A DNA stretch of 62,335 nucleotides from the NCBI GenBank assembly GCA_021604105.1, contig BQIW01000014.1:1-62335 (forward strand), written 5' to 3'. Every line of letters starts with the position of its first letter. Positions within the stretch are counted from its first letter, which is position 1. Of this stretch, positions 1-62,335 are shown one piece after another. Origin of the DNA: Nitrospirales bacterium. Its GTDB lineage: Bacteria > Nitrospirota > Nitrospiria > Nitrospirales > UBA8639. The notes under the pieces were generated by a model. The model was not told the origin of the DNA. It ran no database searches and saw nothing but the letters and a program-made list of their open reading frames with translations. The position numbers were made by a program, and so were the translations under genes.

Positions 1-110
1 CAGTTGTTTTTGAAGCACTATTGCCTAATGGATAAAAAGTCAATTAATTCAGTCTCCGAGTTTGAAGATATTTGGATGGTTTTTGAAAACCCTACTACAG
101 GAACTAAACT

Positions 111-701
111 ATGCCAAGATTGGAATGCTGCGGGGAGGAACAACACCTTTTCGATAAGTTGGAAGTTGGTACCAAATGGGTTTCCAAGAATTTAGCCTGC
201 CTTTTTGTTGGTGAAAGTCCCGGCTCTCTTGGAAGTCCTCATTTTTACACCCCTATTCCAGAGTATAAATCGGATCCTATTGAAGTAAGGAGGTATTTAC
301 TCCCGGCTTTATCTCATAAAAAAATAATTTCGTCGCCCTCCCTTGAAGCTTTCCGTGACAAAGGTTTTTTATTTGATCATACTATTCGTTGTCAGCTTGC
401 AACTCAGATCATAGAAAATGAACGTACTTTGGCAAGGAAACATATGTCACGATTAGCCCATGCTGCCAGACACCTAATTCCATTACTCAATGAAGCTCCC
501 AAAGTCTGGATAATAGGGTTTATTGCATTGGATGCAGTAACGCATTTCTCTCAAGACAATCTTACTTACATCGAAGAAATTCCTAAAGAAGGAAGGATAA
601 TTAATCAAAAGTATTTTCTTTCACATTATTTAAGGCGATTTGACAGCCATGAAAAAATTCAAACCATTGTTGATAGATTCGAATCATTTTTAATTGCCTA
701 A
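111..701 (+). CDS. Uracil-DNA-glycosylase-superfamily-like protein
   Basis: This 196-residue protein shows a GESPG motif at residues 34-38 after a hydrophobic strand, which resembles the GEAPG-type water-activating loop of the UDG superfamily. Further on it has a strand PKVWIIGF followed by a helix, as in the second conserved block of family 4/5 UDGs. The HPS/T-type C-terminal motif is not clear, so catalytic activity is uncertain. The start at 111 is bounded by an in-frame stop at 105 and has an AGGA about 8 nt upstream. The gene is AT-rich and sits 5' of a restriction gene on what looks like a genomic island, so a role in DNA damage or modified-base defence is an inference. It could also be a non-enzymatic UDG-fold protein. 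Confidence 0.5.
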   Translation: MPRLECCGEEQHLFDKLEVGTKWVSKNLACLFVGESPGSLGSPHFYTPIPEYKSDPIEVRRYLLPALSHKKIISSPSLEAFRDKGFLFDHTIRCQLATQIIENERTLARKHMSRLAHAARHLIPLLNEAPKVWIIGFIALDAVTHFSQDNLTYIEEIPKEGRIINQKYFLSHYLRRFDSHEKIQTIVDRFESFLIA

Positions 702-751
702 GATGACAGAGTTTCCCGAGGAAAAATTTCTATTCAAAGAGTAAATTCAAT

Positions 752-1168
752 ATGCGCCGGCTCAATGTTCGTGCTGCTCAACTTGATTCCTGTATTAAAA
801 ATCGACGATTTGCATTGGCAACTCAACCCCAAAGACCAAAGTTGTTCCCTGGGGAAATTCTCCTCCTCGATTTAGTTCTAGAAGATGCTTTGACACTAGG
901 GAAGAAAGATTCCCGTATAGAGTGGGTTCTCCTATTTAACAACTACCAGAGGGATAGCGATGGAAGTAAAAGTAAACTCTACTGGCCCCATGAGGGTAGG
1001 ATTTGGAGTTGGATCCTGGTTTGTTCAGAGGCTAGAAGAGTTGAAAGGCCATTCAGTTTAGAAAATCTAGGGCTTTCACAAGATTATTGGGGGCAAGATA
1101 ATGGGAGACTAATTTCTTCAGCGGATGAAAAAATAATCATGCTTTATATTTCTGGTTCAAAAATTTAG
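752..1168 (+). CDS. Hypothetical protein, possibly PUA/EVE-like
   Basis: I do not recognise this 138-residue protein with certainty. It has a central strand pattern (FPGEILLLDLV, then IEWVLLFNNY, then WILVCSEARRV) that resembles PUA-fold (ASCH/EVE-like) small domains. No signal peptide or membrane segment is visible. It lies between a UDG-like gene and a restriction endonuclease gene that starts with its own EVE-like domain, all on the plus strand and AT-rich, so it may be a partner in the same defence unit. That is inference from context. The first ATG has only a weak ribosome-binding site, so the true start may be a little downstream. Confidence 0.4.
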   Translation: MRRLNVRAAQLDSCIKNRRFALATQPQRPKLFPGEILLLDLVLEDALTLGKKDSRIEWVLLFNNYQRDSDGSKSKLYWPHEGRIWSWILVCSEARRVERPFSLENLGLSQDYWGQDNGRLISSADEKIIMLYISGSKI

Positions 1169-1271
1169 GACCCCTTTAAAATAATTTGAAAGTAAACAGT
1201 TGGGGAATTTGGCTAAATACCCTTCGTCCCAGTAAGCCGGGCTTTCAATCATTATTGATTGGAGAAAATAT

Positions 1272-2771
1272 ATGAGATATTGGCTGGTAACTTGTCCTGA
1301 AGAAGATGTGCAGGGGGGTGTGTGGCTAAAGTGGTACAAGGAGAAGTGTGTGGCTATTGGTTGGCCTCCGAATAGAAATAAGCTTGAAGGAGACGCTGCA
1401 AAAAGTAGCTGGGCAAAAGCCAGAAATCGCCTTAAGGAAATGAAGCCAGATGATAAGGTAATTCCTTTTTTAAGAAAGTGGAGGATAGGACCAATAGGGA
1501 AGATTGTTAAAGTAAAAGCAAGCGATACTGATTGGCTTCCAACAGTTGAAAAAGGGAATTTTAAGAGGAATCCCAAAGAAGCGGAATTGGGCCGTAGAAT
1601 TTTCCTTGAATGGGAAAATGATCAAATGCCTGTTCATGGGCAGATAGCAAAAATTCCCGAAAAATATAGAAAAAAAAAGACACCTCTCACAAGACAAACT
1701 ATTAAAGAAATTTCGAAGGAAGATTTTGAAAGTTTTGCCAATATTCTAAGGAATCCTGATAACTGGGTATCCATTGAATTTGGTGCAGCAAATATTAAAT
1801 CTTCCCCGGGTACAAATCTCTCTCAAAGATTTCTTCGAGAGGGATTTGAGAGAATTCTTAACGAATATAAATTGGCTTATAAAGAACCAAAAGCAAAGCA
1901 CTCCTTAGCACAACTAATTACAGAGGACATGCCGAATTATCTGGAGCAAATTATTCCTAGAAGCGAAATATATAAAATTGAAGGCAGTGCTGGAAAAGGA
2001 AATTGGGCGGGATGTCCCTGGATAGCTATATTTGACCGGCAAATAACCGAGTCGGCTCAATCAGGTTACTATCCAGTTTTTTTATTCAAGGAAAACATGA
2101 AAGGGGTTTATTTATCCCTGAATCAAGGAATAACGGATATAAAAGAAAGATATAAAGAAAATCCACGAAAAGTATTGAGAAGGTACGCGCTTGATTTTAG
2201 GGGCCAGCTTGAAGTAATCCCAGAAAAATTTTCGGAAAATGAAATAAATTTGGAGGTGAAAAATAAAAGTGATCTTGCCTCATATTATGAGGATGGGAAC
2301 ATTTGTGCGCGATTTTATCCGGCGGATTCTTTACCAAATGATGAACAATTTATAAGGGATATTGGGGAAATTTTAGAGATTTATTCTTTTCTGGTGGATA
2401 GGGATAAGGAAGTAGGGGAAGAGGAAGATTTTGGGGTAAAAGAAAAAAATTTTGAAGACTTACGAAAGTTTCGTGCGCATAAAAGATACGAGAGAAATCA
2501 AGGGTTAGCTAAGAAAGCTAAAAAGATTCACAAATATAAGTGCCAAGCCTGCGGATTTCATTTTGTTGAAGTATATGGGCCTATTGGTAAGGATTTTATT
2601 GAAGCCCATCATTTGAGAACATTGTCTCTTTTTAAAGGACAAAAAGTTAGCTTTGACCCTAAAGCGGACTTTGCCGTACTTTGTTCTAACTGCCATAGAA
2701 TGATTCATAGATATGAAGATCCCGGGGATCTAAAAGGTTTTAGGAGTCTAATTGGAAAGAAAGAACTCTGA
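1272..2771 (+). CDS. Modification-dependent (type IV) restriction endonuclease, EVE-like/MrcB_N/HNH
   Basis: This 499-residue protein has three parts. Residues 1-110 start MRYWLVTCP and resemble an EVE-like modified-base reader. Residues about 205-320 match the MrcB N-terminal domain (DUF3578), with GSAGKGNW, PWIAIFD, SAQSGYY and YLSLNQG. Residues 420-485 form an HNH nuclease: zinc ligands C424/C427 and C471/C474, catalytic EAHH at 444-447, and H475 and H479 near the end. Such enzymes cut DNA carrying modified cytosine and protect against phages with modified genomes; that is family knowledge. The start has a GGAG about 9 nt upstream. The gene is clearly AT-richer than the EPS locus that follows and lies close to a tRNA-derived attachment scar, so it is probably acquired. 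No methyltransferase partner is visible, as expected for type IV. Confidence 0.85.
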   Translation: MRYWLVTCPEEDVQGGVWLKWYKEKCVAIGWPPNRNKLEGDAAKSSWAKARNRLKEMKPDDKVIPFLRKWRIGPIGKIVKVKASDTDWLPTVEKGNFKRNPKEAELGRRIFLEWENDQMPVHGQIAKIPEKYRKKKTPLTRQTIKEISKEDFESFANILRNPDNWVSIEFGAANIKSSPGTNLSQRFLREGFERILNEYKLAYKEPKAKHSLAQLITEDMPNYLEQIIPRSEIYKIEGSAGKGNWAGCPWIAIFDRQITESAQSGYYPVFLFKENMKGVYLSLNQGITDIKERYKENPRKVLRRYALDFRGQLEVIPEKFSENEINLEVKNKSDLASYYEDGNICARFYPADSLPNDEQFIRDIGEILEIYSFLVDRDKEVGEEEDFGVKEKNFEDLRKFRAHKRYERNQGLAKKAKKIHKYKCQACGFHFVEVYGPIGKDFIEAHHLRTLSLFKGQKVSFDPKADFAVLCSNCHRMIHRYEDPGDLKGFRSLIGKKEL

Positions 2772-2913
2772 ACCTGTGCTCATTTTGTGCTCAACGCCAC
2801 AACTTTCGAGCCAATTCAGGCCTATTTCAACCAAAGTTTAGGAATTGAGAAAACCTTTGCTGAAGTTGGTTGGAATGAGTTTGAGGAGGGTAGGGCAAGG
2901 CGATCATTTTGCC

Positions 2914-2958
2914 TTCCTAAACCGCGGGCCGCACGTTCAATTCGTGTCGGGGGCACCA
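2914..2958 (+). repeat. 3' half of tRNA-Arg(CCT): attachment-site remnant
   Basis: The 45 nt run in canonical tRNA spacing from the anticodon loop to CCA. The loop is TTCCTAA (anticodon CCT at 34-36), the 3' anticodon strand ACCGC, the variable loop GGGCC, the T arm GCACG-TTCAATT-CGTGT with all five pairs, the acceptor strand CGGGGGC, the discriminator A and CCA. The matching 5' strands (GCGGT, GCCCCCG) are absent upstream, so this is not a functional tRNA. Integrases often recombine in the anticodon loop and leave such a 3' copy at the far end of the island. By orientation the intact tRNA should lie left of this window. Confidence 0.8.
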
Positions 2959-3466
2959 AATATTTTATCATTAAGCCCGCTCTTTCTTCAGTCAATTTTC
3001 TGCCCACGTTCATGCAATGCGCTTTCGAGATTTTCCTTCCTAGTGTTCTGCCCTGAGAGTCTGATGTAAGTCTACAAAAATGTTCTGCTCCATGGGACAC
3101 GTTCTGTGTTCACTTGTCCATTTGGGTAGGTCAAGATGCATGTTTATCCTTCGCGGCCCTCATACCCCGGTGACTTCTTAGGTCAGGCTTAATGCCACCC
3201 TGTGTGTAATCACGCATAGGAATGATTTTCGATTATGATTTAATTTTCATCCTCTACGCACCGATTGATACTTTATTCAGCTGTTTCTGTTTGCAAGCCA
3301 ATCCGACCTGGGAAATGGGTCAAAAGGCGTTGGCCATGTATGATCGGTGCAAGTTTCGTCTATGAATGTGGCCCAATAAAACCGTCAAGGCCATTGCGTT
3401 GATGAAGCAGGCAAAGCTTATCTAACAAGTGTGTTTGGGTATCTTTCACGTGGAATGAGGTGAGTT
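2959..3466. other. Non-coding gap between island and EPS core
   Basis: No convincing gene is seen. The stretch holds the junction between the island scar and the EPS operon, and probably the promoter of the first export gene; AT-rich runs near 3225-3255 are candidates but no clean -35/-10 pair could be fixed. Confidence 0.4.
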
Positions 3467-4126
3467 ATGAGGCAGAGTGTGTATCGCAGTATTCATGGCG
3501 TGTGTCTGGTATCCGGTTTGCTCGGCCTGATTTTGTTCGGTTCCGCATTGGCTGATTCAAATGTCGGCGCGATGTCTCAGGAGGCACAACGAGCGGAAAA
3601 ACGGGCCTTAATTGTCATCGATGATTACATCATTGGCCCTGAGGACATTTTGGAAATCAGTGTCTGGCGCAATCCGGATTTGTCGAGAGAGGTGAGGGTT
3701 CGTCCCGATGGAAAAGTGTCCTTGCCCCTTATTGGAGATGTGAAGGCGGTCGGGCGCACAACTTCTGAACTTCGGGATGATATTACTCAGAAACTCAAGT
3801 CTTATAAGGAAAATCCCACAGTGGCCATCGTGGTTAAGGAAGTCAATAGTTATTATTTTTATGTGCAAGGCGCAGTCGGCAATGTAGGAAAATTACCATT
3901 GTTAAGCCGGACGACACTCATCCAGGCTATTACTTTAGCGGGAGGGATGGCACCAGATGCCGTACGGAGTCGAATTACCATTTTTCGATTGGGCATGGAT
4001 AGCGAGGCCCCGCAAAAATTGGTGGTCAGTTACGATGATATTATTTTGCGGGGAGCTGACAATGTTGAGCTAAAGCCCGGAGATACCATTGTGGTTCCTT
4101 CCGAGACCATGGTTCTGATTCCGTAA
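3467..4126 (+). CDS. Polysaccharide export protein, Wza-like (copy 1)
   Basis: This 219-residue protein has an N-terminal signal peptide of about 29 residues (hydrophobic GLLGLILFG, then ALA). A polysaccharide-export domain follows (GPEDILEISVW, VRPDGKVSLPLIGDV) and then an SLBB domain (YYFYVQGAV, GKLPL, LAGG). It should form or gate the periplasmic/outer-membrane channel for the polymer. It lacks the extra SLBB repeats and C-terminal amphipathic helix of full-length Wza, as is usual for the short export proteins of XrtA-type loci. AGGTGA lies just before the ATG. The next gene, 30 nt downstream, encodes a close paralog, so the two are a tandem duplication and probably co-transcribed. Confidence 0.9.
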   Translation: MRQSVYRSIHGVCLVSGLLGLILFGSALADSNVGAMSQEAQRAEKRALIVIDDYIIGPEDILEISVWRNPDLSREVRVRPDGKVSLPLIGDVKAVGRTTSELRDDITQKLKSYKENPTVAIVVKEVNSYYFYVQGAVGNVGKLPLLSRTTLIQAITLAGGMAPDAVRSRITIFRLGMDSEAPQKLVVSYDDIILRGADNVELKPGDTIVVPSETMVLIP

Positions 4127-4156
4127 ACACTTATTTTTTCGGTTGATTGAGGTCAT

Positions 4157-4774
4157 ATGAGGAATACCTTTCCATCTATAAATAGCAATTTTTGTCTCAT
4201 CCTAACCCTGATGGGGTTTTTGCTCTGTTCCGGATGTCTGAGACCGGACGTGGTCGTTTCCCCGGGCCACCCTCAAGAGGGCTTTGTCTTGGGCCCTGAA
4301 GATGTCATCGAAGTGATCGTATGGAAAAACCCCGACTTATCGAGGCAGGTCGTGATCCGGCCGGACGGAAAAATTTCTTTAGCCTTAATCGGTGATGTGG
4401 TAGCCAGCGGTTTGACTGCTGATCAAGTTGCTAAAAAAATTGCAGAAAAATTTAAGGCGGTAAAAGAAAATCCATCCGTATCGGTCAATGTGATCGAAGT
4501 CAATAGTTACTATGTCTTTGTTGTAGGAGAAGTGACAAGTCCAGGGAAATTGCCATTGAAATCCTATACAACGATTTTACAGGCCCTCTCCCTAGCCGGT
4601 GGATTTACCCAATATGCTTCCCGAAATGACATCCTAGTCGTTCGGACGGAGAAAGATGAGAGGGGTCATGTCACAGAAACACGCATCCCGCTTCGATATT
4701 CAGATCTTATTTCGGAAGATGGGGGAGTGTATAACATCACCCTCAAGTCAGGGGATACGGTCATCGTCCCGTAA
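4157..4774 (+). CDS. Polysaccharide export protein, Wza-like lipoprotein (copy 2)
   Basis: This 205-residue protein has a signal sequence ending in a lipobox-like LLCSGC with the candidate lipidated cysteine at residue 27. Export (GPEDVIEVIVW, IRPDGKISLALIGDV) and SLBB (YYVFVVGEV, GKLPL, LAGG) domains follow. It aligns along its whole length with the upstream export protein but carries a lipoprotein signal instead of a plain one, so the pair could form a mixed or alternative channel. Position -3 of the lipobox is Cys rather than Leu, so lipidation is likely but not certain. The gene ends 68 nt before the Wzc-like co-polymerase gene, which fits one export operon. Confidence 0.9.
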   Translation: MRNTFPSINSNFCLILTLMGFLLCSGCLRPDVVVSPGHPQEGFVLGPEDVIEVIVWKNPDLSRQVVIRPDGKISLALIGDVVASGLTADQVAKKIAEKFKAVKENPSVSVNVIEVNSYYVFVVGEVTSPGKLPLKSYTTILQALSLAGGFTQYASRNDILVVRTEKDERGHVTETRIPLRYSDLISEDGGVYNITLKSGDTVIVP

Positions 4775-4842
4775 ATCGGAAACTCCGTTCAAAACCCGAA
4801 ATGGCCAGGTAGACCCTGGACTCACGTTATAGAAGGAATATC

Positions 4843-7200
4843 ATGGGCTCCATGTCTGGTCCTACTGCAGCGTCTCACACCACAGATCCTGCTCTTGTCG
4901 TCCAAAGATATCTTAAAGATTTTTGGGATTTATCTGTTCGACGAAAGTGGTTGATTCTGACTTTCGTCATACTAGGGATAGCCATTGGTGGGACCCTGGC
5001 TTGGCTGAAAGTAGATAAGTACCGATCGGAGACGGTGATTCTCATCGAACAACAAAAAATTCCTGAAAAATATGTCACTTCGGTCGTCGGAGGCAGTACC
5101 GCCGACCGAGTGTCCACCATGACGCAGCAGGTGCTAAGCCGGACCAGTCTTCTAAAAATTATAGAAGAGTTCCATTTATATTCTGAAGAAATAAAAGACA
5201 AGGGATATGAGGGACTTCTTGAGGCGTTACGAGAGAACATTATGATTGAAACGAAGGGTAGTGGTGGGCAAATCGAGGCTTTTACCATATCGTTTGCACA
5301 CCGTGAGCCCATAACGGCTATGAAAGTGACGGCCAGGTTGGCCTCCCAGTATATGGAAGAGAATATCAAGATTCGCGAACAATTTATTGAAGGGGCGATG
5401 GAGTTTTTGGACCAAGAACTTGTCTCGGCAAAAGAGGCCTTAGATCAAAAAGAAAAGGCCCTGTCGGAATATAGGATGAAGCATGTTGGAGAGTTGCCTG
5501 CCCAATTAGAGTCGAATTTCAGGACGCTCGATCGATTGCAACTCGAGAAAACCCGGCTTCAGGAATCCATGAATTCCATCAATATCCGGTTGGATCTTTT
5601 GGAGAAAACGATTCAGGAGTATGAATCGAACCCGGGGTTGGCCAGAAATACTCCGGGGCTCATCCTTTCGGGTAAAACGGATCCCTTGAGCTTACACTTG
5701 CAGGAGCTGAAACGAGAATTGGCGAAGTTGTCGAGTGAATATCGGGATTCCTATCCCGATATCATAACCTTGAAAACTCAAATCAGGGACTTAGAATCGG
5801 AGCTGGCGAATCGTCCTAAGCTGAGGGGCCAGGGTCAGACTCCTTCTGATCCCTATCTGGCAGACTTGATTAACACCAGGAAGGAATTGAATTCTCAACT
5901 ACCCACGTTGAAATCACAGTTAGCCGATGTTTCAAAAAACATGAAAGAGTTAGAGCGGCGGCTTGAAGATACTCCACATCATGAGCAGGAATTGCTTGCA
6001 CTGGAACGGGACTACGACAATATCCAGAGGCATTATCAGCGCCTGCATGAAAACCGTATTAATGCCAGAATTTCTGAAAATCTTGATAAACGACAAAAGG
6101 GAGAGCGATTTCGTATTTTAGATCCAGCCAATTTACCAACTAGGCCTGAAGGGAGGCCACGGGTAATTATTGCGGTGTGGGGGGTGGTCGGAGGGACCGG
6201 ATTGGGGTTTGGACTCGCCTTGCTTTTGGATTTGTTGTTTCCAACTTTCCGACGTTCGGAGGAGGCGGAAATGTCATTAGGGCTTGCCACTCTAGCCACG
6301 ATTCCCAGTTTTAAAATGGCCTATGGGAAATCGATGAAGATGGTCGCAAATGAGTTGGAAGCTCAGAGTGGTTCCAATGGGAGACATCTTGCCTTGTCTC
6401 AGTGCGTCGATTCCCTGTTGACAAGACAAAGTCCTGACACCAACACGACAGACACCGATGATGGAGCCTCCGGAGACCGCTCAAAATCCTCTCATGAGGC
6501 GTTTCTTCCTCAGTTGAGTTTAGTGGCAAAATGGCGCCCCAAATCTATTGTGGCTGAGCAGTACCGCGTGGCTGCGACTCGTCTGGATCTTCTGGATCCT
6601 GTTGCCTCTACCCAGGTGGTGTTAATCACGAGTGCCATGAAGGGTGAAGGGAAAACCAGCACATCTGCGAATATCGCCTATACCCTGGCAAGGGATTTGG
6701 CTGAGCCGACTCTCATCATCGATTGTGACTTTACATGTCCGAATCTGCACAGGGTGCTAGGTCTACATCAGGCGCCAGGTGTTGCGGAATATTTTTCTGG
6801 GGCTAAAGGGTTCTTGGAACCCTGTCTCCAAAAAATTCCTGATGTGCCGTTGTGGTGCATGTCGGTGGGGGATGTCGGTCAGTATCCGGTTCCGCTTGGC
6901 AAGCTGCAAAATCTCTCTTCCATGGTGGAGAAGATGACGTCTCGTTACCGGTTTATTATTCTTGACGGCCCGCCGGTGTTGCCATTGGCGGATGTCAATG
7001 TCTTAAGCGAATTGGCTCATATCGTGCTGATGGTCGTTCGGTCCGGGTTTACCCCCAAAGATGCGGTCCAAAAAGCGGTTGAAATGATACATCATAAAGG
7101 ACCCACAAAATTGGTGTTAACCGATGCCTGGACGCAAGGCGTGCCTTACTATGTGCGGCAAAGGTACGCTATTCCCCACTCACAGGCCAGCAAGGGTTGA
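4843..7200 (+). CDS. Chain-length determinant fused to BY-type tyrosine kinase (Wzc-like)
   Basis: This 785-residue inner-membrane protein has a Wzz domain with a first membrane segment near residues 36-53, a long periplasmic coiled-coil region (residues 180-420) and a second membrane segment near 438-465. A cytoplasmic P-loop kinase domain follows: Walker A around 596-606 with K604, Walker A' LIIDCD (D627, D629) and Walker B ILDGPP (D708). It should set polymer length and couple polymerisation to the Wza-like proteins encoded upstream. The C-terminal tail has only YYVRQRY, so the tyrosine cluster is short. In XrtA loci the chain-length protein and the kinase are usually two genes; here they are fused. 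An 80-residue linker after the second membrane segment is of low complexity. Confidence 0.9.
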   Translation: MGSMSGPTAASHTTDPALVVQRYLKDFWDLSVRRKWLILTFVILGIAIGGTLAWLKVDKYRSETVILIEQQKIPEKYVTSVVGGSTADRVSTMTQQVLSRTSLLKIIEEFHLYSEEIKDKGYEGLLEALRENIMIETKGSGGQIEAFTISFAHREPITAMKVTARLASQYMEENIKIREQFIEGAMEFLDQELVSAKEALDQKEKALSEYRMKHVGELPAQLESNFRTLDRLQLEKTRLQESMNSINIRLDLLEKTIQEYESNPGLARNTPGLILSGKTDPLSLHLQELKRELAKLSSEYRDSYPDIITLKTQIRDLESELANRPKLRGQGQTPSDPYLADLINTRKELNSQLPTLKSQLADVSKNMKELERRLEDTPHHEQELLALERDYDNIQRHYQRLHENRINARISENLDKRQKGERFRILDPANLPTRPEGRPRVIIAVWGVVGGTGLGFGLALLLDLLFPTFRRSEEAEMSLGLATLATIPSFKMAYGKSMKMVANELEAQSGSNGRHLALSQCVDSLLTRQSPDTNTTDTDDGASGDRSKSSHEAFLPQLSLVAKWRPKSIVAEQYRVAATRLDLLDPVASTQVVLITSAMKGEGKTSTSANIAYTLARDLAEPTLIIDCDFTCPNLHRVLGLHQAPGVAEYFSGAKGFLEPCLQKIPDVPLWCMSVGDVGQYPVPLGKLQNLSSMVEKMTSRYRFIILDGPPVLPLADVNVLSELAHIVLMVVRSGFTPKDAVQKAVEMIHHKGPTKLVLTDAWTQGVPYYVRQRYAIPHSQASKG

Positions 7201-7478
7201 AAAAAGTTTTTGGGGAATCAATGTTCCACGATGGATAGTATCCGGAATGCCAGAGTGGGTGTGGAAACTGGTGCGTTAAATTTGGATTCAATTGAAAATG
7301 CTGCTTCCTCGTCTTCCAGAAAATTGGTGGAGGCGCCGAAGCAAGAGCTAGAGCATGAGGCTCGAATACATACAGACCGAAAGGTGTGGGACAAATCAAG
7401 GAAGCTCGATCCAATTTCCGGCCATGGTACCGGCCGAATAATTTGAATGGGTTGCTGATGAGGTGAACTTGCCTCGGA

Positions 7479-8519
7479 TTGCTAGGGTCTCTTATGCGAA
7501 GTCCATGGAGGAGGTTCTTTTTTACATTTGCCCCAAATCGGTGGACAAAAAAGCGGGTTCTCATTCTGGGAGATGGGCCTCTGGCTCAAGCCCTGGCACG
7601 CGTGTTGGTATTCGATCGGTCATACCGGTATGACGTCAAAGGGTTTTTGTCGCATAATCCCGCCATGGTAGGAACGTCGTTGGTCAATTCCAATGTACTT
7701 GGGACGACCAATCAGCTGTTTGAAATATCTGAAAAAAATAAAATCGAGACCATCGCGGTCTGTGTGGAAGACCGTCGTGGCACGTTGCCCCTTGATTCTC
7801 TGTTGGATGTGAAATCCATGGGGCTTGAGATTGTGGATGGACACCGTCTGTACGAGACCGAGTGTGGGCGTCTGTCAATTGATGAGCTGAAGCCAAGTTT
7901 TCTCATTTTTTCCTCTGGATTCAGGCGAAAACCCATAATTATGTTTCTCAAACGTCTCGGGGACTTATTTGGGGCCCTTCTTGGGCTCATAGCGTTGGCC
8001 CCCTTGTTTGTCGTGATAGCCCTGTTGGTAAAACTGAATTCGCCTGGCCCCGTCTTTTATCGGCAAACTCGCGTGGGGCATCATGGATATCCCTATGTCC
8101 TGTTAAAATTTCGTTCGATGCGAAATGACGCTGAGGCCGAAGGGATTCAGTGGGCGAGCCTGCAGGATGTGCGCGTAACGAAAACAGGAGCCTGGCTTCG
8201 AAGGCTTCGATTGGATGAATTACCCCAATTGATTAACGTCTTGAAAGGGGACATGAGCCTGGTTGGACCTCGACCTGAACGTCCACATTTTGTGCAGAAA
8301 TTGCGTAAATCTATTCCCTACTATGATCTTCGACACACCGTTCGCCCAGGAATCTCTGGTTGGGCGCAGATTTGTTTCCAGTATGCGGGGTCGTTGGAGG
8401 ACTCGCATGTCAAATTGCAATATGATCTCTACTATGTCAAAAATCTCTCGTTATGTTTGGACCTACGAATCCTCGTAAGGACTATTGGGGTTATGCTTAC
8501 GGGAGAGGGTGCGCGATAA
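7479..8519 (+). CDS. Initiating sugar-phosphate transferase (polyprenyl-phosphate, EpsB/WcaJ type), N-terminally short
   Basis: Residues 21-130 form a Rossmann-like domain (VLILGDGPLAQAL) and residues about 150-346 the bacterial sugar transferase domain. The latter has a membrane re-entrant helix, PGPVFYRQTRVG, LLKFRSM, RRLRLDELPQL, LVGPRPERPHF and RPGISGWAQ. It should transfer a sugar phosphate from a UDP-sugar to undecaprenyl phosphate and so start each repeat unit. The four N-terminal membrane helices usual in this family are missing: the protein has 346 residues instead of about 450-470, and the preceding 280 nt encode no such helices in this frame. The start is TTG at 7479 with AGGTGA 12 nt upstream; ATG at 7494 is the alternative. 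Confidence 0.85.
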   Translation: MLGSLMRSPWRRFFFTFAPNRWTKKRVLILGDGPLAQALARVLVFDRSYRYDVKGFLSHNPAMVGTSLVNSNVLGTTNQLFEISEKNKIETIAVCVEDRRGTLPLDSLLDVKSMGLEIVDGHRLYETECGRLSIDELKPSFLIFSSGFRRKPIIMFLKRLGDLFGALLGLIALAPLFVVIALLVKLNSPGPVFYRQTRVGHHGYPYVLLKFRSMRNDAEAEGIQWASLQDVRVTKTGAWLRRLRLDELPQLINVLKGDMSLVGPRPERPHFVQKLRKSIPYYDLRHTVRPGISGWAQICFQYAGSLEDSHVKLQYDLYYVKNLSLCLDLRILVRTIGVMLTGEGAR

Positions 8520-8841
8520 GCGCAATTGACAAGACATTCGATGAACTTCGTTGGAATGACTTCGGCTAGGCAGTCTCCAGTAAAAATTCAGGAGGCATGC
8601 AAGGTGACGCCAATGTGTTGGAGTTTTCCACCGTAGTTTTTTCTGTCAAGCTTTACTCCAAAAGCCGCTTCTCACTCATCACTCACTACCCTCTATCTGT
8701 ACCCTCTCATGCTTTTTAGTTCTCACGTGTGAATCCTGGGAGATCTCACGTCCCTCCACTTGTTTTACTTCAACGGTCTTCAGTGTGCCCTCTGGAAAAC
8801 CGAAAGGGTCTAACAAACAAGTTGAAGGATGTGCATGTATC
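8520..8841. other. Gap before the deacetylase gene
   Basis: No gene is supported here. An in-frame GTG at 8785 could extend the deacetylase by 19 residues, but the family normally begins near the ATG at 8842. Confidence 0.4.
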
Positions 8842-9666
8842 ATGATCCACGGGTTGAGTTTCGATATTGAGGAACATTTTCAGGTTGCTGCCTTTGATTG
8901 CGTAGCCCGCCGCCGCCATTGGGAGAGGCACGAAAGCCGGGTAGAACGCAATACGCATCTTATCCTGGATCTTCTGGAGCATCGGGGGATTCACGCCACG
9001 ATGTTTGTGTTGGGATGGGTGGCCGAGCGACACAAAGGGTTAATCAGGCGTATTGTGGAATCCGGACATGAGTTGGCCTCTCATGGCTACGCGCATGAAC
9101 TTGTTACGGGGCAGACTCCTGAGGATTTTCGGGAAGATATTCGTCAGGCCAAACATATTTTGGAAGATATTTCAGGTGTGCCCATCATGGGTTACCGTGC
9201 TCCGACTTTCTCGATTACAAAGAAATCGGAATGGGCCTTGCCGATTCTTGTAGAGGAAGGGTACCACTATGATTCCAGTATTATGGCCGTCGTCCACGAT
9301 TACTATGGAATTCCCGGGGCCATTCCAACCATTCACACCATTTCCACCGATTCCGGTCCTCTTTGGGAGGTGCCACCATCGACTTGTAAATGGGCCGGCA
9401 TCACTTTTCCGGTTGCGGGTGGTGGATATTTTCGTCTGTTTCCTTATCGGTTGCTCAAGCCACTCCTGCAGCGAATTGAATCACAGGGGCATCCTCTTAT
9501 TATGTACCTCCATCCGTGGGAGCTGGACCCCAGTCAACCCCGGATGAGGGGATCCGTGCTTTCAGAGTTTCGTCATTACTTGAATCTTGAAAAGGTTCAT
9601 GGTCGTCTCATCCAACTCATTCAGGATTTTCCCTTCGGACCGTATCGGAATCTCATTACCTCCTAA
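8842..9666 (+). CDS. Polysaccharide deacetylase, XrtA-associated type (DUF3473)
   Basis: This 274-residue NodB-fold protein starts with the family-typical SFDIEEHFQVAAF (metal/catalytic Asp in FDIE) and continues with ATMFVLGW, GHELASHGYAHE (metal His pair), GYRAPTFS and a C-terminal YLHPWELD block. These mark the PEP-CTERM/XrtA polysaccharide deacetylases (TIGR03006 with DUF3473). It likely removes N-acetyl groups from sugars of the polymer or a precursor. No signal peptide is seen, so a cytoplasmic or membrane-associated site of action is inferred. The start at 8842 was chosen over the upstream GTG because it leaves the usual length and has GAAGGA upstream. Confidence 0.88.
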   Translation: MIHGLSFDIEEHFQVAAFDCVARRRHWERHESRVERNTHLILDLLEHRGIHATMFVLGWVAERHKGLIRRIVESGHELASHGYAHELVTGQTPEDFREDIRQAKHILEDISGVPIMGYRAPTFSITKKSEWALPILVEEGYHYDSSIMAVVHDYYGIPGAIPTIHTISTDSGPLWEVPPSTCKWAGITFPVAGGGYFRLFPYRLLKPLLQRIESQGHPLIMYLHPWELDPSQPRMRGSVLSEFRHYLNLEKVHGRLIQLIQDFPFGPYRNLITS

Positions 9667-10134
9667 TAGGTAGACGGTGTCTGTCAGCAAACGATCCCCA
9701 TCCTTTATCCAAAGATTTATTGCGGTGGTTATTAAATATATGTTGGTGAAATTGCTAGGAACACTTTACCTCCATTCTTCCATTGGCGAACCCTCCCATA
9801 TTCCCCCTTTAGTAGACTCATGTCTTTGTTTTTAAATCTCTCCAAATCTTCTGAAGAGAGGGGCAAACGAAGCCTCCTCTTCAGTTTTCGGTTCAATACG
9901 TTGTTTCCCGTCATGAAATCCGGTTAAGTCAACAACAGCTTCCCATAGCCGCAATTATTGAGCCGGGATAATTTTCGAATTGTGGCTTAGTTTTATACTT
10001 TTTTGACCGATAAATTACATTATGCAGGGTTATGTCAGTTGTTTCCCTTGTAAAGAGATGGGGAGGCAATTGTGACAGCACCTTTCAGAACCTGCGGGGG
10101 TGGTTAACTAGATGAGGAGGATGTGATTTAGAAC
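9667..10134. other. Gap before the outer-membrane barrel gene
   Basis: No supported gene. A 60-codon minus-strand reading frame (9732-9914) has no recognisable family. AT-rich sequence at 9970-10025 is a likely promoter zone. GAGGAGG lies about 18 nt before the barrel start, a rather long spacing. Confidence 0.35.
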
Positions 10135-11466
10135 ATGCGAAATCAGAGTGTCTTTTTTTCGGCTATATTTATCCTATGCCTGGCTTTCGCTTACCCTTCG
10201 AGTCTCGTTTCAGCCGCACTTTCTCTGGAGTCCTCCTTTAATGTCAGTCAAAGCTATACGGACAATCTTTTTTACGAGGATAAAAACACCAAAAGTGATT
10301 TTGGGACCTTTATTGGGCCTAATTTGACCCTACAATATGATAATCCCGATATTGTGATTGGTGGAACGTATTTCGGGAGAGTGGCTTTATTTATAAATAA
10401 TCCTGATGCAAATACCTATATTCAAAACGCCAATATTATATTGGATTTACCCTTTCTCACCAAACGATATAAGAAATTGTCAGTAACTCTTGATGAGAAC
10501 ATGACGTTTACCCCTCAACTGGACGCCTTTTCTTTTTCCGGAGCGCAAGATGCCACAACAAATTTTAGTGGAGGCGGGAGTGGACAGACGGGAAGCGTTG
10601 GGGGCACAGGAGGAACAGGGTTATCACAGGGCTTCAGTGGTACGCAAGGCGTCTTCACAAGGCGAGCTGACGCATTTTTTAATAGGGCCGGGGTCAGGTT
10701 GGGCTATGCTTGGGCTCCTCATGTCACTCCATCTCTTACCTACGCTAACCAATATCGTCATTTTTTTTCGAGTGGGTTTCAAGATTCTATAACACACATC
10801 GGAAGATTTTCTCTGGCCTATGGTGTGTCAGATAAAACCACAGTCACCCCTTCATATTCTTATCGACAGACAGACTTTCTCGGCGAATCTACTCAAAGTA
10901 CCTTTGCGGATAAAATTATTGTCCATAATCCTCAGTTGCAAATTTCCTATAACTTTACTCCATTGATAACGGGGACTGTACGAGGCGGAGCGGCATTTAT
11001 TAAACAAAAAAATGCCGGAGAAACTGATGATAGCACTATGACCGATCTTTCCAATAAGTGGCAAACGAGTTTTGTTGGTGGTGCCACGATAGCTAAATTA
11101 TACCGAGGCGGAAACATTTTTCTGAATGCCAGTCAAAACATTGGGGCTGGTGGGGGATTAGCTTCTCAAGCGACTCGCACGCGAATCATTACGTTAGGTA
11201 TTCGACACGAAGTTAGCCAAAAATTGGGCGCTTTTGGGTCTATCGGCTGGGCCAAAAACACCTCAACTGATGGGGATGCATTTGATACCAATACGTACCG
11301 GATTCAGGGTGGAATCGGGTATGCCTTTTTGTCCTGGCTTTCCGCCACATTGAGCTATTCTCATATTGACCAACGGTCCAACGGTTCTGTCGCCAATGAC
11401 CTAAAAGCCGACCAGGTATTCATTGGATTAATCGCCGTTGCTGATCCCTGGGTTCTAATGCGATAG
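10135..11466 (+). CDS. Outer-membrane beta-barrel protein of the EPS system (EpsL/TIGR03016-like)
   Basis: This 443-residue protein has a signal peptide of about 27 residues ending near VSAA. Repeated amphipathic beta strands follow, with the last residues ending WVLMR. Many alternating aromatic patterns (YTDNLFYED, LSATLSYSHID) are typical of outer-membrane barrels found in exosortase-linked EPS loci. A Gly/Thr/Ser-rich loop at residues about 145-172 is probably a surface or periplasmic plug loop. It likely provides the outer-membrane pore or polymer anchoring. The family assignment is by pattern, not by a catalytic motif, so it is approximate. It stands alone between two gaps of more than 300 nt, so it likely has its own promoter. 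Confidence 0.75.
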   Translation: MRNQSVFFSAIFILCLAFAYPSSLVSAALSLESSFNVSQSYTDNLFYEDKNTKSDFGTFIGPNLTLQYDNPDIVIGGTYFGRVALFINNPDANTYIQNANIILDLPFLTKRYKKLSVTLDENMTFTPQLDAFSFSGAQDATTNFSGGGSGQTGSVGGTGGTGLSQGFSGTQGVFTRRADAFFNRAGVRLGYAWAPHVTPSLTYANQYRHFFSSGFQDSITHIGRFSLAYGVSDKTTVTPSYSYRQTDFLGESTQSTFADKIIVHNPQLQISYNFTPLITGTVRGGAAFIKQKNAGETDDSTMTDLSNKWQTSFVGGATIAKLYRGGNIFLNASQNIGAGGGLASQATRTRIITLGIRHEVSQKLGAFGSIGWAKNTSTDGDAFDTNTYRIQGGIGYAFLSWLSATLSYSHIDQRSNGSVANDLKADQVFIGLIAVADPWVLMR

Positions 11467-11826
11467 GGATGGTAAAGGATAGGGAGGCCTACATTTCCCT
11501 AATTGCCGAGACTCTGCAGGTGTAAAAAATTCTATAAGAATTCGCCATGCCATCAATCTCATCTTCAAGAATTTTCTAGAATACGAATTGATTGACCATT
11601 GCTCGCTCTCGGCACACTTTAGCATTGGGGCAGCTGGCGGTCGCCAATCCTTAATTAGCCGAAAGATTTGTGAAAGCGCTTTCTCGGCCACCTCTGGATG
11701 GCCACCAAATCCAATAGGGGGGAAGGCTGGCCAATGGGGAGAGGGTAGGGATCCGGGTTCTCAAGGCAAGGCTTAGAAAAACATGGCTTTGGACTTCTAT
11801 CATAAAAAAGAGATGAGATTCTGAGC
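11467..11826. other. Gap with no recognised feature
   Basis: No gene, RNA or repeat is recognised. The stretch separates the export core from the first glycosyltransferase gene and may hold its promoter. Confidence 0.35.
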
Positions 11827-13002
11827 ATGAACATCCTGCTATTGGCTCCCCATCCCTTTTATCAAGACCGAGGGACTCCTATCGCCGTCAATCTTGTCCT
11901 CAAGGTGTTATCAGAACGTGGGGATACCATTGATGTCCTCACATTCCATGAAGGAAGAGAGGTGGACTATCCGCAGGTCAATTTATACCGAATACCGGCC
12001 TGGCCTTTTCTTCGCAACATCCGGCCGGGGTTTTCGTGGAAGAAGGTAGTGTGTGATGGCCTTTTGTGTGCCAAGATGATCGTTCTTCTTTGTAAAAAAC
12101 GGTACCACCTGATCCATGCTGTGGAAGAATCGGCCTTTCTCGCGCTTGTCGTGAATTGGATAGCACGGATTCCCTATCTTTATGATATGGACTCCTCGTT
12201 GGCGCAGCAAATGATTGAAAAATATCCTCGCCTGACTTGTCTGTCCAAGGCGTTCATGTTTTGTGAACGCCGGGCGGTGCAGGCTGCTGCTGTCGTGATG
12301 CCTGTGTGTGAAGCCTTAGTGACGCGCATTGAACCGTATCACCCGTCAAAAATTATGCTGCTTGAAGACGTCCCTCTTTTGGGGGAATCGACAGACTCTT
12401 TCTCAATGGCGAAAGAAGATCTCAACGCACCGGGCATACGAATTTTATATGTTGGAAATCTGGAGACCTATCAAGGAATTGATTTGTTATTAGAGAGCTT
12501 TGCGCTGGCTTTGAAAGAAGCGCCACAGAGCACGCTATTCATTGTGGGCGGTGAAAAAGACACTAGGGATTTCTATCATCAGAAAGCAGAACATTTAGGT
12601 ATCGGCCGGAACGTGTACTTTCTTGGTCCACGCCCCCTTGATCAATTGTCTGCGTATCTGTCGCAAGCAGATATTCTGGTATCCCCAAGAATTAAGGGAA
12701 CGAATACTCCCATGAAATTGTATTCCTATCTTGCCAGCGGGAAGGCGGTTTTAGCCACAAATTTGGTGACCCATACCCAAGTCATCAATAATCGGGTAGC
12801 CATGTTAGCCGACCCGACCCCGGAATCATTTGCTGAAGCGATGCTTCAACTTATGAGGAACGACGATCTACGACGAACCTTGGGTCTGGCAGCCAAGAAA
12901 CTGGTCGAAGAAAAGTTCAGCTTTCGGGCCTTTCGAATGAAATTGAACGCCGTGTATGACTATCTCGGTGAAACCATACAGCAGACTTCAGAAACGTATT
13001 AG
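11827..13002 (+). CDS. Glycosyltransferase, GT4-like (GT-B fold)
   Basis: This 391-residue protein begins MNILLLAPHPFYQDRGTP, the donor-independent N-terminal GT-B start with the GTP loop. The C-terminal Rossmann half carries ILYVGNL, GIDLLLESF, FLGPRPL and the acidic-poor EX7E-like region SPRIKGTNTPMKLYSYLASGK. It likely adds a sugar to the lipid-linked repeat unit at the cytoplasmic face; the specific sugar cannot be read from the sequence. The second E of the GT4 EX7E motif is not obvious, so the enzyme is somewhat divergent. The stop is followed 32 nt later by the GlpD-like gene, suggesting co-transcription. Confidence 0.85.
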   Translation: MNILLLAPHPFYQDRGTPIAVNLVLKVLSERGDTIDVLTFHEGREVDYPQVNLYRIPAWPFLRNIRPGFSWKKVVCDGLLCAKMIVLLCKKRYHLIHAVEESAFLALVVNWIARIPYLYDMDSSLAQQMIEKYPRLTCLSKAFMFCERRAVQAAAVVMPVCEALVTRIEPYHPSKIMLLEDVPLLGESTDSFSMAKEDLNAPGIRILYVGNLETYQGIDLLLESFALALKEAPQSTLFIVGGEKDTRDFYHQKAEHLGIGRNVYFLGPRPLDQLSAYLSQADILVSPRIKGTNTPMKLYSYLASGKAVLATNLVTHTQVINNRVAMLADPTPESFAEAMLQLMRNDDLRRTLGLAAKKLVEEKFSFRAFRMKLNAVYDYLGETIQQTSETY

Positions 13003-13034
13003 ATAGCCGGGTTTTCTTATCTTCAGGCGCGATA

Positions 13035-14720
13035 ATGACCAGAAATTTATTCCGTTTGGCAAAGGGCCGTTACGATGTGATTGTCGTGGGAGGTGGAATT
13101 TATGGCGCGTGCGTGGCCTGGGATGCGACCCTCCGTGGATTGTCGGTAGTTCTGCTTGAAAAAGGTGATATCGGTTCAGGGACCTCGGCGAACAGCTTGA
13201 AAATTATTCATGGAGGATTTCGATACCTACAACATGGGGATTTTTCGCGAATGCGGGAATCGTTACATGAACAAAAGGCGCTGATGCGGATTGCCCCGCA
13301 TTTGGTCCATCCCCTCCCAGTCCTTATCCCCACGTATGGCCATGGTCTGCGAGGAAGGGAGGTCTTCGCGTGTGCCTTAGCGATTAATGATCTTGTCGGG
13401 TTTGATCGAAATCGATTGGAGGATCCCCAAAAGCACATTCCGAGAGGACGAATTCTTCCACGAAATCAGGTTCTGGAATTGCTACCGAATATTCAGGCAC
13501 ACAATCTGACGGGTGGCGGGGTGTTTTATGATGCCATGGTCTACAACTCGGAACGGTTGCTCCTGTCATTTCTTCACTCGGCTGTGGCAATGGGGGCGGA
13601 ACTGGCCAACTACGTCAAAGCGGTTGGGTATCTCAAAGGGAAGGACAGCATTCGGGGGGTCGAAGCTGAGGATATGCTATCGGGTGAGCGATTTCAGGTT
13701 GAAGCGAAAGTGGTAGTGAATGCCTGCGGACCGTGGTTCGATCAGACGGAAGATATGTTGTCTGATCGTCCCAGGAACCATCGGATCCCGTGGGTCAAGG
13801 CCTTTAATATTCTCACTCGTCCGTTGTTCTCATCCTATGCCGTTGGGTTGGCGGCAAGGGGGACATATTCCGATGACCGGGCTTTACTGAATAAAGGGAA
13901 ACGACTGCTGTTTATGGTGCCCTGGCGTGGGTGTTCCCTCGTTGGGACCGCCTATCGATCATATGAAGGACAGCCGGATACATTCAGCATTTCCGAAAAT
14001 GATATTCATGAATTTTTACAGGAAATCAATCAGGTCTATCCTCAAGCGGCTCTTCAAATGAGCGATGTGAAATTGGTCAACGGCGGCCTGCTTCCTGGGG
14101 TGAATGTTGAGTCTCGTAGTGGGGATATTCAGCTTGAGAGTGAAGCGTCCATACGGACCAGGGGAGACGTTGGAGCCGAAAATGTTATATCGCTTGTGGG
14201 CGTCAAATTTACCACGGCTCGACGGGTGGGAGAACGAGTGGTTGATCAAGTGTTTCAGGTTTTGGGTAAGACTCCACCACGATCGCAAACGTCTCATACC
14301 CCTCTTCGCGGTGGAGAGATCTCTGCATTTCAGGAATATTTGAACCAGGAAATGAAAAGCCCTCGCCAGGGATTAAGTGCGAAGGCAGTGCAACGGTTAG
14401 TTTACAATTATGGCTCTTCCTATGGCGACGTTCTGCAATATTATCCCGATGCCTGTGGTAGGGAATTCCATTCCGAGTCAGAATCTATCAGGCTTTTACA
14501 AGCGGAAGTGCAGTATGCCTTGCGGGAAGAAATGCCTCAACGATTAAGTGACGTGGTTTTTCGCCGAACAGAGTTAGGGACGGCTGGATATCCCGGCGAT
14601 AAGCCCCTGGAGGTCTGCGCAGATATTCTTTCGAAAGGGTTGGGATGGAATAAGACCCAAACCCAACAAGAATTGGCAATGGTTCGAGGTATGTACCCGA
14701 GGGCAACATGGCGGAATTAG
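13035..14720 (+). CDS. FAD-dependent glycerol-3-phosphate dehydrogenase/oxidase-like protein (GlpD family)
   Basis: This 561-residue protein has a dinucleotide-binding GGGIYG at residues 19-24, a GSGTSANSLKIIHGGFRYL block typical of GlpD, NACGPWFD, an LVGTAYRSYEG block and the C-terminal VGVKFTTAR. The family oxidises sn-glycerol-3-phosphate to dihydroxyacetone phosphate with FAD. Finding it inside an EPS locus, overlapping a methyltransferase gene by 13 nt, suggests that it acts on a phosphoglycerol-like or related hydroxy substituent rather than in central glycerol use; this is inference. Length is close to family normal. The start ATG at 13035 has only a weak ribosome-binding site. Confidence 0.8.
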   Translation: MTRNLFRLAKGRYDVIVVGGGIYGACVAWDATLRGLSVVLLEKGDIGSGTSANSLKIIHGGFRYLQHGDFSRMRESLHEQKALMRIAPHLVHPLPVLIPTYGHGLRGREVFACALAINDLVGFDRNRLEDPQKHIPRGRILPRNQVLELLPNIQAHNLTGGGVFYDAMVYNSERLLLSFLHSAVAMGAELANYVKAVGYLKGKDSIRGVEAEDMLSGERFQVEAKVVVNACGPWFDQTEDMLSDRPRNHRIPWVKAFNILTRPLFSSYAVGLAARGTYSDDRALLNKGKRLLFMVPWRGCSLVGTAYRSYEGQPDTFSISENDIHEFLQEINQVYPQAALQMSDVKLVNGGLLPGVNVESRSGDIQLESEASIRTRGDVGAENVISLVGVKFTTARRVGERVVDQVFQVLGKTPPRSQTSHTPLRGGEISAFQEYLNQEMKSPRQGLSAKAVQRLVYNYGSSYGDVLQYYPDACGREFHSESESIRLLQAEVQYALREEMPQRLSDVVFRRTELGTAGYPGDKPLEVCADILSKGLGWNKTQTQQELAMVRGMYPRATWRN

Positions 14721-15508
14721 AGAAGCCCCTCTGGCCCATTCGACTTTTCAAAAAATCCGTCTTAAAACAACGGAAATATAAAGAAATCACTGAGGCCCTG
14801 GGCGAAACGACGCAATTACAGTGCCTCGACATCGGGGCAGATAATGGAGTGCTCAGCTACCTGCTCCGTCAACGGGGTGGACATTGGAAGAGTGCGGATC
14901 TTGACCAAACGACTGTGGACGCAATTCAGAGCTTGATTCATGAACGGGTGTTTCAGATTGATGATCAAGGCACACCGTTTGCCGACGATGAATTTGACCG
15001 TGTGGCTGTGATCGATTTCCTCGAGCATATTCCCAATGATGAGGCGTTCATCCGTGAGTTGCATCGAATCGTCAAACCTGGAGGACAAGTGATTTTGAAT
15101 GTGCCACATATCAAAACAAGCGTACTCAGGCAAATTCGATTGGCAATCGGCCAGACGGATGAGAAGCATGGGCATCTCCGCCCCGGTTATACACGCGGTG
15201 ACATTACCCGAATATTGGGAACCCAATTTACCGTGCTTTCGGAAAAGACCTATTCCAAATTCTTTTCAGAATGCATCGATACGCTGATAACATTCGCCTT
15301 TGATGTCCTCAAAAGTGGGAAGCGTCATTCTGCCAAAGGCCTTGTGGTAACCGGGAATGATCTCCAACGTTATCAAAGCATGTTCACCATGTATTCGCTG
15401 CTCTATCCATTTATATGGATAATCTCAAAGCTGGATCATTTGTTGTTTTTTACGAGTGGATACATGCTGTTAGTGGTTGCTCAAAACAAGAAGGATGCAA
15501 ACGCATAA
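14708..15508 (+). CDS. Class I SAM methyltransferase with C-terminal hydrophobic segment
   Basis: This 266-residue protein has a motif I LDIGADNGVLS near residue 38, an acidic SADLD loop and VAVIDFLEHI (motif IV region), then RIVKPGGQVILNVP. Those are class I methyltransferase features. The last 40 residues contain a hydrophobic stretch (LLYPFIWIISKLDHLLFF) that could attach the enzyme to the membrane, near the lipid-linked sugar. It overlaps the 3' end of the GlpD-like gene by 13 nt and its stop shares a base with the next gene's ATG, so translation is probably coupled. The acceptor is unknown; a sugar O-methylation is likely. Confidence 0.8.
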   Translation: MAELEKPLWPIRLFKKSVLKQRKYKEITEALGETTQLQCLDIGADNGVLSYLLRQRGGHWKSADLDQTTVDAIQSLIHERVFQIDDQGTPFADDEFDRVAVIDFLEHIPNDEAFIRELHRIVKPGGQVILNVPHIKTSVLRQIRLAIGQTDEKHGHLRPGYTRGDITRILGTQFTVLSEKTYSKFFSECIDTLITFAFDVLKSGKRHSAKGLVVTGNDLQRYQSMFTMYSLLYPFIWIISKLDHLLFFTSGYMLLVVAQNKKDANA

Positions 15509-16494
15509 TGGGACGAGTCTTGGTCACCGGTGGAAAGGGATTCCTGGGTAGCCACCTGGTGAGGCGCTTGCTTGCTGAGGGTGAAGAGGTTCGCGTATTT
15601 GGCCATCGGGGAAGCAAACAGGGTGAAGCCGCACGTGACAATGGGAGTGAAGTCATATGGGGAGACATCCGCAATCTCCCGGATGTGGAGCAGGCCGTTC
15701 AAGGAGTGGAGAAAGTCTTTCATTTGGTCTCCAACTTTCGGAAAGGGGGATCGGATAAAATCGACGCATATGCCGTGAATGTGGAAGGGACAAAAAATGT
15801 CCTCAATGCCGCCAGGAAGTATGGGGTTGCCCGCGTGGTTCATTGCAGTACGATTGGCGTCCATGGCGATGTTCAGGCGATCCCGGCTCATGAGGGAACG
15901 CCATTCAACCCCACTGATTTATATCAGGAAACGAAGCTCAAGGCGGAACAATATGTCTGGCAATTTCATCAGGAAACAGGGTTGCCCATTAGTGTTGTCC
16001 GGCCAATTTCGCTGTACGGCCCTGAAGATCTGCGCATGCTGAAATTGTTTCGTACCATCAAAAAGCGACAGTTTATCTATATAGGCAAAGGCAATGTCTT
16101 GTTTCATCCGGCCTACATTGACGATGTCATTGAAGGGTTCCTTCTCTGTGCCACCCATGAAAAGGCTGTGGGAGAAGCCTTCATCATCGGAGGAGATGGA
16201 TACCTTCCGTTACATGACCTCGTAGATCGGATTTCCGCTCAACTTCACGTCCCACCCCCACGTTGGCATATTCCGTTGAGACCGGTGGAAGGGCTTGCCG
16301 CCTTATGTGAGTCCCTGTGTATGCCTTTGGGCATTGAACCTCCTCTGCACAAACGACGTGTGAGTTTTTTTAAAAATAATCGGGCTTTCTCAATTGAAAA
16401 GGTGAAACGTGTTCTTGGTTACGCTCCACAGGTTTCCCTGGATGACGGGCTGAAACGAACTATTCGCTGGTATGAAGAACATGGGTATCTCTAG
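15508..16494 (+). CDS. NAD-dependent epimerase/dehydratase-like protein (extended SDR)
   Basis: This 328-residue protein starts MGRVLVTGGKGFLGSHLV with the SDR cofactor motif TGGKGFLG. It has a serine in HCSTIGVHG and the catalytic YxxxK as YQETK, then RPISLYGPED. The extended-SDR family includes sugar-nucleotide epimerases, dehydratases and 3-beta-hydroxysteroid-type enzymes, so the substrate cannot be fixed. The start at 15508 (TAATG overlap with the previous stop) was preferred over an upstream in-frame start because the Rossmann motif then sits at the expected N-terminus. It ends the GlpD-like/methyltransferase/epimerase gene block; a 221-nt gap follows. Confidence 0.85.
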   Translation: MGRVLVTGGKGFLGSHLVRRLLAEGEEVRVFGHRGSKQGEAARDNGSEVIWGDIRNLPDVEQAVQGVEKVFHLVSNFRKGGSDKIDAYAVNVEGTKNVLNAARKYGVARVVHCSTIGVHGDVQAIPAHEGTPFNPTDLYQETKLKAEQYVWQFHQETGLPISVVRPISLYGPEDLRMLKLFRTIKKRQFIYIGKGNVLFHPAYIDDVIEGFLLCATHEKAVGEAFIIGGDGYLPLHDLVDRISAQLHVPPPRWHIPLRPVEGLAALCESLCMPLGIEPPLHKRRVSFFKNNRAFSIEKVKRVLGYAPQVSLDDGLKRTIRWYEEHGYL

Positions 16495-16715
16495 TCATGG
16501 ACAACATGTTTGGGGGTTTGACCGAGTCAGGGTTGAATCGTAAAAAAGGATGAAATGCCCAGGTTCATCTCTTTTGAAGTATCAGGTAGCGCAATGATAA
16601 CCATTTCTTCAAACAACGGGATAGGCCAATGAAGACGCGGATCTTGATGTATCCAGGGAAGTCCTGAAATCTAGGGATTAAATGTTTATGTTGTATGTTG
16701 GCAAGGAGCACCGGC

Positions 16716-17456
16716 ATGAATGAGCGACCGCTAGTTGAATCGCTTGGGGACGCCACTCTTTCCCCCTATCGGCATTATCTTAATATCTTTGTCGGCAAGG
16801 AATCCCTTGTTGCGTTGGCCAAATACGAGCTCTACACGGGTTTGCTTGGTCGATTGCCGGGTGCCATCGGTTATTTTACGCGGGGGAAGTGCTATCCCGG
16901 CCTTCTGGGAGCCGTCGGTCGAGGAACGGTCTTCGGAGCGGGGGGCGTGCTGCGTTGTCCTAGACGAATCCGGTTGGGGCGGCGAGTGATGATTGATGAC
17001 TTTGTCGTCCTCGATGCCAAAGGGCCAAGCTCATCCATCGTACTTGGTGATCAGATCTTATTGGGGCGGAATAGCATCCTCAGTTGTAATGACTCTGCGA
17101 TATCGATCGGCAATTTCGTCTCCATTGGGCCTTTCTGTTTCTTGGTCTCCCGCAGTCATCTGACAATTGGTTCCAATGTCGCGATTGGAGCGGGCACCTA
17201 CATGCTCGGTGGCGGCCACGCTTATGACGATCCCGATACGCCTGTGATTCATCAGGCTCGGGTGTCGAAGGGGATTGTGATTGAGGACGGGGCCTGGATT
17301 GGAATTGGTGCGAAAATCCTTGATGGGGTGACCATTGGCCAAAACAGCATTGTCGGGGCGGGCGCCGTCGTATCTAAGGATGTGCTGCCTTGGACCGTGG
17401 TATTGGGTAACCCCGCTCGTGTGGTCGAAAAACGCAAGCAGGTTAAAGAAGGATGA
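16716..17456 (+). CDS. Hexapeptide-repeat (left-handed beta-helix) acyltransferase
   Basis: This 246-residue protein has an N-terminal helical region and, from about residue 70, many hexapeptide turns ([LIV]-G-x4 repeats such as IRLGRRV, IVLGDQI, ISIGNFV, LTIGSNV, VTIGQNS). It ends in the usual GNPARVVEKR. Such trimeric enzymes move acetyl or larger acyl groups from CoA or a carrier protein to sugars. Its ATG at 16716 has AAGGAG 7 nt upstream. The stop overlaps the next ATG by 4 nt (ATGA), so it is translationally coupled to the AMP-ligase gene, which in turn precedes an acyl carrier protein gene. This context makes it the likely transferase of a carrier-bound acyl group. Confidence 0.88.
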   Translation: MNERPLVESLGDATLSPYRHYLNIFVGKESLVALAKYELYTGLLGRLPGAIGYFTRGKCYPGLLGAVGRGTVFGAGGVLRCPRRIRLGRRVMIDDFVVLDAKGPSSSIVLGDQILLGRNSILSCNDSAISIGNFVSIGPFCFLVSRSHLTIGSNVAIGAGTYMLGGGHAYDDPDTPVIHQARVSKGIVIEDGAWIGIGAKILDGVTIGQNSIVGAGAVVSKDVLPWTVVLGNPARVVEKRKQVKEG

Positions 17457-19003
17457 ATACACTTCCCATGGTTTGGTCTGAGGCGGAACGTCTGTGGCCT
17501 GAAAAGATCGGGCTCGTCACGGAGAGGGAGCAACTGACGTATGCGGAACTCGCCAGGCGTATACGTCGCCTATCCGGCCAGTTGATTCGACAATGGGAAG
17601 TCCGGCCCGGGGAGGTCGTGGGAATATTGGCGCCAAATGGCGTTGAGTTCGTGCTCACTTATTTTGCGGTGACAACAATTGGCGGAATCGTTCATCCTAT
17701 TGATGAACGTCTTAAATCTGAGGAAATCCGATTTCTCCTTGAGGATTCCGGTGCACGGTTTGTTATCGTCCACCAGGCGCTTTGGGGAAAATTTGCGAAC
17801 GTGTGGAATGTTCTCCCTGCGTTAGAACGGGTCATTGCTGTTGGGGATGTTGGGGCAAATGTCGAAAGTTTTCATACGTGGGTGCAAGGGTCAGCCGTTC
17901 CTGACATTGCGGGGGCATTAGAATTGTCTCCTGCTTCTGATGATATCGCGGAACTCATGTATACCTCAGGAACGATAGGCAATCCGAAAGGTGCCATGCG
18001 CTCGCATGCCAATGTCAGAGCCGCGTCCAGAAATGCACGACGAGCGTTCGGCTATCGGCACGACGATGTTATTGCGATTGTTATGCCACTCAGTCATTCA
18101 AGCGCCCTAGTCAGCCAGATGCTACCCATGGTTGAGGTGGGCGGCAGAATTGTGCTGGTGGAGCGATTTGATGCTGCGGACCTCGTGGCGAGGATTCGTG
18201 GGCAGGCTGTGACCTGCTTTCGTGCGGTTCCTGCTACGTTTAAAATGCTGATGGTCTATCCAGAGTTTAATGCTGATCACCTGCCATCTTTGCGGTTGTT
18301 GATGAATTCCAGCGCTGCGATCGACCCCAAAACCCATTGGGAAATCAAAGCGCGTTTCCCGGATGTGGATTTGGTCAATTCTTATGGCCTGACGGAGGCC
18401 TCCACCTGCACGATCCTAACCGACGCCATGGCTCGGGAGCATCCAGATTCCATTGGCGTTCCGATCCCCGGTGTTGAAATGTCCGTTGTGGACGATGCCG
18501 GGTGCGTTGTCGATGACGGGATTGAGGGCGAGTTGTTTGTGCGCGGTCCGCACGTGTGTCATGGCTACCATAACCTCCCCAATGAATCAGAAGCGTTATT
18601 TGCTCCGGGAGGCTGGATGAGAACCGGAGACATGGGCCAGAAAGATTCCGAAGGCCTTTTTTACTTTCACGGTCGCAAAGCCGACGTCATTAACTGCGGC
18701 GGGAGAAAGTATGCACCGGTGGAAGTGGAAAACTGCATACGGGAACTCACAGAAGTTGCCGAGGTGGCTGTACTTGGTGTGCCGCATCGTGTCCTCGGCC
18801 AGGTCGCCAAGGCCTTTGTGGTCTTTCGGGATCGAGCATCTGTGGATCTTAAAGCCGTGACCCGGCATTGTACCCGATATCTTCCGAGTCACAAAGTCCC
18901 ATTTTATGTCGAGTCCGTCGACGTGCTGCCGAAAAACAGCCTCGGCAAGATGCTGCATCGTGAGCTTAAGGCGGAGTCACACGTCGCGTTTCAAAAAAAA
19001 TAA
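17453..19003 (+). CDS. Adenylate-forming acyl/aminoacyl ligase (AMP-binding, ANL superfamily)
   Basis: This 516-residue protein carries the A3 P-loop at residues 169-177 (MYTSGTIGN, then PKG), A5 region NSYGLTEAS, A7 MRTGDMG, A8 GRKADVINCGGRKYAPVEVE and A10 with the catalytic lysine K499 in NSLGKML. These enzymes activate a carboxylic acid with ATP and load it onto CoA or a carrier-protein thiol. The gene overlaps the acyltransferase gene by 4 nt and is followed 21 nt later by an acyl carrier protein gene, so loading of that carrier is the simplest reading. The acid itself (amino, hydroxy or fatty) cannot be told from the sequence. Confidence 0.9.
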   Translation: MNTLPMVWSEAERLWPEKIGLVTEREQLTYAELARRIRRLSGQLIRQWEVRPGEVVGILAPNGVEFVLTYFAVTTIGGIVHPIDERLKSEEIRFLLEDSGARFVIVHQALWGKFANVWNVLPALERVIAVGDVGANVESFHTWVQGSAVPDIAGALELSPASDDIAELMYTSGTIGNPKGAMRSHANVRAASRNARRAFGYRHDDVIAIVMPLSHSSALVSQMLPMVEVGGRIVLVERFDAADLVARIRGQAVTCFRAVPATFKMLMVYPEFNADHLPSLRLLMNSSAAIDPKTHWEIKARFPDVDLVNSYGLTEASTCTILTDAMAREHPDSIGVPIPGVEMSVVDDAGCVVDDGIEGELFVRGPHVCHGYHNLPNESEALFAPGGWMRTGDMGQKDSEGLFYFHGRKADVINCGGRKYAPVEVENCIRELTEVAEVAVLGVPHRVLGQVAKAFVVFRDRASVDLKAVTRHCTRYLPSHKVPFYVESVDVLPKNSLGKMLHRELKAESHVAFQKK

Positions 19004-19024
19004 TAAAAAAAAAGGACTGACATT

Positions 19025-19285
19025 ATGTCAAACACACATGCGAGGGTAATCGAGTTTCTGTCAGTCGTCCTACAGGTGGATATCCCCACGGATATTGACG
19101 ATCTGCAACGTCGGGAATTCTCCGAATGGGATTCTATTAACCATCTGCGCCTGATCATGGAACTTGAAGAAATATTAGGTGTGACCCTTGAAGATGAACA
19201 AGCCGCAGACCTGTCGTCATCCAGGCAGATTGAGGCGCTGTTCACCAAGCACGGAGTGACGTTACCTGACGAGGCGTCCGCGTGA
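19025..19285 (+). CDS. Acyl carrier protein
   Basis: This 86-residue acidic protein has the carrier-protein pattern with the phosphopantetheine attachment serine at S37 in EWDSINHL, followed by the helix LRLIMELEEILGV. It should be modified by a phosphopantetheinyl transferase encoded elsewhere and carry the acyl group activated by the upstream AMP ligase. It is too short to contain any other domain. Its last four bases overlap the GTG start of the next glycosyltransferase gene (GTGA), so it belongs to the same transcript. A dedicated carrier within an EPS operon recalls DltC in D-alanylation, but the neighbouring acyltransferase is a hexapeptide type rather than an MBOAT. Confidence 0.88.
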   Translation: MSNTHARVIEFLSVVLQVDIPTDIDDLQRREFSEWDSINHLRLIMELEEILGVTLEDEQAADLSSSRQIEALFTKHGVTLPDEASA

Positions 19286-20391
19286 GGATAGGTATATGTG
19301 CCAGAACCTGGGGGGAAAACGGCGGTATCGGTGTGTATACCCGAAGCGTTATTCCTTCGATGTTGAATCTAGATGCAAGAAACGAGTATCACATTCTGTA
19401 TTCTCACAAGGCGCATCTTGGATCGCTTAAGGGCACGGATCGCGTTCGTGAAGTGTACCTGCCTGCCAAAGGCAAGTGGATGTGGGATCAATGGGCGGTG
19501 CCAAGGTATGCCCACCGGGAAGGATTGGACATGATCTTTCACACGAAATTCGCCATCCCCTTCCTGGCAAGATGTAAAACGGCCATGGTGCTTCATGGGA
19601 CCGAACGGTTTGTTTATCCAGAATTTCATCAGTCTGCGGATCTCTGGTTCTTTAAAACAGTTTACCCCCAGTTCCTAAAGCGGGCTTCACTTATCATTGC
19701 GGTATCGAAGCGAGCAAAAGAGGATATCATTTCGTACATGGGTATTGATCCGGAAAAAGTAAAAGTAGCCTATCTCGCTACTGATCCCATGTTTCGATCC
19801 ATCAGTGATCCAGAACAGTTGGAGGTTGTTAGAGCAAAATATAATCTTCCGCGGCGATTTATTCTGTTCGCCGGGCATATTTACCCTGGTAAGAATTTTG
19901 GCCGGTTATTGGAAGCGTTTTCCACGGTGAGAAAGGATATGAATGTTCACCTCGTCGTAGCAGGAGGGATGCGCTGGAAGTACCAGAATGACCTGAATGC
20001 AATTGAAACGCTGGGACTCAAGGAGAGTGTGCATTTTGCCGGTTATGTCCCACAGAATGAGTTGGTGGCGTTTTACAATCTCGCTGCTGCAACAGTGTTT
20101 CCTTCACACTATGAAAGTTTTGGACTCCCAAATATCGAGTCAAATGCTTGCGGTTGCCCTTTAATCACAAGTCGTACAGGAGGAATGCCCGAAGCAGCAG
20201 GCAATGCCGCCATGTATATCGATCCACTGGACGTGGCTGATATTGCGAATGCCATGGTCCGAGTGCTGACCGATGAGGACCTCCGACAAACCCTTGTTGC
20301 CAAGGGGTATGAAAATGCTGTTCGTTTCTCCTGGGAAAAGACGGCGAGGGCCACATTGGATGCGTTGGAGTGGGCCGTTGCTCCTGCGTAA
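19282..20391 (+). CDS. Glycosyltransferase family 4
   Basis: This 369-residue GT-B enzyme begins MRIGICARTWGENGGIGVYT (GTG start), with the N-terminal gly-rich loop. It has a C-terminal donor domain with FAGHIYPGKNF, VVAGGMRW, FAGYVPQ and the GT4 EX7E motif ESFGLPNIE. It likely adds a mannose- or rhamnose-type sugar to the lipid-linked unit. It is coupled to the acyl carrier gene by a GTGA overlap and its 3' end overlaps the start of a NodB deacetylase gene. The acceptor and donor sugars cannot be inferred. Confidence 0.92.
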   Translation: MRIGICARTWGENGGIGVYTRSVIPSMLNLDARNEYHILYSHKAHLGSLKGTDRVREVYLPAKGKWMWDQWAVPRYAHREGLDMIFHTKFAIPFLARCKTAMVLHGTERFVYPEFHQSADLWFFKTVYPQFLKRASLIIAVSKRAKEDIISYMGIDPEKVKVAYLATDPMFRSISDPEQLEVVRAKYNLPRRFILFAGHIYPGKNFGRLLEAFSTVRKDMNVHLVVAGGMRWKYQNDLNAIETLGLKESVHFAGYVPQNELVAFYNLAAATVFPSHYESFGLPNIESNACGCPLITSRTGGMPEAAGNAAMYIDPLDVADIANAMVRVLTDEDLRQTLVAKGYENAVRFSWEKTARATLDALEWAVAPA

Positions 20392-21523
20392 TGATAATTT
20401 GATTATTCTAAAATGCAAGAGAAGCTTTGAGAAGAATCGTAACGAACTGTTTGGATTGGGATTCGGACAGTACCCGGCATTTGTACGCTCGGATGTACAA
20501 CCGGATCAGATACCGGTATTTCAATTCCATGATGTCTCAAGGGCCACGCTCGAACCGGCTTTGGAGTTCATTGCCCGAAATCACTATGTAACCTTAACGG
20601 GAGATGAATATTACCAACGGGTAATCGGTGCATTACCAAGACAGGAGCGTGAGGTGCTGCTGACGTTCGATGACGGTCAAGCGAGCCTCTACTCAGTCGC
20701 CTTTCCCTTGCTCCGTAAGTTTAAGCAAAAAGCCGTCGCCTACATTGTTCCTGGGCGCGTTCCCGATGGAGACGAGCCTCTGCATGGAAATGACACGGAA
20801 AGTGCACTTTGCAGTTGGCTGCAGATACGCCAAATGCATTCAAGTGGTGTCATCGATATCCAGTCCCACTCTCTATACCACCATAGTATCGCCATCTCCA
20901 CGAGGATTGTGGATTTTACGAGACCTGGAATTTCGACTTCTTTTCTGGAGTCTGATCTCGCGCCGATTCATCCAGGAAATAAGAATAGGTTTTGCCCGGA
21001 CCTTATTAATACCTGGGGCCTGCCAATCTACCAATGGAGTGCCCGTATGGGTGTCCATCCAGCGTATATTGAACACACGCAGATTTCAGAAGCGTGCATC
21101 CGGCACGTTGCCGACCATGGCGGAGAGGCCTTCTTTCACAGTCGAGGTTGGCGACGTCAACTCAAGACCATTATGAAGGACGCGCAAGAGAAATTGCTTC
21201 CTGCACGATTCGAAACCGTCGGAGAGCAGCGAAATGCCATCCTCACGGATCTACGTGAGTCGAAGGCGGTCATCGAATCCAGGCTGCCAGCGAGCCGTGT
21301 GCGGCATTTCTGTTTTCCATGGTACAGGGGGTCTGCCCTGGCAGTTGAGCTTTCCCACGAAGCTGGATACGTCACCAACGCTTGGGCTAGTCTCCTGCCA
21401 AGATTTGTTAATCCTGCCGAGACCCAACCTGTCCCCATTGCTCGGCTTCAACCGAAATACATCTACAGACTTCCAGGTGTTGGACGCCGACCATGGTGGA
21501 GGCTATTAGGCGGAGGGGTATAA
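20360..21523 (+). CDS. NodB-type polysaccharide deacetylase family protein
   Basis: This protein of about 387 residues shows a NodB start (LLTFDDGQASLYSVAFPLL, first Asp pair), a DIQSHSLYHH metal-His motif and a later FCFPWYRGS block. These mark a carbohydrate esterase family 4-like deacetylase with a long insert. No signal peptide is seen. The start is uncertain: ATG at 20360 lies inside the preceding glycosyltransferase gene with a GAGG about 10 nt upstream, and TTG at 20378 is another choice. The overlap suggests coupled translation. It may deacetylate an amino sugar of the repeat unit, or be a divergent family member acting on another ester. Confidence 0.8.
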   Translation: MRWSGPLLLRNDNLIILKCKRSFEKNRNELFGLGFGQYPAFVRSDVQPDQIPVFQFHDVSRATLEPALEFIARNHYVTLTGDEYYQRVIGALPRQEREVLLTFDDGQASLYSVAFPLLRKFKQKAVAYIVPGRVPDGDEPLHGNDTESALCSWLQIRQMHSSGVIDIQSHSLYHHSIAISTRIVDFTRPGISTSFLESDLAPIHPGNKNRFCPDLINTWGLPIYQWSARMGVHPAYIEHTQISEACIRHVADHGGEAFFHSRGWRRQLKTIMKDAQEKLLPARFETVGEQRNAILTDLRESKAVIESRLPASRVRHFCFPWYRGSALAVELSHEAGYVTNAWASLLPRFVNPAETQPVPIARLQPKYIYRLPGVGRRPWWRLLGGGV

Positions 21524-21628
21524 GGACTGTTTGTGATGTTGAAGGGAGTAACGGGCAAGGCCGAGATGTTATTTCCCTCCATTTTATTCGGGAGAGCATT
21601 TTGCTTCCCATAAGAGAATCGCTTTTTT

Positions 21629-23134
21629 ATGAATGAGGATGACAAAAGCCATGCTGGGACAGGATTGCGGATATTCCAGAACTTTGGGTATTTAACTGTC
21701 GGCAAGCTCCTTGCCGATGGAGCCACATTTTGGTTCTTTATTGTCCTCGCGCGTACGTATGGCCAGGAGGGCATCGGGCAATATTCATTTGCAATGGCAT
21801 TGACGAGTGTGCTTGCGGTTTTTGCCGATTTCGGCATCCATAACCTGTCCATAAAGTATCTGAGCCGCGACAGAGATCAGGTGACGAACTACTATGGACG
21901 TCTGTTGGCAGTGCGTCTCTTGCTATCGGCCACCGTTATATCTGTGTTGTTGGTGATGACCGCTCTGTTCCCCTTCCCGGAGGAGATGAAGCTCCTCATC
22001 ATAGTGATCGGAGCCTATCAAGTCTTTCTCACACTTGTGGATGGATTTGGAGCAGTATTTGTCGCCTGGGAGGATATGCACATCACGAGTCTTCTTGAGG
22101 TCTCCCTTCGAGTTACCACAGCCCTGGCAGGCATCGTGATAGTTTACTCGGGAGGAGGTCTGATACTCGCAGTATCTGTCCTGCCAGTTATGACTATTCT
22201 TCATGTTGCCCTTGGCTATCATTTAACCCTGAAGCGTTGTGGGGCGCTTCATATTGCTATCACGGTTGCCGAGGCTCGTCAGATTTTATGCGAAGCTTTC
22301 CCCTATGCCATTCATTTTTTGTTGGAACTATTCTCTTCTAGAGTGACTTTGTTATTTGTTGGTTTCATGCTTGGTGTTTCCGCTACCGGCCTCTTTAATG
22401 CAGCCTATCGATTAATTGTCGTACTGTTGTGGGTTCCTATATTTGCCGGCTATGCAGTCTTTCCGGTTGCGTCTCGTCTTCATATCAGTTCCCCGAAACA
22501 ATTGCAGGGCCTGCATGAAAACACGCTAAACTTTGCAATTATTATCGGTCTCCCGATGTCGGCGGGTATCTGGCTGATTGCGCCAAAATTGATCGAGCTG
22601 TTTTATGGGATAGAGTTTTTTGAGTCAATAGGGATATTGCGCTGGCTCGCCTGGCTCGTCGTCCTGGGTTTTCTAAAGACTATTATGCAGATTTTTCTGA
22701 CAGCGTGTGATCGTCAGATGACGGTGACGAGAATTCAATTCCTGGTTGCATGTATTGGAAGCATCCTCCACTACTGGCTTATTGCGAAGTTTGGTTTGCA
22801 AGGGGCAGCCGCCGCGATTCTCCTAACGGAAATACTGCTCATTGTAATTCTTGGCAGTCGGGCTAATGAGTTGTTTAATTGGAAGAGCATCGCTAAGCGA
22901 GTTGTAATGAGCAGCACTGCAGTTGCAGCTTTTCTGGTGCTCTTAATGGTTTGGAACGAATTTCCATTGCCCGTCACCATATTGAGCTCCGTCCTAGTAT
23001 ATTGCGGAGTGCTGTTGCTTTTCCATGACATCCGACAGAATGAGCTTCGACTGTTTCTCGACTACTTGCCCTATAATCGCCACAACCAGAGTGATTCCTC
23101 CAAAAAGCCAGTTACCAAAACCGGCAAGATCTAA
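21629..23134 (+). CDS. Lipid-linked oligosaccharide flippase, Wzx-like (first copy)
   Basis: This 501-residue polytopic protein has about 12-14 membrane helices, starting with GYLTVGKLLADGATFWFFIVLAR and the family-typical YGQEGIGQYSFA. Charged residues fall in helices as expected for MOP-family Wzx proteins. It should flip the undecaprenyl-linked repeat unit to the periplasmic side. A second, different Wzx-like protein is encoded at 51835-53316. The gene follows the deacetylase with a 105-nt spacer and is followed by a GNAT-like gene after 25 nt. Which sugar unit it moves cannot be told. Confidence 0.9.
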   Translation: MNEDDKSHAGTGLRIFQNFGYLTVGKLLADGATFWFFIVLARTYGQEGIGQYSFAMALTSVLAVFADFGIHNLSIKYLSRDRDQVTNYYGRLLAVRLLLSATVISVLLVMTALFPFPEEMKLLIIVIGAYQVFLTLVDGFGAVFVAWEDMHITSLLEVSLRVTTALAGIVIVYSGGGLILAVSVLPVMTILHVALGYHLTLKRCGALHIAITVAEARQILCEAFPYAIHFLLELFSSRVTLLFVGFMLGVSATGLFNAAYRLIVVLLWVPIFAGYAVFPVASRLHISSPKQLQGLHENTLNFAIIIGLPMSAGIWLIAPKLIELFYGIEFFESIGILRWLAWLVVLGFLKTIMQIFLTACDRQMTVTRIQFLVACIGSILHYWLIAKFGLQGAAAAILLTEILLIVILGSRANELFNWKSIAKRVVMSSTAVAAFLVLLMVWNEFPLPVTILSSVLVYCGVLLLFHDIRQNELRLFLDYLPYNRHNQSDSSKKPVTKTGKI

Positions 23135-23159
23135 CGCAGTTACAAGGGACATTTGCAAA

Positions 23160-24236
23160 ATGCGCATTAGAACTCTCCGTAATAACTCAGAGCTGGATTC
23201 GATCAAAGATGTGTGGGAAACATTTGAAGCGCACCCGAATGGCCCTACTGTATTTCAGGCCTGGACCTGGAACCGGATCTGGTGTGATCGGGTACTGGCT
23301 GAAAACAGAAACATGAGATTGGCTGTCAAGCTCGTTGAAGATTCCGCAGGTCGGCCCGTGGCCATTCTTCCTTTTTTTGAACAGGCAATAATGGGCTCGA
23401 TGCTTCAGGTGACGCAGTTTCTTGGGCACCGGATGTCCACCTATAACGATATACTTCTTGCTGATCCGAATGACATGGAGCTATGCAAAGAAGTTGTTGC
23501 GTCTCTTTGCTCCGACACCCAAACAAACGGCTGCATTCATCTTCGGCAAATGTCGGATGAGTCAGTTTTTGCAAAGGGACTCATTGATCGCGGGCTTGCT
23601 GAGCCACAGTGTCAGCGCGCTTGGGTTGATGCTGACCCAGAGGTGCCGGATCCATTATCACGGGTCAGTAAGTCACGGAGAAAACATATTCGTCGCGCGG
23701 AGCGGAGTCTGCGTAAGAAGGGCACGGTTGAGTTTCGTGTGTGTCGGGGAAACGAGTTCACGTCTGCCTTTGACGAATTGATCAATTTGCATTACCGACG
23801 ATTCTCGCACAAGCGTAAGGAAACGAACCTCACGAGTCAGAACGTAGGCTTTCTCAGGAATGCCGCCGCCACGCTTAGCAGTAAAGGCCAGGCTGAAGTC
23901 CTCCTGCTCCGATGTGACGATGTGACGATAGCCGGGGTGTTCCAGGTTATAGATCGGAATCGTTACTATTCATTACAATCAGGATTCGATCCTGAATATG
24001 CTGATTACTCACCGATTTGGTTGCTCGACGTAGAAAGTATGCGCAGAGGATTCACAGAGCTTGGCTGTACACGTTACGAACTAGGAGCGGTATACAATGA
24101 GTACAAATATGGTTGGAATCCTTCGTTAGGCATGAGTTATGTCGCAAGTTTTAATGGCGATAACTGGCTGTCTCAAATTGCGCAAAGTGCATACCGCTAT
24201 AAATTCAGGAGAGACGCCAAACGTTTAGGGGTGTAA
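23160..24236 (+). CDS. GNAT/FemAB-like acyltransferase (Acetyltransf_6/BioF2-like)
   Basis: This 358-residue soluble protein has the two-lobed GNAT layout of CelD/BcsL/FemAB-like enzymes: N-terminal WNRIWCDR, a basic RKHIRRAERSLRKKG stretch, YYSLQSGFDPEYADYSP and ELGAVYNEYKYGW near the end. Relatives transfer acyl or aminoacyl groups in cell-surface polymer synthesis. The start at ATG 23160 with AAGGGA upstream avoids overlap with the flippase gene; a longer frame upstream looks like an artefact. Together with the upstream acyl-activation genes it may use a carrier-bound acyl group, which is inference. A second FemAB-type gene occurs at 50631. Confidence 0.8.
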   Translation: MRIRTLRNNSELDSIKDVWETFEAHPNGPTVFQAWTWNRIWCDRVLAENRNMRLAVKLVEDSAGRPVAILPFFEQAIMGSMLQVTQFLGHRMSTYNDILLADPNDMELCKEVVASLCSDTQTNGCIHLRQMSDESVFAKGLIDRGLAEPQCQRAWVDADPEVPDPLSRVSKSRRKHIRRAERSLRKKGTVEFRVCRGNEFTSAFDELINLHYRRFSHKRKETNLTSQNVGFLRNAAATLSSKGQAEVLLLRCDDVTIAGVFQVIDRNRYYSLQSGFDPEYADYSPIWLLDVESMRRGFTELGCTRYELGAVYNEYKYGWNPSLGMSYVASFNGDNWLSQIAQSAYRYKFRRDAKRLGV

Positions 24237-25348
24237 GAGGTAGTATGGCCAGCTTTATTACGAAAGTTGTTTCAACAGTCTGCGCGCCCCACCTGAAATG
24301 ACACAGTAAGCCACCTTTTCCATTTTCGAGCTCTATAGGGTCATTTTGATATAGCAGGCCAGTGGCACACTGGCAGAGCATCCATCAAATGGGGGCTAAG
24401 GAAGCCAGATAGGGTATTTGTCCCTGTCCACTCGAGTGATTTAGAAAAACGATGGTTTGCTTAACGTGGGATTGCAACTGGATTATTATCGCATGAAGGA
24501 AAATCTGACCCCCGATTTGAAGTACTTAGAAGCGCTGTGCAAACCAGGGTTACGGGTTTTATACGTGACATACTCTATTGGTGTTTCACAACCGTTGTTA
24601 ATGTTGCGCCGCTTTGTGACCGATTATGAATTTTAACTCATTGAGTACAATGCGCACGGCTTATTTTTGCAAGATGGAGATGAATAATGAATCGGGGCGA
24701 GGCTGCTTGCAGTCTTTAAAGTTTGTGCAAGGATCTTCTGGCTTCTGTTGGTGGTGCCCTGGTGACGAGGAAATGGAATCAGGTAGCAGAAGCAGAGCGC
24801 ACGTAAGGTCAAAGCCCGGGGCCATGTGGTCGCAGTGGTCTTCCAGACTATCGACTTAAGCAAATATTCGTTTTATGGTAAATACTGATTAAGATTATTG
24901 TTACGGGATCTATTCTCATCTCTGGTTCTTAGCTGTGGAAGGCATGCACCGAGAGGTTTGAGTTGTGGGATGCATGGTCTGTTATGTAAATGCCATCGTC
25001 TTTGATGGATACAATTAAAGTTGGAAGTGTCGACGTCCACGAGCTAATTTAAAAAATTTGGTGCCGACAGTACCCTCAATCCCTTAAGAGGAAAAGCATA
25101 TCGTGTGGTATTCGGCAACGCCGGGGTATTAGGAAGGCCTATCCCAAGCTGGCTACTCGCAGGTTTCAGTGAGGGACTATTGAATATTACATGGCTTTGT
25201 GAGAAGAGCGTTGAGGGAAATATTGGGCGATACTTGGTTTAACGTTTGTCAGGAAATTTCGACTGACGCGGAAACGCATGTCTGACACCAATCTGGTTTT
25301 CCTTTGCGAGGCGCATGGCCAAAATAGTGAGAGGTACGAAGACATACA
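24237..25348. other. 1.1-kb gap with scattered gene debris
   Basis: No intact gene is supported. A 47-codon frame at 24493-24636 ends in VTYSIGVSQPL, faintly like the VSYAIGVAEPL block near the C-terminus of S-adenosylmethionine synthetase, so this could be a decayed metK piece. No other frame is convincing. The gap separates two gene trains and may mark an old recombination joint. Confidence 0.3.
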
Positions 25349-26107
25349 ATGGGTGATGATTTACCTGGAGTGGAATACTGGGACTCCGATGATGCGCTGC
25401 GAGACTATACCAAGCCACCGGAGCTTATGGGTGGAGAGAGGCTGGCGCTTAAGGATGTTTTTGCAAACGACCTCTCGGGTAAGAAAGTGCTCGATCTCGG
25501 CTGTGGTGGAGGCCGTACCAGCGTCATACTACGAGACATGGGGGGTGAGGTCATAGGGGTTGATATCAGTACGAGGTTGATCGGAGCGGCACGACGCCGA
25601 TTTCCAGATATTGACTTTCAGCTTGGTGATGCGGTCAATCTGACCTATCCCGACGCAAGCTTTGATTGTGTGTTGTTCTCATTCAATGGTTTGGACTATT
25701 TGTATCCTTTGAAGGCGCGGCTGAAGGGCATTGGTGAGATATGGCGTGTTCTGCGACCAGGAGGCGTGTTCATTCTCTCCTTTCACAATCTTTCATCATT
25801 CATGTTTGGGTGGTACCAGTTCATGCGGCCCTGGAAGCTGGCCTTTCGAGCCAAACACATCCTTCTCGGAAACTTTTTTAAGCCCGAGTGCTTTCTGTTG
25901 GAGCCGGACAATTTCGGTATGTGGGGGTACCATGCTTGGCCGCACAAGTTCCGTGAGGGCATGGAGGCGAATCAGTTCGAAGTCATCGGGGTCTATCCGA
26001 ATGATCCGGTGCTTGGCTGGTTGCAACAAACAATCCGGAGTACAGTGATGACGCGGCTGTGTGACCCCTGGCCCTATTATGCGTTTCGCAAGACTGTCGT
26101 TAAGTAG
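25349..26107 (+). CDS. Class I SAM methyltransferase
   Basis: This 252-residue protein carries VLDLGCGGGRTSVIL (motif I), VIGVDIS (post I), FQLGDA (motif II) and EIWRVLRPGGVFILSFHN (motif IV/post), as in ubiE/bioC-like small-molecule methyltransferases. A hydrophobic patch around FMFGWYQFMRPWKLAF could contact the membrane. It may O- or N-methylate a sugar of the repeat unit; the acceptor is unknown. It is followed after 133 nt by another methyltransferase-fold gene of PRMT type. The 5' ribosome-binding site is weak; the start is set by the first ATG of the family-typical N-terminus. Confidence 0.82.
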   Translation: MGDDLPGVEYWDSDDALRDYTKPPELMGGERLALKDVFANDLSGKKVLDLGCGGGRTSVILRDMGGEVIGVDISTRLIGAARRRFPDIDFQLGDAVNLTYPDASFDCVLFSFNGLDYLYPLKARLKGIGEIWRVLRPGGVFILSFHNLSSFMFGWYQFMRPWKLAFRAKHILLGNFFKPECFLLEPDNFGMWGYHAWPHKFREGMEANQFEVIGVYPNDPVLGWLQQTIRSTVMTRLCDPWPYYAFRKTVVK

Positions 26108-26240
26108 TTTAATGGAAATAGTCTGGTCATCGGAGGAAAAACATATATTATTTGGGCGGTGTGGCCGTCCAAAAGGGCGCGCCTTTTTAGGGGTAGAGTG
26201 AATATTAGTAAACTCAGTTATTGAAGGTAAGGAGACAAAA

Positions 26241-27248
26241 ATGTTGGGAGTCCTAGTTAGCGGGATTACTGGGTTTGCAAAGAAGATCATCCAATCCAAT
26301 AAAGCCTTAGATACACTGAATTATGATCTTGCCAATATGGGAGAGTTTAGCAACCTTTTCGAGCATGAAAAGATGTTGTCAGATTATATACGTGTAAATA
26401 CATATTGTAATGCGATTCGGGAACATTTGAAACCTGGAGATTCAGCCATTGATTTGGGTACGGGCACTGGAATTCTCTCCCTATTTGCGGCGCGACAAGG
26501 GGCCAGAGTCTTCGCAATAGATCATTCCAAGTTTATAAGAGTTGCGCAAAAAATTGCCCAAAAGAATGGGATCGATAATATTAGATTCATCCGTTCAAAC
26601 AGCCGCCGGTTTACTCCTCCAGAAAATGTAGATTTCATTATTCATGAACAAATGGGTGATGATCTGTTTAACGAAAACATGATACAGAATTTGTTAGATC
26701 TAAAGCAGCGTGTCTTAAAAAAAACGGGGAAGATTCTTCCTGGCAGATTCATGTTATTTCTGGAGCCGGTTGCAATAAAAGAAAATTACCGTGTGCCATT
26801 TATCTGGGAAAAGCCTGTATCTGTAAGTGGTCTTCCACAGGAGGTTGATTTTGGCTTCTTGCGTGACTTGCCGGAAGCAAAGGAATTTCAACCTCCAGGA
26901 TATAACCGACACTTCGTGGATGAAGCCTCGCTAGATTTCTTCCTCGGGGAACCAGAACCTATAATGACATTCGATTTGAACGAGATAGACAGCGCCAAAG
27001 AGATACCTATGCATTGGGAAGCGAAGCGACTCGTCATTCGTCCTGGAGGTCTTGATGGATTTTGTCTTTTCTTCGGGGCTGACTTTGGGAAGGGCATTCA
27101 GTTTGATACTCGGCCCGGGCGCACCTGCTGGGCGAACCGTCTCTTTCGTATTCCACGAAAAGAGTACGGCCAAGGGGAAACCATAAAATTTTCTGTGAAA
27201 GCTGTTGATCTAAGAAGATCCTATACTTGGACATTCACTATTGATTAG
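26241..27248 (+). CDS. PRMT-like methyltransferase (type I arginine methyltransferase fold)
   Basis: This 335-residue protein has the PRMT order: HEKMLSDYIRVNTY (the N-terminal helix that contacts SAM and substrate), motif I DLGTGTG at 71-77, a double-E loop with E136 and E145 spaced exactly as in PRMT1, and an MHW at 257-259 where PRMTs have THW. A C-terminal beta-barrel region follows with GGLDGFCLFFGADF. Those elements match protein arginine N-methyltransferases better than small-molecule methyltransferases. Such enzymes are rare in bacteria. Inside an EPS locus its target could be a protein of the assembly machinery or a basic small molecule; nothing in the sequence identifies it. The SD sequence AAGGTAAGGAG lies just upstream. 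Confidence 0.75.
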   Translation: MLGVLVSGITGFAKKIIQSNKALDTLNYDLANMGEFSNLFEHEKMLSDYIRVNTYCNAIREHLKPGDSAIDLGTGTGILSLFAARQGARVFAIDHSKFIRVAQKIAQKNGIDNIRFIRSNSRRFTPPENVDFIIHEQMGDDLFNENMIQNLLDLKQRVLKKTGKILPGRFMLFLEPVAIKENYRVPFIWEKPVSVSGLPQEVDFGFLRDLPEAKEFQPPGYNRHFVDEASLDFFLGEPEPIMTFDLNEIDSAKEIPMHWEAKRLVIRPGGLDGFCLFFGADFGKGIQFDTRPGRTCWANRLFRIPRKEYGQGETIKFSVKAVDLRRSYTWTFTID

Positions 27249-28003
27249 ATGACCCTGGACAGGCCCCATCCAGCTAAAGAAAATTCCAACCAATTTAGAT
27301 TTAAAGGTTTTGGGTAGCGGGAACTTTCCGGCAAAAAAATGGGTAGGAGAGCAAGGTCTCAGGTAGAATTTTGAGCTAAGAAAGCTACAAAAAGTCGCTC
27401 TTACCGAATCACCTCCTGTTGATCACCTGTATTGACGAGTTATCCTGCTAAAGGGAGTATTTATTTCGCTCAGGGTGATCCCGCAGGGAGTGAAAAAAAT
27501 TAACAGAAAACCCAAGAAATTATTTGGATTCCTTAACCTGCCAGTTCACTCAGTTATCACCAAAATAGCCCTAAATTTTCGTCAATAATCAAGTTGGCGT
27601 CGAAACTGGCTTCTTCGCAAATACGTACTATTGCTGAATGGTAGTGCCTGCGTCTTACGCTTTTATTAGTTTTTTATCATTTTAGTTTTTTTATAGGGAA
27701 GGGACTTTCTTGCACTACTACTTTTGACTTCAATTTATTTCCTGCTGCTATGATTTTGCCTTAAGGTTCGGCTTTTTCTCCAGACTGGAAGAAAAAGGAT
27801 TCCTGGAGATAAAAATGATGTCTTTGATTCGTATCCAGCATGATCCTATTGTGTGGCGTAGATTTTGCTTATCCCTACGATCAGTTAATTGTGAACCAAA
27901 AATCTTACCACAGGTTTAATGAAATAAACGGGGGCGAAATGAAAATGGGAAATAGCAAATCTGGCAGAGTGCCAATTTTGAAAATTTAAGGAGGGCATGA
28001 CAT
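27249..28003. other. AT-rich gap before a secreted protein gene
   Basis: No gene is supported. A strong SD (AAGGAGG) lies just before the ATG at 28004. A 13-nt palindrome TGGCAGAGTGCCA at 27962-27974 sits 30 nt before that start and might be an operator, but it is short. Confidence 0.35.
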
Positions 28004-29083
28004 ATGTTCACGATACGAGTTTTATTCGTTGGGATCATAACTTTGGCCATGACGGTGCAAGTGTATGCCCTTGATGCGATTCCTGAAAAACTTTCTGATT
28101 GGACCGAAAAAGGGGTTGTTCTCCAGAACAGTTCAGGCCTGGCCTGGGAAAATAAACCTGGCATCGCTGTGAGTGGTATCTCGAAAGTGGGCGGGATCTA
28201 TTATCTCCATTATCTCGCAGGGTTTAACGGGTGTTGGAATGCGGATGGTGATGTCAACCACCAATCTCTCGGTCTTGCCACCAGTACGGACGGAGTGAAC
28301 TTTACAAAATACGCAGGGAATCCGGTGTTGAAACCCCATGACTTCTTACCCGTCAGTTCTCAGGAAGAAGGGGTCCGAACCGCGTATATTCGGTATCTGC
28401 CTTCTAAGGGGAAGTTTTACGGTTACTTTGGTGTCGAATCGCCAGGTGGCTCTCAGACATGTAACTTCGGTGGAGGAGGAACCTGTGGCTGTAATATTGG
28501 TGTTGATGCCCGGGTGTATGGAGCTACGTCGGTTGACGGGAAAACTTGGACTGTGGAAGGGTCGGTCGGTGGTACATATTCCTCAAGTGGTAGCGAAGTC
28601 TATGCCGCAGACTGGGTGTATGATGGCAGTAATTTCAGTCTGTATGTCACCACGGCTGAAGGTGGCAGGAACAAGGCTGCATCAAGAGGGTCAAACCCAT
28701 TGAGTCTCAATGAATTAGGCGGTGTAAGTGCACTCGACTGGGGTTGGTCCGGGCTTGACGCCTATTTACACGATGATAACAACACCCTCACATTAATATA
28801 CAACCCCCAGGGTGGGAGTCATCCTGGTAGCAGCAATGACAACCTGTATTTTGCGACCACTCACCTCGACGACATGAAGAATATTCAAAACGAGCGGGTT
28901 ATCACTACATCGGGGGTACTACAAAATAAAATCTTTCGAGACGGAAACGAGTGGAAATGGTATTACAGTGATGACCCGAGTTGGAATAATAATGTCATCA
29001 AACTTCGCACACACCCGATCACCAATGCGGACAATGTGCCTCCGCAACCTCCCAAAAATCTGAAGGTCGCGCCCATTAATTGA
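28004..29083 (+). CDS. Secreted beta-propeller protein, GH32/GH43-like fold
   Basis: This 359-residue protein has a signal peptide of about 23 residues (LFVGIITLAMTVQVYA). Repeated propeller blades follow, with LATSTDGVNFTKYAGNPVL, the five-bladed glycosidase pattern, and with several GIYYLHYLAG/GKFYGYFGV-type strands. Cysteines in a Gly-rich patch (CNFGGGGTCGCN) suggest disulfides. The catalytic Asp/Glu trio of GH32/43 is not clearly placed, so it may bind rather than cleave sugars. The end DNVPPQPPKNLKVAPIN resembles the first strand of a fibronectin type III domain that then stops. A protein at 60210-61472 has the same kind of end. Confidence 0.65.
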   Translation: MFTIRVLFVGIITLAMTVQVYALDAIPEKLSDWTEKGVVLQNSSGLAWENKPGIAVSGISKVGGIYYLHYLAGFNGCWNADGDVNHQSLGLATSTDGVNFTKYAGNPVLKPHDFLPVSSQEEGVRTAYIRYLPSKGKFYGYFGVESPGGSQTCNFGGGGTCGCNIGVDARVYGATSVDGKTWTVEGSVGGTYSSSGSEVYAADWVYDGSNFSLYVTTAEGGRNKAASRGSNPLSLNELGGVSALDWGWSGLDAYLHDDNNTLTLIYNPQGGSHPGSSNDNLYFATTHLDDMKNIQNERVITTSGVLQNKIFRDGNEWKWYYSDDPSWNNNVIKLRTHPITNADNVPPQPPKNLKVAPIN

Positions 29084-30352
29084 TTTAACCGGGGATTCCA
29101 ACTCTGGTTCGTGGTTGAGCGGATCAGCTGCAATAGATTTGTGATTTTGTGTTTCCGACCAACAATGGAAAAGCAACTGGCAGGAGCAGCTACATGATGA
29201 GTGTGATCTTGTATGCAAGGCTACCAATTCAGGCTCTATGGTAAACGGTTCAGAACCAAATTTTTAACGGTCTAGGTGGCGGGAGCCAGGCTCAGTCGTG
29301 AGCATGACCTCGGCTTTCGCTGGTCAGCTGTCCGATCTTGGCATGCAGATTCTGTTGCATCCGTTCATGGTCGGCAGCAGTGACGAGGTTGCGCTAAAAA
29401 CAGTTTCTGCCTTGCTAAGCCCCAGTCCTGAATCTGATTTGGATGGACAGTAACGTGCTCGGCTATTTCGCCTGACGTGTGTTCGCCCTTGACGGCCGCT
29501 AAAGCGAACTTGGTTTTAAATCCGGGGGAATGATTCCGTCGGGATTTTCGTGCCGTCTTCTGCTCTTTTTGTTATCAAGCAATTTAACGCAGAAGAATCC
29601 ACTTCACACCCAAATTATTCTGTCCAATCAGGGGGCCATCTCTGATGTCGTCTTTTGCCAAGATTGGTTCTGCCTCTCTGGGATTCAATCAATTTCGAGC
29701 CACGCACGCAGCCGATAGTGCTCGGTCGGAATCCTAATTTAAATTTTACCCACCAAATTTACATCATCAACCTTTCGGTGTCGCCAGGGCTTATGCTCCA
29801 CATGTCAGGGGCTTGGTGTGGCCGAGTGGATCGTGATTTTTTGGCCTGATTTGGGCTTTTACGATGGCCTGCATCTTTATGATGGAGTTCCATTATCAAG
29901 GAAAGCTAAGGCACCACGTCTTTCGTACCCACGTGCGAATAGAGCCGTTCGGAAGGGGACGGGCCCCTCTTGACGACTCCGGTTTCTTTCACTGGAGGGT
30001 CACCAGTCTAAGACCCTTTAGTTTCGTCTTTCCGTATCCGAAACGTACATACATATTCTTTTCTTACGGGTCTTACAGAAAAATAGGATTTATGTGCTGT
30101 TTGTATCCTGACTGGCATGATTCAGGAATTCTTGTTCTTGAAAATGCTGTTGACCGTGGAAGGGTATGTGCTTCCATCGCAAGCTTGTCTCTGTTACGAC
30201 ACTAGTCCTTCTTCTGGAGTAGGAGTAAAAAAATCCATTTGTGTTAGGAATGCTAGGGGAAACATTCGTGAAACGATTAGGAGTTATTCGGTGATACTTT
30301 TCCCGATCGCACGGACTCCGATACGGAGCTTCTTGGATTAAGATCTTAGATT
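29084..30352. other. 1.3-kb gap with an IS remnant
   Basis: The left part (about 29285-29550) holds a minus-strand IS3 orfA remnant, listed separately. The rest has only reading frames without recognisable families. The plus-strand frame 29864-30205 is not supported by composition or homology that I can see. Confidence 0.35.
29285..29550 (-). pseudogene. Degenerate IS3-family orfA transposase remnant
   Basis: On the minus strand the sequence reads RRNHSPGFKTKFALAAVKGE, then a helix-turn-helix with VHPNQIQDW, and ends in a stop near 29372. Continued in another frame it gives NLHAKIGQLTSE. This matches the N-terminal HTH and the coiled-coil of IS3-family OrfA, but with frameshifts and a stop, so it is dead. 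No inverted repeats were found. It shows that this intergenic stretch was an IS landing site. Confidence 0.75.
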
Positions 30353-31270
30353 ATGCGACCTCTCCTTTCTATTGTGGTTCCCATTTTCAATGAGGAGGAA
30401 TGTGTCCGTCCTCTTTATGAGGCCATTCGAACCGCATGTGAGAAAAATGGGCAATCCTATGAAATCGTGTTCGCGGATGATGGGAGCCAAGATCGGACCT
30501 TTGAGCTACTTCAAGAGCTTTATCAGCAACATCCTGGAATCACCGTGATTCGTTTTCGGAAAAATTTTGGACAAACGGCAGCTATGGCCGCCGGGTTCAG
30601 GGCGGCTCGGGGAAAGGTCGTTATCAGTATGGATGGGGATCTGCAAAATGATCCCAGTGATATTCCCCGACTGTTGGCAAAAATAGAAGAGGGTTTTGAT
30701 GTTGTCTGTGGATGGAGGAGGGAAAGGAAGGATAAATTTCTTTCCCGCCGTTTTCCTTCCGTGATTGCAAACTGGCTTATCGGCAAGATCACAGGAGTGG
30801 CCATTCATGACAACGGGTGTTCTCTGAAAGCCTACCGTGCCTCAATTATTAAACGCGTGTCCTTATACTCTGAGCTCCATCGTTTTATTCCCGCTATGTC
30901 AACCTTGGCTGGAGCGAGAATTGCTGAATTGGTTGTGACCCATCACCCACGGATATTCGGGAAAAGCAAATACGGAATTTCCAGGGCTTGGCGTGTGTTT
31001 TTGGATTTGTTCCTGGTGAAAATGGTGACAGGATTTGCCTCCAGGCCAGCATTATGGTTTGGCATATTAGCCATTCCTGGAGCATTGTTAGGTACCCTCA
31101 CCTTGCTGGTTCTTCTTTTTTCTGAGGGCATTGGCATTGTGTTTCCCGCCACCGCGTTTTTGTTATTTGCCCTGACAGGACATTTGCTGACTATGGGGGT
31201 TCTTGGCGAAATGATCCTTCATTCCGGGGATTACCGTCCGGACCAGATGATATCGAAAGTCCATGCTTAA
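30353..31270 (+). CDS. GT2 glycosyltransferase, ArnC/DPM1-like with two C-terminal TM helices
   Basis: This 305-residue protein begins RPLLSIVVPIFNEEE and has the metal-binding D94-G95-D96 in ISMDGDLQNDP, then a CSLKAYR block. Two membrane helices near the C-terminus (ALWFGILAIPGALLGTLTLL; AFLLFALTGHLLTMGVLGEM) are typical of undecaprenyl-phosphate-sugar synthases such as ArnC or GtrB. It likely makes a polyprenyl-phosphate sugar as donor for a periplasmic transferase, perhaps the GT39-like protein encoded at 47737-49431. A tandem paralog with a lost DxD follows at 31488. Confidence 0.88.
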   Translation: MRPLLSIVVPIFNEEECVRPLYEAIRTACEKNGQSYEIVFADDGSQDRTFELLQELYQQHPGITVIRFRKNFGQTAAMAAGFRAARGKVVISMDGDLQNDPSDIPRLLAKIEEGFDVVCGWRRERKDKFLSRRFPSVIANWLIGKITGVAIHDNGCSLKAYRASIIKRVSLYSELHRFIPAMSTLAGARIAELVVTHHPRIFGKSKYGISRAWRVFLDLFLVKMVTGFASRPALWFGILAIPGALLGTLTLLVLLFSEGIGIVFPATAFLLFALTGHLLTMGVLGEMILHSGDYRPDQMISKVHA

Positions 31271-31487
31271 TAATTTTCTCGTTCTGTCTCCATGGTGCCG
31301 AGGGGAATTCTTCAGCACGTCCGAAAAAAATGTATAGACAACTTGTTAGACATGGAAAGTCCGGCTGTAACCTTCAAAAAGATTTTCGTATTCTTTTTGC
31401 AGTTTGGCGTTTCCTAATTTTCCTAACCCAAAGCTTTTTTCCCCTTGCCTCTGCCGTGTTAGGTTCTTTTAGAAAAGGTCGTTTTTC

Positions 31488-32486
31488 ATGACGGTCCATC
31501 ATTCAGAGCCAGATGGTGTCTCTTCAGAATCCATGGCTGTCGCTGTTTCTGTTGTGGTGCCGGTCACAGAACGATGTGATGCCTTAGATGAGATTTATCG
31601 TGTGCATGCTGAGGTCTTACGTAGCTTGGTACCCTCATTCGAATTTATTTTTGTCTTAGACGAAGGATATGAAAAAGCTGCCCAGCCGCTTCATGGCCTG
31701 ATAGGGCAGGGAGAGCCTATTCGAATCGTTCCACTTCAGCGGCATTTTGGAGAAGCCACTGTCCTTATGGTGGGATTCCAGCAGGCCCAAGCCGACGTTA
31801 TTATTACGCTGTCGGCGTATTTCCAAACACTTCCTGAAGGTCTGCGCACGGTAATGAGTTCCCTCAATGAGGGGTATGATCTGATTGTGACCCGTCGTTA
31901 TCCCCGACAGGATCCCTGGATCAATCGTCTTCAAAATCGTGTCTTCCATTGTGCCATGCGATTGCTTACCGGCGTGCAATTTCATGATATGAGTTGTGGG
32001 CTTCGTGGCATTCGGAAGCATGTGGTTCGGGAAGTGAATCTTTATGGAGATTTGCATCGGTTTCTCCCTTTGCTTGCTTATCAACGGGGATTTCGAGTGG
32101 TGGAACGAGATGTGGCACAGCACCCAGCTGATTGTCATTCCCGAATGCTTCGTCCCGGGGTGTATCTTCGCCGGTTTCTCGATATCATTACCGTTGTCTT
32201 TCTATTCAAATTCACCAAAAAACCATTACGATTTTTTGGGTTGGTTGGGGCGGGGTTGTTTTCCGGTGGTCTGGGCATTTCTATGATTTTGGCTATGCAA
32301 AAACTTTTTGGTCTCACAGGACTTACCGATCGGCCATTGTTAATCCTGGGTGCTTTGTTGATGGTACTCGGAGTCCAAACCGCCTCCGTCGGTCTCCTGG
32401 GTGAGATGATCGTTTTTACTCACGCCAGGAAAATGAAGGACTACACTGTGAAGTCCATTCTCAAATACAAGGGCTCTATGGAGTGA
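31488..32486 (+). CDS. GT2-like protein, ArnC-like, lacking the DxD motif
   Basis: This 332-residue paralog of the upstream ArnC-like enzyme keeps the GT-A start (VSVVVPVTER), the CGLRGIR block and two C-terminal membrane helices. At the DxD site it has S109-A110-Y111 where the upstream enzyme has DGD. Without the two aspartates metal-dependent transfer is unlikely, so it may be a partner, a regulator, or a pseudoenzyme that binds the lipid carrier. The gene is intact and overlaps the next gene by 4 nt, so it is under selection to be expressed. Confidence in the family is high; in the function, low. Confidence 0.8.
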   Translation: MTVHHSEPDGVSSESMAVAVSVVVPVTERCDALDEIYRVHAEVLRSLVPSFEFIFVLDEGYEKAAQPLHGLIGQGEPIRIVPLQRHFGEATVLMVGFQQAQADVIITLSAYFQTLPEGLRTVMSSLNEGYDLIVTRRYPRQDPWINRLQNRVFHCAMRLLTGVQFHDMSCGLRGIRKHVVREVNLYGDLHRFLPLLAYQRGFRVVERDVAQHPADCHSRMLRPGVYLRRFLDIITVVFLFKFTKKPLRFFGLVGAGLFSGGLGISMILAMQKLFGLTGLTDRPLLILGALLMVLGVQTASVGLLGEMIVFTHARKMKDYTVKSILKYKGSME

Positions 32487-33019
32487 ACTCAGTCCCATTT
32501 TGGTCGGTAGTACAAGCTGATATTGAGAGACTTCAAGAATCTGTCTCTGGTGGAAGAGGTTTTTTGAGTGGGCTCTTGTCCCAGGGGTTTTTAGCCATTT
32601 TCACTTATCGTTTCTTTCACTGGTTCTATGAGCGTCATGTTCCTACTCAGCCCATCCGTTTTCTGTTTGAGCGGATTGTTGAAATAACCACGGGCATATC
32701 TATTCCTGCGAAAGCCCGAATAGGCAAAGGGCTCCGCATACATCATTTTGGTGGAATCATCATTCATTCTGAGGCTGTTATTGGGGAGGGATGTACCATT
32801 CACCAGGGCGTAACCTTGGGGGATCTTGGAGGGTGGGGTGGTGCTCCTTGTGTGGGCAATCATGTGTTCATCGGTGCTGGAGCAAAACTTCTTGGGAACA
32901 TCACGATTGGGGATGGTTCGCGTATCGGAGCTAATGCTGTGGTGCTGACGTCGGTTCCACCACACTGTCTGGCGGTGGGAGTACCGGCCGTGATTAAAAA
33001 TAGTACTAAAGACGTTTGA
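32483..33019 (+). CDS. CysE-like serine O-acetyltransferase / sugar acetyltransferase
   Basis: This 178-residue protein has a short helical N-terminus and then the left-handed beta-helix of the CysE family with IPAKARIGKGLRIHHFGG, VIGEGCTIHQGVTLG and NITIGDGSRIGANAVV. The catalytic His of this family lies in IHHFGG. Those enzymes use acetyl-CoA; EPS loci often contain such a gene, sometimes named epsC, that may acetylate a sugar rather than serine. The GTG start overlaps the stop of the GT2-like gene (GTGA), indicating a coupled operon with the GT2 pair. Confidence 0.85.
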   Translation: MNSVPFWSVVQADIERLQESVSGGRGFLSGLLSQGFLAIFTYRFFHWFYERHVPTQPIRFLFERIVEITTGISIPAKARIGKGLRIHHFGGIIIHSEAVIGEGCTIHQGVTLGDLGGWGGAPCVGNHVFIGAGAKLLGNITIGDGSRIGANAVVLTSVPPHCLAVGVPAVIKNSTKDV

Positions 33020-33045
33020 TAGGTATTCAAAATTTTGTGACTGCA

Positions 33046-34203
33046 ATGAGCATATTGATTCTCATGGACAGATTTCTCCCCGATGATGGTGGATCTATTA
33101 ATTGGATGGTGAATACTTACAGCCGGTGGTCAACAGAGGAAGTCATTTTTGTCGTCCCAGAATGCGAAAATTCGGAAACTGTTGACCTTTCTCTCCCGTT
33201 CAAGGTGATTAGAGTTCCCATGGGATTTACAAGCTGGGATCCCATGCTTCCTCAAACATTTTTTTTCTACGTGAGGCTGGCTTTACAAGTGCAGAAAATT
33301 TGTCGGCATTATCATGTCCGGCAAATCCACTGTGCCAAAGTGCTTCCCGAAGGTCTGGTGGCCTGGTGGATTCATCTTATTAAAGGAATCTCCTATATCC
33401 TATATGCGCATGGAGAGGAAATCCTATTAACACAAACTTCACGGAAGTTCTCATGGCTTCTCCCTAAGCTCTACAATGGTGCCTCTGCTCTTATCAGCAA
33501 TTCCAGGAATACGAGGTCTCTTTTACATCGTATCGGGGTTACACTGACCACTATTCATGTCATTCATCCGGCAGTCGATGCCACTGCTTTCGGCGCAGAG
33601 CGTACCAACCCTAATTGGATTCGCAAACAGTATGATCTGGAAAATTCACAGGTTCTGTTAACAGTGGGGCGCCTCCAGCGTCGAAAAGGGCAAGATATGG
33701 TGATCAGAGCTTTGCCAAAAGTCCAAGAACAATATCCGCATGTAAAATATATGATTGTTGGGGAAGGAGATGATCTTGCCTATCTGCAATCATTGGCTGA
33801 AGAAGAAGGAGTAGGGAGGAGTGTGGTGTTTGCCGGGCATGTTGGGAAAGAGGATCTTTCTGGGTTTTACGCTGCGTGCGATATTTTTGTGATGCCCAAT
33901 CGGCAGATTGGAGCAGATATTGAAGGGTTTGGAATGGTGTTTTTGGAGGCGAGTGCATCGGGGAAACCGGTGATTGGAGGAAAAAGTGGCGGGACGGATG
34001 AAGCAATTTTGGAGGGTATAACCGGATACAGGGTGAACGGGGATAATGCTGATGACATTGCTGAAACGATCCTGCGCCTGCTTTCTTGTCCGGAGGACGG
34101 CAAAAGAATGGGTACCGAAGGGCGCAGGTGGGTCTGCCATGAATGTTCTTGGGATGCGGTAGTTCATCAAACGCATCATGTGGTGTCGAGTCTTCATGGA
34201 TAA
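33046..34203 (+). CDS. Glycosyltransferase family 4
   Basis: This 385-residue GT-B enzyme begins MSILILMDRFLPDDGGSI with the GT4 acceptor-side loop. It ends with a C-terminal donor domain (LTVGRLQRRKGQDMVIRALP, YMIVGEGDD, VFAGHVG) and the EX7E region EGFGMVFLE. It likely adds one sugar of the repeat unit. The ATG at 33046 was preferred over an in-frame TTG at 33016, which overlaps the stop of the previous gene. It is separated from the next methyltransferase gene by only 16 nt. Confidence 0.9.
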   Translation: MSILILMDRFLPDDGGSINWMVNTYSRWSTEEVIFVVPECENSETVDLSLPFKVIRVPMGFTSWDPMLPQTFFFYVRLALQVQKICRHYHVRQIHCAKVLPEGLVAWWIHLIKGISYILYAHGEEILLTQTSRKFSWLLPKLYNGASALISNSRNTRSLLHRIGVTLTTIHVIHPAVDATAFGAERTNPNWIRKQYDLENSQVLLTVGRLQRRKGQDMVIRALPKVQEQYPHVKYMIVGEGDDLAYLQSLAEEEGVGRSVVFAGHVGKEDLSGFYAACDIFVMPNRQIGADIEGFGMVFLEASASGKPVIGGKSGGTDEAILEGITGYRVNGDNADDIAETILRLLSCPEDGKRMGTEGRRWVCHECSWDAVVHQTHHVVSSLHG

Positions 34204-34219
34204 CGAAGGGACTATCTGC

Positions 34220-34996
34220 ATGAAAACGGACAAAGATGCTTGCGAAGAACAAAATGTGGCAGGTCTCTATCAAGATACTCAGGTTGCGGAATCCTATTGT
34301 CAGCGACGATTTGCCCACTCCTGGAGTAGTCTCTTACATAGAAAACAAGTGACTGAGGTGAACCGGGCTCTTGCCCAATTCCAACCTGGCGATACGGTGG
34401 AACTGGCTCCCGGTCCGGCTCGCCTGACCACCGAAATACGGGGAGTTCAACGGGGGATCATGGTTGAATATAGTCATGAGATGTTGACTGTGGCCCAAAA
34501 GCGTTTAAGTGAGGCAGGGCTTGCTTCTAGGTGGGATTTGCGTCATGGCAATGCCTTCGACCTTCAATCTATGGACATCCATTGCGATTTCCTCTTTACG
34601 TTTCGGTTTATACGGCATTTTATTATGAGCGATCGAATCCGTCTCTACAAACAGATTCATCACTGTCTAAGGCCAGGCGGGTATTTTATCATGGATGTCG
34701 TGAATCGAATTATGCGGGAACGAATCGAGGCACAAAGCAGTAAAAAATCAAAAAATGAGTTGCCGGTTTATGACATGGCCTATACTCCATGTGAATTTGA
34801 GGATGAAATAGAAGAGCATGGGTTTGTGGTTCGTCGGCTGATTCCTGTGATTAAGCATTTTGGTCTCCAGAGTTGGGTCAGTTTCACGTTAGATCACCGT
34901 ATTGCTTCGTTAGCTTATGTCACCGTTGCAATACTAGAAAGGGTACCTTCTTTGGAGCCATTGGAATGGATTGCCGTGTGTCAGAAGATGGAATAA
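34220..34996 (+). CDS. Class I SAM methyltransferase
   Basis: This 258-residue protein shows a weak motif I VELAPGPARLT (in place of the usual E/DxGxGxG), VEYSHEML as the adenine/ribose-binding acidic loop, and HHCLRPGGYFIMDVVN, a class I methyltransferase order. The start at 34220 has GAAGGGA 8 nt upstream; longer frames overlap the preceding glycosyltransferase gene. It likely methylates a sugar hydroxyl, with no evidence for the acceptor. It sits in the second gene train between two GT4 enzymes. Confidence 0.78.
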   Translation: MKTDKDACEEQNVAGLYQDTQVAESYCQRRFAHSWSSLLHRKQVTEVNRALAQFQPGDTVELAPGPARLTTEIRGVQRGIMVEYSHEMLTVAQKRLSEAGLASRWDLRHGNAFDLQSMDIHCDFLFTFRFIRHFIMSDRIRLYKQIHHCLRPGGYFIMDVVNRIMRERIEAQSSKKSKNELPVYDMAYTPCEFEDEIEEHGFVVRRLIPVIKHFGLQSWVSFTLDHRIASLAYVTVAILERVPSLEPLEWIAVCQKME

Positions 34997-35026
34997 TTCA
35001 ATGAAGATTGTAGCAATTGAATTTTT

Positions 35027-36064
35027 ATGCGCGTGATTTATTGGAATACTTCTTGTCTTGAACCGGAGATTGAGGCCATTTCAAAGGAAGTCTTTCAGTT
35101 AGCCCGCCACTTTGATCCTAGTTTGATTTTCAGCATTAATTCACATTTGTTGTTTCGGCATTCGTGGAAGGAGCGATTTATCGGATTTCATCCAAATTTC
35201 GATCTGCTTCTTCGGGCGCTTATTCCAATGGTAGCCCGTTTTGGGGATATTCACCATATCTATGGGGAGCTTTGTCCTTGGATATTTTTCAAAACTCTCC
35301 ATAACGTAAGGCCTCTCCTTCTCACCGTCGCCTCCGAAAAAGGTACCATAAATCAGGAATTTTTTAATTGCTGCCAAAAAATCATTGTACAAACCGAAAC
35401 ACTTCGTGAAAAGTTAGTGGACCTTGGGGTGGAAAAAACGAAAGTCGAGCTTATTTATCCCGGTGTGAAGTGTTCGCAATTTCGGCCGGTGTCGGATGGG
35501 CCACGGATTACAGAACGGCCACGGGTGTTGTTTGCCACAGCCCCACGCAGTCAGGACGAGATGGAAGGGCGTGGTGTGTGGTTGCTGCTTCATGCGGCCA
35601 AGGAAGCGCAGGATGTGGATTTTACGCTCCTCTATCGACCGTGGAGAACCGGATATACGAGTCTGAATCCTACAAGAAACTTTATTGCTAACCACCATAT
35701 TCAGAATGTGGTGCTGGACAATGCTGCAGTATCTGACATGTCGGTTCTGTATAGAGCTCATCACTTCATTGTCATACCCTATACTTCCTCCGACGGTGGA
35801 AAAGAATGTCCCAACAGCTTAATTGAGGCCTTAGCAAGTGGTCTCCCAGCGCTTATTTCATCTGCTTGTCCTTTTTCGTATTTTGTTGAAGCGCATCAGT
35901 GTGGGGTGGTGTTTGAACCATCTCCTTCCAATTTTATTAAAGCCCTTGAAGAAGGAGTCCGAAAGCTTCCACTCTTATCAAAAAATGCTGCCAAGGTGGC
36001 TAGAAAGAAATTTTCACAAGAAATCGTTTTGCAAAAATATGAAACGATGTATCGAAAGTTCTAA
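35027..36064 (+). CDS. Glycosyltransferase, GT4-like
   Basis: This 345-residue protein begins MRVIYWNTSCLEPEIEAISK and has GT-B features: QKIIVQTETLREKL, VELIYPGV, RVLFATAPRS, an IVIPYTSSDGGKECPNSLIEALASG region corresponding to the GT4 donor site, and a C-terminal helix. Those place it with divergent GT4 enzymes. It probably adds a sugar to the lipid-linked intermediate. The start ATG at 35027 has a weak ribosome-binding site. The next gene starts 56 nt downstream; a longer frame of that gene that overlaps this one is an artefact. Confidence 0.82.
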   Translation: MRVIYWNTSCLEPEIEAISKEVFQLARHFDPSLIFSINSHLLFRHSWKERFIGFHPNFDLLLRALIPMVARFGDIHHIYGELCPWIFFKTLHNVRPLLLTVASEKGTINQEFFNCCQKIIVQTETLREKLVDLGVEKTKVELIYPGVKCSQFRPVSDGPRITERPRVLFATAPRSQDEMEGRGVWLLLHAAKEAQDVDFTLLYRPWRTGYTSLNPTRNFIANHHIQNVVLDNAAVSDMSVLYRAHHFIVIPYTSSDGGKECPNSLIEALASGLPALISSACPFSYFVEAHQCGVVFEPSPSNFIKALEEGVRKLPLLSKNAAKVARKKFSQEIVLQKYETMYRKF

Positions 36065-36119
36065 CAACGCATGGTGTTGCCCACAGGCTGGTCTTAATCC
36101 CAATGATTCCGTTTCAATT

Positions 36120-38720
36120 ATGAGCTCTTCCTCATCAAGCCGAAAAAGTATATTTCCTTTGATGCTTCATCTTAAGGAAAAAAATGGGATTAGGAGAATT
36201 CACGAACCGATCACTATGGGGCTTCCGTTTCCGAAGGGATTGGTGTCTGATTCGTCTGCTTTGGCAATGTATACAGAAAATAATGAGGTCATCCCTTTAC
36301 ACGTTCAGGTAACAGCTCGCTGGAGCGATCAGAGCATTCAATGGGCTTTGCTGGATCTTCTAGCCAGTGTGGAGCCGTATGAAACTCTCACGTATAGACT
36401 AACCTGTGAGGAGAGTCGGGCATTACAACTTAAACCTTCACCCCTAGTTTTTCTGCAAAATGCTGATACATGTATTGTGAAGACAGGTCTGGCCTCATTT
36501 TTCCTCAATCCCCATGTTTTTACTCCCTTTAGGCGGGTGATGGTTGATGGGGTTGATCGGTTAGATGAAAGCGGAAATTCTTTCATCCTGACGGACGGTG
36601 AAGGGCAGGAGCTTGAGGCACAAATTTCCAGCACGGTTGTGGAATGCGAGGGCCCCATTCGTTTGACGCTGAGATGTGAAGGGGTATTTTCCGGCGCCTC
36701 CTCAAGGGGACCCCGTTTCATTGGACGACTGACGTTTTATGCCGGAAGTGGCACGGTGATGCTTCAGTTTACTCTCCATAATTCTCAAGCAGCTCGCCAC
36801 CCTGGCGGGTGTTGGGATTTAGGAGATGAAGGTTCCTTCTTCTTTGAAGACCTTTCTTGGCTCCTGGCCTTACGAGATTCAGGGAAGAGTGTGCAGGGTT
36901 GGAATGTGAATCCCCATGAATCCATGAATTTTGGCGAATATTCCAGGATTGAAATTTACCAAGATTCTAGTGGAGGGCCAAATTGGAGCAGTTCCAATCA
37001 CGTCAATAAAGTTGGTCAAGTCAGGCAGAGGTGTTCAGGCTATCAAGTTATGCGAGATGGAAGAGTCCTACGCGAAGGAAAACGGGCCACCCCGTCCCTA
37101 TTTATCAAACAAGGCGAGATTGCTCTCGCCGGAACTATTCAAAATTTCTGGCAGAATTTCCCCACAGCCTTGGAAGCTGATGACAAAAGAATTTGTCTGC
37201 GTCTTTTTCCACATCAATTTGATGATATCTATGAGTTGCAAGGTGGAGAGCAAAAAACCCATACCTGTGTGGTAGCTTTCACGAGTTCGGCTAATCCGGA
37301 ATCCGCTATAAACTGGATACATGCGCCACTGAGACCGGTTATTTCACCAGAATGGTATGAAGGATCGAAGGCGATCCGGTATCTCTCTCCAAGAAATCAA
37401 GATAAGAATGTTGAGTATGGCCAGTTCATTGCCACAGCCATTCAAGAGCCCAACTCCTGGATTAGTCGGCGGGAACGAATTGATGAATATGGGTGGCGGA
37501 ACTTTGGCGAAATTTATGCTGATCATGAAGCCGTGAGGTCTCTGGAAAATCCTCCTTTGATCTCCCATTATAATAATCAATATGACGTCATTTTTGGATT
37601 ACTTCTTGAATATTTGAGGACAGGGGAAGAACGCTGGTTTTCTTTAATGCAGGACCTCGCTCGTCATGTGATCGATATTGACATCTATCATACCCAGGAA
37701 GATCGTCCTGCCTATAATGGTGGTTTGTTTTGGCATACGGATCATTATGTCGGTGCCGCTACCGCGACTCACCGTACTTATTCAAGGGTCAATAAAGAAA
37801 CGATGGGTGCTGATTCCTACGGCGGAGGGCCTTCCAATGAGCACAATTACACAACAGGACTCCTCTATTACTATTTTCTGACCGGAGACCCTCTGGGCGC
37901 TGAATCGGTGAAAGAATTGGCTGATTGGGTGATCGATATGGATGATTCCAATGGCACCATCCTGGGAGTATTGGATCGGCGGCCAACGGGTCGAGCAAGT
38001 TCTACCGTCGATCGTGCATACCATGGTCCCGGTAGAGGCGCTGGAAACTCGGTCAACGCGCTCCTCGATGCCTTTGTGCTGACGAGGAAAAGGCAATACC
38101 TCATGAAAGCCGAAGAATTGATCCGTCGATGTATTCATCCGTTGGATAACATTAGAAAACATCATCTTGAAGATATCGAACACCGGTGGTCGTATACGGT
38201 GTTTCTCTCGGTCTTGGGGAAATACCTTGACCTGAAGGTTGTAGAAGAAGAAGTGGATGAACACTATGCTTATGCACGGGAAGCCTTGCTCCATTATGCA
38301 GCATGGATGGCGGAAAATGAGGTGCCGTACAAACAGGTCCTACATCGGGTCGAGATTCCCTCGGAGACGTGGTCGGCACAAGATATGCGGAAAAGCCATG
38401 TTTTTAATCTTGCGGCGAAATATGCCGGAACACCGTTACGAGACGTATACCTAAAAAAAGCCAGGTTTTTCTTTGATGCCTGTTTAGTTGATTTGAAAAC
38501 CTTTGAAACAAACATGCTGACACGGCCGGTGGTTCTTCTTATGACCAATGGCTATGTACAGGAGTATTTCGATCTTCATCCTGATGAGTCAGCTCCTGTG
38601 CCCAAGCACATCAATGATTTCGGGATGCCGAAGCAGTTTACTCCCCAAATGAATGAGGTCTATAGGCTGCGTGAAATAATTGCTGGCATCATCGGATCAT
38701 TGAAAGGTGTGTTCCGGTAA
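36120..38720 (+). CDS. YetA/PcRGLX-like protein (RIFT barrel plus alpha/alpha toroid), likely polysaccharide-active
   Basis: This protein of about 866 residues has an N-terminal RIFT-like barrel (HEPITMGLPFPKG, DQSIQWALLDLLASV), a central beta-sandwich (TFYAGSGTVMLQFTLH, HPGGCWDL) and a C-terminal alpha/alpha toroid (NNQYDVIFGLLLEYLRTG, YNGGLFWHTDHY, GPSNEHNYTTGLLYYYFLTGD). This is the architecture of PcRGLX/YetA-type proteins, which include exo-rhamnogalacturonan lyases. No signal peptide is seen at the chosen start, which is odd for a lyase of an exported polymer. The start at 36120 lacks a clear ribosome-binding site, so it could begin earlier (36039), overlapping the previous gene. Substrate and even catalysis are unproven. 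Confidence 0.7.
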   Translation: MSSSSSSRKSIFPLMLHLKEKNGIRRIHEPITMGLPFPKGLVSDSSALAMYTENNEVIPLHVQVTARWSDQSIQWALLDLLASVEPYETLTYRLTCEESRALQLKPSPLVFLQNADTCIVKTGLASFFLNPHVFTPFRRVMVDGVDRLDESGNSFILTDGEGQELEAQISSTVVECEGPIRLTLRCEGVFSGASSRGPRFIGRLTFYAGSGTVMLQFTLHNSQAARHPGGCWDLGDEGSFFFEDLSWLLALRDSGKSVQGWNVNPHESMNFGEYSRIEIYQDSSGGPNWSSSNHVNKVGQVRQRCSGYQVMRDGRVLREGKRATPSLFIKQGEIALAGTIQNFWQNFPTALEADDKRICLRLFPHQFDDIYELQGGEQKTHTCVVAFTSSANPESAINWIHAPLRPVISPEWYEGSKAIRYLSPRNQDKNVEYGQFIATAIQEPNSWISRRERIDEYGWRNFGEIYADHEAVRSLENPPLISHYNNQYDVIFGLLLEYLRTGEERWFSLMQDLARHVIDIDIYHTQEDRPAYNGGLFWHTDHYVGAATATHRTYSRVNKETMGADSYGGGPSNEHNYTTGLLYYYFLTGDPLGAESVKELADWVIDMDDSNGTILGVLDRRPTGRASSTVDRAYHGPGRGAGNSVNALLDAFVLTRKRQYLMKAEELIRRCIHPLDNIRKHHLEDIEHRWSYTVFLSVLGKYLDLKVVEEEVDEHYAYAREALLHYAAWMAENEVPYKQVLHRVEIPSETWSAQDMRKSHVFNLAAKYAGTPLRDVYLKKARFFFDACLVDLKTFETNMLTRPVVLLMTNGYVQEYFDLHPDESAPVPKHINDFGMPKQFTPQMNEVYRLREIIAGIIGSLKGVFR

Positions 38721-38724
38721 TTTT

Positions 38725-39900
38725 ATGGCAAATGTTCGGTTGCTTGAACTTCGGAATACCTATAAATGGGGTGGTGGCCCGGATAAAACGATCTTGCTGT
38801 CTGCGGAACAGCACGATCCTGTAAGAGTATCTGTTGTAGTTTCCTATGTCCGTGACGAGCGGGATCATGAGTTTCAAATCACCAAAAAGGCACGTGAAAA
38901 GGGACTTACTTTCTACGAAATTCCTGAAAAAGGAAAGCTGGATCTCAGGGTGATTTGGGCTCTTCAGGACATTGTGCTACGGCATGATATTAATCTTATC
39001 CATGGGCATGATTATAAAAGCGACTTTTTCGCTTATTGCCTCAAAATTTTGTTGAGAAAACGTGAGTTGGCAGTGATGTCAACGGCTCATGCCTGGGTCA
39101 TGTTGGGGCCACGAGGGGCGTTCTATCGATGGCTGGACCTTTTTCTCATGAAGCGGTTTGATCACCTCATCGCAGTTTCAACAGCGACTAAAGAGGAAAT
39201 GGTTTCTGCGGGAGTGCCGGAATCCATGATTACTATGATCCATAATGCCATTGATACGAATGTTTGGTCCCCATCAGTGGTGAGGGTCACGCTCCGCAAA
39301 GAGTTGGGGTTAGGGAGTGAGTATCCAGTGATTGGTTATGTGGGACGTATCATGCCGGAGAAAGATTTGGAAACGTGGTTGCGGGCTGCGGCATTGGTAT
39401 TCAAACGGTTCAAGGAAGCCAGGTTTCTCCTCGTAGGGGAGGGAAGTGAAGGGTCAACAACCCTTTCTCAATTGGTCAAACTAGCCAAAGAATTGGGGAT
39501 TTCAGATCGTGTGATATATCCTGGATATCGAAGTATTCTTCAGCCCGTTTATGCTGCATTTGATCTGTTTGTTTTAAGCTCCAAGCGGGAAGGGTTGCCG
39601 AATAGCATATTGGAGGCTATGGCGATGGGCTTGCCTGTTGTGACAACAGATGTGGCCGGTGCCAAGGAATTGGTCGTCGATGGGGAGACCGGTTTCGTAG
39701 TTTCCCAAGGGAATGTAAACGAATTGGCCGAAGCCATGGTGAAAATTTTGGAAAATAAGCAACTCCGGGCCCAAATGGGAACGGCAGGTCGTCTACGAGT
39801 AGAAGCCCAGTTTTCTTTTGCAAAACGATTGGCTTCTGTGGAAGATCTTTATGAGAAAATTTTAGAAAAGGCAGGAATTTTAGAAAAGAGTAAAGTTTAA
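38725..39900 (+). CDS. Glycosyltransferase family 4
   Basis: This 391-residue GT-B enzyme begins MANVRLLELRNTYKWGGGPD and continues with INLIHGHDYKSDF, LIAVSTATKEEM, the donor domain IGYVGRIMPEKDL, FLLVGEGSEG, VIYPGYR and the EX7E motif KREGLPNSILEAMAMGLPVV. These are clear GT4 signatures. It likely adds one sugar of the repeat unit. The ATG at 38725 follows the stop of the YetA-like gene by 4 nt; an in-frame TTG-type start at 38707 overlaps it. It ends the second glycosyltransferase run; two oxidoreductase genes follow after 185 nt. Confidence 0.92.
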   Translation: MANVRLLELRNTYKWGGGPDKTILLSAEQHDPVRVSVVVSYVRDERDHEFQITKKAREKGLTFYEIPEKGKLDLRVIWALQDIVLRHDINLIHGHDYKSDFFAYCLKILLRKRELAVMSTAHAWVMLGPRGAFYRWLDLFLMKRFDHLIAVSTATKEEMVSAGVPESMITMIHNAIDTNVWSPSVVRVTLRKELGLGSEYPVIGYVGRIMPEKDLETWLRAAALVFKRFKEARFLLVGEGSEGSTTLSQLVKLAKELGISDRVIYPGYRSILQPVYAAFDLFVLSSKREGLPNSILEAMAMGLPVVTTDVAGAKELVVDGETGFVVSQGNVNELAEAMVKILENKQLRAQMGTAGRLRVEAQFSFAKRLASVEDLYEKILEKAGILEKSKV

Positions 39901-40085
39901 CATCTGAACCCTTTGCCGATATATTGCTTTAAAAAAATATGAGGGGGAAAAGATGAAGGGATGTTCTTTTTACCTTTTTCAAAGAGAAGTTCATGGGGTT
40001 GTGCGGACCATATAAAGTATTAACTTGGACGTAGGATCAAACGCTCAAGGTTTCATCACCCAATGGAGTATCCTGGGTCTGTTCT

Positions 40086-41207
40086 ATGCGGAATGGGATT
40101 ATGAAAATTTCCACTGGAAACCAAGCAAGGAAGGACAATATTAATTGGGGCATTTTAGGAACAGGTATGATTTCCCATCATTTTGCGGAAGGCCTGAGGA
40201 ATGTGCCTGGTGTCCAATTGCTGGCTGTGGGGAGTAGAAGTTCAGTTAAAGCCGAAGAATTTGCGCGGCAATTCTCTGTGCTCCGGGCATATGGAAGTTT
40301 TGAAGAGCTGGTGAGAGATAAGGATGTCGATGTTATTTACATTGCTACACCCAGTCAATTTCACAAGGAACATTGTCTCCTCTGTCTTGAAGCCGGAAAG
40401 GCCGTATTGTGCGAGAAGCCCTTCACTCATGATGCGGGACAAGCGGAAGAGGTTATTTCTCTTGCTCGGAAAAAAGAGCTGTTTTGTATGGAAGCTATGT
40501 GGATGCGTTTCCTGCCGATTATGGGGAAATTGCAGAAATTACTTGCGGACAATACCATTGGCGACGTCCGCATGGTCATGGCTGATTTGGGATTCGCTTC
40601 CTCCTGTGGACTCAAAGGCACCCAAGATTATGATAGAGGCAAAGGAGCGTTGTTGGATCTTGGCGTTTACCCTCTTTCTCTGGTTTTTTTTCTTTTAGGT
40701 AAACCCGTACAGGTTCTTAGCCAAGTATCGATAAATGCCGTTGGGGTTGATGAGCAGTTGGCGGCTATCATGCGTTATCCAGGTGGAGAACTTGGCATTA
40801 TCTCTGCCAGTAAACTCGCTTCGTTGTCGGGTGAGGGACTGATTGTCGGAACGCGTGGCCAAATTCGGATTCATGCCCCGTTATATCGTCCTCATAAGCT
40901 GACAATTTCATTGTCCCCCAATCTTGGGGACTCTTCCAAACCACCATCTAGTTGGTTAATGAGAATCAGACGAAACTCTATATTAAGGGCCATGTACTTC
41001 CGATTCGAAGATATTTTCGGATTGGTTTTAGGGAAACGTGACCAGAAAATAGTTGTGGAGCCATTTGAAGGTAACGGTTATAACTATGAAATAGGCGAAG
41101 TGGTTCGTTGTCTCCGCGAGGGGCACTGTGAGAGTCAAGTCATGTCGCTCGACGAAACCTTAAATATTATGAAAACATTGGATGTGATTCGCCACCAGTG
41201 GAGATGA
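40086..41207 (+). CDS. Gfo/Idh/MocA family oxidoreductase (first of pair)
   Basis: This 373-residue protein has the NAD(P) loop WGILGTGMISHHF near residues 20-32, VIYIATPSQFHKEH, VLCEKPFTHDAGQAEE (the CEKP lysine), and a C-terminal alpha/beta domain with LDLGVYPLSLV. The family oxidises or reduces sugars or cyclitols and often makes keto- or amino-sugar nucleotides for EPS. The start may be ATG 40086 or ATG 40101. A second member follows 35 nt downstream, so the two may act in sequence on one nucleotide sugar; which one cannot be told. Confidence 0.85.
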   Translation: MRNGIMKISTGNQARKDNINWGILGTGMISHHFAEGLRNVPGVQLLAVGSRSSVKAEEFARQFSVLRAYGSFEELVRDKDVDVIYIATPSQFHKEHCLLCLEAGKAVLCEKPFTHDAGQAEEVISLARKKELFCMEAMWMRFLPIMGKLQKLLADNTIGDVRMVMADLGFASSCGLKGTQDYDRGKGALLDLGVYPLSLVFFLLGKPVQVLSQVSINAVGVDEQLAAIMRYPGGELGIISASKLASLSGEGLIVGTRGQIRIHAPLYRPHKLTISLSPNLGDSSKPPSSWLMRIRRNSILRAMYFRFEDIFGLVLGKRDQKIVVEPFEGNGYNYEIGEVVRCLREGHCESQVMSLDETLNIMKTLDVIRHQWR

Positions 41208-41242
41208 TTCAAATTTTTTTGAAATAGATGGTCTTATTTTTT

Positions 41243-42394
41243 ATGCGTATTGCAATCATTGGTTGTGGCTTCGTTGCTGATTATTATTTGAAAGCCCTCA
41301 CGGCTTATCCGGAATTGAAAATCACGGGTGTGATGGATATTGATAAAGAGCGGGCTAAGCGCTTTGCGGCTTTCTATCGCCTTGCTATCTATCAGACTAT
41401 GGAAGAATTGTTGGCTGATACTCGTGTGGATCTGGTTTTGAATTTAACAAACCCCCACAGCCACTATTCTGTTTCTCACGCCTGTCTAGAGGCTGGTAAG
41501 CATGTATATTCCGAGAAGCCATTAGCTATGGTCTTCTCGGAAGCTGAGCAACTCGTTCTTTTAGCAGAGCAAAAAAGCCTCTACATCACTTCTGCTCCCT
41601 GTAGTCTTCTTGGTGAGACCGCACAGACCATCTGGAGAGCCTTGCGGCAAAATGCAATAGGATCAGTTCGGTTGGTTTATGCCGAGATGGACGACGGCTT
41701 GATACACCGAATGCGCTATAACAAGTGGACCACCGATTCCGGCGCTCCGTGGCCCTACAAAGATGAATTTGAAGTTGGATGTACTATTGAACATGCAGGG
41801 TATTATCTTACATGGCTAACGGCGTTTTTTGGACCTGCCAAATCCGTGACTTCCTTTGCTCGCTGCCTTATTCCCAACAAGCTGACTCCTGTACCACTGA
41901 ATGTTATCTCTCCTGATTTTACATTAGCCAGTATTGAATTTGCTTCAGGCGTAGTGGCCAGATTGACTTGCAGTATTATCGCTCCACACGATCATAGTTT
42001 ACGGATTTTTGGAGATGAAGGAGTCCTTTCCATCAACGAGTGCTGGAATTACAGATCGCCGGTTAATATAAAGTACCGTACTAAGCTGAGCCTATGGGCG
42101 GAGAAATATCACTTCCTTAGTTTATTGCCAGGAATCGCGGCAAAAAAATTGCCCCTCGTTCGCAAAAAAAACACTGGAGATGGTTATAAGGGTACCGACC
42201 AAATGGATTTTGGTAGGGGGGTCGCGGAAATGGCAAATGCCATATCTGAAATGCGGCCTTGTCGGATGTCGGCCAAACATGCCTTACATGTAAATGAGCT
42301 CACATTGGCCATCCAATATCCGGAAAAGATGGGGTGTCCACGCACCTTGATCTCTTCGTTTGGAGAACTTGAGCCTATGCCATGGGCATTGTAA
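41243..42394 (+). CDS. Gfo/Idh/MocA family oxidoreductase (second of pair)
   Basis: This 383-residue protein starts MRIAIIGCGFVADYYLKAL and has NLTNPHSHYSVSHACLEAGKHVYSEKP, the family core with the EKP lysine, an ASPDFTLASIEF-like C-terminal domain and LRIFGDEGVL. It is similar in fold but clearly different in sequence from the upstream member, so the two are not a recent duplication. It likely works on a nucleotide sugar in the EPS pathway. The ATG at 41243 is preferred over an in-frame ATG at 41228 because the Rossmann fold starts there. Confidence 0.85.
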   Translation: MRIAIIGCGFVADYYLKALTAYPELKITGVMDIDKERAKRFAAFYRLAIYQTMEELLADTRVDLVLNLTNPHSHYSVSHACLEAGKHVYSEKPLAMVFSEAEQLVLLAEQKSLYITSAPCSLLGETAQTIWRALRQNAIGSVRLVYAEMDDGLIHRMRYNKWTTDSGAPWPYKDEFEVGCTIEHAGYYLTWLTAFFGPAKSVTSFARCLIPNKLTPVPLNVISPDFTLASIEFASGVVARLTCSIIAPHDHSLRIFGDEGVLSINECWNYRSPVNIKYRTKLSLWAEKYHFLSLLPGIAAKKLPLVRKKNTGDGYKGTDQMDFGRGVAEMANAISEMRPCRMSAKHALHVNELTLAIQYPEKMGCPRTLISSFGELEPMPWAL

Positions 42395-42664
42395 ATAACA
42401 GTCAAAAGGAATACACAATGGCTATGTAAATAGGAGCTAAGGAATTAGTGATCTCTAATGTTCACCGTTTCCAAAAAAGGTAAAACCGAAAAATCTGGCG
42501 ATGAAACTGATAGAAAGAGGGCAGACAATAATATGAATTCATTGTTTAGCGAACCAAGCCTTAAAACAAATTTAAAATTTATAGTGAGTTATCCGTATAG
42601 TAGCTTTGTTCACCAGATTGGTATTGCTTGGTGTAGGTTCCATAATTAATGTGAGATTGAGTTA

Positions 42665-44557
42665 ATGTGTGGAATCTGCGGGAAATTATATTTTGCTCAA
42701 AGACATATGGTCGCCAAGGAAGAACTCCTTGACATGTCTGCCACCCTTATTCATCGGGGCCCGGATGGTCAAGGCATTTGGATAAACCGTAACATTGGAT
42801 TGGCTCACCGTCGGTTGGCTATTATTGATTTGCGGGAAGAAGCCAATCAACCAATGAGCAACGAAGATGGAACTGTTTGGATTACATTCAATGGCGAAAT
42901 ATATAATTTTCATGAACTACGTAAGACGCTTGAGAGCCAGGGCCATGTGTTCCGCACGCAGAGTGATACAGAGACCATTATCCATGCCTATGAGGAATAC
43001 GGGCGAGACTGTGTATCAAAATTGAGAGGGATGTTTGCGTTTGCGATTTGGGATTCTCGGAAGAAGACCCTCTTCCTGGCACGAGATCGGGTAGGGAAAA
43101 AGCCGCTTTACTATTGTGTTCTGCCAGATCGGTTTGTCTTTGGCTCAGAAATCAAAGCCCTCCTTATTGATGCCAATGTGCCTCGCCAGCCCGATTACGC
43201 CGCCCTTGATCACTTTTTGGCCTTGCAATACATTCCTGCTCCATTAACCGCCTTTCGGCACATAAAGAAGCTTCCGGCTGCGCATTGGGTGGAAGTGCGT
43301 GATGGGCGAGTGCACATTGAGCGATACTGGAAGCTTCAGTCCACCCCTAAGCGGGTCATTACTATGCCAGAGGCTATTGAGGAGTTTAAGTGGCGTATGG
43401 CGGAAGCGGTTCGGCTTCGAATGGTCAGCGATGTGCCTCTCGGGGCGTTCCTCAGTGGTGGCATTGATTCAAGTGCTGTGGTGGCCAACATGGCGCAGCA
43501 GACCGGAAGCCCTGTGCAAACCTTCTGCGTGGGGTTCCAAGATGCCGCCTTTGATGAGCGGGCCTATGCTCGTGTGGTGGCCGAAAAGTATGGCACCAAG
43601 CATACAGAGTTGATTGTGCAAGCCCCTGTTACGGATATTCTTCCAAAGTTGGCGTGGCACTATGATGAACCCTTTGGAGATTCCTCGGCCGTCCCGAGTT
43701 ATGCGATTGCCCAGCTAACGCGAAAACATGTCACTGTGGTCTTGAATGGAGACGGAGGGGACGAAAGCTTTGCCGGCTATGACCGGTATGTTACTGATCG
43801 GCGTGTTCGACTGGCCGACCGGATTCCTTTGAAAGCCCGGCAGTATCTTCATGCGGGGCTTCAATGCCTTCCGCCATCCTGGAGGCAACTTCACCCCTTA
43901 AAAAAACTCATCCGAATCGCAGGGGTGTTGGCTCAGGATCCCCAAAGGCGGTATGCACGATGGAATGCTCATTTTTTTCCTGAAGATCGGCAGCAGCTCT
44001 ATTCGCAAGACTTTCAGATTGAGGTGGCCTCCAGTGATCCGGAAGGGCTCTTCGTGAAAGTGTTTTCAGAAACCACCACAGACAATTTCACGGATTGGGC
44101 TTTGGAAGCTGATGTCGAACTCTATTTGGTTGATGACCTCCTTGTGAAAATGGATCGGGCCACGATGGCCCATTCCTTGGAGGCGCGTTCGCCATTTCTT
44201 GACCACCAGCTTATGGAATTTGCCGCGTCCCTTCCGACCCATTTCAAACTGTCCGGCTCTCAGACCAAGGCTCTCCTTAAGGCTGCAATGCGTGGCATGT
44301 TACCGGATAGCCTTTTGGATCGTCCCAAGATGGGTTTCTCGGTCCCTTTGAGTAGTTGGTTCAGGAACGAACTACGGGAAATGGCAGGAGATACATTGAC
44401 TTCTCAAAGGGCCAGAGACCGAGGGTATTTCTGTCCTGATGCTGTCGAGGATTTGTTAGAGTCTCACTGGAAAGGACAAGCCGATCATTCTGGGAAATTA
44501 TGGGATTTATTCATGTTGGAATTGTGGCATCAGACCTTCATAGACAAAGCGTATTAA
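42665..44557 (+). CDS. asnB: Asparagine synthase-like amidotransferase (XrtA-associated type)
   Basis: This 630-residue protein starts MCGICGKLYF with the catalytic Cys2 of an N-terminal glutamine amidotransferase domain (RGPDGQG, AHRRLAIIDL, FNGEIYN). A C-terminal AsnB synthetase domain follows with the PP-motif FLSGGIDSSAV and LNGDGGDESFAGYDRY. AsnB forms an amide from Asp or another acid with ATP and glutamine. Copies in XrtA loci (TIGR03108-like) are thought to amidate sugar acids of the EPS rather than make free asparagine; that is family knowledge plus context. The ribosome-binding site is weak. A 0.9-kb gap follows. Confidence 0.9.
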   Translation: MCGICGKLYFAQRHMVAKEELLDMSATLIHRGPDGQGIWINRNIGLAHRRLAIIDLREEANQPMSNEDGTVWITFNGEIYNFHELRKTLESQGHVFRTQSDTETIIHAYEEYGRDCVSKLRGMFAFAIWDSRKKTLFLARDRVGKKPLYYCVLPDRFVFGSEIKALLIDANVPRQPDYAALDHFLALQYIPAPLTAFRHIKKLPAAHWVEVRDGRVHIERYWKLQSTPKRVITMPEAIEEFKWRMAEAVRLRMVSDVPLGAFLSGGIDSSAVVANMAQQTGSPVQTFCVGFQDAAFDERAYARVVAEKYGTKHTELIVQAPVTDILPKLAWHYDEPFGDSSAVPSYAIAQLTRKHVTVVLNGDGGDESFAGYDRYVTDRRVRLADRIPLKARQYLHAGLQCLPPSWRQLHPLKKLIRIAGVLAQDPQRRYARWNAHFFPEDRQQLYSQDFQIEVASSDPEGLFVKVFSETTTDNFTDWALEADVELYLVDDLLVKMDRATMAHSLEARSPFLDHQLMEFAASLPTHFKLSGSQTKALLKAAMRGMLPDSLLDRPKMGFSVPLSSWFRNELREMAGDTLTSQRARDRGYFCPDAVEDLLESHWKGQADHSGKLWDLFMLELWHQTFIDKAY

Positions 44558-45474
44558 TTCCATTCTTCTTGGCGGGTGTTGCAATTCCTTGCAAAGGGTT
44601 GAAGTTTTTTACTCTTATAGTATCCCTCCCAACCTATCTATTTGATTATCCTGGGGCTTTCTATCTCGCTTGGGTATCTAACTGTAGGGGCGTTATGTCA
44701 GAAAGGATAGCTCACCCTGTGGAATATGCCTCCCTTCGAGATCCCACTTTTCGCTGAATTGATTGCCTTCCGAATTCCTATCATTGAAATTTCCCTCCTG
44801 ATCTTGACCGGGCGCAATGGGGAATGCCGAGTCCATGCATTCAAGATTGCTTGGGACGTCACCGATAAAATTTAAAGGTGGACGAATTCGTATCCGGTCA
44901 ACTCCTCCATTACCTGGCTCATGTGGTTGCGGCATTTGGTTATGGATCATGAATCAGCCTTAATCATCATGTTGATTTGGAATTGATGGTGGGCGGATCC
45001 GGCCTAGTGGAGAAGGAAGCAAAACTTGACGGATTCCTAAAACATAACTCATCTAAAATTTCCTACTTCATCAATCCCAGCTCTACCATTCATAAAAAAT
45101 TTCATTCCTAATTCACCCCACGATGCAATTCGGACCCTTCTGCAATGATATCTAGATGACTTAGCCTTGAGGGAATTTTTCGTTGAACACTTATCATCTT
45201 GTGAGTGTAAAGAGATCATCGGATAAAAAATTCTTTGTCACCGTTTGCATTAGGTCGATTTCCGTTTAGGTTAAAACTATGGCATGTGTTGGAGAGTTAT
45301 ATTTAGTGCACTCTTGCCTAAATGGTCTTTCCTAGCATCAGGGTCTAAAGGAAATGATCTCGAGTATGACGCTATTGATCCGGTTGCTTAGGCAACTGTG
45401 TGCAATGAATCCGCCCTTCCAGGGAAACCCACGAATGGTCTGTGAACAAAAGTAAATTGCAAAGATTCTTCTAA
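44558..45474. other. 0.9-kb gap with no recognised gene
   Basis: No gene is supported by family features. A minus-strand 85-codon frame (44693-44950) has a protein-like composition but no known family and a weak start, so it may be a remnant. No RNA, repeat or terminator was recognised. Confidence 0.35.
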
Positions 45475-46764
45475 ATGAAAGGCTTAATATTTACATATTT
45501 GATGGCCTATGGTGGTTCTGTTGTTGCCCTGTTCAACCCCTTCGTCGGTCTTTTGATTTATATCTGTTTTGCCATCATCAAGCCGGAATTCCTATGGTAT
45601 TGGGCAGTCCCGCCAGGGAATTATAGTCGTATTATTGCTATTGCTTTGTTGATTGGGTGGGCATCCCATGGGTTTGGACGATGGCAGTTTGGGAAGGGGC
45701 GTATGATCCTTCTGATGTTTGTGGGTTTTTTTGTGTGGATCATTCCCAGTACCTTGGCCTCTGCACATCCCGCAATGGGATGGAGTTTTCTTGAGTCCTC
45801 TGGCAAAATTTTTCTGCCTTTTCTTGTTGGGATGACTCTTCTCGATTCAGATGCCAAGCTCAAACAACTGGCGTGGGTCATGATGCTCAGTGTGGGGTAT
45901 ATCGCATTCGAGATGAATCTGAGTTATTACTCAGGATTTAACCGGATGCAAATAATGGGTTTTGCCAGAATGGATAATAACAGCGTGGCCATTGAAATGG
46001 TGTGCGGAGTCGGACTTGCCCTGTTTTTGGCTTTGGGGGCAGAGAAATGGTGGCAGAAGGCCCTGGCTTTGGTTGCAGCACTTTTGATGGTGCATTCGAT
46101 TTTATTTTCATTTTCGCGAGGTGGAATGCTGGCCTTGGTTATTTCTGGAGGCGTAGGGTTTTATCTAATGCCAAAACAGCCCAAGCATTATCTCGTCTTT
46201 GCCCTTATTGTGCTGTTGGGATTACGTTTGGCTGGTTCTCAGGTGACGGATCGGTTCATGTTGACATTTGCTGATGATAAAGAACGTGATTCCTCCGCAC
46301 AGAGTCGTATAGATCTTTGGGGTGATTGTTGGGAGGTGATGTTGCACAATCCTTTGCTCGGCATAGGTCCCGATCATTGGCCACTAATTGCACATGAATT
46401 TGGCTGGAAGAAAGGGAAGGAGGCTCATACGCTCTGGTTGCAGATTGGCGCGGAGATGGGATTCATCGGATTATTGTTCCTTATATTATTTTACGGCGTA
46501 TGCATACGTCGGCTCTGGCCCTTTGCCCGTTCGAAGATAGGTGATTTTGATCCTTGGCACCAAAATGTTGCACGAATGGTTATTGCTTCTCTGGTGGGAT
46601 TTGCCGTGGCAGCTCAATTCGTATCGCTCGAAAGGCTTGAGATTCCCTATTACGTTACGTTGCTTGGAGCCGGGGCCTTGAGGTTGCTCTCTGAACAGGA
46701 TGTTTCTCGGGATAAGATACTGGGGACCATGCCCACTGAGGAATTGAACATTTTTCGAAAGTGA
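45475..46764 (+). CDS. Putative O-antigen/EPS polymerase or ligase, XrtA-associated type
   Basis: This 429-residue polytopic membrane protein has about ten helices and a large loop with RDSSAQSRIDLWGDCWEVMLHNPLLGIGPDHW, followed by AHTLWLQIGAEMGFIG. It matches the O-ligase/Wzy fold and the TIGR03097-like proteins found with exosortase A, including the N-terminal DUF5935 region. It likely joins repeat units or attaches the finished polymer to an acceptor. It is the only visible Wzy/ligase in the window, so it is the best candidate for the polymerase. IS256 debris begins about 330 nt downstream. Confidence 0.85.
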   Translation: MKGLIFTYLMAYGGSVVALFNPFVGLLIYICFAIIKPEFLWYWAVPPGNYSRIIAIALLIGWASHGFGRWQFGKGRMILLMFVGFFVWIIPSTLASAHPAMGWSFLESSGKIFLPFLVGMTLLDSDAKLKQLAWVMMLSVGYIAFEMNLSYYSGFNRMQIMGFARMDNNSVAIEMVCGVGLALFLALGAEKWWQKALALVAALLMVHSILFSFSRGGMLALVISGGVGFYLMPKQPKHYLVFALIVLLGLRLAGSQVTDRFMLTFADDKERDSSAQSRIDLWGDCWEVMLHNPLLGIGPDHWPLIAHEFGWKKGKEAHTLWLQIGAEMGFIGLLFLILFYGVCIRRLWPFARSKIGDFDPWHQNVARMVIASLVGFAVAAQFVSLERLEIPYYVTLLGAGALRLLSEQDVSRDKILGTMPTEELNIFRK

Positions 46765-47094
46765 TGTTTGAGGTATATGGAAAAGGTGCGGCGTCTTGGG
46801 TTGCAATGGTGCTTGCGAGACACTCATATTGGAATCGCAAAGAAGGGACGTCACTATAAGAGAGTTGACCAAAAATGAGTAGCAAAGCGAGGGAGTAATC
46901 CGGACTAGTGACATTACAGGCCCATAAAGTATGAAGTCGCCAGAGGCCGAACAGAAAAGGAGATGACGAACTGTTGGCCTACATAATATGGGTGGAGAAG
47001 ATTTAGGGGAGTCCGGGGAGCATTATCGATTAGGTATGTTAGTGGTCAACGGTGTAAATGCCCATGAAAAAAATCAATCCCGGCGAATGAGGAC
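46765..47094. other. Gap before the IS256 remnant
   Basis: No gene is recognised between the O-ligase gene and the IS256 pseudogene. The stretch is probably part of the IS insertion scar. Confidence 0.35.
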
Positions 47095-47705
47095 GGTGTT
47101 CGTGAGTGGCCGCACAGATGACCCGAAGTCTTGTCCACGCTGAAGGCGCGGGAGCTCAAAGGCCCCGCATTGGCCATTGAGAATTGCACAAAAGTCCTCT
47201 GGGAAAACTGAACACACGACTGCAACAGTGTGGTTGGCATAAGACCCGTAATGGCTTTTGTGGCTCACCAAAGCTTGGGCATCCAAAAGCCAAACAAGCA
47301 TTACCAGGTTTCGGGTGGCCGAGAACAACGTCGCGAAAGAGTAAGCCGTCGACGTCTATCTGGAAGTGACGGAGCGCTTATCGAAAGAATGGGAGGAGTA
47401 CCAGGCGTTCTAAACAATTTCATTTCAGCATTGGCAAGGCTTGCGCACGACCAACCCGATCGAGTCCATGTTTGAGCCCATTCGCCATCTGAGGATATGG
47501 CCCAATGGCTGTCTCATGTGCGATGGCTTGTTCCAAATTATCCTCAACTTGAGGAAGATGGAGTAAAGCCTTGTCGCCGCCTTCCTGAATTCAGGGAGTT
47601 GGTAGGCTTGAGCAAGGGCATTCAATTTGTTGGTGGAGTGGACGGGCCACAGGCTTGGTCGAGGCATAGGGGTAACCGCTCAGACACCAGATTTGCTAAT
47701 AGCTA
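47095..47705 (+). pseudogene. Degenerate IS256-family transposase
   Basis: Read in shifting frames this stretch gives LSTLKARELKGPALAI, then CGWHKTRN with LGHPKAKQAL, then HWQGLRTTNPIESMFEPIRHLR, then RRLPEFRELVGLSKGIQFV. These are in the order of the C-terminal half of IS256/mutator-type transposases (KGPALAIGDG, CWVHKTRN, HWKHLRTTNPIESTF). Several stops and frameshifts make it non-functional. No inverted ends were found. It lies between the O-ligase and the GT39-like gene, so an insertion once separated them. Confidence 0.8.
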
Positions 47706-47736
47706 GATGGTATTCCTCAGGCGGAGATCGTTCTTC

Positions 47737-49431
47737 ATGAAAAATCCAAGCTTACTCAGCTCATGGTGTCACAGGGATCGGTCAAAAAGCACCTTGGTTC
47801 CGGAACTCATGATAGTGCTTGTTATTGCCTTTTTACCAAGGTGGGCAGGTATTTACCATTTGCCGTTTGACGATGAAATGTTTCACATCTTGGCAGCGCA
47901 TTCATTCAGTATGGATGGTACCTTGCGAATTGCTTTTGGGGAATATGCCCGTACCCAAATTTTCACAAAGCTTATCGGATACCTATTTCAGATCTTTGGG
48001 GAGAGTTTGTTGGTGGCAAGATTGCCGGCATTAATGGCCGGAACTGCCTGGGTATTAGCTGTTTTTCTTTGGGTACGCTGGAATATCAGTCCAATTGCTG
48101 CCTGGACAACGACTATATTATTTTCCTTCGCTCCTCATGGCATAGAGCTGTCACAAATCGCGAGATTTTATACGCTTCATGGTCTGGCATTCTGGCTAGG
48201 TGCGGTAGGAGTATATCGTCTTGTGACCCGGGGATATGAAAGCCTAAAGACGATATTGGTCTTGATTGCAACGGTCTTCTGTTTTTATTTCGCTCTGACT
48301 TTACAAGTTACGACTTATATTGGATTGGTTGGCTTAGTTGCCTGGTTGGTATTTGAATTTAGTAGACATATGGTGTGTTCAGCCTCAATTTCCTTAAGGA
48401 CTTGGTTAACCGTTTTGGGAGCTGTCTTGGTGGCAGGATTTTCGGCTGTCATGTTCATTCCTGGGGAATTCCTGTATGAAGTGATTGGCAGCTATACAAA
48501 AGTTTCATATTGGAATGTTGGGGATGACTTTTTAAGTTACCATAGATTATTTCTTGCCCAATACCCTACCCTGTGGTCTTTGTTTCCTCTCGCTCTTTTT
48601 ATTGCTATCGCCCAAAGATCAAGGGAAGGAATTTTTTGTTCTTGTGTTTTCGTTGTTTCCTTGATTTTGCATTCAGGGGCAGGTCTGAAAGAGGAGCGGT
48701 ATATTTATTATGCGTTACCTTTTTTCTTTATTATATGGGGAATTGTCTTTAGTGAATTATTTCAACCTTTACGTAATTATTGGATCTCAATTGTTAACAG
48801 AATTTCGAATAATGTTTTCAGCCTGGATAGGTACAGTGTCAGTAAAAATCTCCTTCATGTTTTTATGGGAGGAATTGTCATTTTATTTTTACTCGCTAGT
48901 AATGGAGCGTTTCCAAGGGTGATTCAATTGGCTCTTGGAAATTCATACTATTTTGGTCCAACCCCTGCGGATTGGGCTTCTGCTGGGAATTATCTTAAGC
49001 CTTATGCTGATCGGGTTTCAGTTGTGGTCACAACAAATATCACGAAATCATCTTATTATCTAGGTCGCTTCCACTATGCCATTAATAAAAATATTGTTTT
49101 CGAAATGCTTAATGGCGAAGAGTTTGGCCTTGATCCTCGCACGGGACTGCCCGCTATTAGTACGATTGATTCTTTACGCTTAATTAGAAATTGCTACTCC
49201 AGTGGTTTGTTTGTGGGCGAATTAAGTGAGTGGAAATTTCCTACGAGGATTGATTCTCCCAGCGCCGATTTTCTTTCAGCCAATAGCGAGAGAATTAAAC
49301 TGCCACAGGAGTGGAATATCATAGCTTTCGAATGGAAGAGCCCAGAGAGACCAAAGTCTCAGGAATGTTCTGCACTTTTATCGGCTCATTTCAAAGCAAA
49401 TGGCGAAACATTGCTTCCAAATGGCAAGTAG
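47737..49431 (+). CDS. GT39/ArnT-like integral membrane glycosyltransferase, probably frameshifted at its 3' end
   Basis: This protein of about 564 residues begins with a membrane helix and then HLPFDDEMFHILAAHSF, the acidic FDDE motif of the first periplasmic loop of PMT/ArnT-type enzymes. Further helices and an LKEERYIYYALPFFF motif follow. These enzymes take a sugar from a polyprenyl-phosphate donor on the periplasmic side; the ArnC-like enzyme encoded at 30353 could supply it. A second in-frame-looking tail starts around 49416 in another frame (WQVEEITLDEEKFFMNVPWMIF) and runs to 49559, so a frameshift near 49400-49430 may have cut off about 45 residues. The start may be ATG 47707 or 47737. 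Confidence 0.8.
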   Translation: MKNPSLLSSWCHRDRSKSTLVPELMIVLVIAFLPRWAGIYHLPFDDEMFHILAAHSFSMDGTLRIAFGEYARTQIFTKLIGYLFQIFGESLLVARLPALMAGTAWVLAVFLWVRWNISPIAAWTTTILFSFAPHGIELSQIARFYTLHGLAFWLGAVGVYRLVTRGYESLKTILVLIATVFCFYFALTLQVTTYIGLVGLVAWLVFEFSRHMVCSASISLRTWLTVLGAVLVAGFSAVMFIPGEFLYEVIGSYTKVSYWNVGDDFLSYHRLFLAQYPTLWSLFPLALFIAIAQRSREGIFCSCVFVVSLILHSGAGLKEERYIYYALPFFFIIWGIVFSELFQPLRNYWISIVNRISNNVFSLDRYSVSKNLLHVFMGGIVILFLLASNGAFPRVIQLALGNSYYFGPTPADWASAGNYLKPYADRVSVVVTTNITKSSYYLGRFHYAINKNIVFEMLNGEEFGLDPRTGLPAISTIDSLRLIRNCYSSGLFVGELSEWKFPTRIDSPSADFLSANSERIKLPQEWNIIAFEWKSPERPKSQECSALLSAHFKANGETLLPNGK

Positions 49432-49597
49432 AGGAGATAACTCTTGATGAAGAAAAATTCTTCATGAATGTTCCTTGGATGATATTTCTTCCAAAAGGGT
49501 CAGGAGTCTGTGTCATTCGATTCCAGACCCGTCAGAATGGCAAAGGACTGTGGAGGTAAGGGGTGCCTTGCGTTTCAATAACTACGATCAGCTGCGT

Positions 49598-50566
49598 ATG
49601 TCCAATATTTTAATGACCTTTGTCGTTCCGGTTCTGAACGGAGAAAAATATATCGGTCGTTGCCTGTCCTCCATTCAAAACCAAAATTTCCAAGAAGGAG
49701 AGTATGAAATACTTGTTCTTGATAATGGGTCTACGGATAAAACTGTTGAGATAGTACAACATTTAGGTATCGATTGTGAGATTTTACCAAATCTTCATGT
49801 CAGTGCATTGCGAAATCATGGGGTGTTGAAAGCAAGAGGCCAATACCTGGCTTTTGTCGATTCAGACGTCGAAATATTTCCATACTGGATCAAAAATGGC
49901 ATGGTCGCTTTTCAACAGAAGGAGGTCGTCGCTGCCGGATGTTTCCCGACCGTTCCTTCAAACGCAACCTGGGTTCAAAAGGCGTGGGATTTACATCAGT
50001 GCGGGCGTCAGTACTTTATTTCAATGAAGCCAATTGCGTGGCTGCCCTCTATGAACTTGATTGTGAAACGTGATGACTTCGTGGCAATCAAGGGTTTTGC
50101 TGAAGAGCTCAAGACAGCTGAAGATGTTGATTTGTGTTATCGCCTTGGGACACGTGGAACAATTCTTATTAATTCCGGAATGGAAGCTGTCCATTGGGGA
50201 GAAGCTCCTGACCTTAGTACCTTTTGGCGAAAGGAGGTATGGCGCGGTTTGGGGAATCTTCAGGGTGTCTTTTCCCATGGCTTTCGTTTGGATGAACTCC
50301 CAAGTCTTGGATACCCTGTCTATTTCCTTACGGTGCTGCCGATTCTTTGTCTTGGAGGGGTTTTTGATTTTTTCAAACAACAATTTCTTATTGTACCGAT
50401 TTCCCTTCTTTTTTTGTTCATTCCACCATTCATACTTTCCGGAAGAACTGCTTGGTTCACGAAATCTTTTGCACAATTGCCTCAATTGTTTGTGCTCTAC
50501 TTGGTATACGGAATCGCGAGAGCATACGCTATTTTAAGGTCCTTGAGTTCTTTGAAAATGAAATAA
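49598..50566 (+). CDS. Glycosyltransferase family 2 with C-terminal membrane segment
   Basis: This 322-residue protein begins SNILMTFVVPVLNGEKY and has the GT-A DxD in AFVDSDVEIF, the acceptor-side TAEDVDLCYRLG (the ED of the ED(Y) motif) and two hydrophobic segments near the C-terminus. It likely adds a sugar to the lipid-linked repeat unit. The ATG at 49598 is in frame with a longer ORF that starts inside the tail of the GT39-like gene; the shorter start matches the family start. It is followed 65 nt later by a FemAB-like gene. Confidence 0.88.
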   Translation: MSNILMTFVVPVLNGEKYIGRCLSSIQNQNFQEGEYEILVLDNGSTDKTVEIVQHLGIDCEILPNLHVSALRNHGVLKARGQYLAFVDSDVEIFPYWIKNGMVAFQQKEVVAAGCFPTVPSNATWVQKAWDLHQCGRQYFISMKPIAWLPSMNLIVKRDDFVAIKGFAEELKTAEDVDLCYRLGTRGTILINSGMEAVHWGEAPDLSTFWRKEVWRGLGNLQGVFSHGFRLDELPSLGYPVYFLTVLPILCLGGVFDFFKQQFLIVPISLLFLFIPPFILSGRTAWFTKSFAQLPQLFVLYLVYGIARAYAILRSLSSLKMK

Positions 50567-50630
50567 ATAATGTTTGCCATTTTTTCGATCAAGGGAGAGA
50601 AAGGGTGTTGATCATGGGAACCTATATATA

Positions 50631-51752
50631 ATGGGAGGCAAAATTTCAAATAATTTATCGGCGTCAAGGGTCACATTTGAGAGTTCTCACCCAGTTGAGA
50701 TGGGAAAAAGCGGGAATTCCATCCAATGTCGAATCCTTGGGGAAGTGGACTTCCCTGCGTGGGATCGCTTTGTGAATGGTCATCCTAAGGCCAGTATTTA
50801 TCATTTGTCAGTCTGGCGCCATATCCTGCAACAGGCCTTTGGGAAATCTTGGTATGTGGCTGGAGCCTTTCAGGATGGTGAAATTCGAGGGGGGATTCCT
50901 GTTGTGCATTTAAAAAGCCTCTTTTTTGGGAATTTTCTTGTATCGATGCCTTACGTTAATTATGGGGGGCTCCTGGCCGATGATGATACCTTAGGGGACC
51001 CTTTACTTGATCACCTCATTCAATTAGGAGAAAAACTCAAGGTTAGTTATATCGAATTTCGTCATATACAATCGTTTTATTCTCAACTTCCTGTTCGAGA
51101 TGAAAAAGTGTCCATGTGGCTCTCCCTGCCGGGAACTGTCGCTGAACTTTTTCAAGTGTTCCCATCTAAATTGCGGGCACAGGTTCGAAAGGGGGAAAAA
51201 AATGCCTTAGGGGTGAGAATAGGGCAGGTGGAATTGTTAGATGAGTTTTATGAAGTATTTGCAAGGAACATGCGTGATCTTGGCACTCCGGTTTATAGCA
51301 AAACATTTTTCAGGTTAATTCTTGAAACCTTTCCAGCCGGAGCTCGACTAGTTGTCATTAATAAAAAATCCGATCTCCCTGTGGCTGCTGGATTTCTCCT
51401 GGGTTACCGAGATCGTCTAGAAATCCCTTGGGCATCATCCCTCAGGCAGTATAACTCTCTTCAGGGCAATATGTACCTTTATTGGAATTGTCTTAAATTT
51501 GCCTGTGAGCAGGGGTATCGGATTTTTGATTTTGGCCGTTCCACTTTTGGGAGCTCTACCTTTAAGTTCAAGGAGCAATGGGGGGCTCAACCGATTCAGC
51601 ATTACTGGCATTACCATCTTAACAGTTCAGTGGGTCTTCCAAAATTAAATCCTCAGAATCCTAAGTTTTTCTTGGCAATTCAGTTATGGAAGCAAATTCC
51701 CCTATGGATTAGCAAGCGCGTCGGTCCTGCGTTAGCTCGGCATTTGCCATAG
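50631..51752 (+). CDS. FemAB family XrtA/PEP-CTERM-associated protein
   Basis: This 373-residue protein shows the FemAB/GNAT two-lobe layout with WDRFVNGHPKASIYHLSVW, MPYVNYGGL, VRKGEKNALGV and FDFGRSTFGSSTFKFKEQWG, which are typical of TIGR03019. In XrtA loci these proteins are thought to modify the EPS or a linked protein with an aminoacyl or acyl group. The start is uncertain: ATG 50631 or ATG 50700; the latter is closer to where family members begin. Flippase and glycosyltransferase genes follow in the same direction. Another GNAT of similar fold is encoded at 23160-24236. Confidence 0.85.
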   Translation: MGGKISNNLSASRVTFESSHPVEMGKSGNSIQCRILGEVDFPAWDRFVNGHPKASIYHLSVWRHILQQAFGKSWYVAGAFQDGEIRGGIPVVHLKSLFFGNFLVSMPYVNYGGLLADDDTLGDPLLDHLIQLGEKLKVSYIEFRHIQSFYSQLPVRDEKVSMWLSLPGTVAELFQVFPSKLRAQVRKGEKNALGVRIGQVELLDEFYEVFARNMRDLGTPVYSKTFFRLILETFPAGARLVVINKKSDLPVAAGFLLGYRDRLEIPWASSLRQYNSLQGNMYLYWNCLKFACEQGYRIFDFGRSTFGSSTFKFKEQWGAQPIQHYWHYHLNSSVGLPKLNPQNPKFFLAIQLWKQIPLWISKRVGPALARHLP

Positions 51753-51834
51753 CATGGTTTTTTTATTTCGAGTAATCTCTGAGGGCCAGCGACTTTCTAC
51801 CATCTAGACCATTTATCTTGTTGGTTTCAATTTT

Positions 51835-53316
51835 ATGAATATTCCTCCGCACTATCGTGAACTTGCCAAACATTCGGCAATATACGGGGGAGGACAGGTC
51901 CTCACCAGATTAGCCTCGTTTCTTTTGTTGCCGATTTACACTACCTATCTTCGGCCTTCAGATTATGGAGTGATAGCGATTTTAGATCTGATTGCCGGAT
52001 TGCTGAGTATCATGATTGCCTCGGGAATGTTAGGTGCAATGAATCGTTATCATTTTGAGGCAAAATCTGACAAAAGCCGACGACAGGTGTGGTGGACCGG
52101 TTTAACGTTTATTGCCACTACCTCTACAGTTTTCGTCTTAATGGGACTCGTGCTTCGTGATGAGCTGGCGGGACAAATCGTGGGTGCGGCTGTCCCTGAA
52201 GGGGGATTCTATTTAATCCTTATTTTAGCAACGTTTTGGTTCGGTTCTCTCGGGCAATTGCCCGCATTGTTTTTGAGAATCCACAAAAGGTCAGACATTT
52301 TTGTAGGTTTCAGTCTGGCCAGGCTAATCATCAACATAGCCTTAAATGTTTATTTTTTGGTCTTCTTGGACTTAGGGATTACAGGAATTCTAACGGGAAA
52401 CCTTGTCGCTGAATGTGCGAATACACTTGGGCTAATGAGTATTTTCTCCCGCCGTCTTGGGGCCTATGCCTTTGAGTGGTCGTTAGGAGCACAACTCTAC
52501 AAATTTGGTGCCCCGTTAGTTCTCACTGGTCTTTTTTCGACTGGGATGCATCAGGCCAATCGTTATTTTCTTAATGTATTTTTGGATTTGGAGGAAGTTG
52601 GCTTGTACTCCATAGCCTATACGATCGCGCAAGCAGTTAATTCGCTATGTCTTCTCCCATTTGCGATGATTTGGAGCGTTCTAATCTACGAGATTGCTAA
52701 TCAGCCAAATGCCAAAGAAATTTACGTCTGTGTGTTTGAATATTTCACATATGGAGTAGCCCTTATCTTGTTTGGAGTGTCTCTTTTTGCCAAGCCGTTG
52801 CTCCAAGTTATAGTGGCTCCTGACTATTTATCAGCGGAACGATTCATCCCAATTCTCTGTTTAGCCTTTTTGATTTTTAGTTTACATGAACATTTTAAAG
52901 TTCCCGTCTTATTGTCAAAGCGAACCATCGTTCTTATTCCCGTTGCGGCGGTTGCAGCTCTGGTCAATATCGGTGCAAATCTGGCATTCATCCCACTCTA
53001 TGGTGCTGCTGGCGCGGCCTGGGCAAGTGTTCTTACTTTCGCCTTTTATTCGTTGGGAGGTCTTTGGTGGTATCGAAAAATTGATTGCTACGAATATCCC
53101 CTCAAGAAAGGTGCTTTGGTGGTAGTGGGCCTCTGCGTATCGTACCTGGGCTTCAAAGTACTTGAACAATCTCAAATACAGAATGGTTTGTTGTTTAGTC
53201 TAGGGACGCTAATCTGGCTATTCTGGGCAATAGGATTATTTGGGATGCCAGTTTGGCGATTTCTTCGTGAAGTAGATATTGAGCGGGTAAGAAACAGAGT
53301 GTTCTCGAAACCTTGA
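51835..53316 (+). CDS. Lipid-linked oligosaccharide flippase, Wzx-like (second copy)
   Basis: This 493-residue polytopic membrane protein has about 12-14 helices, starting with KHSAIYGGGQVLTRLASFLLLPIYT and the YLRPSDYG pattern of MOP/Wzx proteins. Compared with the first flippase (21629-23134) it has different loop sequences, so it is not a recent duplicate. It should flip a lipid-linked glycan to the periplasm. The presence of two flippases suggests two repeat units or one flippase per subcluster. It is followed by two GT4 genes. Confidence 0.9.
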   Translation: MNIPPHYRELAKHSAIYGGGQVLTRLASFLLLPIYTTYLRPSDYGVIAILDLIAGLLSIMIASGMLGAMNRYHFEAKSDKSRRQVWWTGLTFIATTSTVFVLMGLVLRDELAGQIVGAAVPEGGFYLILILATFWFGSLGQLPALFLRIHKRSDIFVGFSLARLIINIALNVYFLVFLDLGITGILTGNLVAECANTLGLMSIFSRRLGAYAFEWSLGAQLYKFGAPLVLTGLFSTGMHQANRYFLNVFLDLEEVGLYSIAYTIAQAVNSLCLLPFAMIWSVLIYEIANQPNAKEIYVCVFEYFTYGVALILFGVSLFAKPLLQVIVAPDYLSAERFIPILCLAFLIFSLHEHFKVPVLLSKRTIVLIPVAAVAALVNIGANLAFIPLYGAAGAAWASVLTFAFYSLGGLWWYRKIDCYEYPLKKGALVVVGLCVSYLGFKVLEQSQIQNGLLFSLGTLIWLFWAIGLFGMPVWRFLREVDIERVRNRVFSKP

Positions 53317-53572
53317 AAATTTACACTGTTATGATTTGTCGGGATAAGGGGTGTGGTGATACGAAATTTTATTTCGTCGGATTCATTTAGGCCGAAAACC
53401 GAGGTCATTGTGGAAATGATTTATATGGTGAAAAAACAATTTTCTTGCGGTGCTGAATTGTAACTTTAATTTAAAGGTCGAGAAAAAAGAACAATCAATA
53501 TCTTGGAGAAATCCTCACAAATTGACGTTGGCCAATGGAAGGAAGAATGGATTGGGAAAGAAGATAAATCGA

Positions 53573-54730
53573 GTGAGAGTATTATATTTGTGCCATCGGT
53601 GCCCCTATCCTCCCAATAAGGGTGATCGAATTAGAACCTTTAATATTCTGAACCACCTTTCCAAGAAATACTCCGTGAATCTTGTTTATCCGAGCTTTTC
53701 CAAACAGGATTTGCAGCAAGTCGAAAATTTACAGCCTTACTGTGAGAATGTAGAAACAGTGCGCCTTTGGTCTTGGACTGGGGCTTTACGCTGCGGTATT
53801 CATTTCCTCTTAAGACAGCCCTTGACAACGGCGTTTTTTTATTCCCGTCGTTTGAGTCACATCATAATGGCTCAAACTTATGACGTGGTTCTTGTAGATT
53901 GTTCTTCCATGAGTCAGTATGTCGAAAATAGTATCAAACCAAAAATCATTGATTTTGTCGATGTCGATTCTGATAAATGGCGGTTGTATTCCGAATCAGC
54001 CTCTTTCCCCAAATCAGTATTTTTTTCTTTGGAGCATAAGCGATTGCGGGTATTGGAAAGGAAACTTGTAAAACAATTTAATGTTTCTTTAGTAATTTCT
54101 GAAAATGAGAAGCGATTTCTACCCGATAGTGACCGAGTAGTCGTTGTACCAAACGGGGTTGCTCTCGAGTTCTTTGCCCCACAAAAAAGGACGTCGGAGA
54201 GAGACATTATTATTTTTACGGGGGCAATGGATTATTTCCCAAACGTGGATGGGGTGTTGTACTTTCACCAAGAAATTTTACCCTTAATAAAAACACACGT
54301 ACCGACGGTGAAATTTATCATTGCTGGCATGAACCCTACATCGGCAATTAAAAAACTTAATGGAAAAGAAACCATCGTGACGGGCTATGTTGAAGATATA
54401 CGAGAATACTTGTCAATGGCGGCTGTCTGTGTGGTTCCTTTGCGTATTGGAAAAGGCATACAAAACAAGGTCCTGGAAGCTATGGCGATGAAAATTCCAG
54501 TTGTGGCGACTACGTCAGCGAATGAGGGCATAAACGCGCGCCATAAGAAAGAGATTTTTCTTGCAGATACTTCCGATTCTTTTGCAGAGGCCGTGGTTTT
54601 GGCATTGTCCGATGCCAAGCTGAGGGAAGATATTGCCAACAGGGCAAGACAATTTGTTGAAGAAAGATTCTGCTGGGGAAAAACATTGGAAAGATTGGAC
54701 AGCCTGGTCGATACTATAGCGAATGAATAA
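53573..54730 (+). CDS. Glycosyltransferase, TIGR03087-like (XrtA/PEP-CTERM-associated)
   Basis: This 385-residue protein has VRVLYLCHRCPYPPNKGDRI, the start typical of TIGR03087 sugar transferases linked to the PEP-CTERM/XrtA system. A donor domain IIFTGAMDYFPNVDGVLYF, VTGYVEDIREYLSMA, and a C-terminal MAMKIPVVATTSANEGI, RFCWGKTLERL region follow. It likely adds a sugar to the lipid-linked unit. A longer in-frame start at GTG 53450 exists, but family members begin near GTG 53573, with AAAGAAGA upstream. The stop overlaps the next start (TAATG). Confidence 0.85.
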   Translation: MRVLYLCHRCPYPPNKGDRIRTFNILNHLSKKYSVNLVYPSFSKQDLQQVENLQPYCENVETVRLWSWTGALRCGIHFLLRQPLTTAFFYSRRLSHIIMAQTYDVVLVDCSSMSQYVENSIKPKIIDFVDVDSDKWRLYSESASFPKSVFFSLEHKRLRVLERKLVKQFNVSLVISENEKRFLPDSDRVVVVPNGVALEFFAPQKRTSERDIIIFTGAMDYFPNVDGVLYFHQEILPLIKTHVPTVKFIIAGMNPTSAIKKLNGKETIVTGYVEDIREYLSMAAVCVVPLRIGKGIQNKVLEAMAMKIPVVATTSANEGINARHKKEIFLADTSDSFAEAVVLALSDAKLREDIANRARQFVEERFCWGKTLERLDSLVDTIANE

Positions 54731-55845
54731 TGAAAGTCATGCATGTGGTCCCATCATTTGGGTTTGGAGGTATGGAGAAGGTGCTGTGCTCTATTATTAA
54801 TGGTCTTCCATCAATGTACCAACATGAAATTTTAGCTTTGGATAACAGGATTAGTGCTAACAAATGGATAAAGAACCCTAATGTCAAAATTCTTTCTTTT
54901 TGTAAACCCAAAAAAAACATAAAATTTTTCGTGGCCCTTTACAAAGTATTAAAAATATCGAAACCCGATATTTTGATGACGTATAACTGGGGCGCCACCG
55001 ATGCCGTATGGTTGGGACGATTGGTCGGGATTTCAAACATTTTTCATAATGAACATGGCTTCAACGTGGATGAAGCTGGTAGGACACAATGGAAACGTAA
55101 TGCTGTTCGTTTTGTGGTGTATCGTCTTGCCAGACGAGTTATTGTTGTATCAAGGGAACTCAAAGAAATGATGCAGTGTTCGTTTTATCTGAATGGAAAC
55201 CATGTGGTATTTATTCCCAATGGGCTGGATTTCTCCATTTATTCTCCTGATTTTAATGTGAGGCAAAAGATACGCACAAATCTTGGTATCCGGGATTGTG
55301 ACACATTGGTCGGATTTATTGGTCGTTTGGATGCTGTTAAAAATTTGCCTTTAATGCTCAAGGCTTTTGTGGCGTGTATAAGAAAAGACCCTACATTTAA
55401 GCTATTAATTGTCGGAGAGGGTTCGGAAAGGTCTCACGTTGAGGCCATTTGTCGTGATGAAAGTATTGTCCAGCACGTCCTGTTGATAGGTCATAATGAC
55501 GATGTTCTGCCTTATCTTCGAGCATTAGATATCTTTCTCTTGACCTCTTTGCGCGAACAAATGCCCATGAGTTTACTTGAGGCAATGGCAGTAGGAGTCC
55601 CGATTGTTGCGAGTGCTGTTGGTGAGATCCCCAATATGGTTGAGGACGGAAAGGAAGGATTTCTTTGTCAGCCGGATGATTCAGCACAGGAATGGGCAAC
55701 ACGCTTACTTTTGCTCGCAGATCCACAACGACAACAAGTAATGAGCCGAGCTGCTAGGCGGAAGGTGGTTAAGCGTTTTGAATTGCGGGCCATGCTTTCA
55801 GCATATCAAAAGCTTTTTTTACACTCCGAAAGAGCCGTTCAATGA
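54730..55845 (+). CDS. Glycosyltransferase family 4, TIGR03088-like; 3' end replaced by IS sequence
   Basis: This 371-residue GT-B enzyme has MKVMHVVPSFGFGGMEKVL, a family-typical start of TIGR03088-like XrtA glycosyltransferases. A donor domain GFIGRLDAVKNL, LLIVGEGSER, the EX7E-like region REQMPMSLLEAMAVGVPIV and RFELRAMLSAYQKLF follow. The last residues LHSERAVQ are the antisense reading of an IS3 orfB fragment at 55816-55886, so the native C-terminus was probably lost. Most of the catalytic domain remains, so it may still work. The insertion site of the next IS lies 28 nt after the stop. Confidence 0.85.
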   Translation: MKVMHVVPSFGFGGMEKVLCSIINGLPSMYQHEILALDNRISANKWIKNPNVKILSFCKPKKNIKFFVALYKVLKISKPDILMTYNWGATDAVWLGRLVGISNIFHNEHGFNVDEAGRTQWKRNAVRFVVYRLARRVIVVSRELKEMMQCSFYLNGNHVVFIPNGLDFSIYSPDFNVRQKIRTNLGIRDCDTLVGFIGRLDAVKNLPLMLKAFVACIRKDPTFKLLIVGEGSERSHVEAICRDESIVQHVLLIGHNDDVLPYLRALDIFLLTSLREQMPMSLLEAMAVGVPIVASAVGEIPNMVEDGKEGFLCQPDDSAQEWATRLLLLADPQRQQVMSRAARRKVVKRFELRAMLSAYQKLFLHSERAVQ

Positions 55846-55886
55846 GTCCATTTTGTTGGGGCATGTAGGGAGTGACCTCCTCCCAT
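55816..55886 (-). pseudogene. IS3-family orfB fragment (antisense to the glycosyltransferase 3' end)
   Basis: On the minus strand this stretch reads EVTPYMPQQNGLIERLFRSVKK. This matches the region around the third catalytic residue (E in GLIER) of IS3-family OrfB transposases. Only about 22 codons remain. Its plus strand supplies the last codons of the GT4 gene, and a second IS3 element was inserted at its left edge. It is therefore an older, disrupted IS copy. Confidence 0.65.
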
Positions 55887-55954
55887 AAAACTGGACCAGC
55901 GAGAACTGGAAATGTTTGCTAATCTGCAGTCCTCCAACCGAGGAGGGTCAAGCC

Positions 55955-56221
55955 ATGAAGAAGAGCAAATTTTCAGAGGGGCAGATTGTCACGGCGTTGC
56001 GGCAGGTGGATGCTGGCGCGCCGATCCCTGAAGTCACCCGGTCGCTGGGCATCAGCGAAGCGACCTACTATGTGTGGCGAAAAAAGTATGGGCAGATGGC
56101 CGTGGCTGAGATCCGGCGGTTGCGGCTGCTGGAGGAGGAAAACCGCAAACTCAAGCAATTCGTCGCCGATCTGACCTTGGATAAGGTGATTCTACAAGAG
56201 GTGCTGACAAAAAAGCCCTGA
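55955..56221 (+). CDS. IS3-family OrfA transposase
   Basis: This 88-residue protein starts MKKSKFSEGQIVTAL with a helix-turn-helix DNA-binding domain (SLGISEATYYVWRKKYG) and ends in a leucine-zipper-like stretch RRLRLLEEENRKLKQFVADL. GAGGAGG upstream and the ATG at 55955 fit. It is usually translated alone as a repressor and, by -1 frameshifting at the A_AAA_AAG at 56209-56215, as an OrfAB fusion. Because the downstream OrfB is broken, any fusion would be non-functional. Confidence 0.85.
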   Translation: MKKSKFSEGQIVTALRQVDAGAPIPEVTRSLGISEATYYVWRKKYGQMAVAEIRRLRLLEEENRKLKQFVADLTLDKVILQEVLTKKP

Positions 56222-57081
56222 AGCCCCCGCGCAAGCGTACCCTGGTGCGAGCCGTCAGCGGGCAGTTCCCCATTGGGGTGCGCCGGGCCTGTGGGCTGTT
56301 ACAGCTCAATCGTGCCTCGTGGTATTACTGATCGCACCGCCAGGATGATACCGGGCTACGGAGACGGTTACGGGAATTGGCTCAAGCCCGTCCCCGATTC
56401 GGGTATCTCCGTCTGCATGTCCTACTGCGACGAGAGGGCTGGGTCATCAACCGGAAGCGTGTCCATCGGCTCTATCGGGAAGAAGGCCTGATCGTGTGGC
56501 TCACGCACCGCCGGAAACGAGCGAGTCATCTGCGGCTCACGCCACCCTGCCCGTGCCAGGGGAATGAGCGGTGGAGTATGGATTTTGTGGCTGACACGTT
56601 ACTGGATGGGCGGCGGTTTCGCGCGCTCACCGTCGTGGATAACTGGAGTCGGCACAGTTCATTAATTGAGGTCGATTTCACCATGACGGGCACCAAGGTC
56701 GTTACGGCCTTGGAACGTGTGGGGAAACGGAGTGGATATCCGCAAATGATTACGGTGGATAATGGGACAGAATTCACGTCGAAGGCATTGGATGCCTGGG
56801 CCTTTGCGCATGGGGTCAAACTCGATTTCATTCGGCCAGGTAAACCTGTGGAGAATGCGGTGATTAGGAGTTTCAATGGACGCTTTCGGGACGAATGTCT
56901 CAATGCCAATGTGTTCATCTCCCTGCACGATGCCCGACAGAAGATTGAAGCGTGGCGAATGGACTACAATGAACATCGGCCGCATGGGTCACTGGGGAAT
57001 CTCACGCCTCAGGAGTTTGTCGAACATGCGGCTCAAACCGGGCTGCAGAAGGCATCGAATTTCCATCATGGCGCGGTCTAG
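56209..57081 (+). pseudogene. IS3-family OrfB transposase, inactivated
   Basis: In the -1 frame after the slippery site, OrfB reads KKALKPPRKR, RRACGLLQLNRASWYY and then a TGA at 56329-56331, where the family has a codon in a run of basic residues. It continues with RFGYLRLHVLL, SMDFVAD (first D) and MITVDNGTEF (second D). At exactly 35 residues after the second D, where DDE transposases have Glu (ESFNG), this copy has Arg (RSFNG). So both a premature stop and a lost catalytic residue make it dead. Confidence 0.85.
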
Positions 57082-57337
57082 TTTTCGGGGAGGTCTCAAC
57101 GCCGCCCTATGTTCTGGTTAAGAACTGTCCCGAAAGGGGGCCAACGTCAGAGGCCAGAAAGCTTTACTTTTCCGCTGTCAAGGTATTAGGGAAGCTTACA
57201 GTTTGGCAGAGGATGACGTAAGTCAAGACAAACGATGAATCCACCCTGCAACTGGTCAAGAAGAGGGGGGAAATTATTAACAGAACCAAGCCAGCTCAGG
57301 CAGGATTTCCAGGCCATTGGCTGAGAGGTAGGTGCAA

Positions 57338-58369
57338 TTAAAGCATTCCCTGCAATACATCAATATTTCTATGCACCTTTTTAAGAAGCGTGTATTTTCG
57401 GTAAATACCGGATAGCGTCGAGTGCCCATCAATACATGCGGTAATTTCGTTCAGTCGCCATTGGAGGCATGAGAGGATAAAGTAGCTCTTTTCATATAAA
57501 GTTACAGGCTTCCATAGTAAATCTATGAGGCTTTGAATCAATTGGGGAGAATATCTCCAATTTTCCCGGCATTGGGTCAACATATACCGTAGGCGAAATT
57601 GATCGCTAAAATAAGGGCCGATTCCAAGATCCTCATAGTCTAGAACTCCAATTTTTCCGTCATGGAAAAAAATGTTTCCTGGAGAAAAATCTCCATGAAC
57701 AACTACAGATGTTCCAAACTTCACCAATGAATTTTGAACTCCATTTTGTGACTCAAGTTCAAACTTTCCAATAACATTCTGAATTCTTGATGCCGTTGAT
57801 GGCGAGTAAAGGGTTAGGCTAGGTAACTTCCTCCTAATTCTCTCGAGAATAGTAGTATGGTCATGTTTGTATAACGGGATGCATTTTTGTTCTATCAAAT
57901 TCCGAGTCTCTTCTTGCCATAAGGCTAGCCATCTTGGCACATTAAGAAAACCTGCATGCAACTCTTTGTACTTCTCTGCCGAAGCCGTCATCCTTCTAGT
58001 AGACAACCTTAAAAGATCAGCGCAGGAATTACCTCCAAGTGGAGACGTCACAATGATATGTCTGTCGGGATCAGAATATAGAAGAGAGGGGGCAAGAACC
58101 TCTGCATGTCGCGAAGCAATATCTACTATATGTTTAATTCCCATCAACTCACGTGTAAAGTGATGAGTATTGTTACAGAATTTAACGAAATATGAGGAAT
58201 CGGATTCACATGGCTCTTTGCGAGCTATTCTCCATACATAATTGCGACCGACCAATTTTGCACTAAAATTCCTGTTTGATGGAGATTGAAATGGTAAGCG
58301 ATATTGTTGTGAGCATTTTTTTTCCCAAAGAAGATCCAAAAATTCCACAAAAAGCCCAAAATTGTTCAT
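57338..58369 (-). CDS. APH-like phosphotransferase (kinase fold)
   Basis: This 343-residue protein on the minus strand has the kinase Brenner motif HGDFSPGN and a metal-binding LDYEDLG, with N-terminal lysine and glutamate regions as in aminoglycoside-phosphotransferase/choline-kinase-like enzymes. These families phosphorylate antibiotics, sugars, choline or other small alcohols. It is AT-richer than the EPS genes and lies between decayed IS elements on both sides, so it may be cargo brought by transposition. EPS or lipid-sugar phosphorylation is possible but unproven. It is the only intact gene in the IS-rich region and the first on the minus strand. Confidence 0.75.
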   Translation of the reverse strand: MNNFGLFVEFLDLLWEKKCSQQYRLPFQSPSNRNFSAKLVGRNYVWRIARKEPCESDSSYFVKFCNNTHHFTRELMGIKHIVDIASRHAEVLAPSLLYSDPDRHIIVTSPLGGNSCADLLRLSTRRMTASAEKYKELHAGFLNVPRWLALWQEETRNLIEQKCIPLYKHDHTTILERIRRKLPSLTLYSPSTASRIQNVIGKFELESQNGVQNSLVKFGTSVVVHGDFSPGNIFFHDGKIGVLDYEDLGIGPYFSDQFRLRYMLTQCRENWRYSPQLIQSLIDLLWKPVTLYEKSYFILSCLQWRLNEITACIDGHSTLSGIYRKYTLLKKVHRNIDVLQGML

Positions 58370-58462
58370 AAAAATTTCTCTGATTTTTATTTATTCCAGA
58401 CTTCCTTTTAAAACTAGGGCGAAACGTAACAAAAATAAATTTTCAAGAACCATTTAAATAGC

Positions 58463-58680
58463 TTCTAGTTCGATGGTTAAGTCGGTGTTGGATCTCCTTC
58501 AGGTACATCGGAAAATGATACTTTGAGACACCGAGATAGTGATACAAATATACTTGGCATTAATCCAGAATCCTTTGATCCCATTGATATGGTCTTGCCC
58601 TCGGCTGCGGCTCGCAAATATTTTGAATGGTTGAACGGAATGTTGTTTACCATACCGTTTCTAGGACTGATGCCCTCAAA
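58463..58680 (-). pseudogene. Degenerate IS1595-family (ISXO2-like) transposase C-terminus
   Basis: On the minus strand and with frameshifts this gives NIPFNHSKYL, DHINGIKGFWINAKYI, and GVSKYHFPMYLKEIQHRLNHR. This corresponds to the conserved end of ISXO2/IS1595 DDE-type transposases (NHSK, NHIEGFW, a K..F.L.LKE..FR.NHR). Only the last part of the gene remains. It directly abuts the IS3 remnant to its right. No inverted repeat was found. Confidence 0.7.
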
Positions 58681-59828
58681 AGACATCGGTGTAATAGACC
58701 AAACCTTTGCGCGTCTTGGCCTTGATATGCAGCATGAGTTTCTCTGCACTGACGGACTCCACCACTTTGGTATACACGTGCTTTCCCCGCTTCAGATCGA
58801 CCACGTTCCGATAGTCGTGCAGATAGATGTCTTCGTATTTAACCGTGCTCCATAGTCGTTGCTTAAAGCTGTTATCAATAACGCGGCCTCGTCCCATCAT
58901 ACTGATCTGAACCTCAGCCGCTTCGAGCCAACACCTGAACTGACAGCCCTGCTCACTATAGAAAAATCGACGAACAACCTCGGGTGAATGCCTGCTCTAG
59001 CGCATACAGACAGAAGGTCGTGTCTGAGTGTGCGACATCATCTACGTTAAGACATAGCGGCTATACCAACTCAGCATGTTCATTAGAAAGATAAAGGCCC
59101 GGTGCATGAGAATATACATCACTGGTGGACCACACCTAGTTCGGCCGATCAATCCATCAGACCCCTCATTAAATAAGGCTAGATGGCGTGAGCCTGATGC
59201 GGACGGCGCGCGTGGGGACCAGGAGCCACTCCTTCAAAGCCCACCTGCCGGATGAGGCGCTGAACACGCTTTCGATTCACCTCAATAGCCGACGCCATTC
59301 AGATAGACAGCCATCTGCCGTAAAAGGGCGTTCGAGTATCTCGCTAATCAATGTGTCGCATGAGCTCCAGGGTGTCTGCGATTTCCTCAACAGGGTGGTA
59401 GTACGAATTGGCTCGTCCAAGGTTCAGTCACTCACATGGCCGTCGAATTTTCAGCCGCAGATTTCCTGATACAATCCACTGCCGTCTGACGTCAATCGCT
59501 CCCGGCAGTTTTTTTCAGTCCAACTCCATCTTCAAGCGATCGACTTTTTCGTACAGTCTCGCTTGAATGCGGACTCTTGGTTGCCCTTCTCACGAGTGCC
59601 GGCAAAAAGTTCGGGTGGTCTCTCTTGCACTTGCCGATTCCATTGGCTGATCTGCGTCGGATGCACCTGATTCTGCCTGGCCAACTCATTGACGGATTTC
59701 AGCCCATTCGAGGTTTAAAAAGCCAACGTGGCTTTAAACCACTGTACCTAACCCGTTTTTTCATCGCATTCCCCTTTCAAGCTACAGCCCAATCTTACTA
59801 AACGTGTGGTCTGAATTTTTTGGGTCCA
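58681..59828 (-). pseudogene. Degenerate IS3-family insertion sequence
   Basis: The right end at 59823-59828 starts TGGACC on the minus strand. It is followed by an OrfA that reads MKKRVRYSGLK, frameshifts, then SVNELARQNQVHPTQISQW and ERPPELFAGTREKGN. Near the left end, OrfB C-terminus GRGRVIDNSFKQRLWSTVKY and DIYLHDY is seen. The middle is heavily mutated and no reading frame is intact. The left end runs into the IS1595 remnant, so the original left inverted repeat is lost or buried. Confidence 0.75.
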
Positions 59829-60209
59829 CTATAATCACATAATACACGTTCTGCCAGGCATTTAGTTGTTGCTGAGAGTCCAGTAAGAATAAGAGAAGTG
59901 GACCCTCATTTTTTTTAGGCCTGAAAAGTAAGAATTTTTCCTGCTTATCGGCTGACTTTTTTGTGGCAGAATTTGCAAAAGCCACTGCATCGGGGTTCCG
60001 GCGAATCAACGTTTGGCGGCGTTCAGTAGTATAAAAAGGAAAACGCAAAAGCTTATATTCAGCATTTTTTGTCCAAGGATTGTGGGCACTGTTTCCACGT
60101 GTTAAAAAACGGATCCGTTATCCACACTAATTCACTTGGGAGCATCGAGCTCACCTGAATTTTGCCTAATAGGAAAATATGAAAGGCATTTTTTTTATAA
60201 CTTTCGGGT
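59829..60209. other. Gap after IS remnants
   Basis: No supported gene. Reading frames here (60059-60373 minus and others) lack recognisable families. The stretch is the 3' region of the secreted propeller gene. Confidence 0.35.
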
Positions 60210-61472
60210 TCAGGGTATAATGCGTAGTTCCAAATTTTTGGGCTGTGCTGGTGGTGTTGTGTCAGTATTTGTGGTGCTAAGATTGAGCTTATACACATGG
60301 ATAATAAGGGGGCTACTCCCGCGGTCATGTGAAATGAAAATACGTTGCGTGGAAGGATCATATGTACCCCCACTGATCGGACTGTCTCCTTCAGTTTGGA
60401 AGGGCAATGTGAATTGCCAAGTCTGATAGGGATTTATCTCCCACGGTGATTTGTTCCCTTCCTTCACCTTTAGTAAATCTAGAGCATCATATGCCCAGAT
60501 TTGGTTCACGTACGGATAAGCATGATTACCTTTGTTAGTAGACGTAGGATCGTTGCATTCCCCGCCTGTCCCTCCTGTCCCATAACACCATGCTCCTGTG
60601 CCGTGCCTTCCGAGAAATAATAAGCTTCTACTGTTTTTGGGAAACACTATGGCACTGATCTTTGTTGTCCCATTGAAGTGGGGGCTGGTTGAACTCCACT
60701 CAGCAAGGGGGTGAGAAGAGGGGTAATATACAAGTGGAGCTGCAGGTACAGGGGATTGTTGCCCTAATTTAGCTGGATCGAAGACAAAAGCTGCAGGCCC
60801 ATACGACGTTCTACTTATAATTGAAAGACAGCAATTACCGGTAATTGCAGGACCACCGAAGGACGTTTGCCATTCGGTTGGGATAGGAGTCATATACCCC
60901 GAAACATAGCCTGTCTTTTCAGTTCCTACCTTATACATACCTTGAGCATCACCCTGTTTCGAGAGATCCTGGGAGGAGGAAAAATGGGAAAGTGTTTGAT
61001 CGCCGCTAGCATCATAGTATGAGTAGGCTGTGCCATAGAGCTTATTGTTAACTGCCAGCAAGCCACCCACTTTAATAGTTCCACTATCCACAGTGAACAT
61101 CTTGCCATCGGATGCATCAGCGAAGGGTTGAAGGACTGTGGCCGTTGGGAGATTTCCTTCTTGTGAAGTTACTATAGGGTTGGGAATGCTTACTTCTGCT
61201 ACCATTTGTTGGTGATCGTGACCGGTGATGAACAGAGAGTTGTTTAGCGGATTGAATGCTAAAGCATTTTTTACGCCATATGTGAAACTGGAACCTCCAA
61301 AGGTACCTTTTGGCATTTGAAATGCCCCCTGGTAGCTCAGATTATTTTGATGGAGTAAGGGGGCTGATTGTGGTTCAGCTGCATTGACGGAGAATCCATT
61401 AATTCCCCAGAGGAAAATGGAGAAAAGCAAGAAAATAGATTTCATAGACCTACGAAAAATATGCGTATTCAT
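60210..61472 (-). CDS. Secreted beta-propeller-like protein with Fn3-like tail
   Basis: This protein of about 420 residues has a signal peptide (SIFLLFSIFLWGINGFSVNAA). Beta strands in blade-like repeats follow, such as NALAFNPLNNSLFITGHDHQQ, IWAYDALDLLKV and GGTYDPSTQRIFISHDRG. No catalytic motif is evident. It ends DTTPPAQPKNLELRIIP, like the first strand of a fibronectin type III domain. The protein encoded at 28004-29083 ends in a similar way. It may be a cell-surface or EPS-bound protein. The ATG at 61472 has GGGAGG 15 nt upstream; a longer in-frame TTG start exists. A terminator was not recognised. Confidence 0.6.
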   Translation of the reverse strand: MNTHIFRRSMKSIFLLFSIFLWGINGFSVNAAEPQSAPLLHQNNLSYQGAFQMPKGTFGGSSFTYGVKNALAFNPLNNSLFITGHDHQQMVAEVSIPNPIVTSQEGNLPTATVLQPFADASDGKMFTVDSGTIKVGGLLAVNNKLYGTAYSYYDASGDQTLSHFSSSQDLSKQGDAQGMYKVGTEKTGYVSGYMTPIPTEWQTSFGGPAITGNCCLSIISRTSYGPAAFVFDPAKLGQQSPVPAAPLVYYPSSHPLAEWSSTSPHFNGTTKISAIVFPKNSRSLLFLGRHGTGAWCYGTGGTGGECNDPTSTNKGNHAYPYVNQIWAYDALDLLKVKEGNKSPWEINPYQTWQFTLPFQTEGDSPISGGTYDPSTQRIFISHDRGSSPLIIHVYKLNLSTTNTDTTPPAQPKNLELRIIP

Positions 61473-61481
61473 TTTATTCAA

Positions 61482-62107
61482 TTAACCTCCCAATCAAAAA
61501 TTCATGCTTAACGATAAACTCAAATTCTATGACCTTAATATTCTTTGGGAATAAACTTACCTCCAGCCCTCAAGTAACTCAGACCATGCCATAATTATGG
61601 AAAGTCATTATGTGGATGTAAAAATGGATTTTTCGTTCCCTGTAAGAATGTTGAAGTTTTAATTTGTCTGAAAATGAGTTTTCAGGTCTTTTAATTTCGA
61701 GTACCTGCACCTTGTTGATCTACCCCGGAGCATCTGACATGGTTTCAAGCGGTTTTCTGCAAAAGAGTGAGGAATGTGGATAAAATAGGAAATCACCTAA
61801 ACTACACTAATGCAACTACTTAATCTGCTAATTTTTAACCGTCACTCGTCATTAGTTCGGTCAGATTAAGGTATTCTTGAGTAGCTGTTAAAAAACTTTG
61901 TCAGCCAGTGTGAAGGGTTTGGTAAACAGTTAAAAGATGGTGGCACCCACGACCACCCTTCCCACCGCATTGCTTACTATCCCATCAAGTTCGGATCTAG
62001 TATCGGTTAGGGAATCCCCATGGGATATATCATGATCGGCGTCACCTAACTTCCTCCGAAAATTCATTTCATTGCTGTGCCACTGGTAGTTCATGGGATA
62101 ATCCGCC
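61482..62107. other. Gap upstream of the secreted protein gene
   Basis: No gene is recognised. The stretch holds the promoter region of the 60210-61472 gene (read leftward) and the 3' flank of the partial gene at the window end. Confidence 0.35.
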
Positions 62108-62335
62108 CTAGGGTTTGACAAAGACGGTATACATGCTGCAACAACCACCGCTAGCATTGCCCCCGAGGGTAATGGTCCCGGCGGGGAAAGATCTCACAAA
62201 CAGGCGGAGGGTCGTATCCGACGTCACCAGATTGGCGCCGGTATCCGTGAAGGTGTTCAACCACGAGGGATTTGTGATGCGCACGTCATGGGCGACATAT
62301 ACGGATACCGGTTGATTGACTGTAAAGCTGAGGAA
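62108..62335 (-). CDS. C-terminal part of a secreted protein with a surface/EPS-type beta domain (partial)
   Basis: The last 75 codons of a minus-strand gene that starts beyond the window read SFTVNQPVSVYVAHDVRI, TNPSWLNTFTDTGANL, LFVRSFPAGTITLGGNA and MYTVFVKP before a TAG. I recognise the pattern, but not the exact family, of C-terminal beta domains that follow fibronectin-like or LamG-like parts in large secreted proteins. The strong frame and absence of stops support a real gene. Its start and domains lie outside the window. Confidence 0.65.
   Translation of the reverse strand, partial: FLSFTVNQPVSVYVAHDVRITNPSWLNTFTDTGANLVTSDTTLRLFVRSFPAGTITLGGNASGGCCSMYTVFVKP

Follow-up and report, generated by a model that had tools for sequence, protein, structure and literature searches.

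A predicted PRMT-fold methyltransferase encoded in an exopolysaccharide locus of a Nitrospirales bacterium

Arginine methylation by PRMTs is usually regarded as eukaryotic, and a recent comprehensive review of these enzymes has the words "bacteria" and "prokaryot" nowhere in its text. Our own literature search for bacterial PRMTs found nothing direct. A guanidino methyltransferase has been described from bacteria, namely SznE/StzE, which methylates free L-arginine (PMC11705231), and an SznE-like gene is contained in the saskemycin cluster, which makes N-methylagmatine groups (PMC12637814). By its literature description SznE/StzE, as a bacterial guanidino N-methyltransferase, resembles what we propose below for the protein studied here, but it comes from a Streptomyces natural-product cluster (streptozotocin biosynthesis).

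The window, by which we mean the whole stretch of DNA analysed (62,335 nucleotides from a Nitrospirales genome of 4.9 Mb), encodes a protein that shares with eukaryotic type I PRMTs (PRMT2, PRMT6, PRMT1/3/8 and Arabidopsis PRMT10) a predicted Rossmann domain plus beta-barrel, superposable over 265 residues at 2.4 A, as well as the SAM motif, the double-E spacing, the helix Y Met and Arg and the position of the cis-proline. In contrast to these enzymes, to which it is ~24-28% identical, it has N...F for YFxxY, TCW for THW, HEQMG and then D for SEWMG, and Asp94 for the ribose-binding Glu. PRMT9, a type II enzyme, shares the T-C-W and is the best match of a profile of the barrel only, although PRMT9 is duplicated, TPR-bearing and eukaryotic whereas the window protein consists of one module. 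Other bacterial PRMT-fold proteins (from genus g4, lasso-peptide clusters and plasmids, see below) are of the same fold family, at ~24-31% identity, but most are without an N-terminal extension of 30 residues like that of the window protein, and their genomic contexts differ; in the lasso-linked group, unlike here, the double-E pair is lost.

Gene, fold and family

The gene and its immediate upstream neighbours are as follows.
25349 to 26107, + strand: class I SAM methyltransferase of generic type, separated by 133 bp from the gene downstream; the corresponding locus of G003 encodes a relative at 46% identity
26229 to 26234, + strand: AAGGAG ribosome-binding site just 5' of the ATG at 26241, supporting that start
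26241 to 27248, + strand: coding sequence of the PRMT-fold methyltransferase, 335 aa (open frame, PRMT profile match, AlphaFold model, dN/dS)

The open frame of 335 codons spans exactly 26241-27248 (+), and AAGGAGG sites comparable to its ribosome-binding site are present in two of the related loci (L015 and L016). The protein is 70% identical to its orthologues in two congeners (G018 and G014), 51-59% identical to relatives in G285 and in the MAG S06.Bin014, and 38% identical to one in G004. Between the window gene and that of G018 dN is 0.195 and dS 2.59, the latter saturated, giving a dN/dS of about 0.08, while between the G018 and G014 orthologues dN is 0.039 and dS 0.465. Since dN is far below dS in both pairs, the 335-aa protein is under purifying selection, as is expected of a functional gene.

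The original prediction saw in this protein a relative of PRMTs, and on this point single-sequence, profile, barrel-only and structure comparisons all agree. In a phmmer search of the PDB with the single protein, the best 60 matches listed were PRMTs only (best E 1.5e-22, residues 32-319), whereas the neighbouring methyltransferase (25349-26107), searched likewise as a control, had zero PRMTs among the 60 matches listed. A clade profile of five sequences aligned to PRMTs over positions 37-325 with E down to 6.5e-38, and a profile of the C-terminal half, which leaves out the Rossmann fold, matched PRMTs alone (PRMT9 at 5.8e-10 and PRMT2 at 4e-8). Two AlphaFold models, one made from 22 relatives (pTM 0.79) and the other restricted to the five close relatives (pTM 0.75), share the Rossmann-plus-barrel fold, with barrel strands predicted at 240-334, and for both the best 50 structural matches listed are PRMTs only; the VIA-align superposition on Arabidopsis PRMT10 (rmsd 2.4 A over 265 residues) has a Z of 26.6.

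One may also consider that this is an ordinary Rossmann methyltransferase, PrmA-like, whose resemblance to PRMTs arose by chance, given that its best Pfam/NCBIfam matches are generic methyltransferase domains and that PF06325 (PrmA-like, L11 methyltransferase) reaches 32 bits. However, PF06325 matches the Rossmann part alone, the PrmA equivalog models, whose cut-offs start at 183 bits (188 for one of them), score no higher than ~31 bits, the neighbour control was negative, and PRMTs are all that the barrel-only profile and the two models match, which makes such a coincidence hardly credible. Small-molecule methyltransferase families other than PrmA were rejected by their scores too, so that homology gives no placement in such a family and the PRMT reading stands. 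Pfam PRMT_C (PF22528, curated cut-off 27 bits) had no match in the host genome at E 0.1, and the genus g4 group of PRMT-fold proteins passes this family, unlike the window protein. Judging from profiles and models together, the window protein is a two-domain PRMT-fold methyltransferase, with a Rossmann domain and a C-terminal barrel.

The active site and its surroundings

Motif definitions were taken from a review of PRMT2 (PMC8623767), and the corresponding parts of the window protein are these.
26322 to 26348, + strand: helix X region, residues 28-36 (Y28...N32...F36), at the place of YFxxY, which is replaced (alignment; PMC8623767)
26448 to 26477, + strand: SAM motif I, IDLGTGTGIL, residues 70-79 (alignment)
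26643 to 26681, + strand: double-E loop HEQMGDDLFNENM, residues 135-147, with E136 and E145 (alignment)
26739 to 26741, + strand: P167, at the place of an inter-domain cis-proline that is strictly conserved in PRMTs, invariant in 22 sequences
26742 to 27245, + strand: C-terminal PRMT beta-barrel, residues 168-335, with a probable dimerisation arm near 182-215 (barrel-only profile)
27009 to 27017, + strand: MHW, residues 257-259, taken for the THW loop in the original prediction; not that loop, and unconserved
27123 to 27131, + strand: THW-loop equivalent, T295-C296-W297 (alignment)

Much of the catalytic framework is retained. The D(V/L)GxGxG signature is present as D71-L-G-T-G-T-G77, and the proposed double-E pair is borne out: E136 and E145, spaced 9 residues apart in HEQMGDDLFNE, align with both PRMT double-E glutamates and are invariant in all close relatives. 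The N-terminal helix reads HEKMLSD..R...Y..AI and aligns with the PRMT pattern HEEML.D.VR...Y, so that its PRMT likeness holds, although not as the YxxML that had been claimed, the actual sequence being H42-E-K-M45-L. Met45 and Arg51 of helix Y are conserved, as is Met147, and P167 has the spacing of Pro254 of PRMT2, which lies 22 residues past the second Glu (PMC8623767). The dimerisation-arm region aligns by sequence, with a pLDDT <50 at 182-197.

The surroundings of the glutamates differ. Where PRMTs have YFxxY on helix X, N32-M-G-E-F36 is aligned, its N and F invariant in six members; Y28 is invariant too, and would substitute for the first Tyr of YFxxY only given a 4-residue insertion, in a region where pLDDT is low. 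The MHW at 257-259 precedes the barrel strand GGLDGFCLFF and is TRF in L029 and KKI in L017; it was thus misplaced, yet the true loop, T295-C296-W297, still supports the same family. Within that loop Thr and Trp are constant and residue 296 varies: G018 and G014 have H, G285 has S, G004 has N and the window has C, so that the window protein is the only one in its three-species group with Cys; in the profile alignment PRMT9 likewise has TCW. Throughout the clade the SEWMG loop of PRMTs has become HEQ(M/I)G followed by D140, and the ribose-binding Glu has become Asp94. Four invariant residues of the double-E loop are specific to the clade, H135, Q137, D140 and N146; the compared PRMTs have S at the first of these places, W at the second, Y or N at the third and S or Y at the fourth. 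Also peculiar to the clade are the N-terminal 30 residues, which look both amphipathic and basic in some members, the moment test being weak.

The arginine pocket of PRMT2 is formed by the helix-X tyrosines together with the THW loop, both of which contact the second glutamate (PMC8623767). Since both motifs are altered in the clade, it appears that the guanidinium clamp is retained but its surroundings have been rebuilt. Because YFxxY, one of the signature motifs, is absent at its expected place, we regard the window protein as a remodelled PRMT-fold relative, short of a PRMT proper. The assignment to type I in the original prediction is not supported, as YFxxY is lost across the clade, the histidine of THW is replaced by Cys here and varies elsewhere, and the type II PRMT9 also has TCW; Met45 and Met147 agree with type I, and type II activity is possible as well.

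An accessory gene in an exopolysaccharide locus

Two further features define the setting.
3467 to 55845, + strand (limits approximate): XrtA/PEP-CTERM-type exopolysaccharide (EPS) locus (TIGR03013, TIGR03006)
23025 to 24236, + strand: FemAB-like GNAT protein of the EPS locus (PF13480, E 3.6e-29)

That the gene lies in an EPS locus, as had been proposed, is confirmed, and the locus is of XrtA type by the scores of TIGR03013 (EpsB-like glycosyltransferase, 419 bits, cut-off 393) and TIGR03006 (XrtA deacetylase, 353 bits, cut-off 276); several more XrtA-type families match in the window below their cut-offs. No exosortase (PF09721) was found in the host assembly, which is 96% complete. A FAD-dependent glycerol-3-phosphate dehydrogenase-like gene (DAO + DAO_C) is present within the locus at 13035-14720, and at its edge, at 1272-2771, lies a gene for a MrcB_N domain protein that matches HNH weakly and is of the McrB-like restriction type.

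The stretch holding the PRMT-fold gene is variable, flanked by the FemAB-like GNAT gene (23025-24236) and a conserved gene at 28004-29083. An intact orthologue occupies the identical slot in three species (the window, G018 and G014), the same EPS slot of G003 (L028:8870-9314) has a decayed copy with several stop codons, and the locus of G010, whose genome is complete and has the marker gene, is without any copy; the contigs of G017 stop short of the slot. Given this pattern of intact, decayed and absent copies, we take it, from the comparison of these loci, that this is an accessory gene of the EPS locus that is gained and lost. One might suspect that the window copy itself has recently been inactivated or is drifting, since the sister copy in G003 is a pseudogene and Cys296 is unique to the window protein in its three-species group, but the frame is intact, dN/dS is low, a ribosome-binding site is in place and TCW is shared with PRMT9, so that such decay is very improbable.

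The relatives of 51-59% identity are also found in EPS loci, near Ugd, a polysaccharide deacetylase, a FemAB-like protein, a 2H phosphoesterase and an unclassified 509-aa protein. In L047:5525-9034 and L014:4509-7881 a conserved operon precedes the PRMT-like gene, encoding a 2H phosphoesterase, a protein of 509-517 aa that matches no family and shows, by eye, the motif SLTAGWDSR, and a weakly GNAT-like protein. The 509-aa neighbour of the G285 gene looked asparagine synthetase-like by eye (SLTAGWDSR), an identity dropped for want of a family or PDB match. Transposase-like genes flank the 38% relative of G004 (L017:4665-9278), which suggests its mobility.

With EPS genes and another methyltransferase gene adjoining, the enzyme might have left guanidino chemistry and methylate a sugar or lipid-linked EPS intermediate on an amine or hydroxyl group, and the clade-specific invariant H135, Q137, D140 and N146 would fit such a change. 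Against this, both clamp glutamates are kept, whereas the lasso-linked group has Asp and Ala in their places, and we consider this change of chemistry improbable.

Relatives and possible substrate

At E 1e-30 the clade profile has matches in 35 of the 395 genomes of the phylum. The close clade is found in four of these 395 (the window, G014, G018 and G285), set apart by a gap between 1e-176 and 5e-49; the rest of the matches in the phylum comprise one group that is common in a sister genus, another that sits in lasso-peptide clusters, and a few singles. The rarity in bacteria that had been claimed thus applies to the close clade, but not to PRMT-fold relatives at large, which occur in the 35 genomes and also on alphaproteobacterial plasmids. 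In a tree of 24 sequences, unrooted and from a small sampling, the close clade adjoins eukaryotic PRMT2/6/10 with support 87/91; as a lead only, it may be the bacterial group nearest the eukaryotic PRMTs. A phage origin was considered and rejected: phage genomes were without a match, PHROGs gave generic domains only, and viral contigs were without the clade patterns.

The other groups deserve description in their own right. Lasso-peptide-type clusters with a PRMT-like protein are found at L025:6395-10515, L052:7144-13659, L053:7018-13500 and L054:6733-12796, the first including a PqqD-like protein, a Transglut_core3 protease and a lasso cyclase that exceeds its cut-off, and the second an HprK-related kinase and NTP_transf_5. 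In their PRMT-like proteins D and A stand in place of the lost double-E pair, the THW tryptophan is gone too, and ~80 extra aa follow at the C-terminus, where a PqqD/RRE domain seemed likely by eye but was discarded at an hhalign probability of 0.2%. Another PRMT-fold protein occurs in genus g4 and relatives (L019-L023 and L026), and in several genomes it passes Pfam PRMT_C; it is present in most sampled g4 genomes and in several is adjoined by an AmpG-like transporter. In L022 its neighbours are tryptophan dioxygenase and kynureninase-like genes. Distant PRMT-like proteins on alphaproteobacterial plasmids (L045:7797-8885 and L046:7767-8981) carry the annotation 50S ribosomal protein L11 methyltransferase, which is probably wrong.

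As to function, the reading we prefer, with slightly more doubt than confidence, is that the window protein is a SAM-dependent N-methyltransferase acting on a guanidino or similar cationic nitrogen. The enzyme, probably a homodimer, would hold a guanidinium or similar cationic nitrogen by E136 and E145 in line with the SAM methyl, as in PRMTs, and would mono- or di-methylate it. General cellular proteins would be a less likely substrate than a small molecule or an EPS substituent or precursor that bears nitrogen, and these are slightly more probable than a protein. We favour such a substrate because the clade has altered both the helix-X tyrosines and the THW histidine, because the gene is accessory, gained and lost, and in a polysaccharide locus, and because there are no RGG-type neighbours (a motif scan of the window's frames gave no RGG-rich protein and nothing of note), while SznE/StzE and saskemycin offer precedents. 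Against it stands the canonical THW of the two closest orthologues, as in protein-methylating PRMTs, and the window yielded no guanidino-sugar pathway.

A protein target is a serious rival, because THW is unchanged in the closest orthologues and the tree places the clade near eukaryotic PRMTs, a position (87/91) that favours a protein-type pocket. The enzyme would then be a genuine bacterial protein arginine methyltransferase with one or a few target proteins, perhaps of the EPS machinery, a view consistent with the full PRMT fold including the barrel, the double-E pair, Met45 and Met147 as in type I, THW in those orthologues, TCW in PRMT9 as well, and the place of the clade, in a small tree, as nearest of the bacterial groups to eukaryotic PRMTs. 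However, YFxxY is lost in 6/6 members, the THW histidine is variable, the locus is without an RGG-type target and the gene is patchy and accessory, and we therefore regard a protein arginine methyltransferase as possible but not probable.

We know of no case in which PRMTs methylate a guanidino or amidino group of an EPS. That a bacterial lineage near the root of the eukaryotic PRMTs methylates such a group, or else an arginine of the EPS machinery, is a doubtful proposition; were the arginine version true, it would mean PRMT-mediated protein modification in bacteria. Current annotation conceals PRMT-fold genes by labelling them as "ribosomal protein L11 methyltransferase" or as generic methyltransferases. 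A bacterial clade that appears to have the complete fold, both clamp glutamates and an altered pocket may offer a tractable route to the question of PRMT origin, and it asks what PRMT-fold enzymes do without eukaryotic targets.
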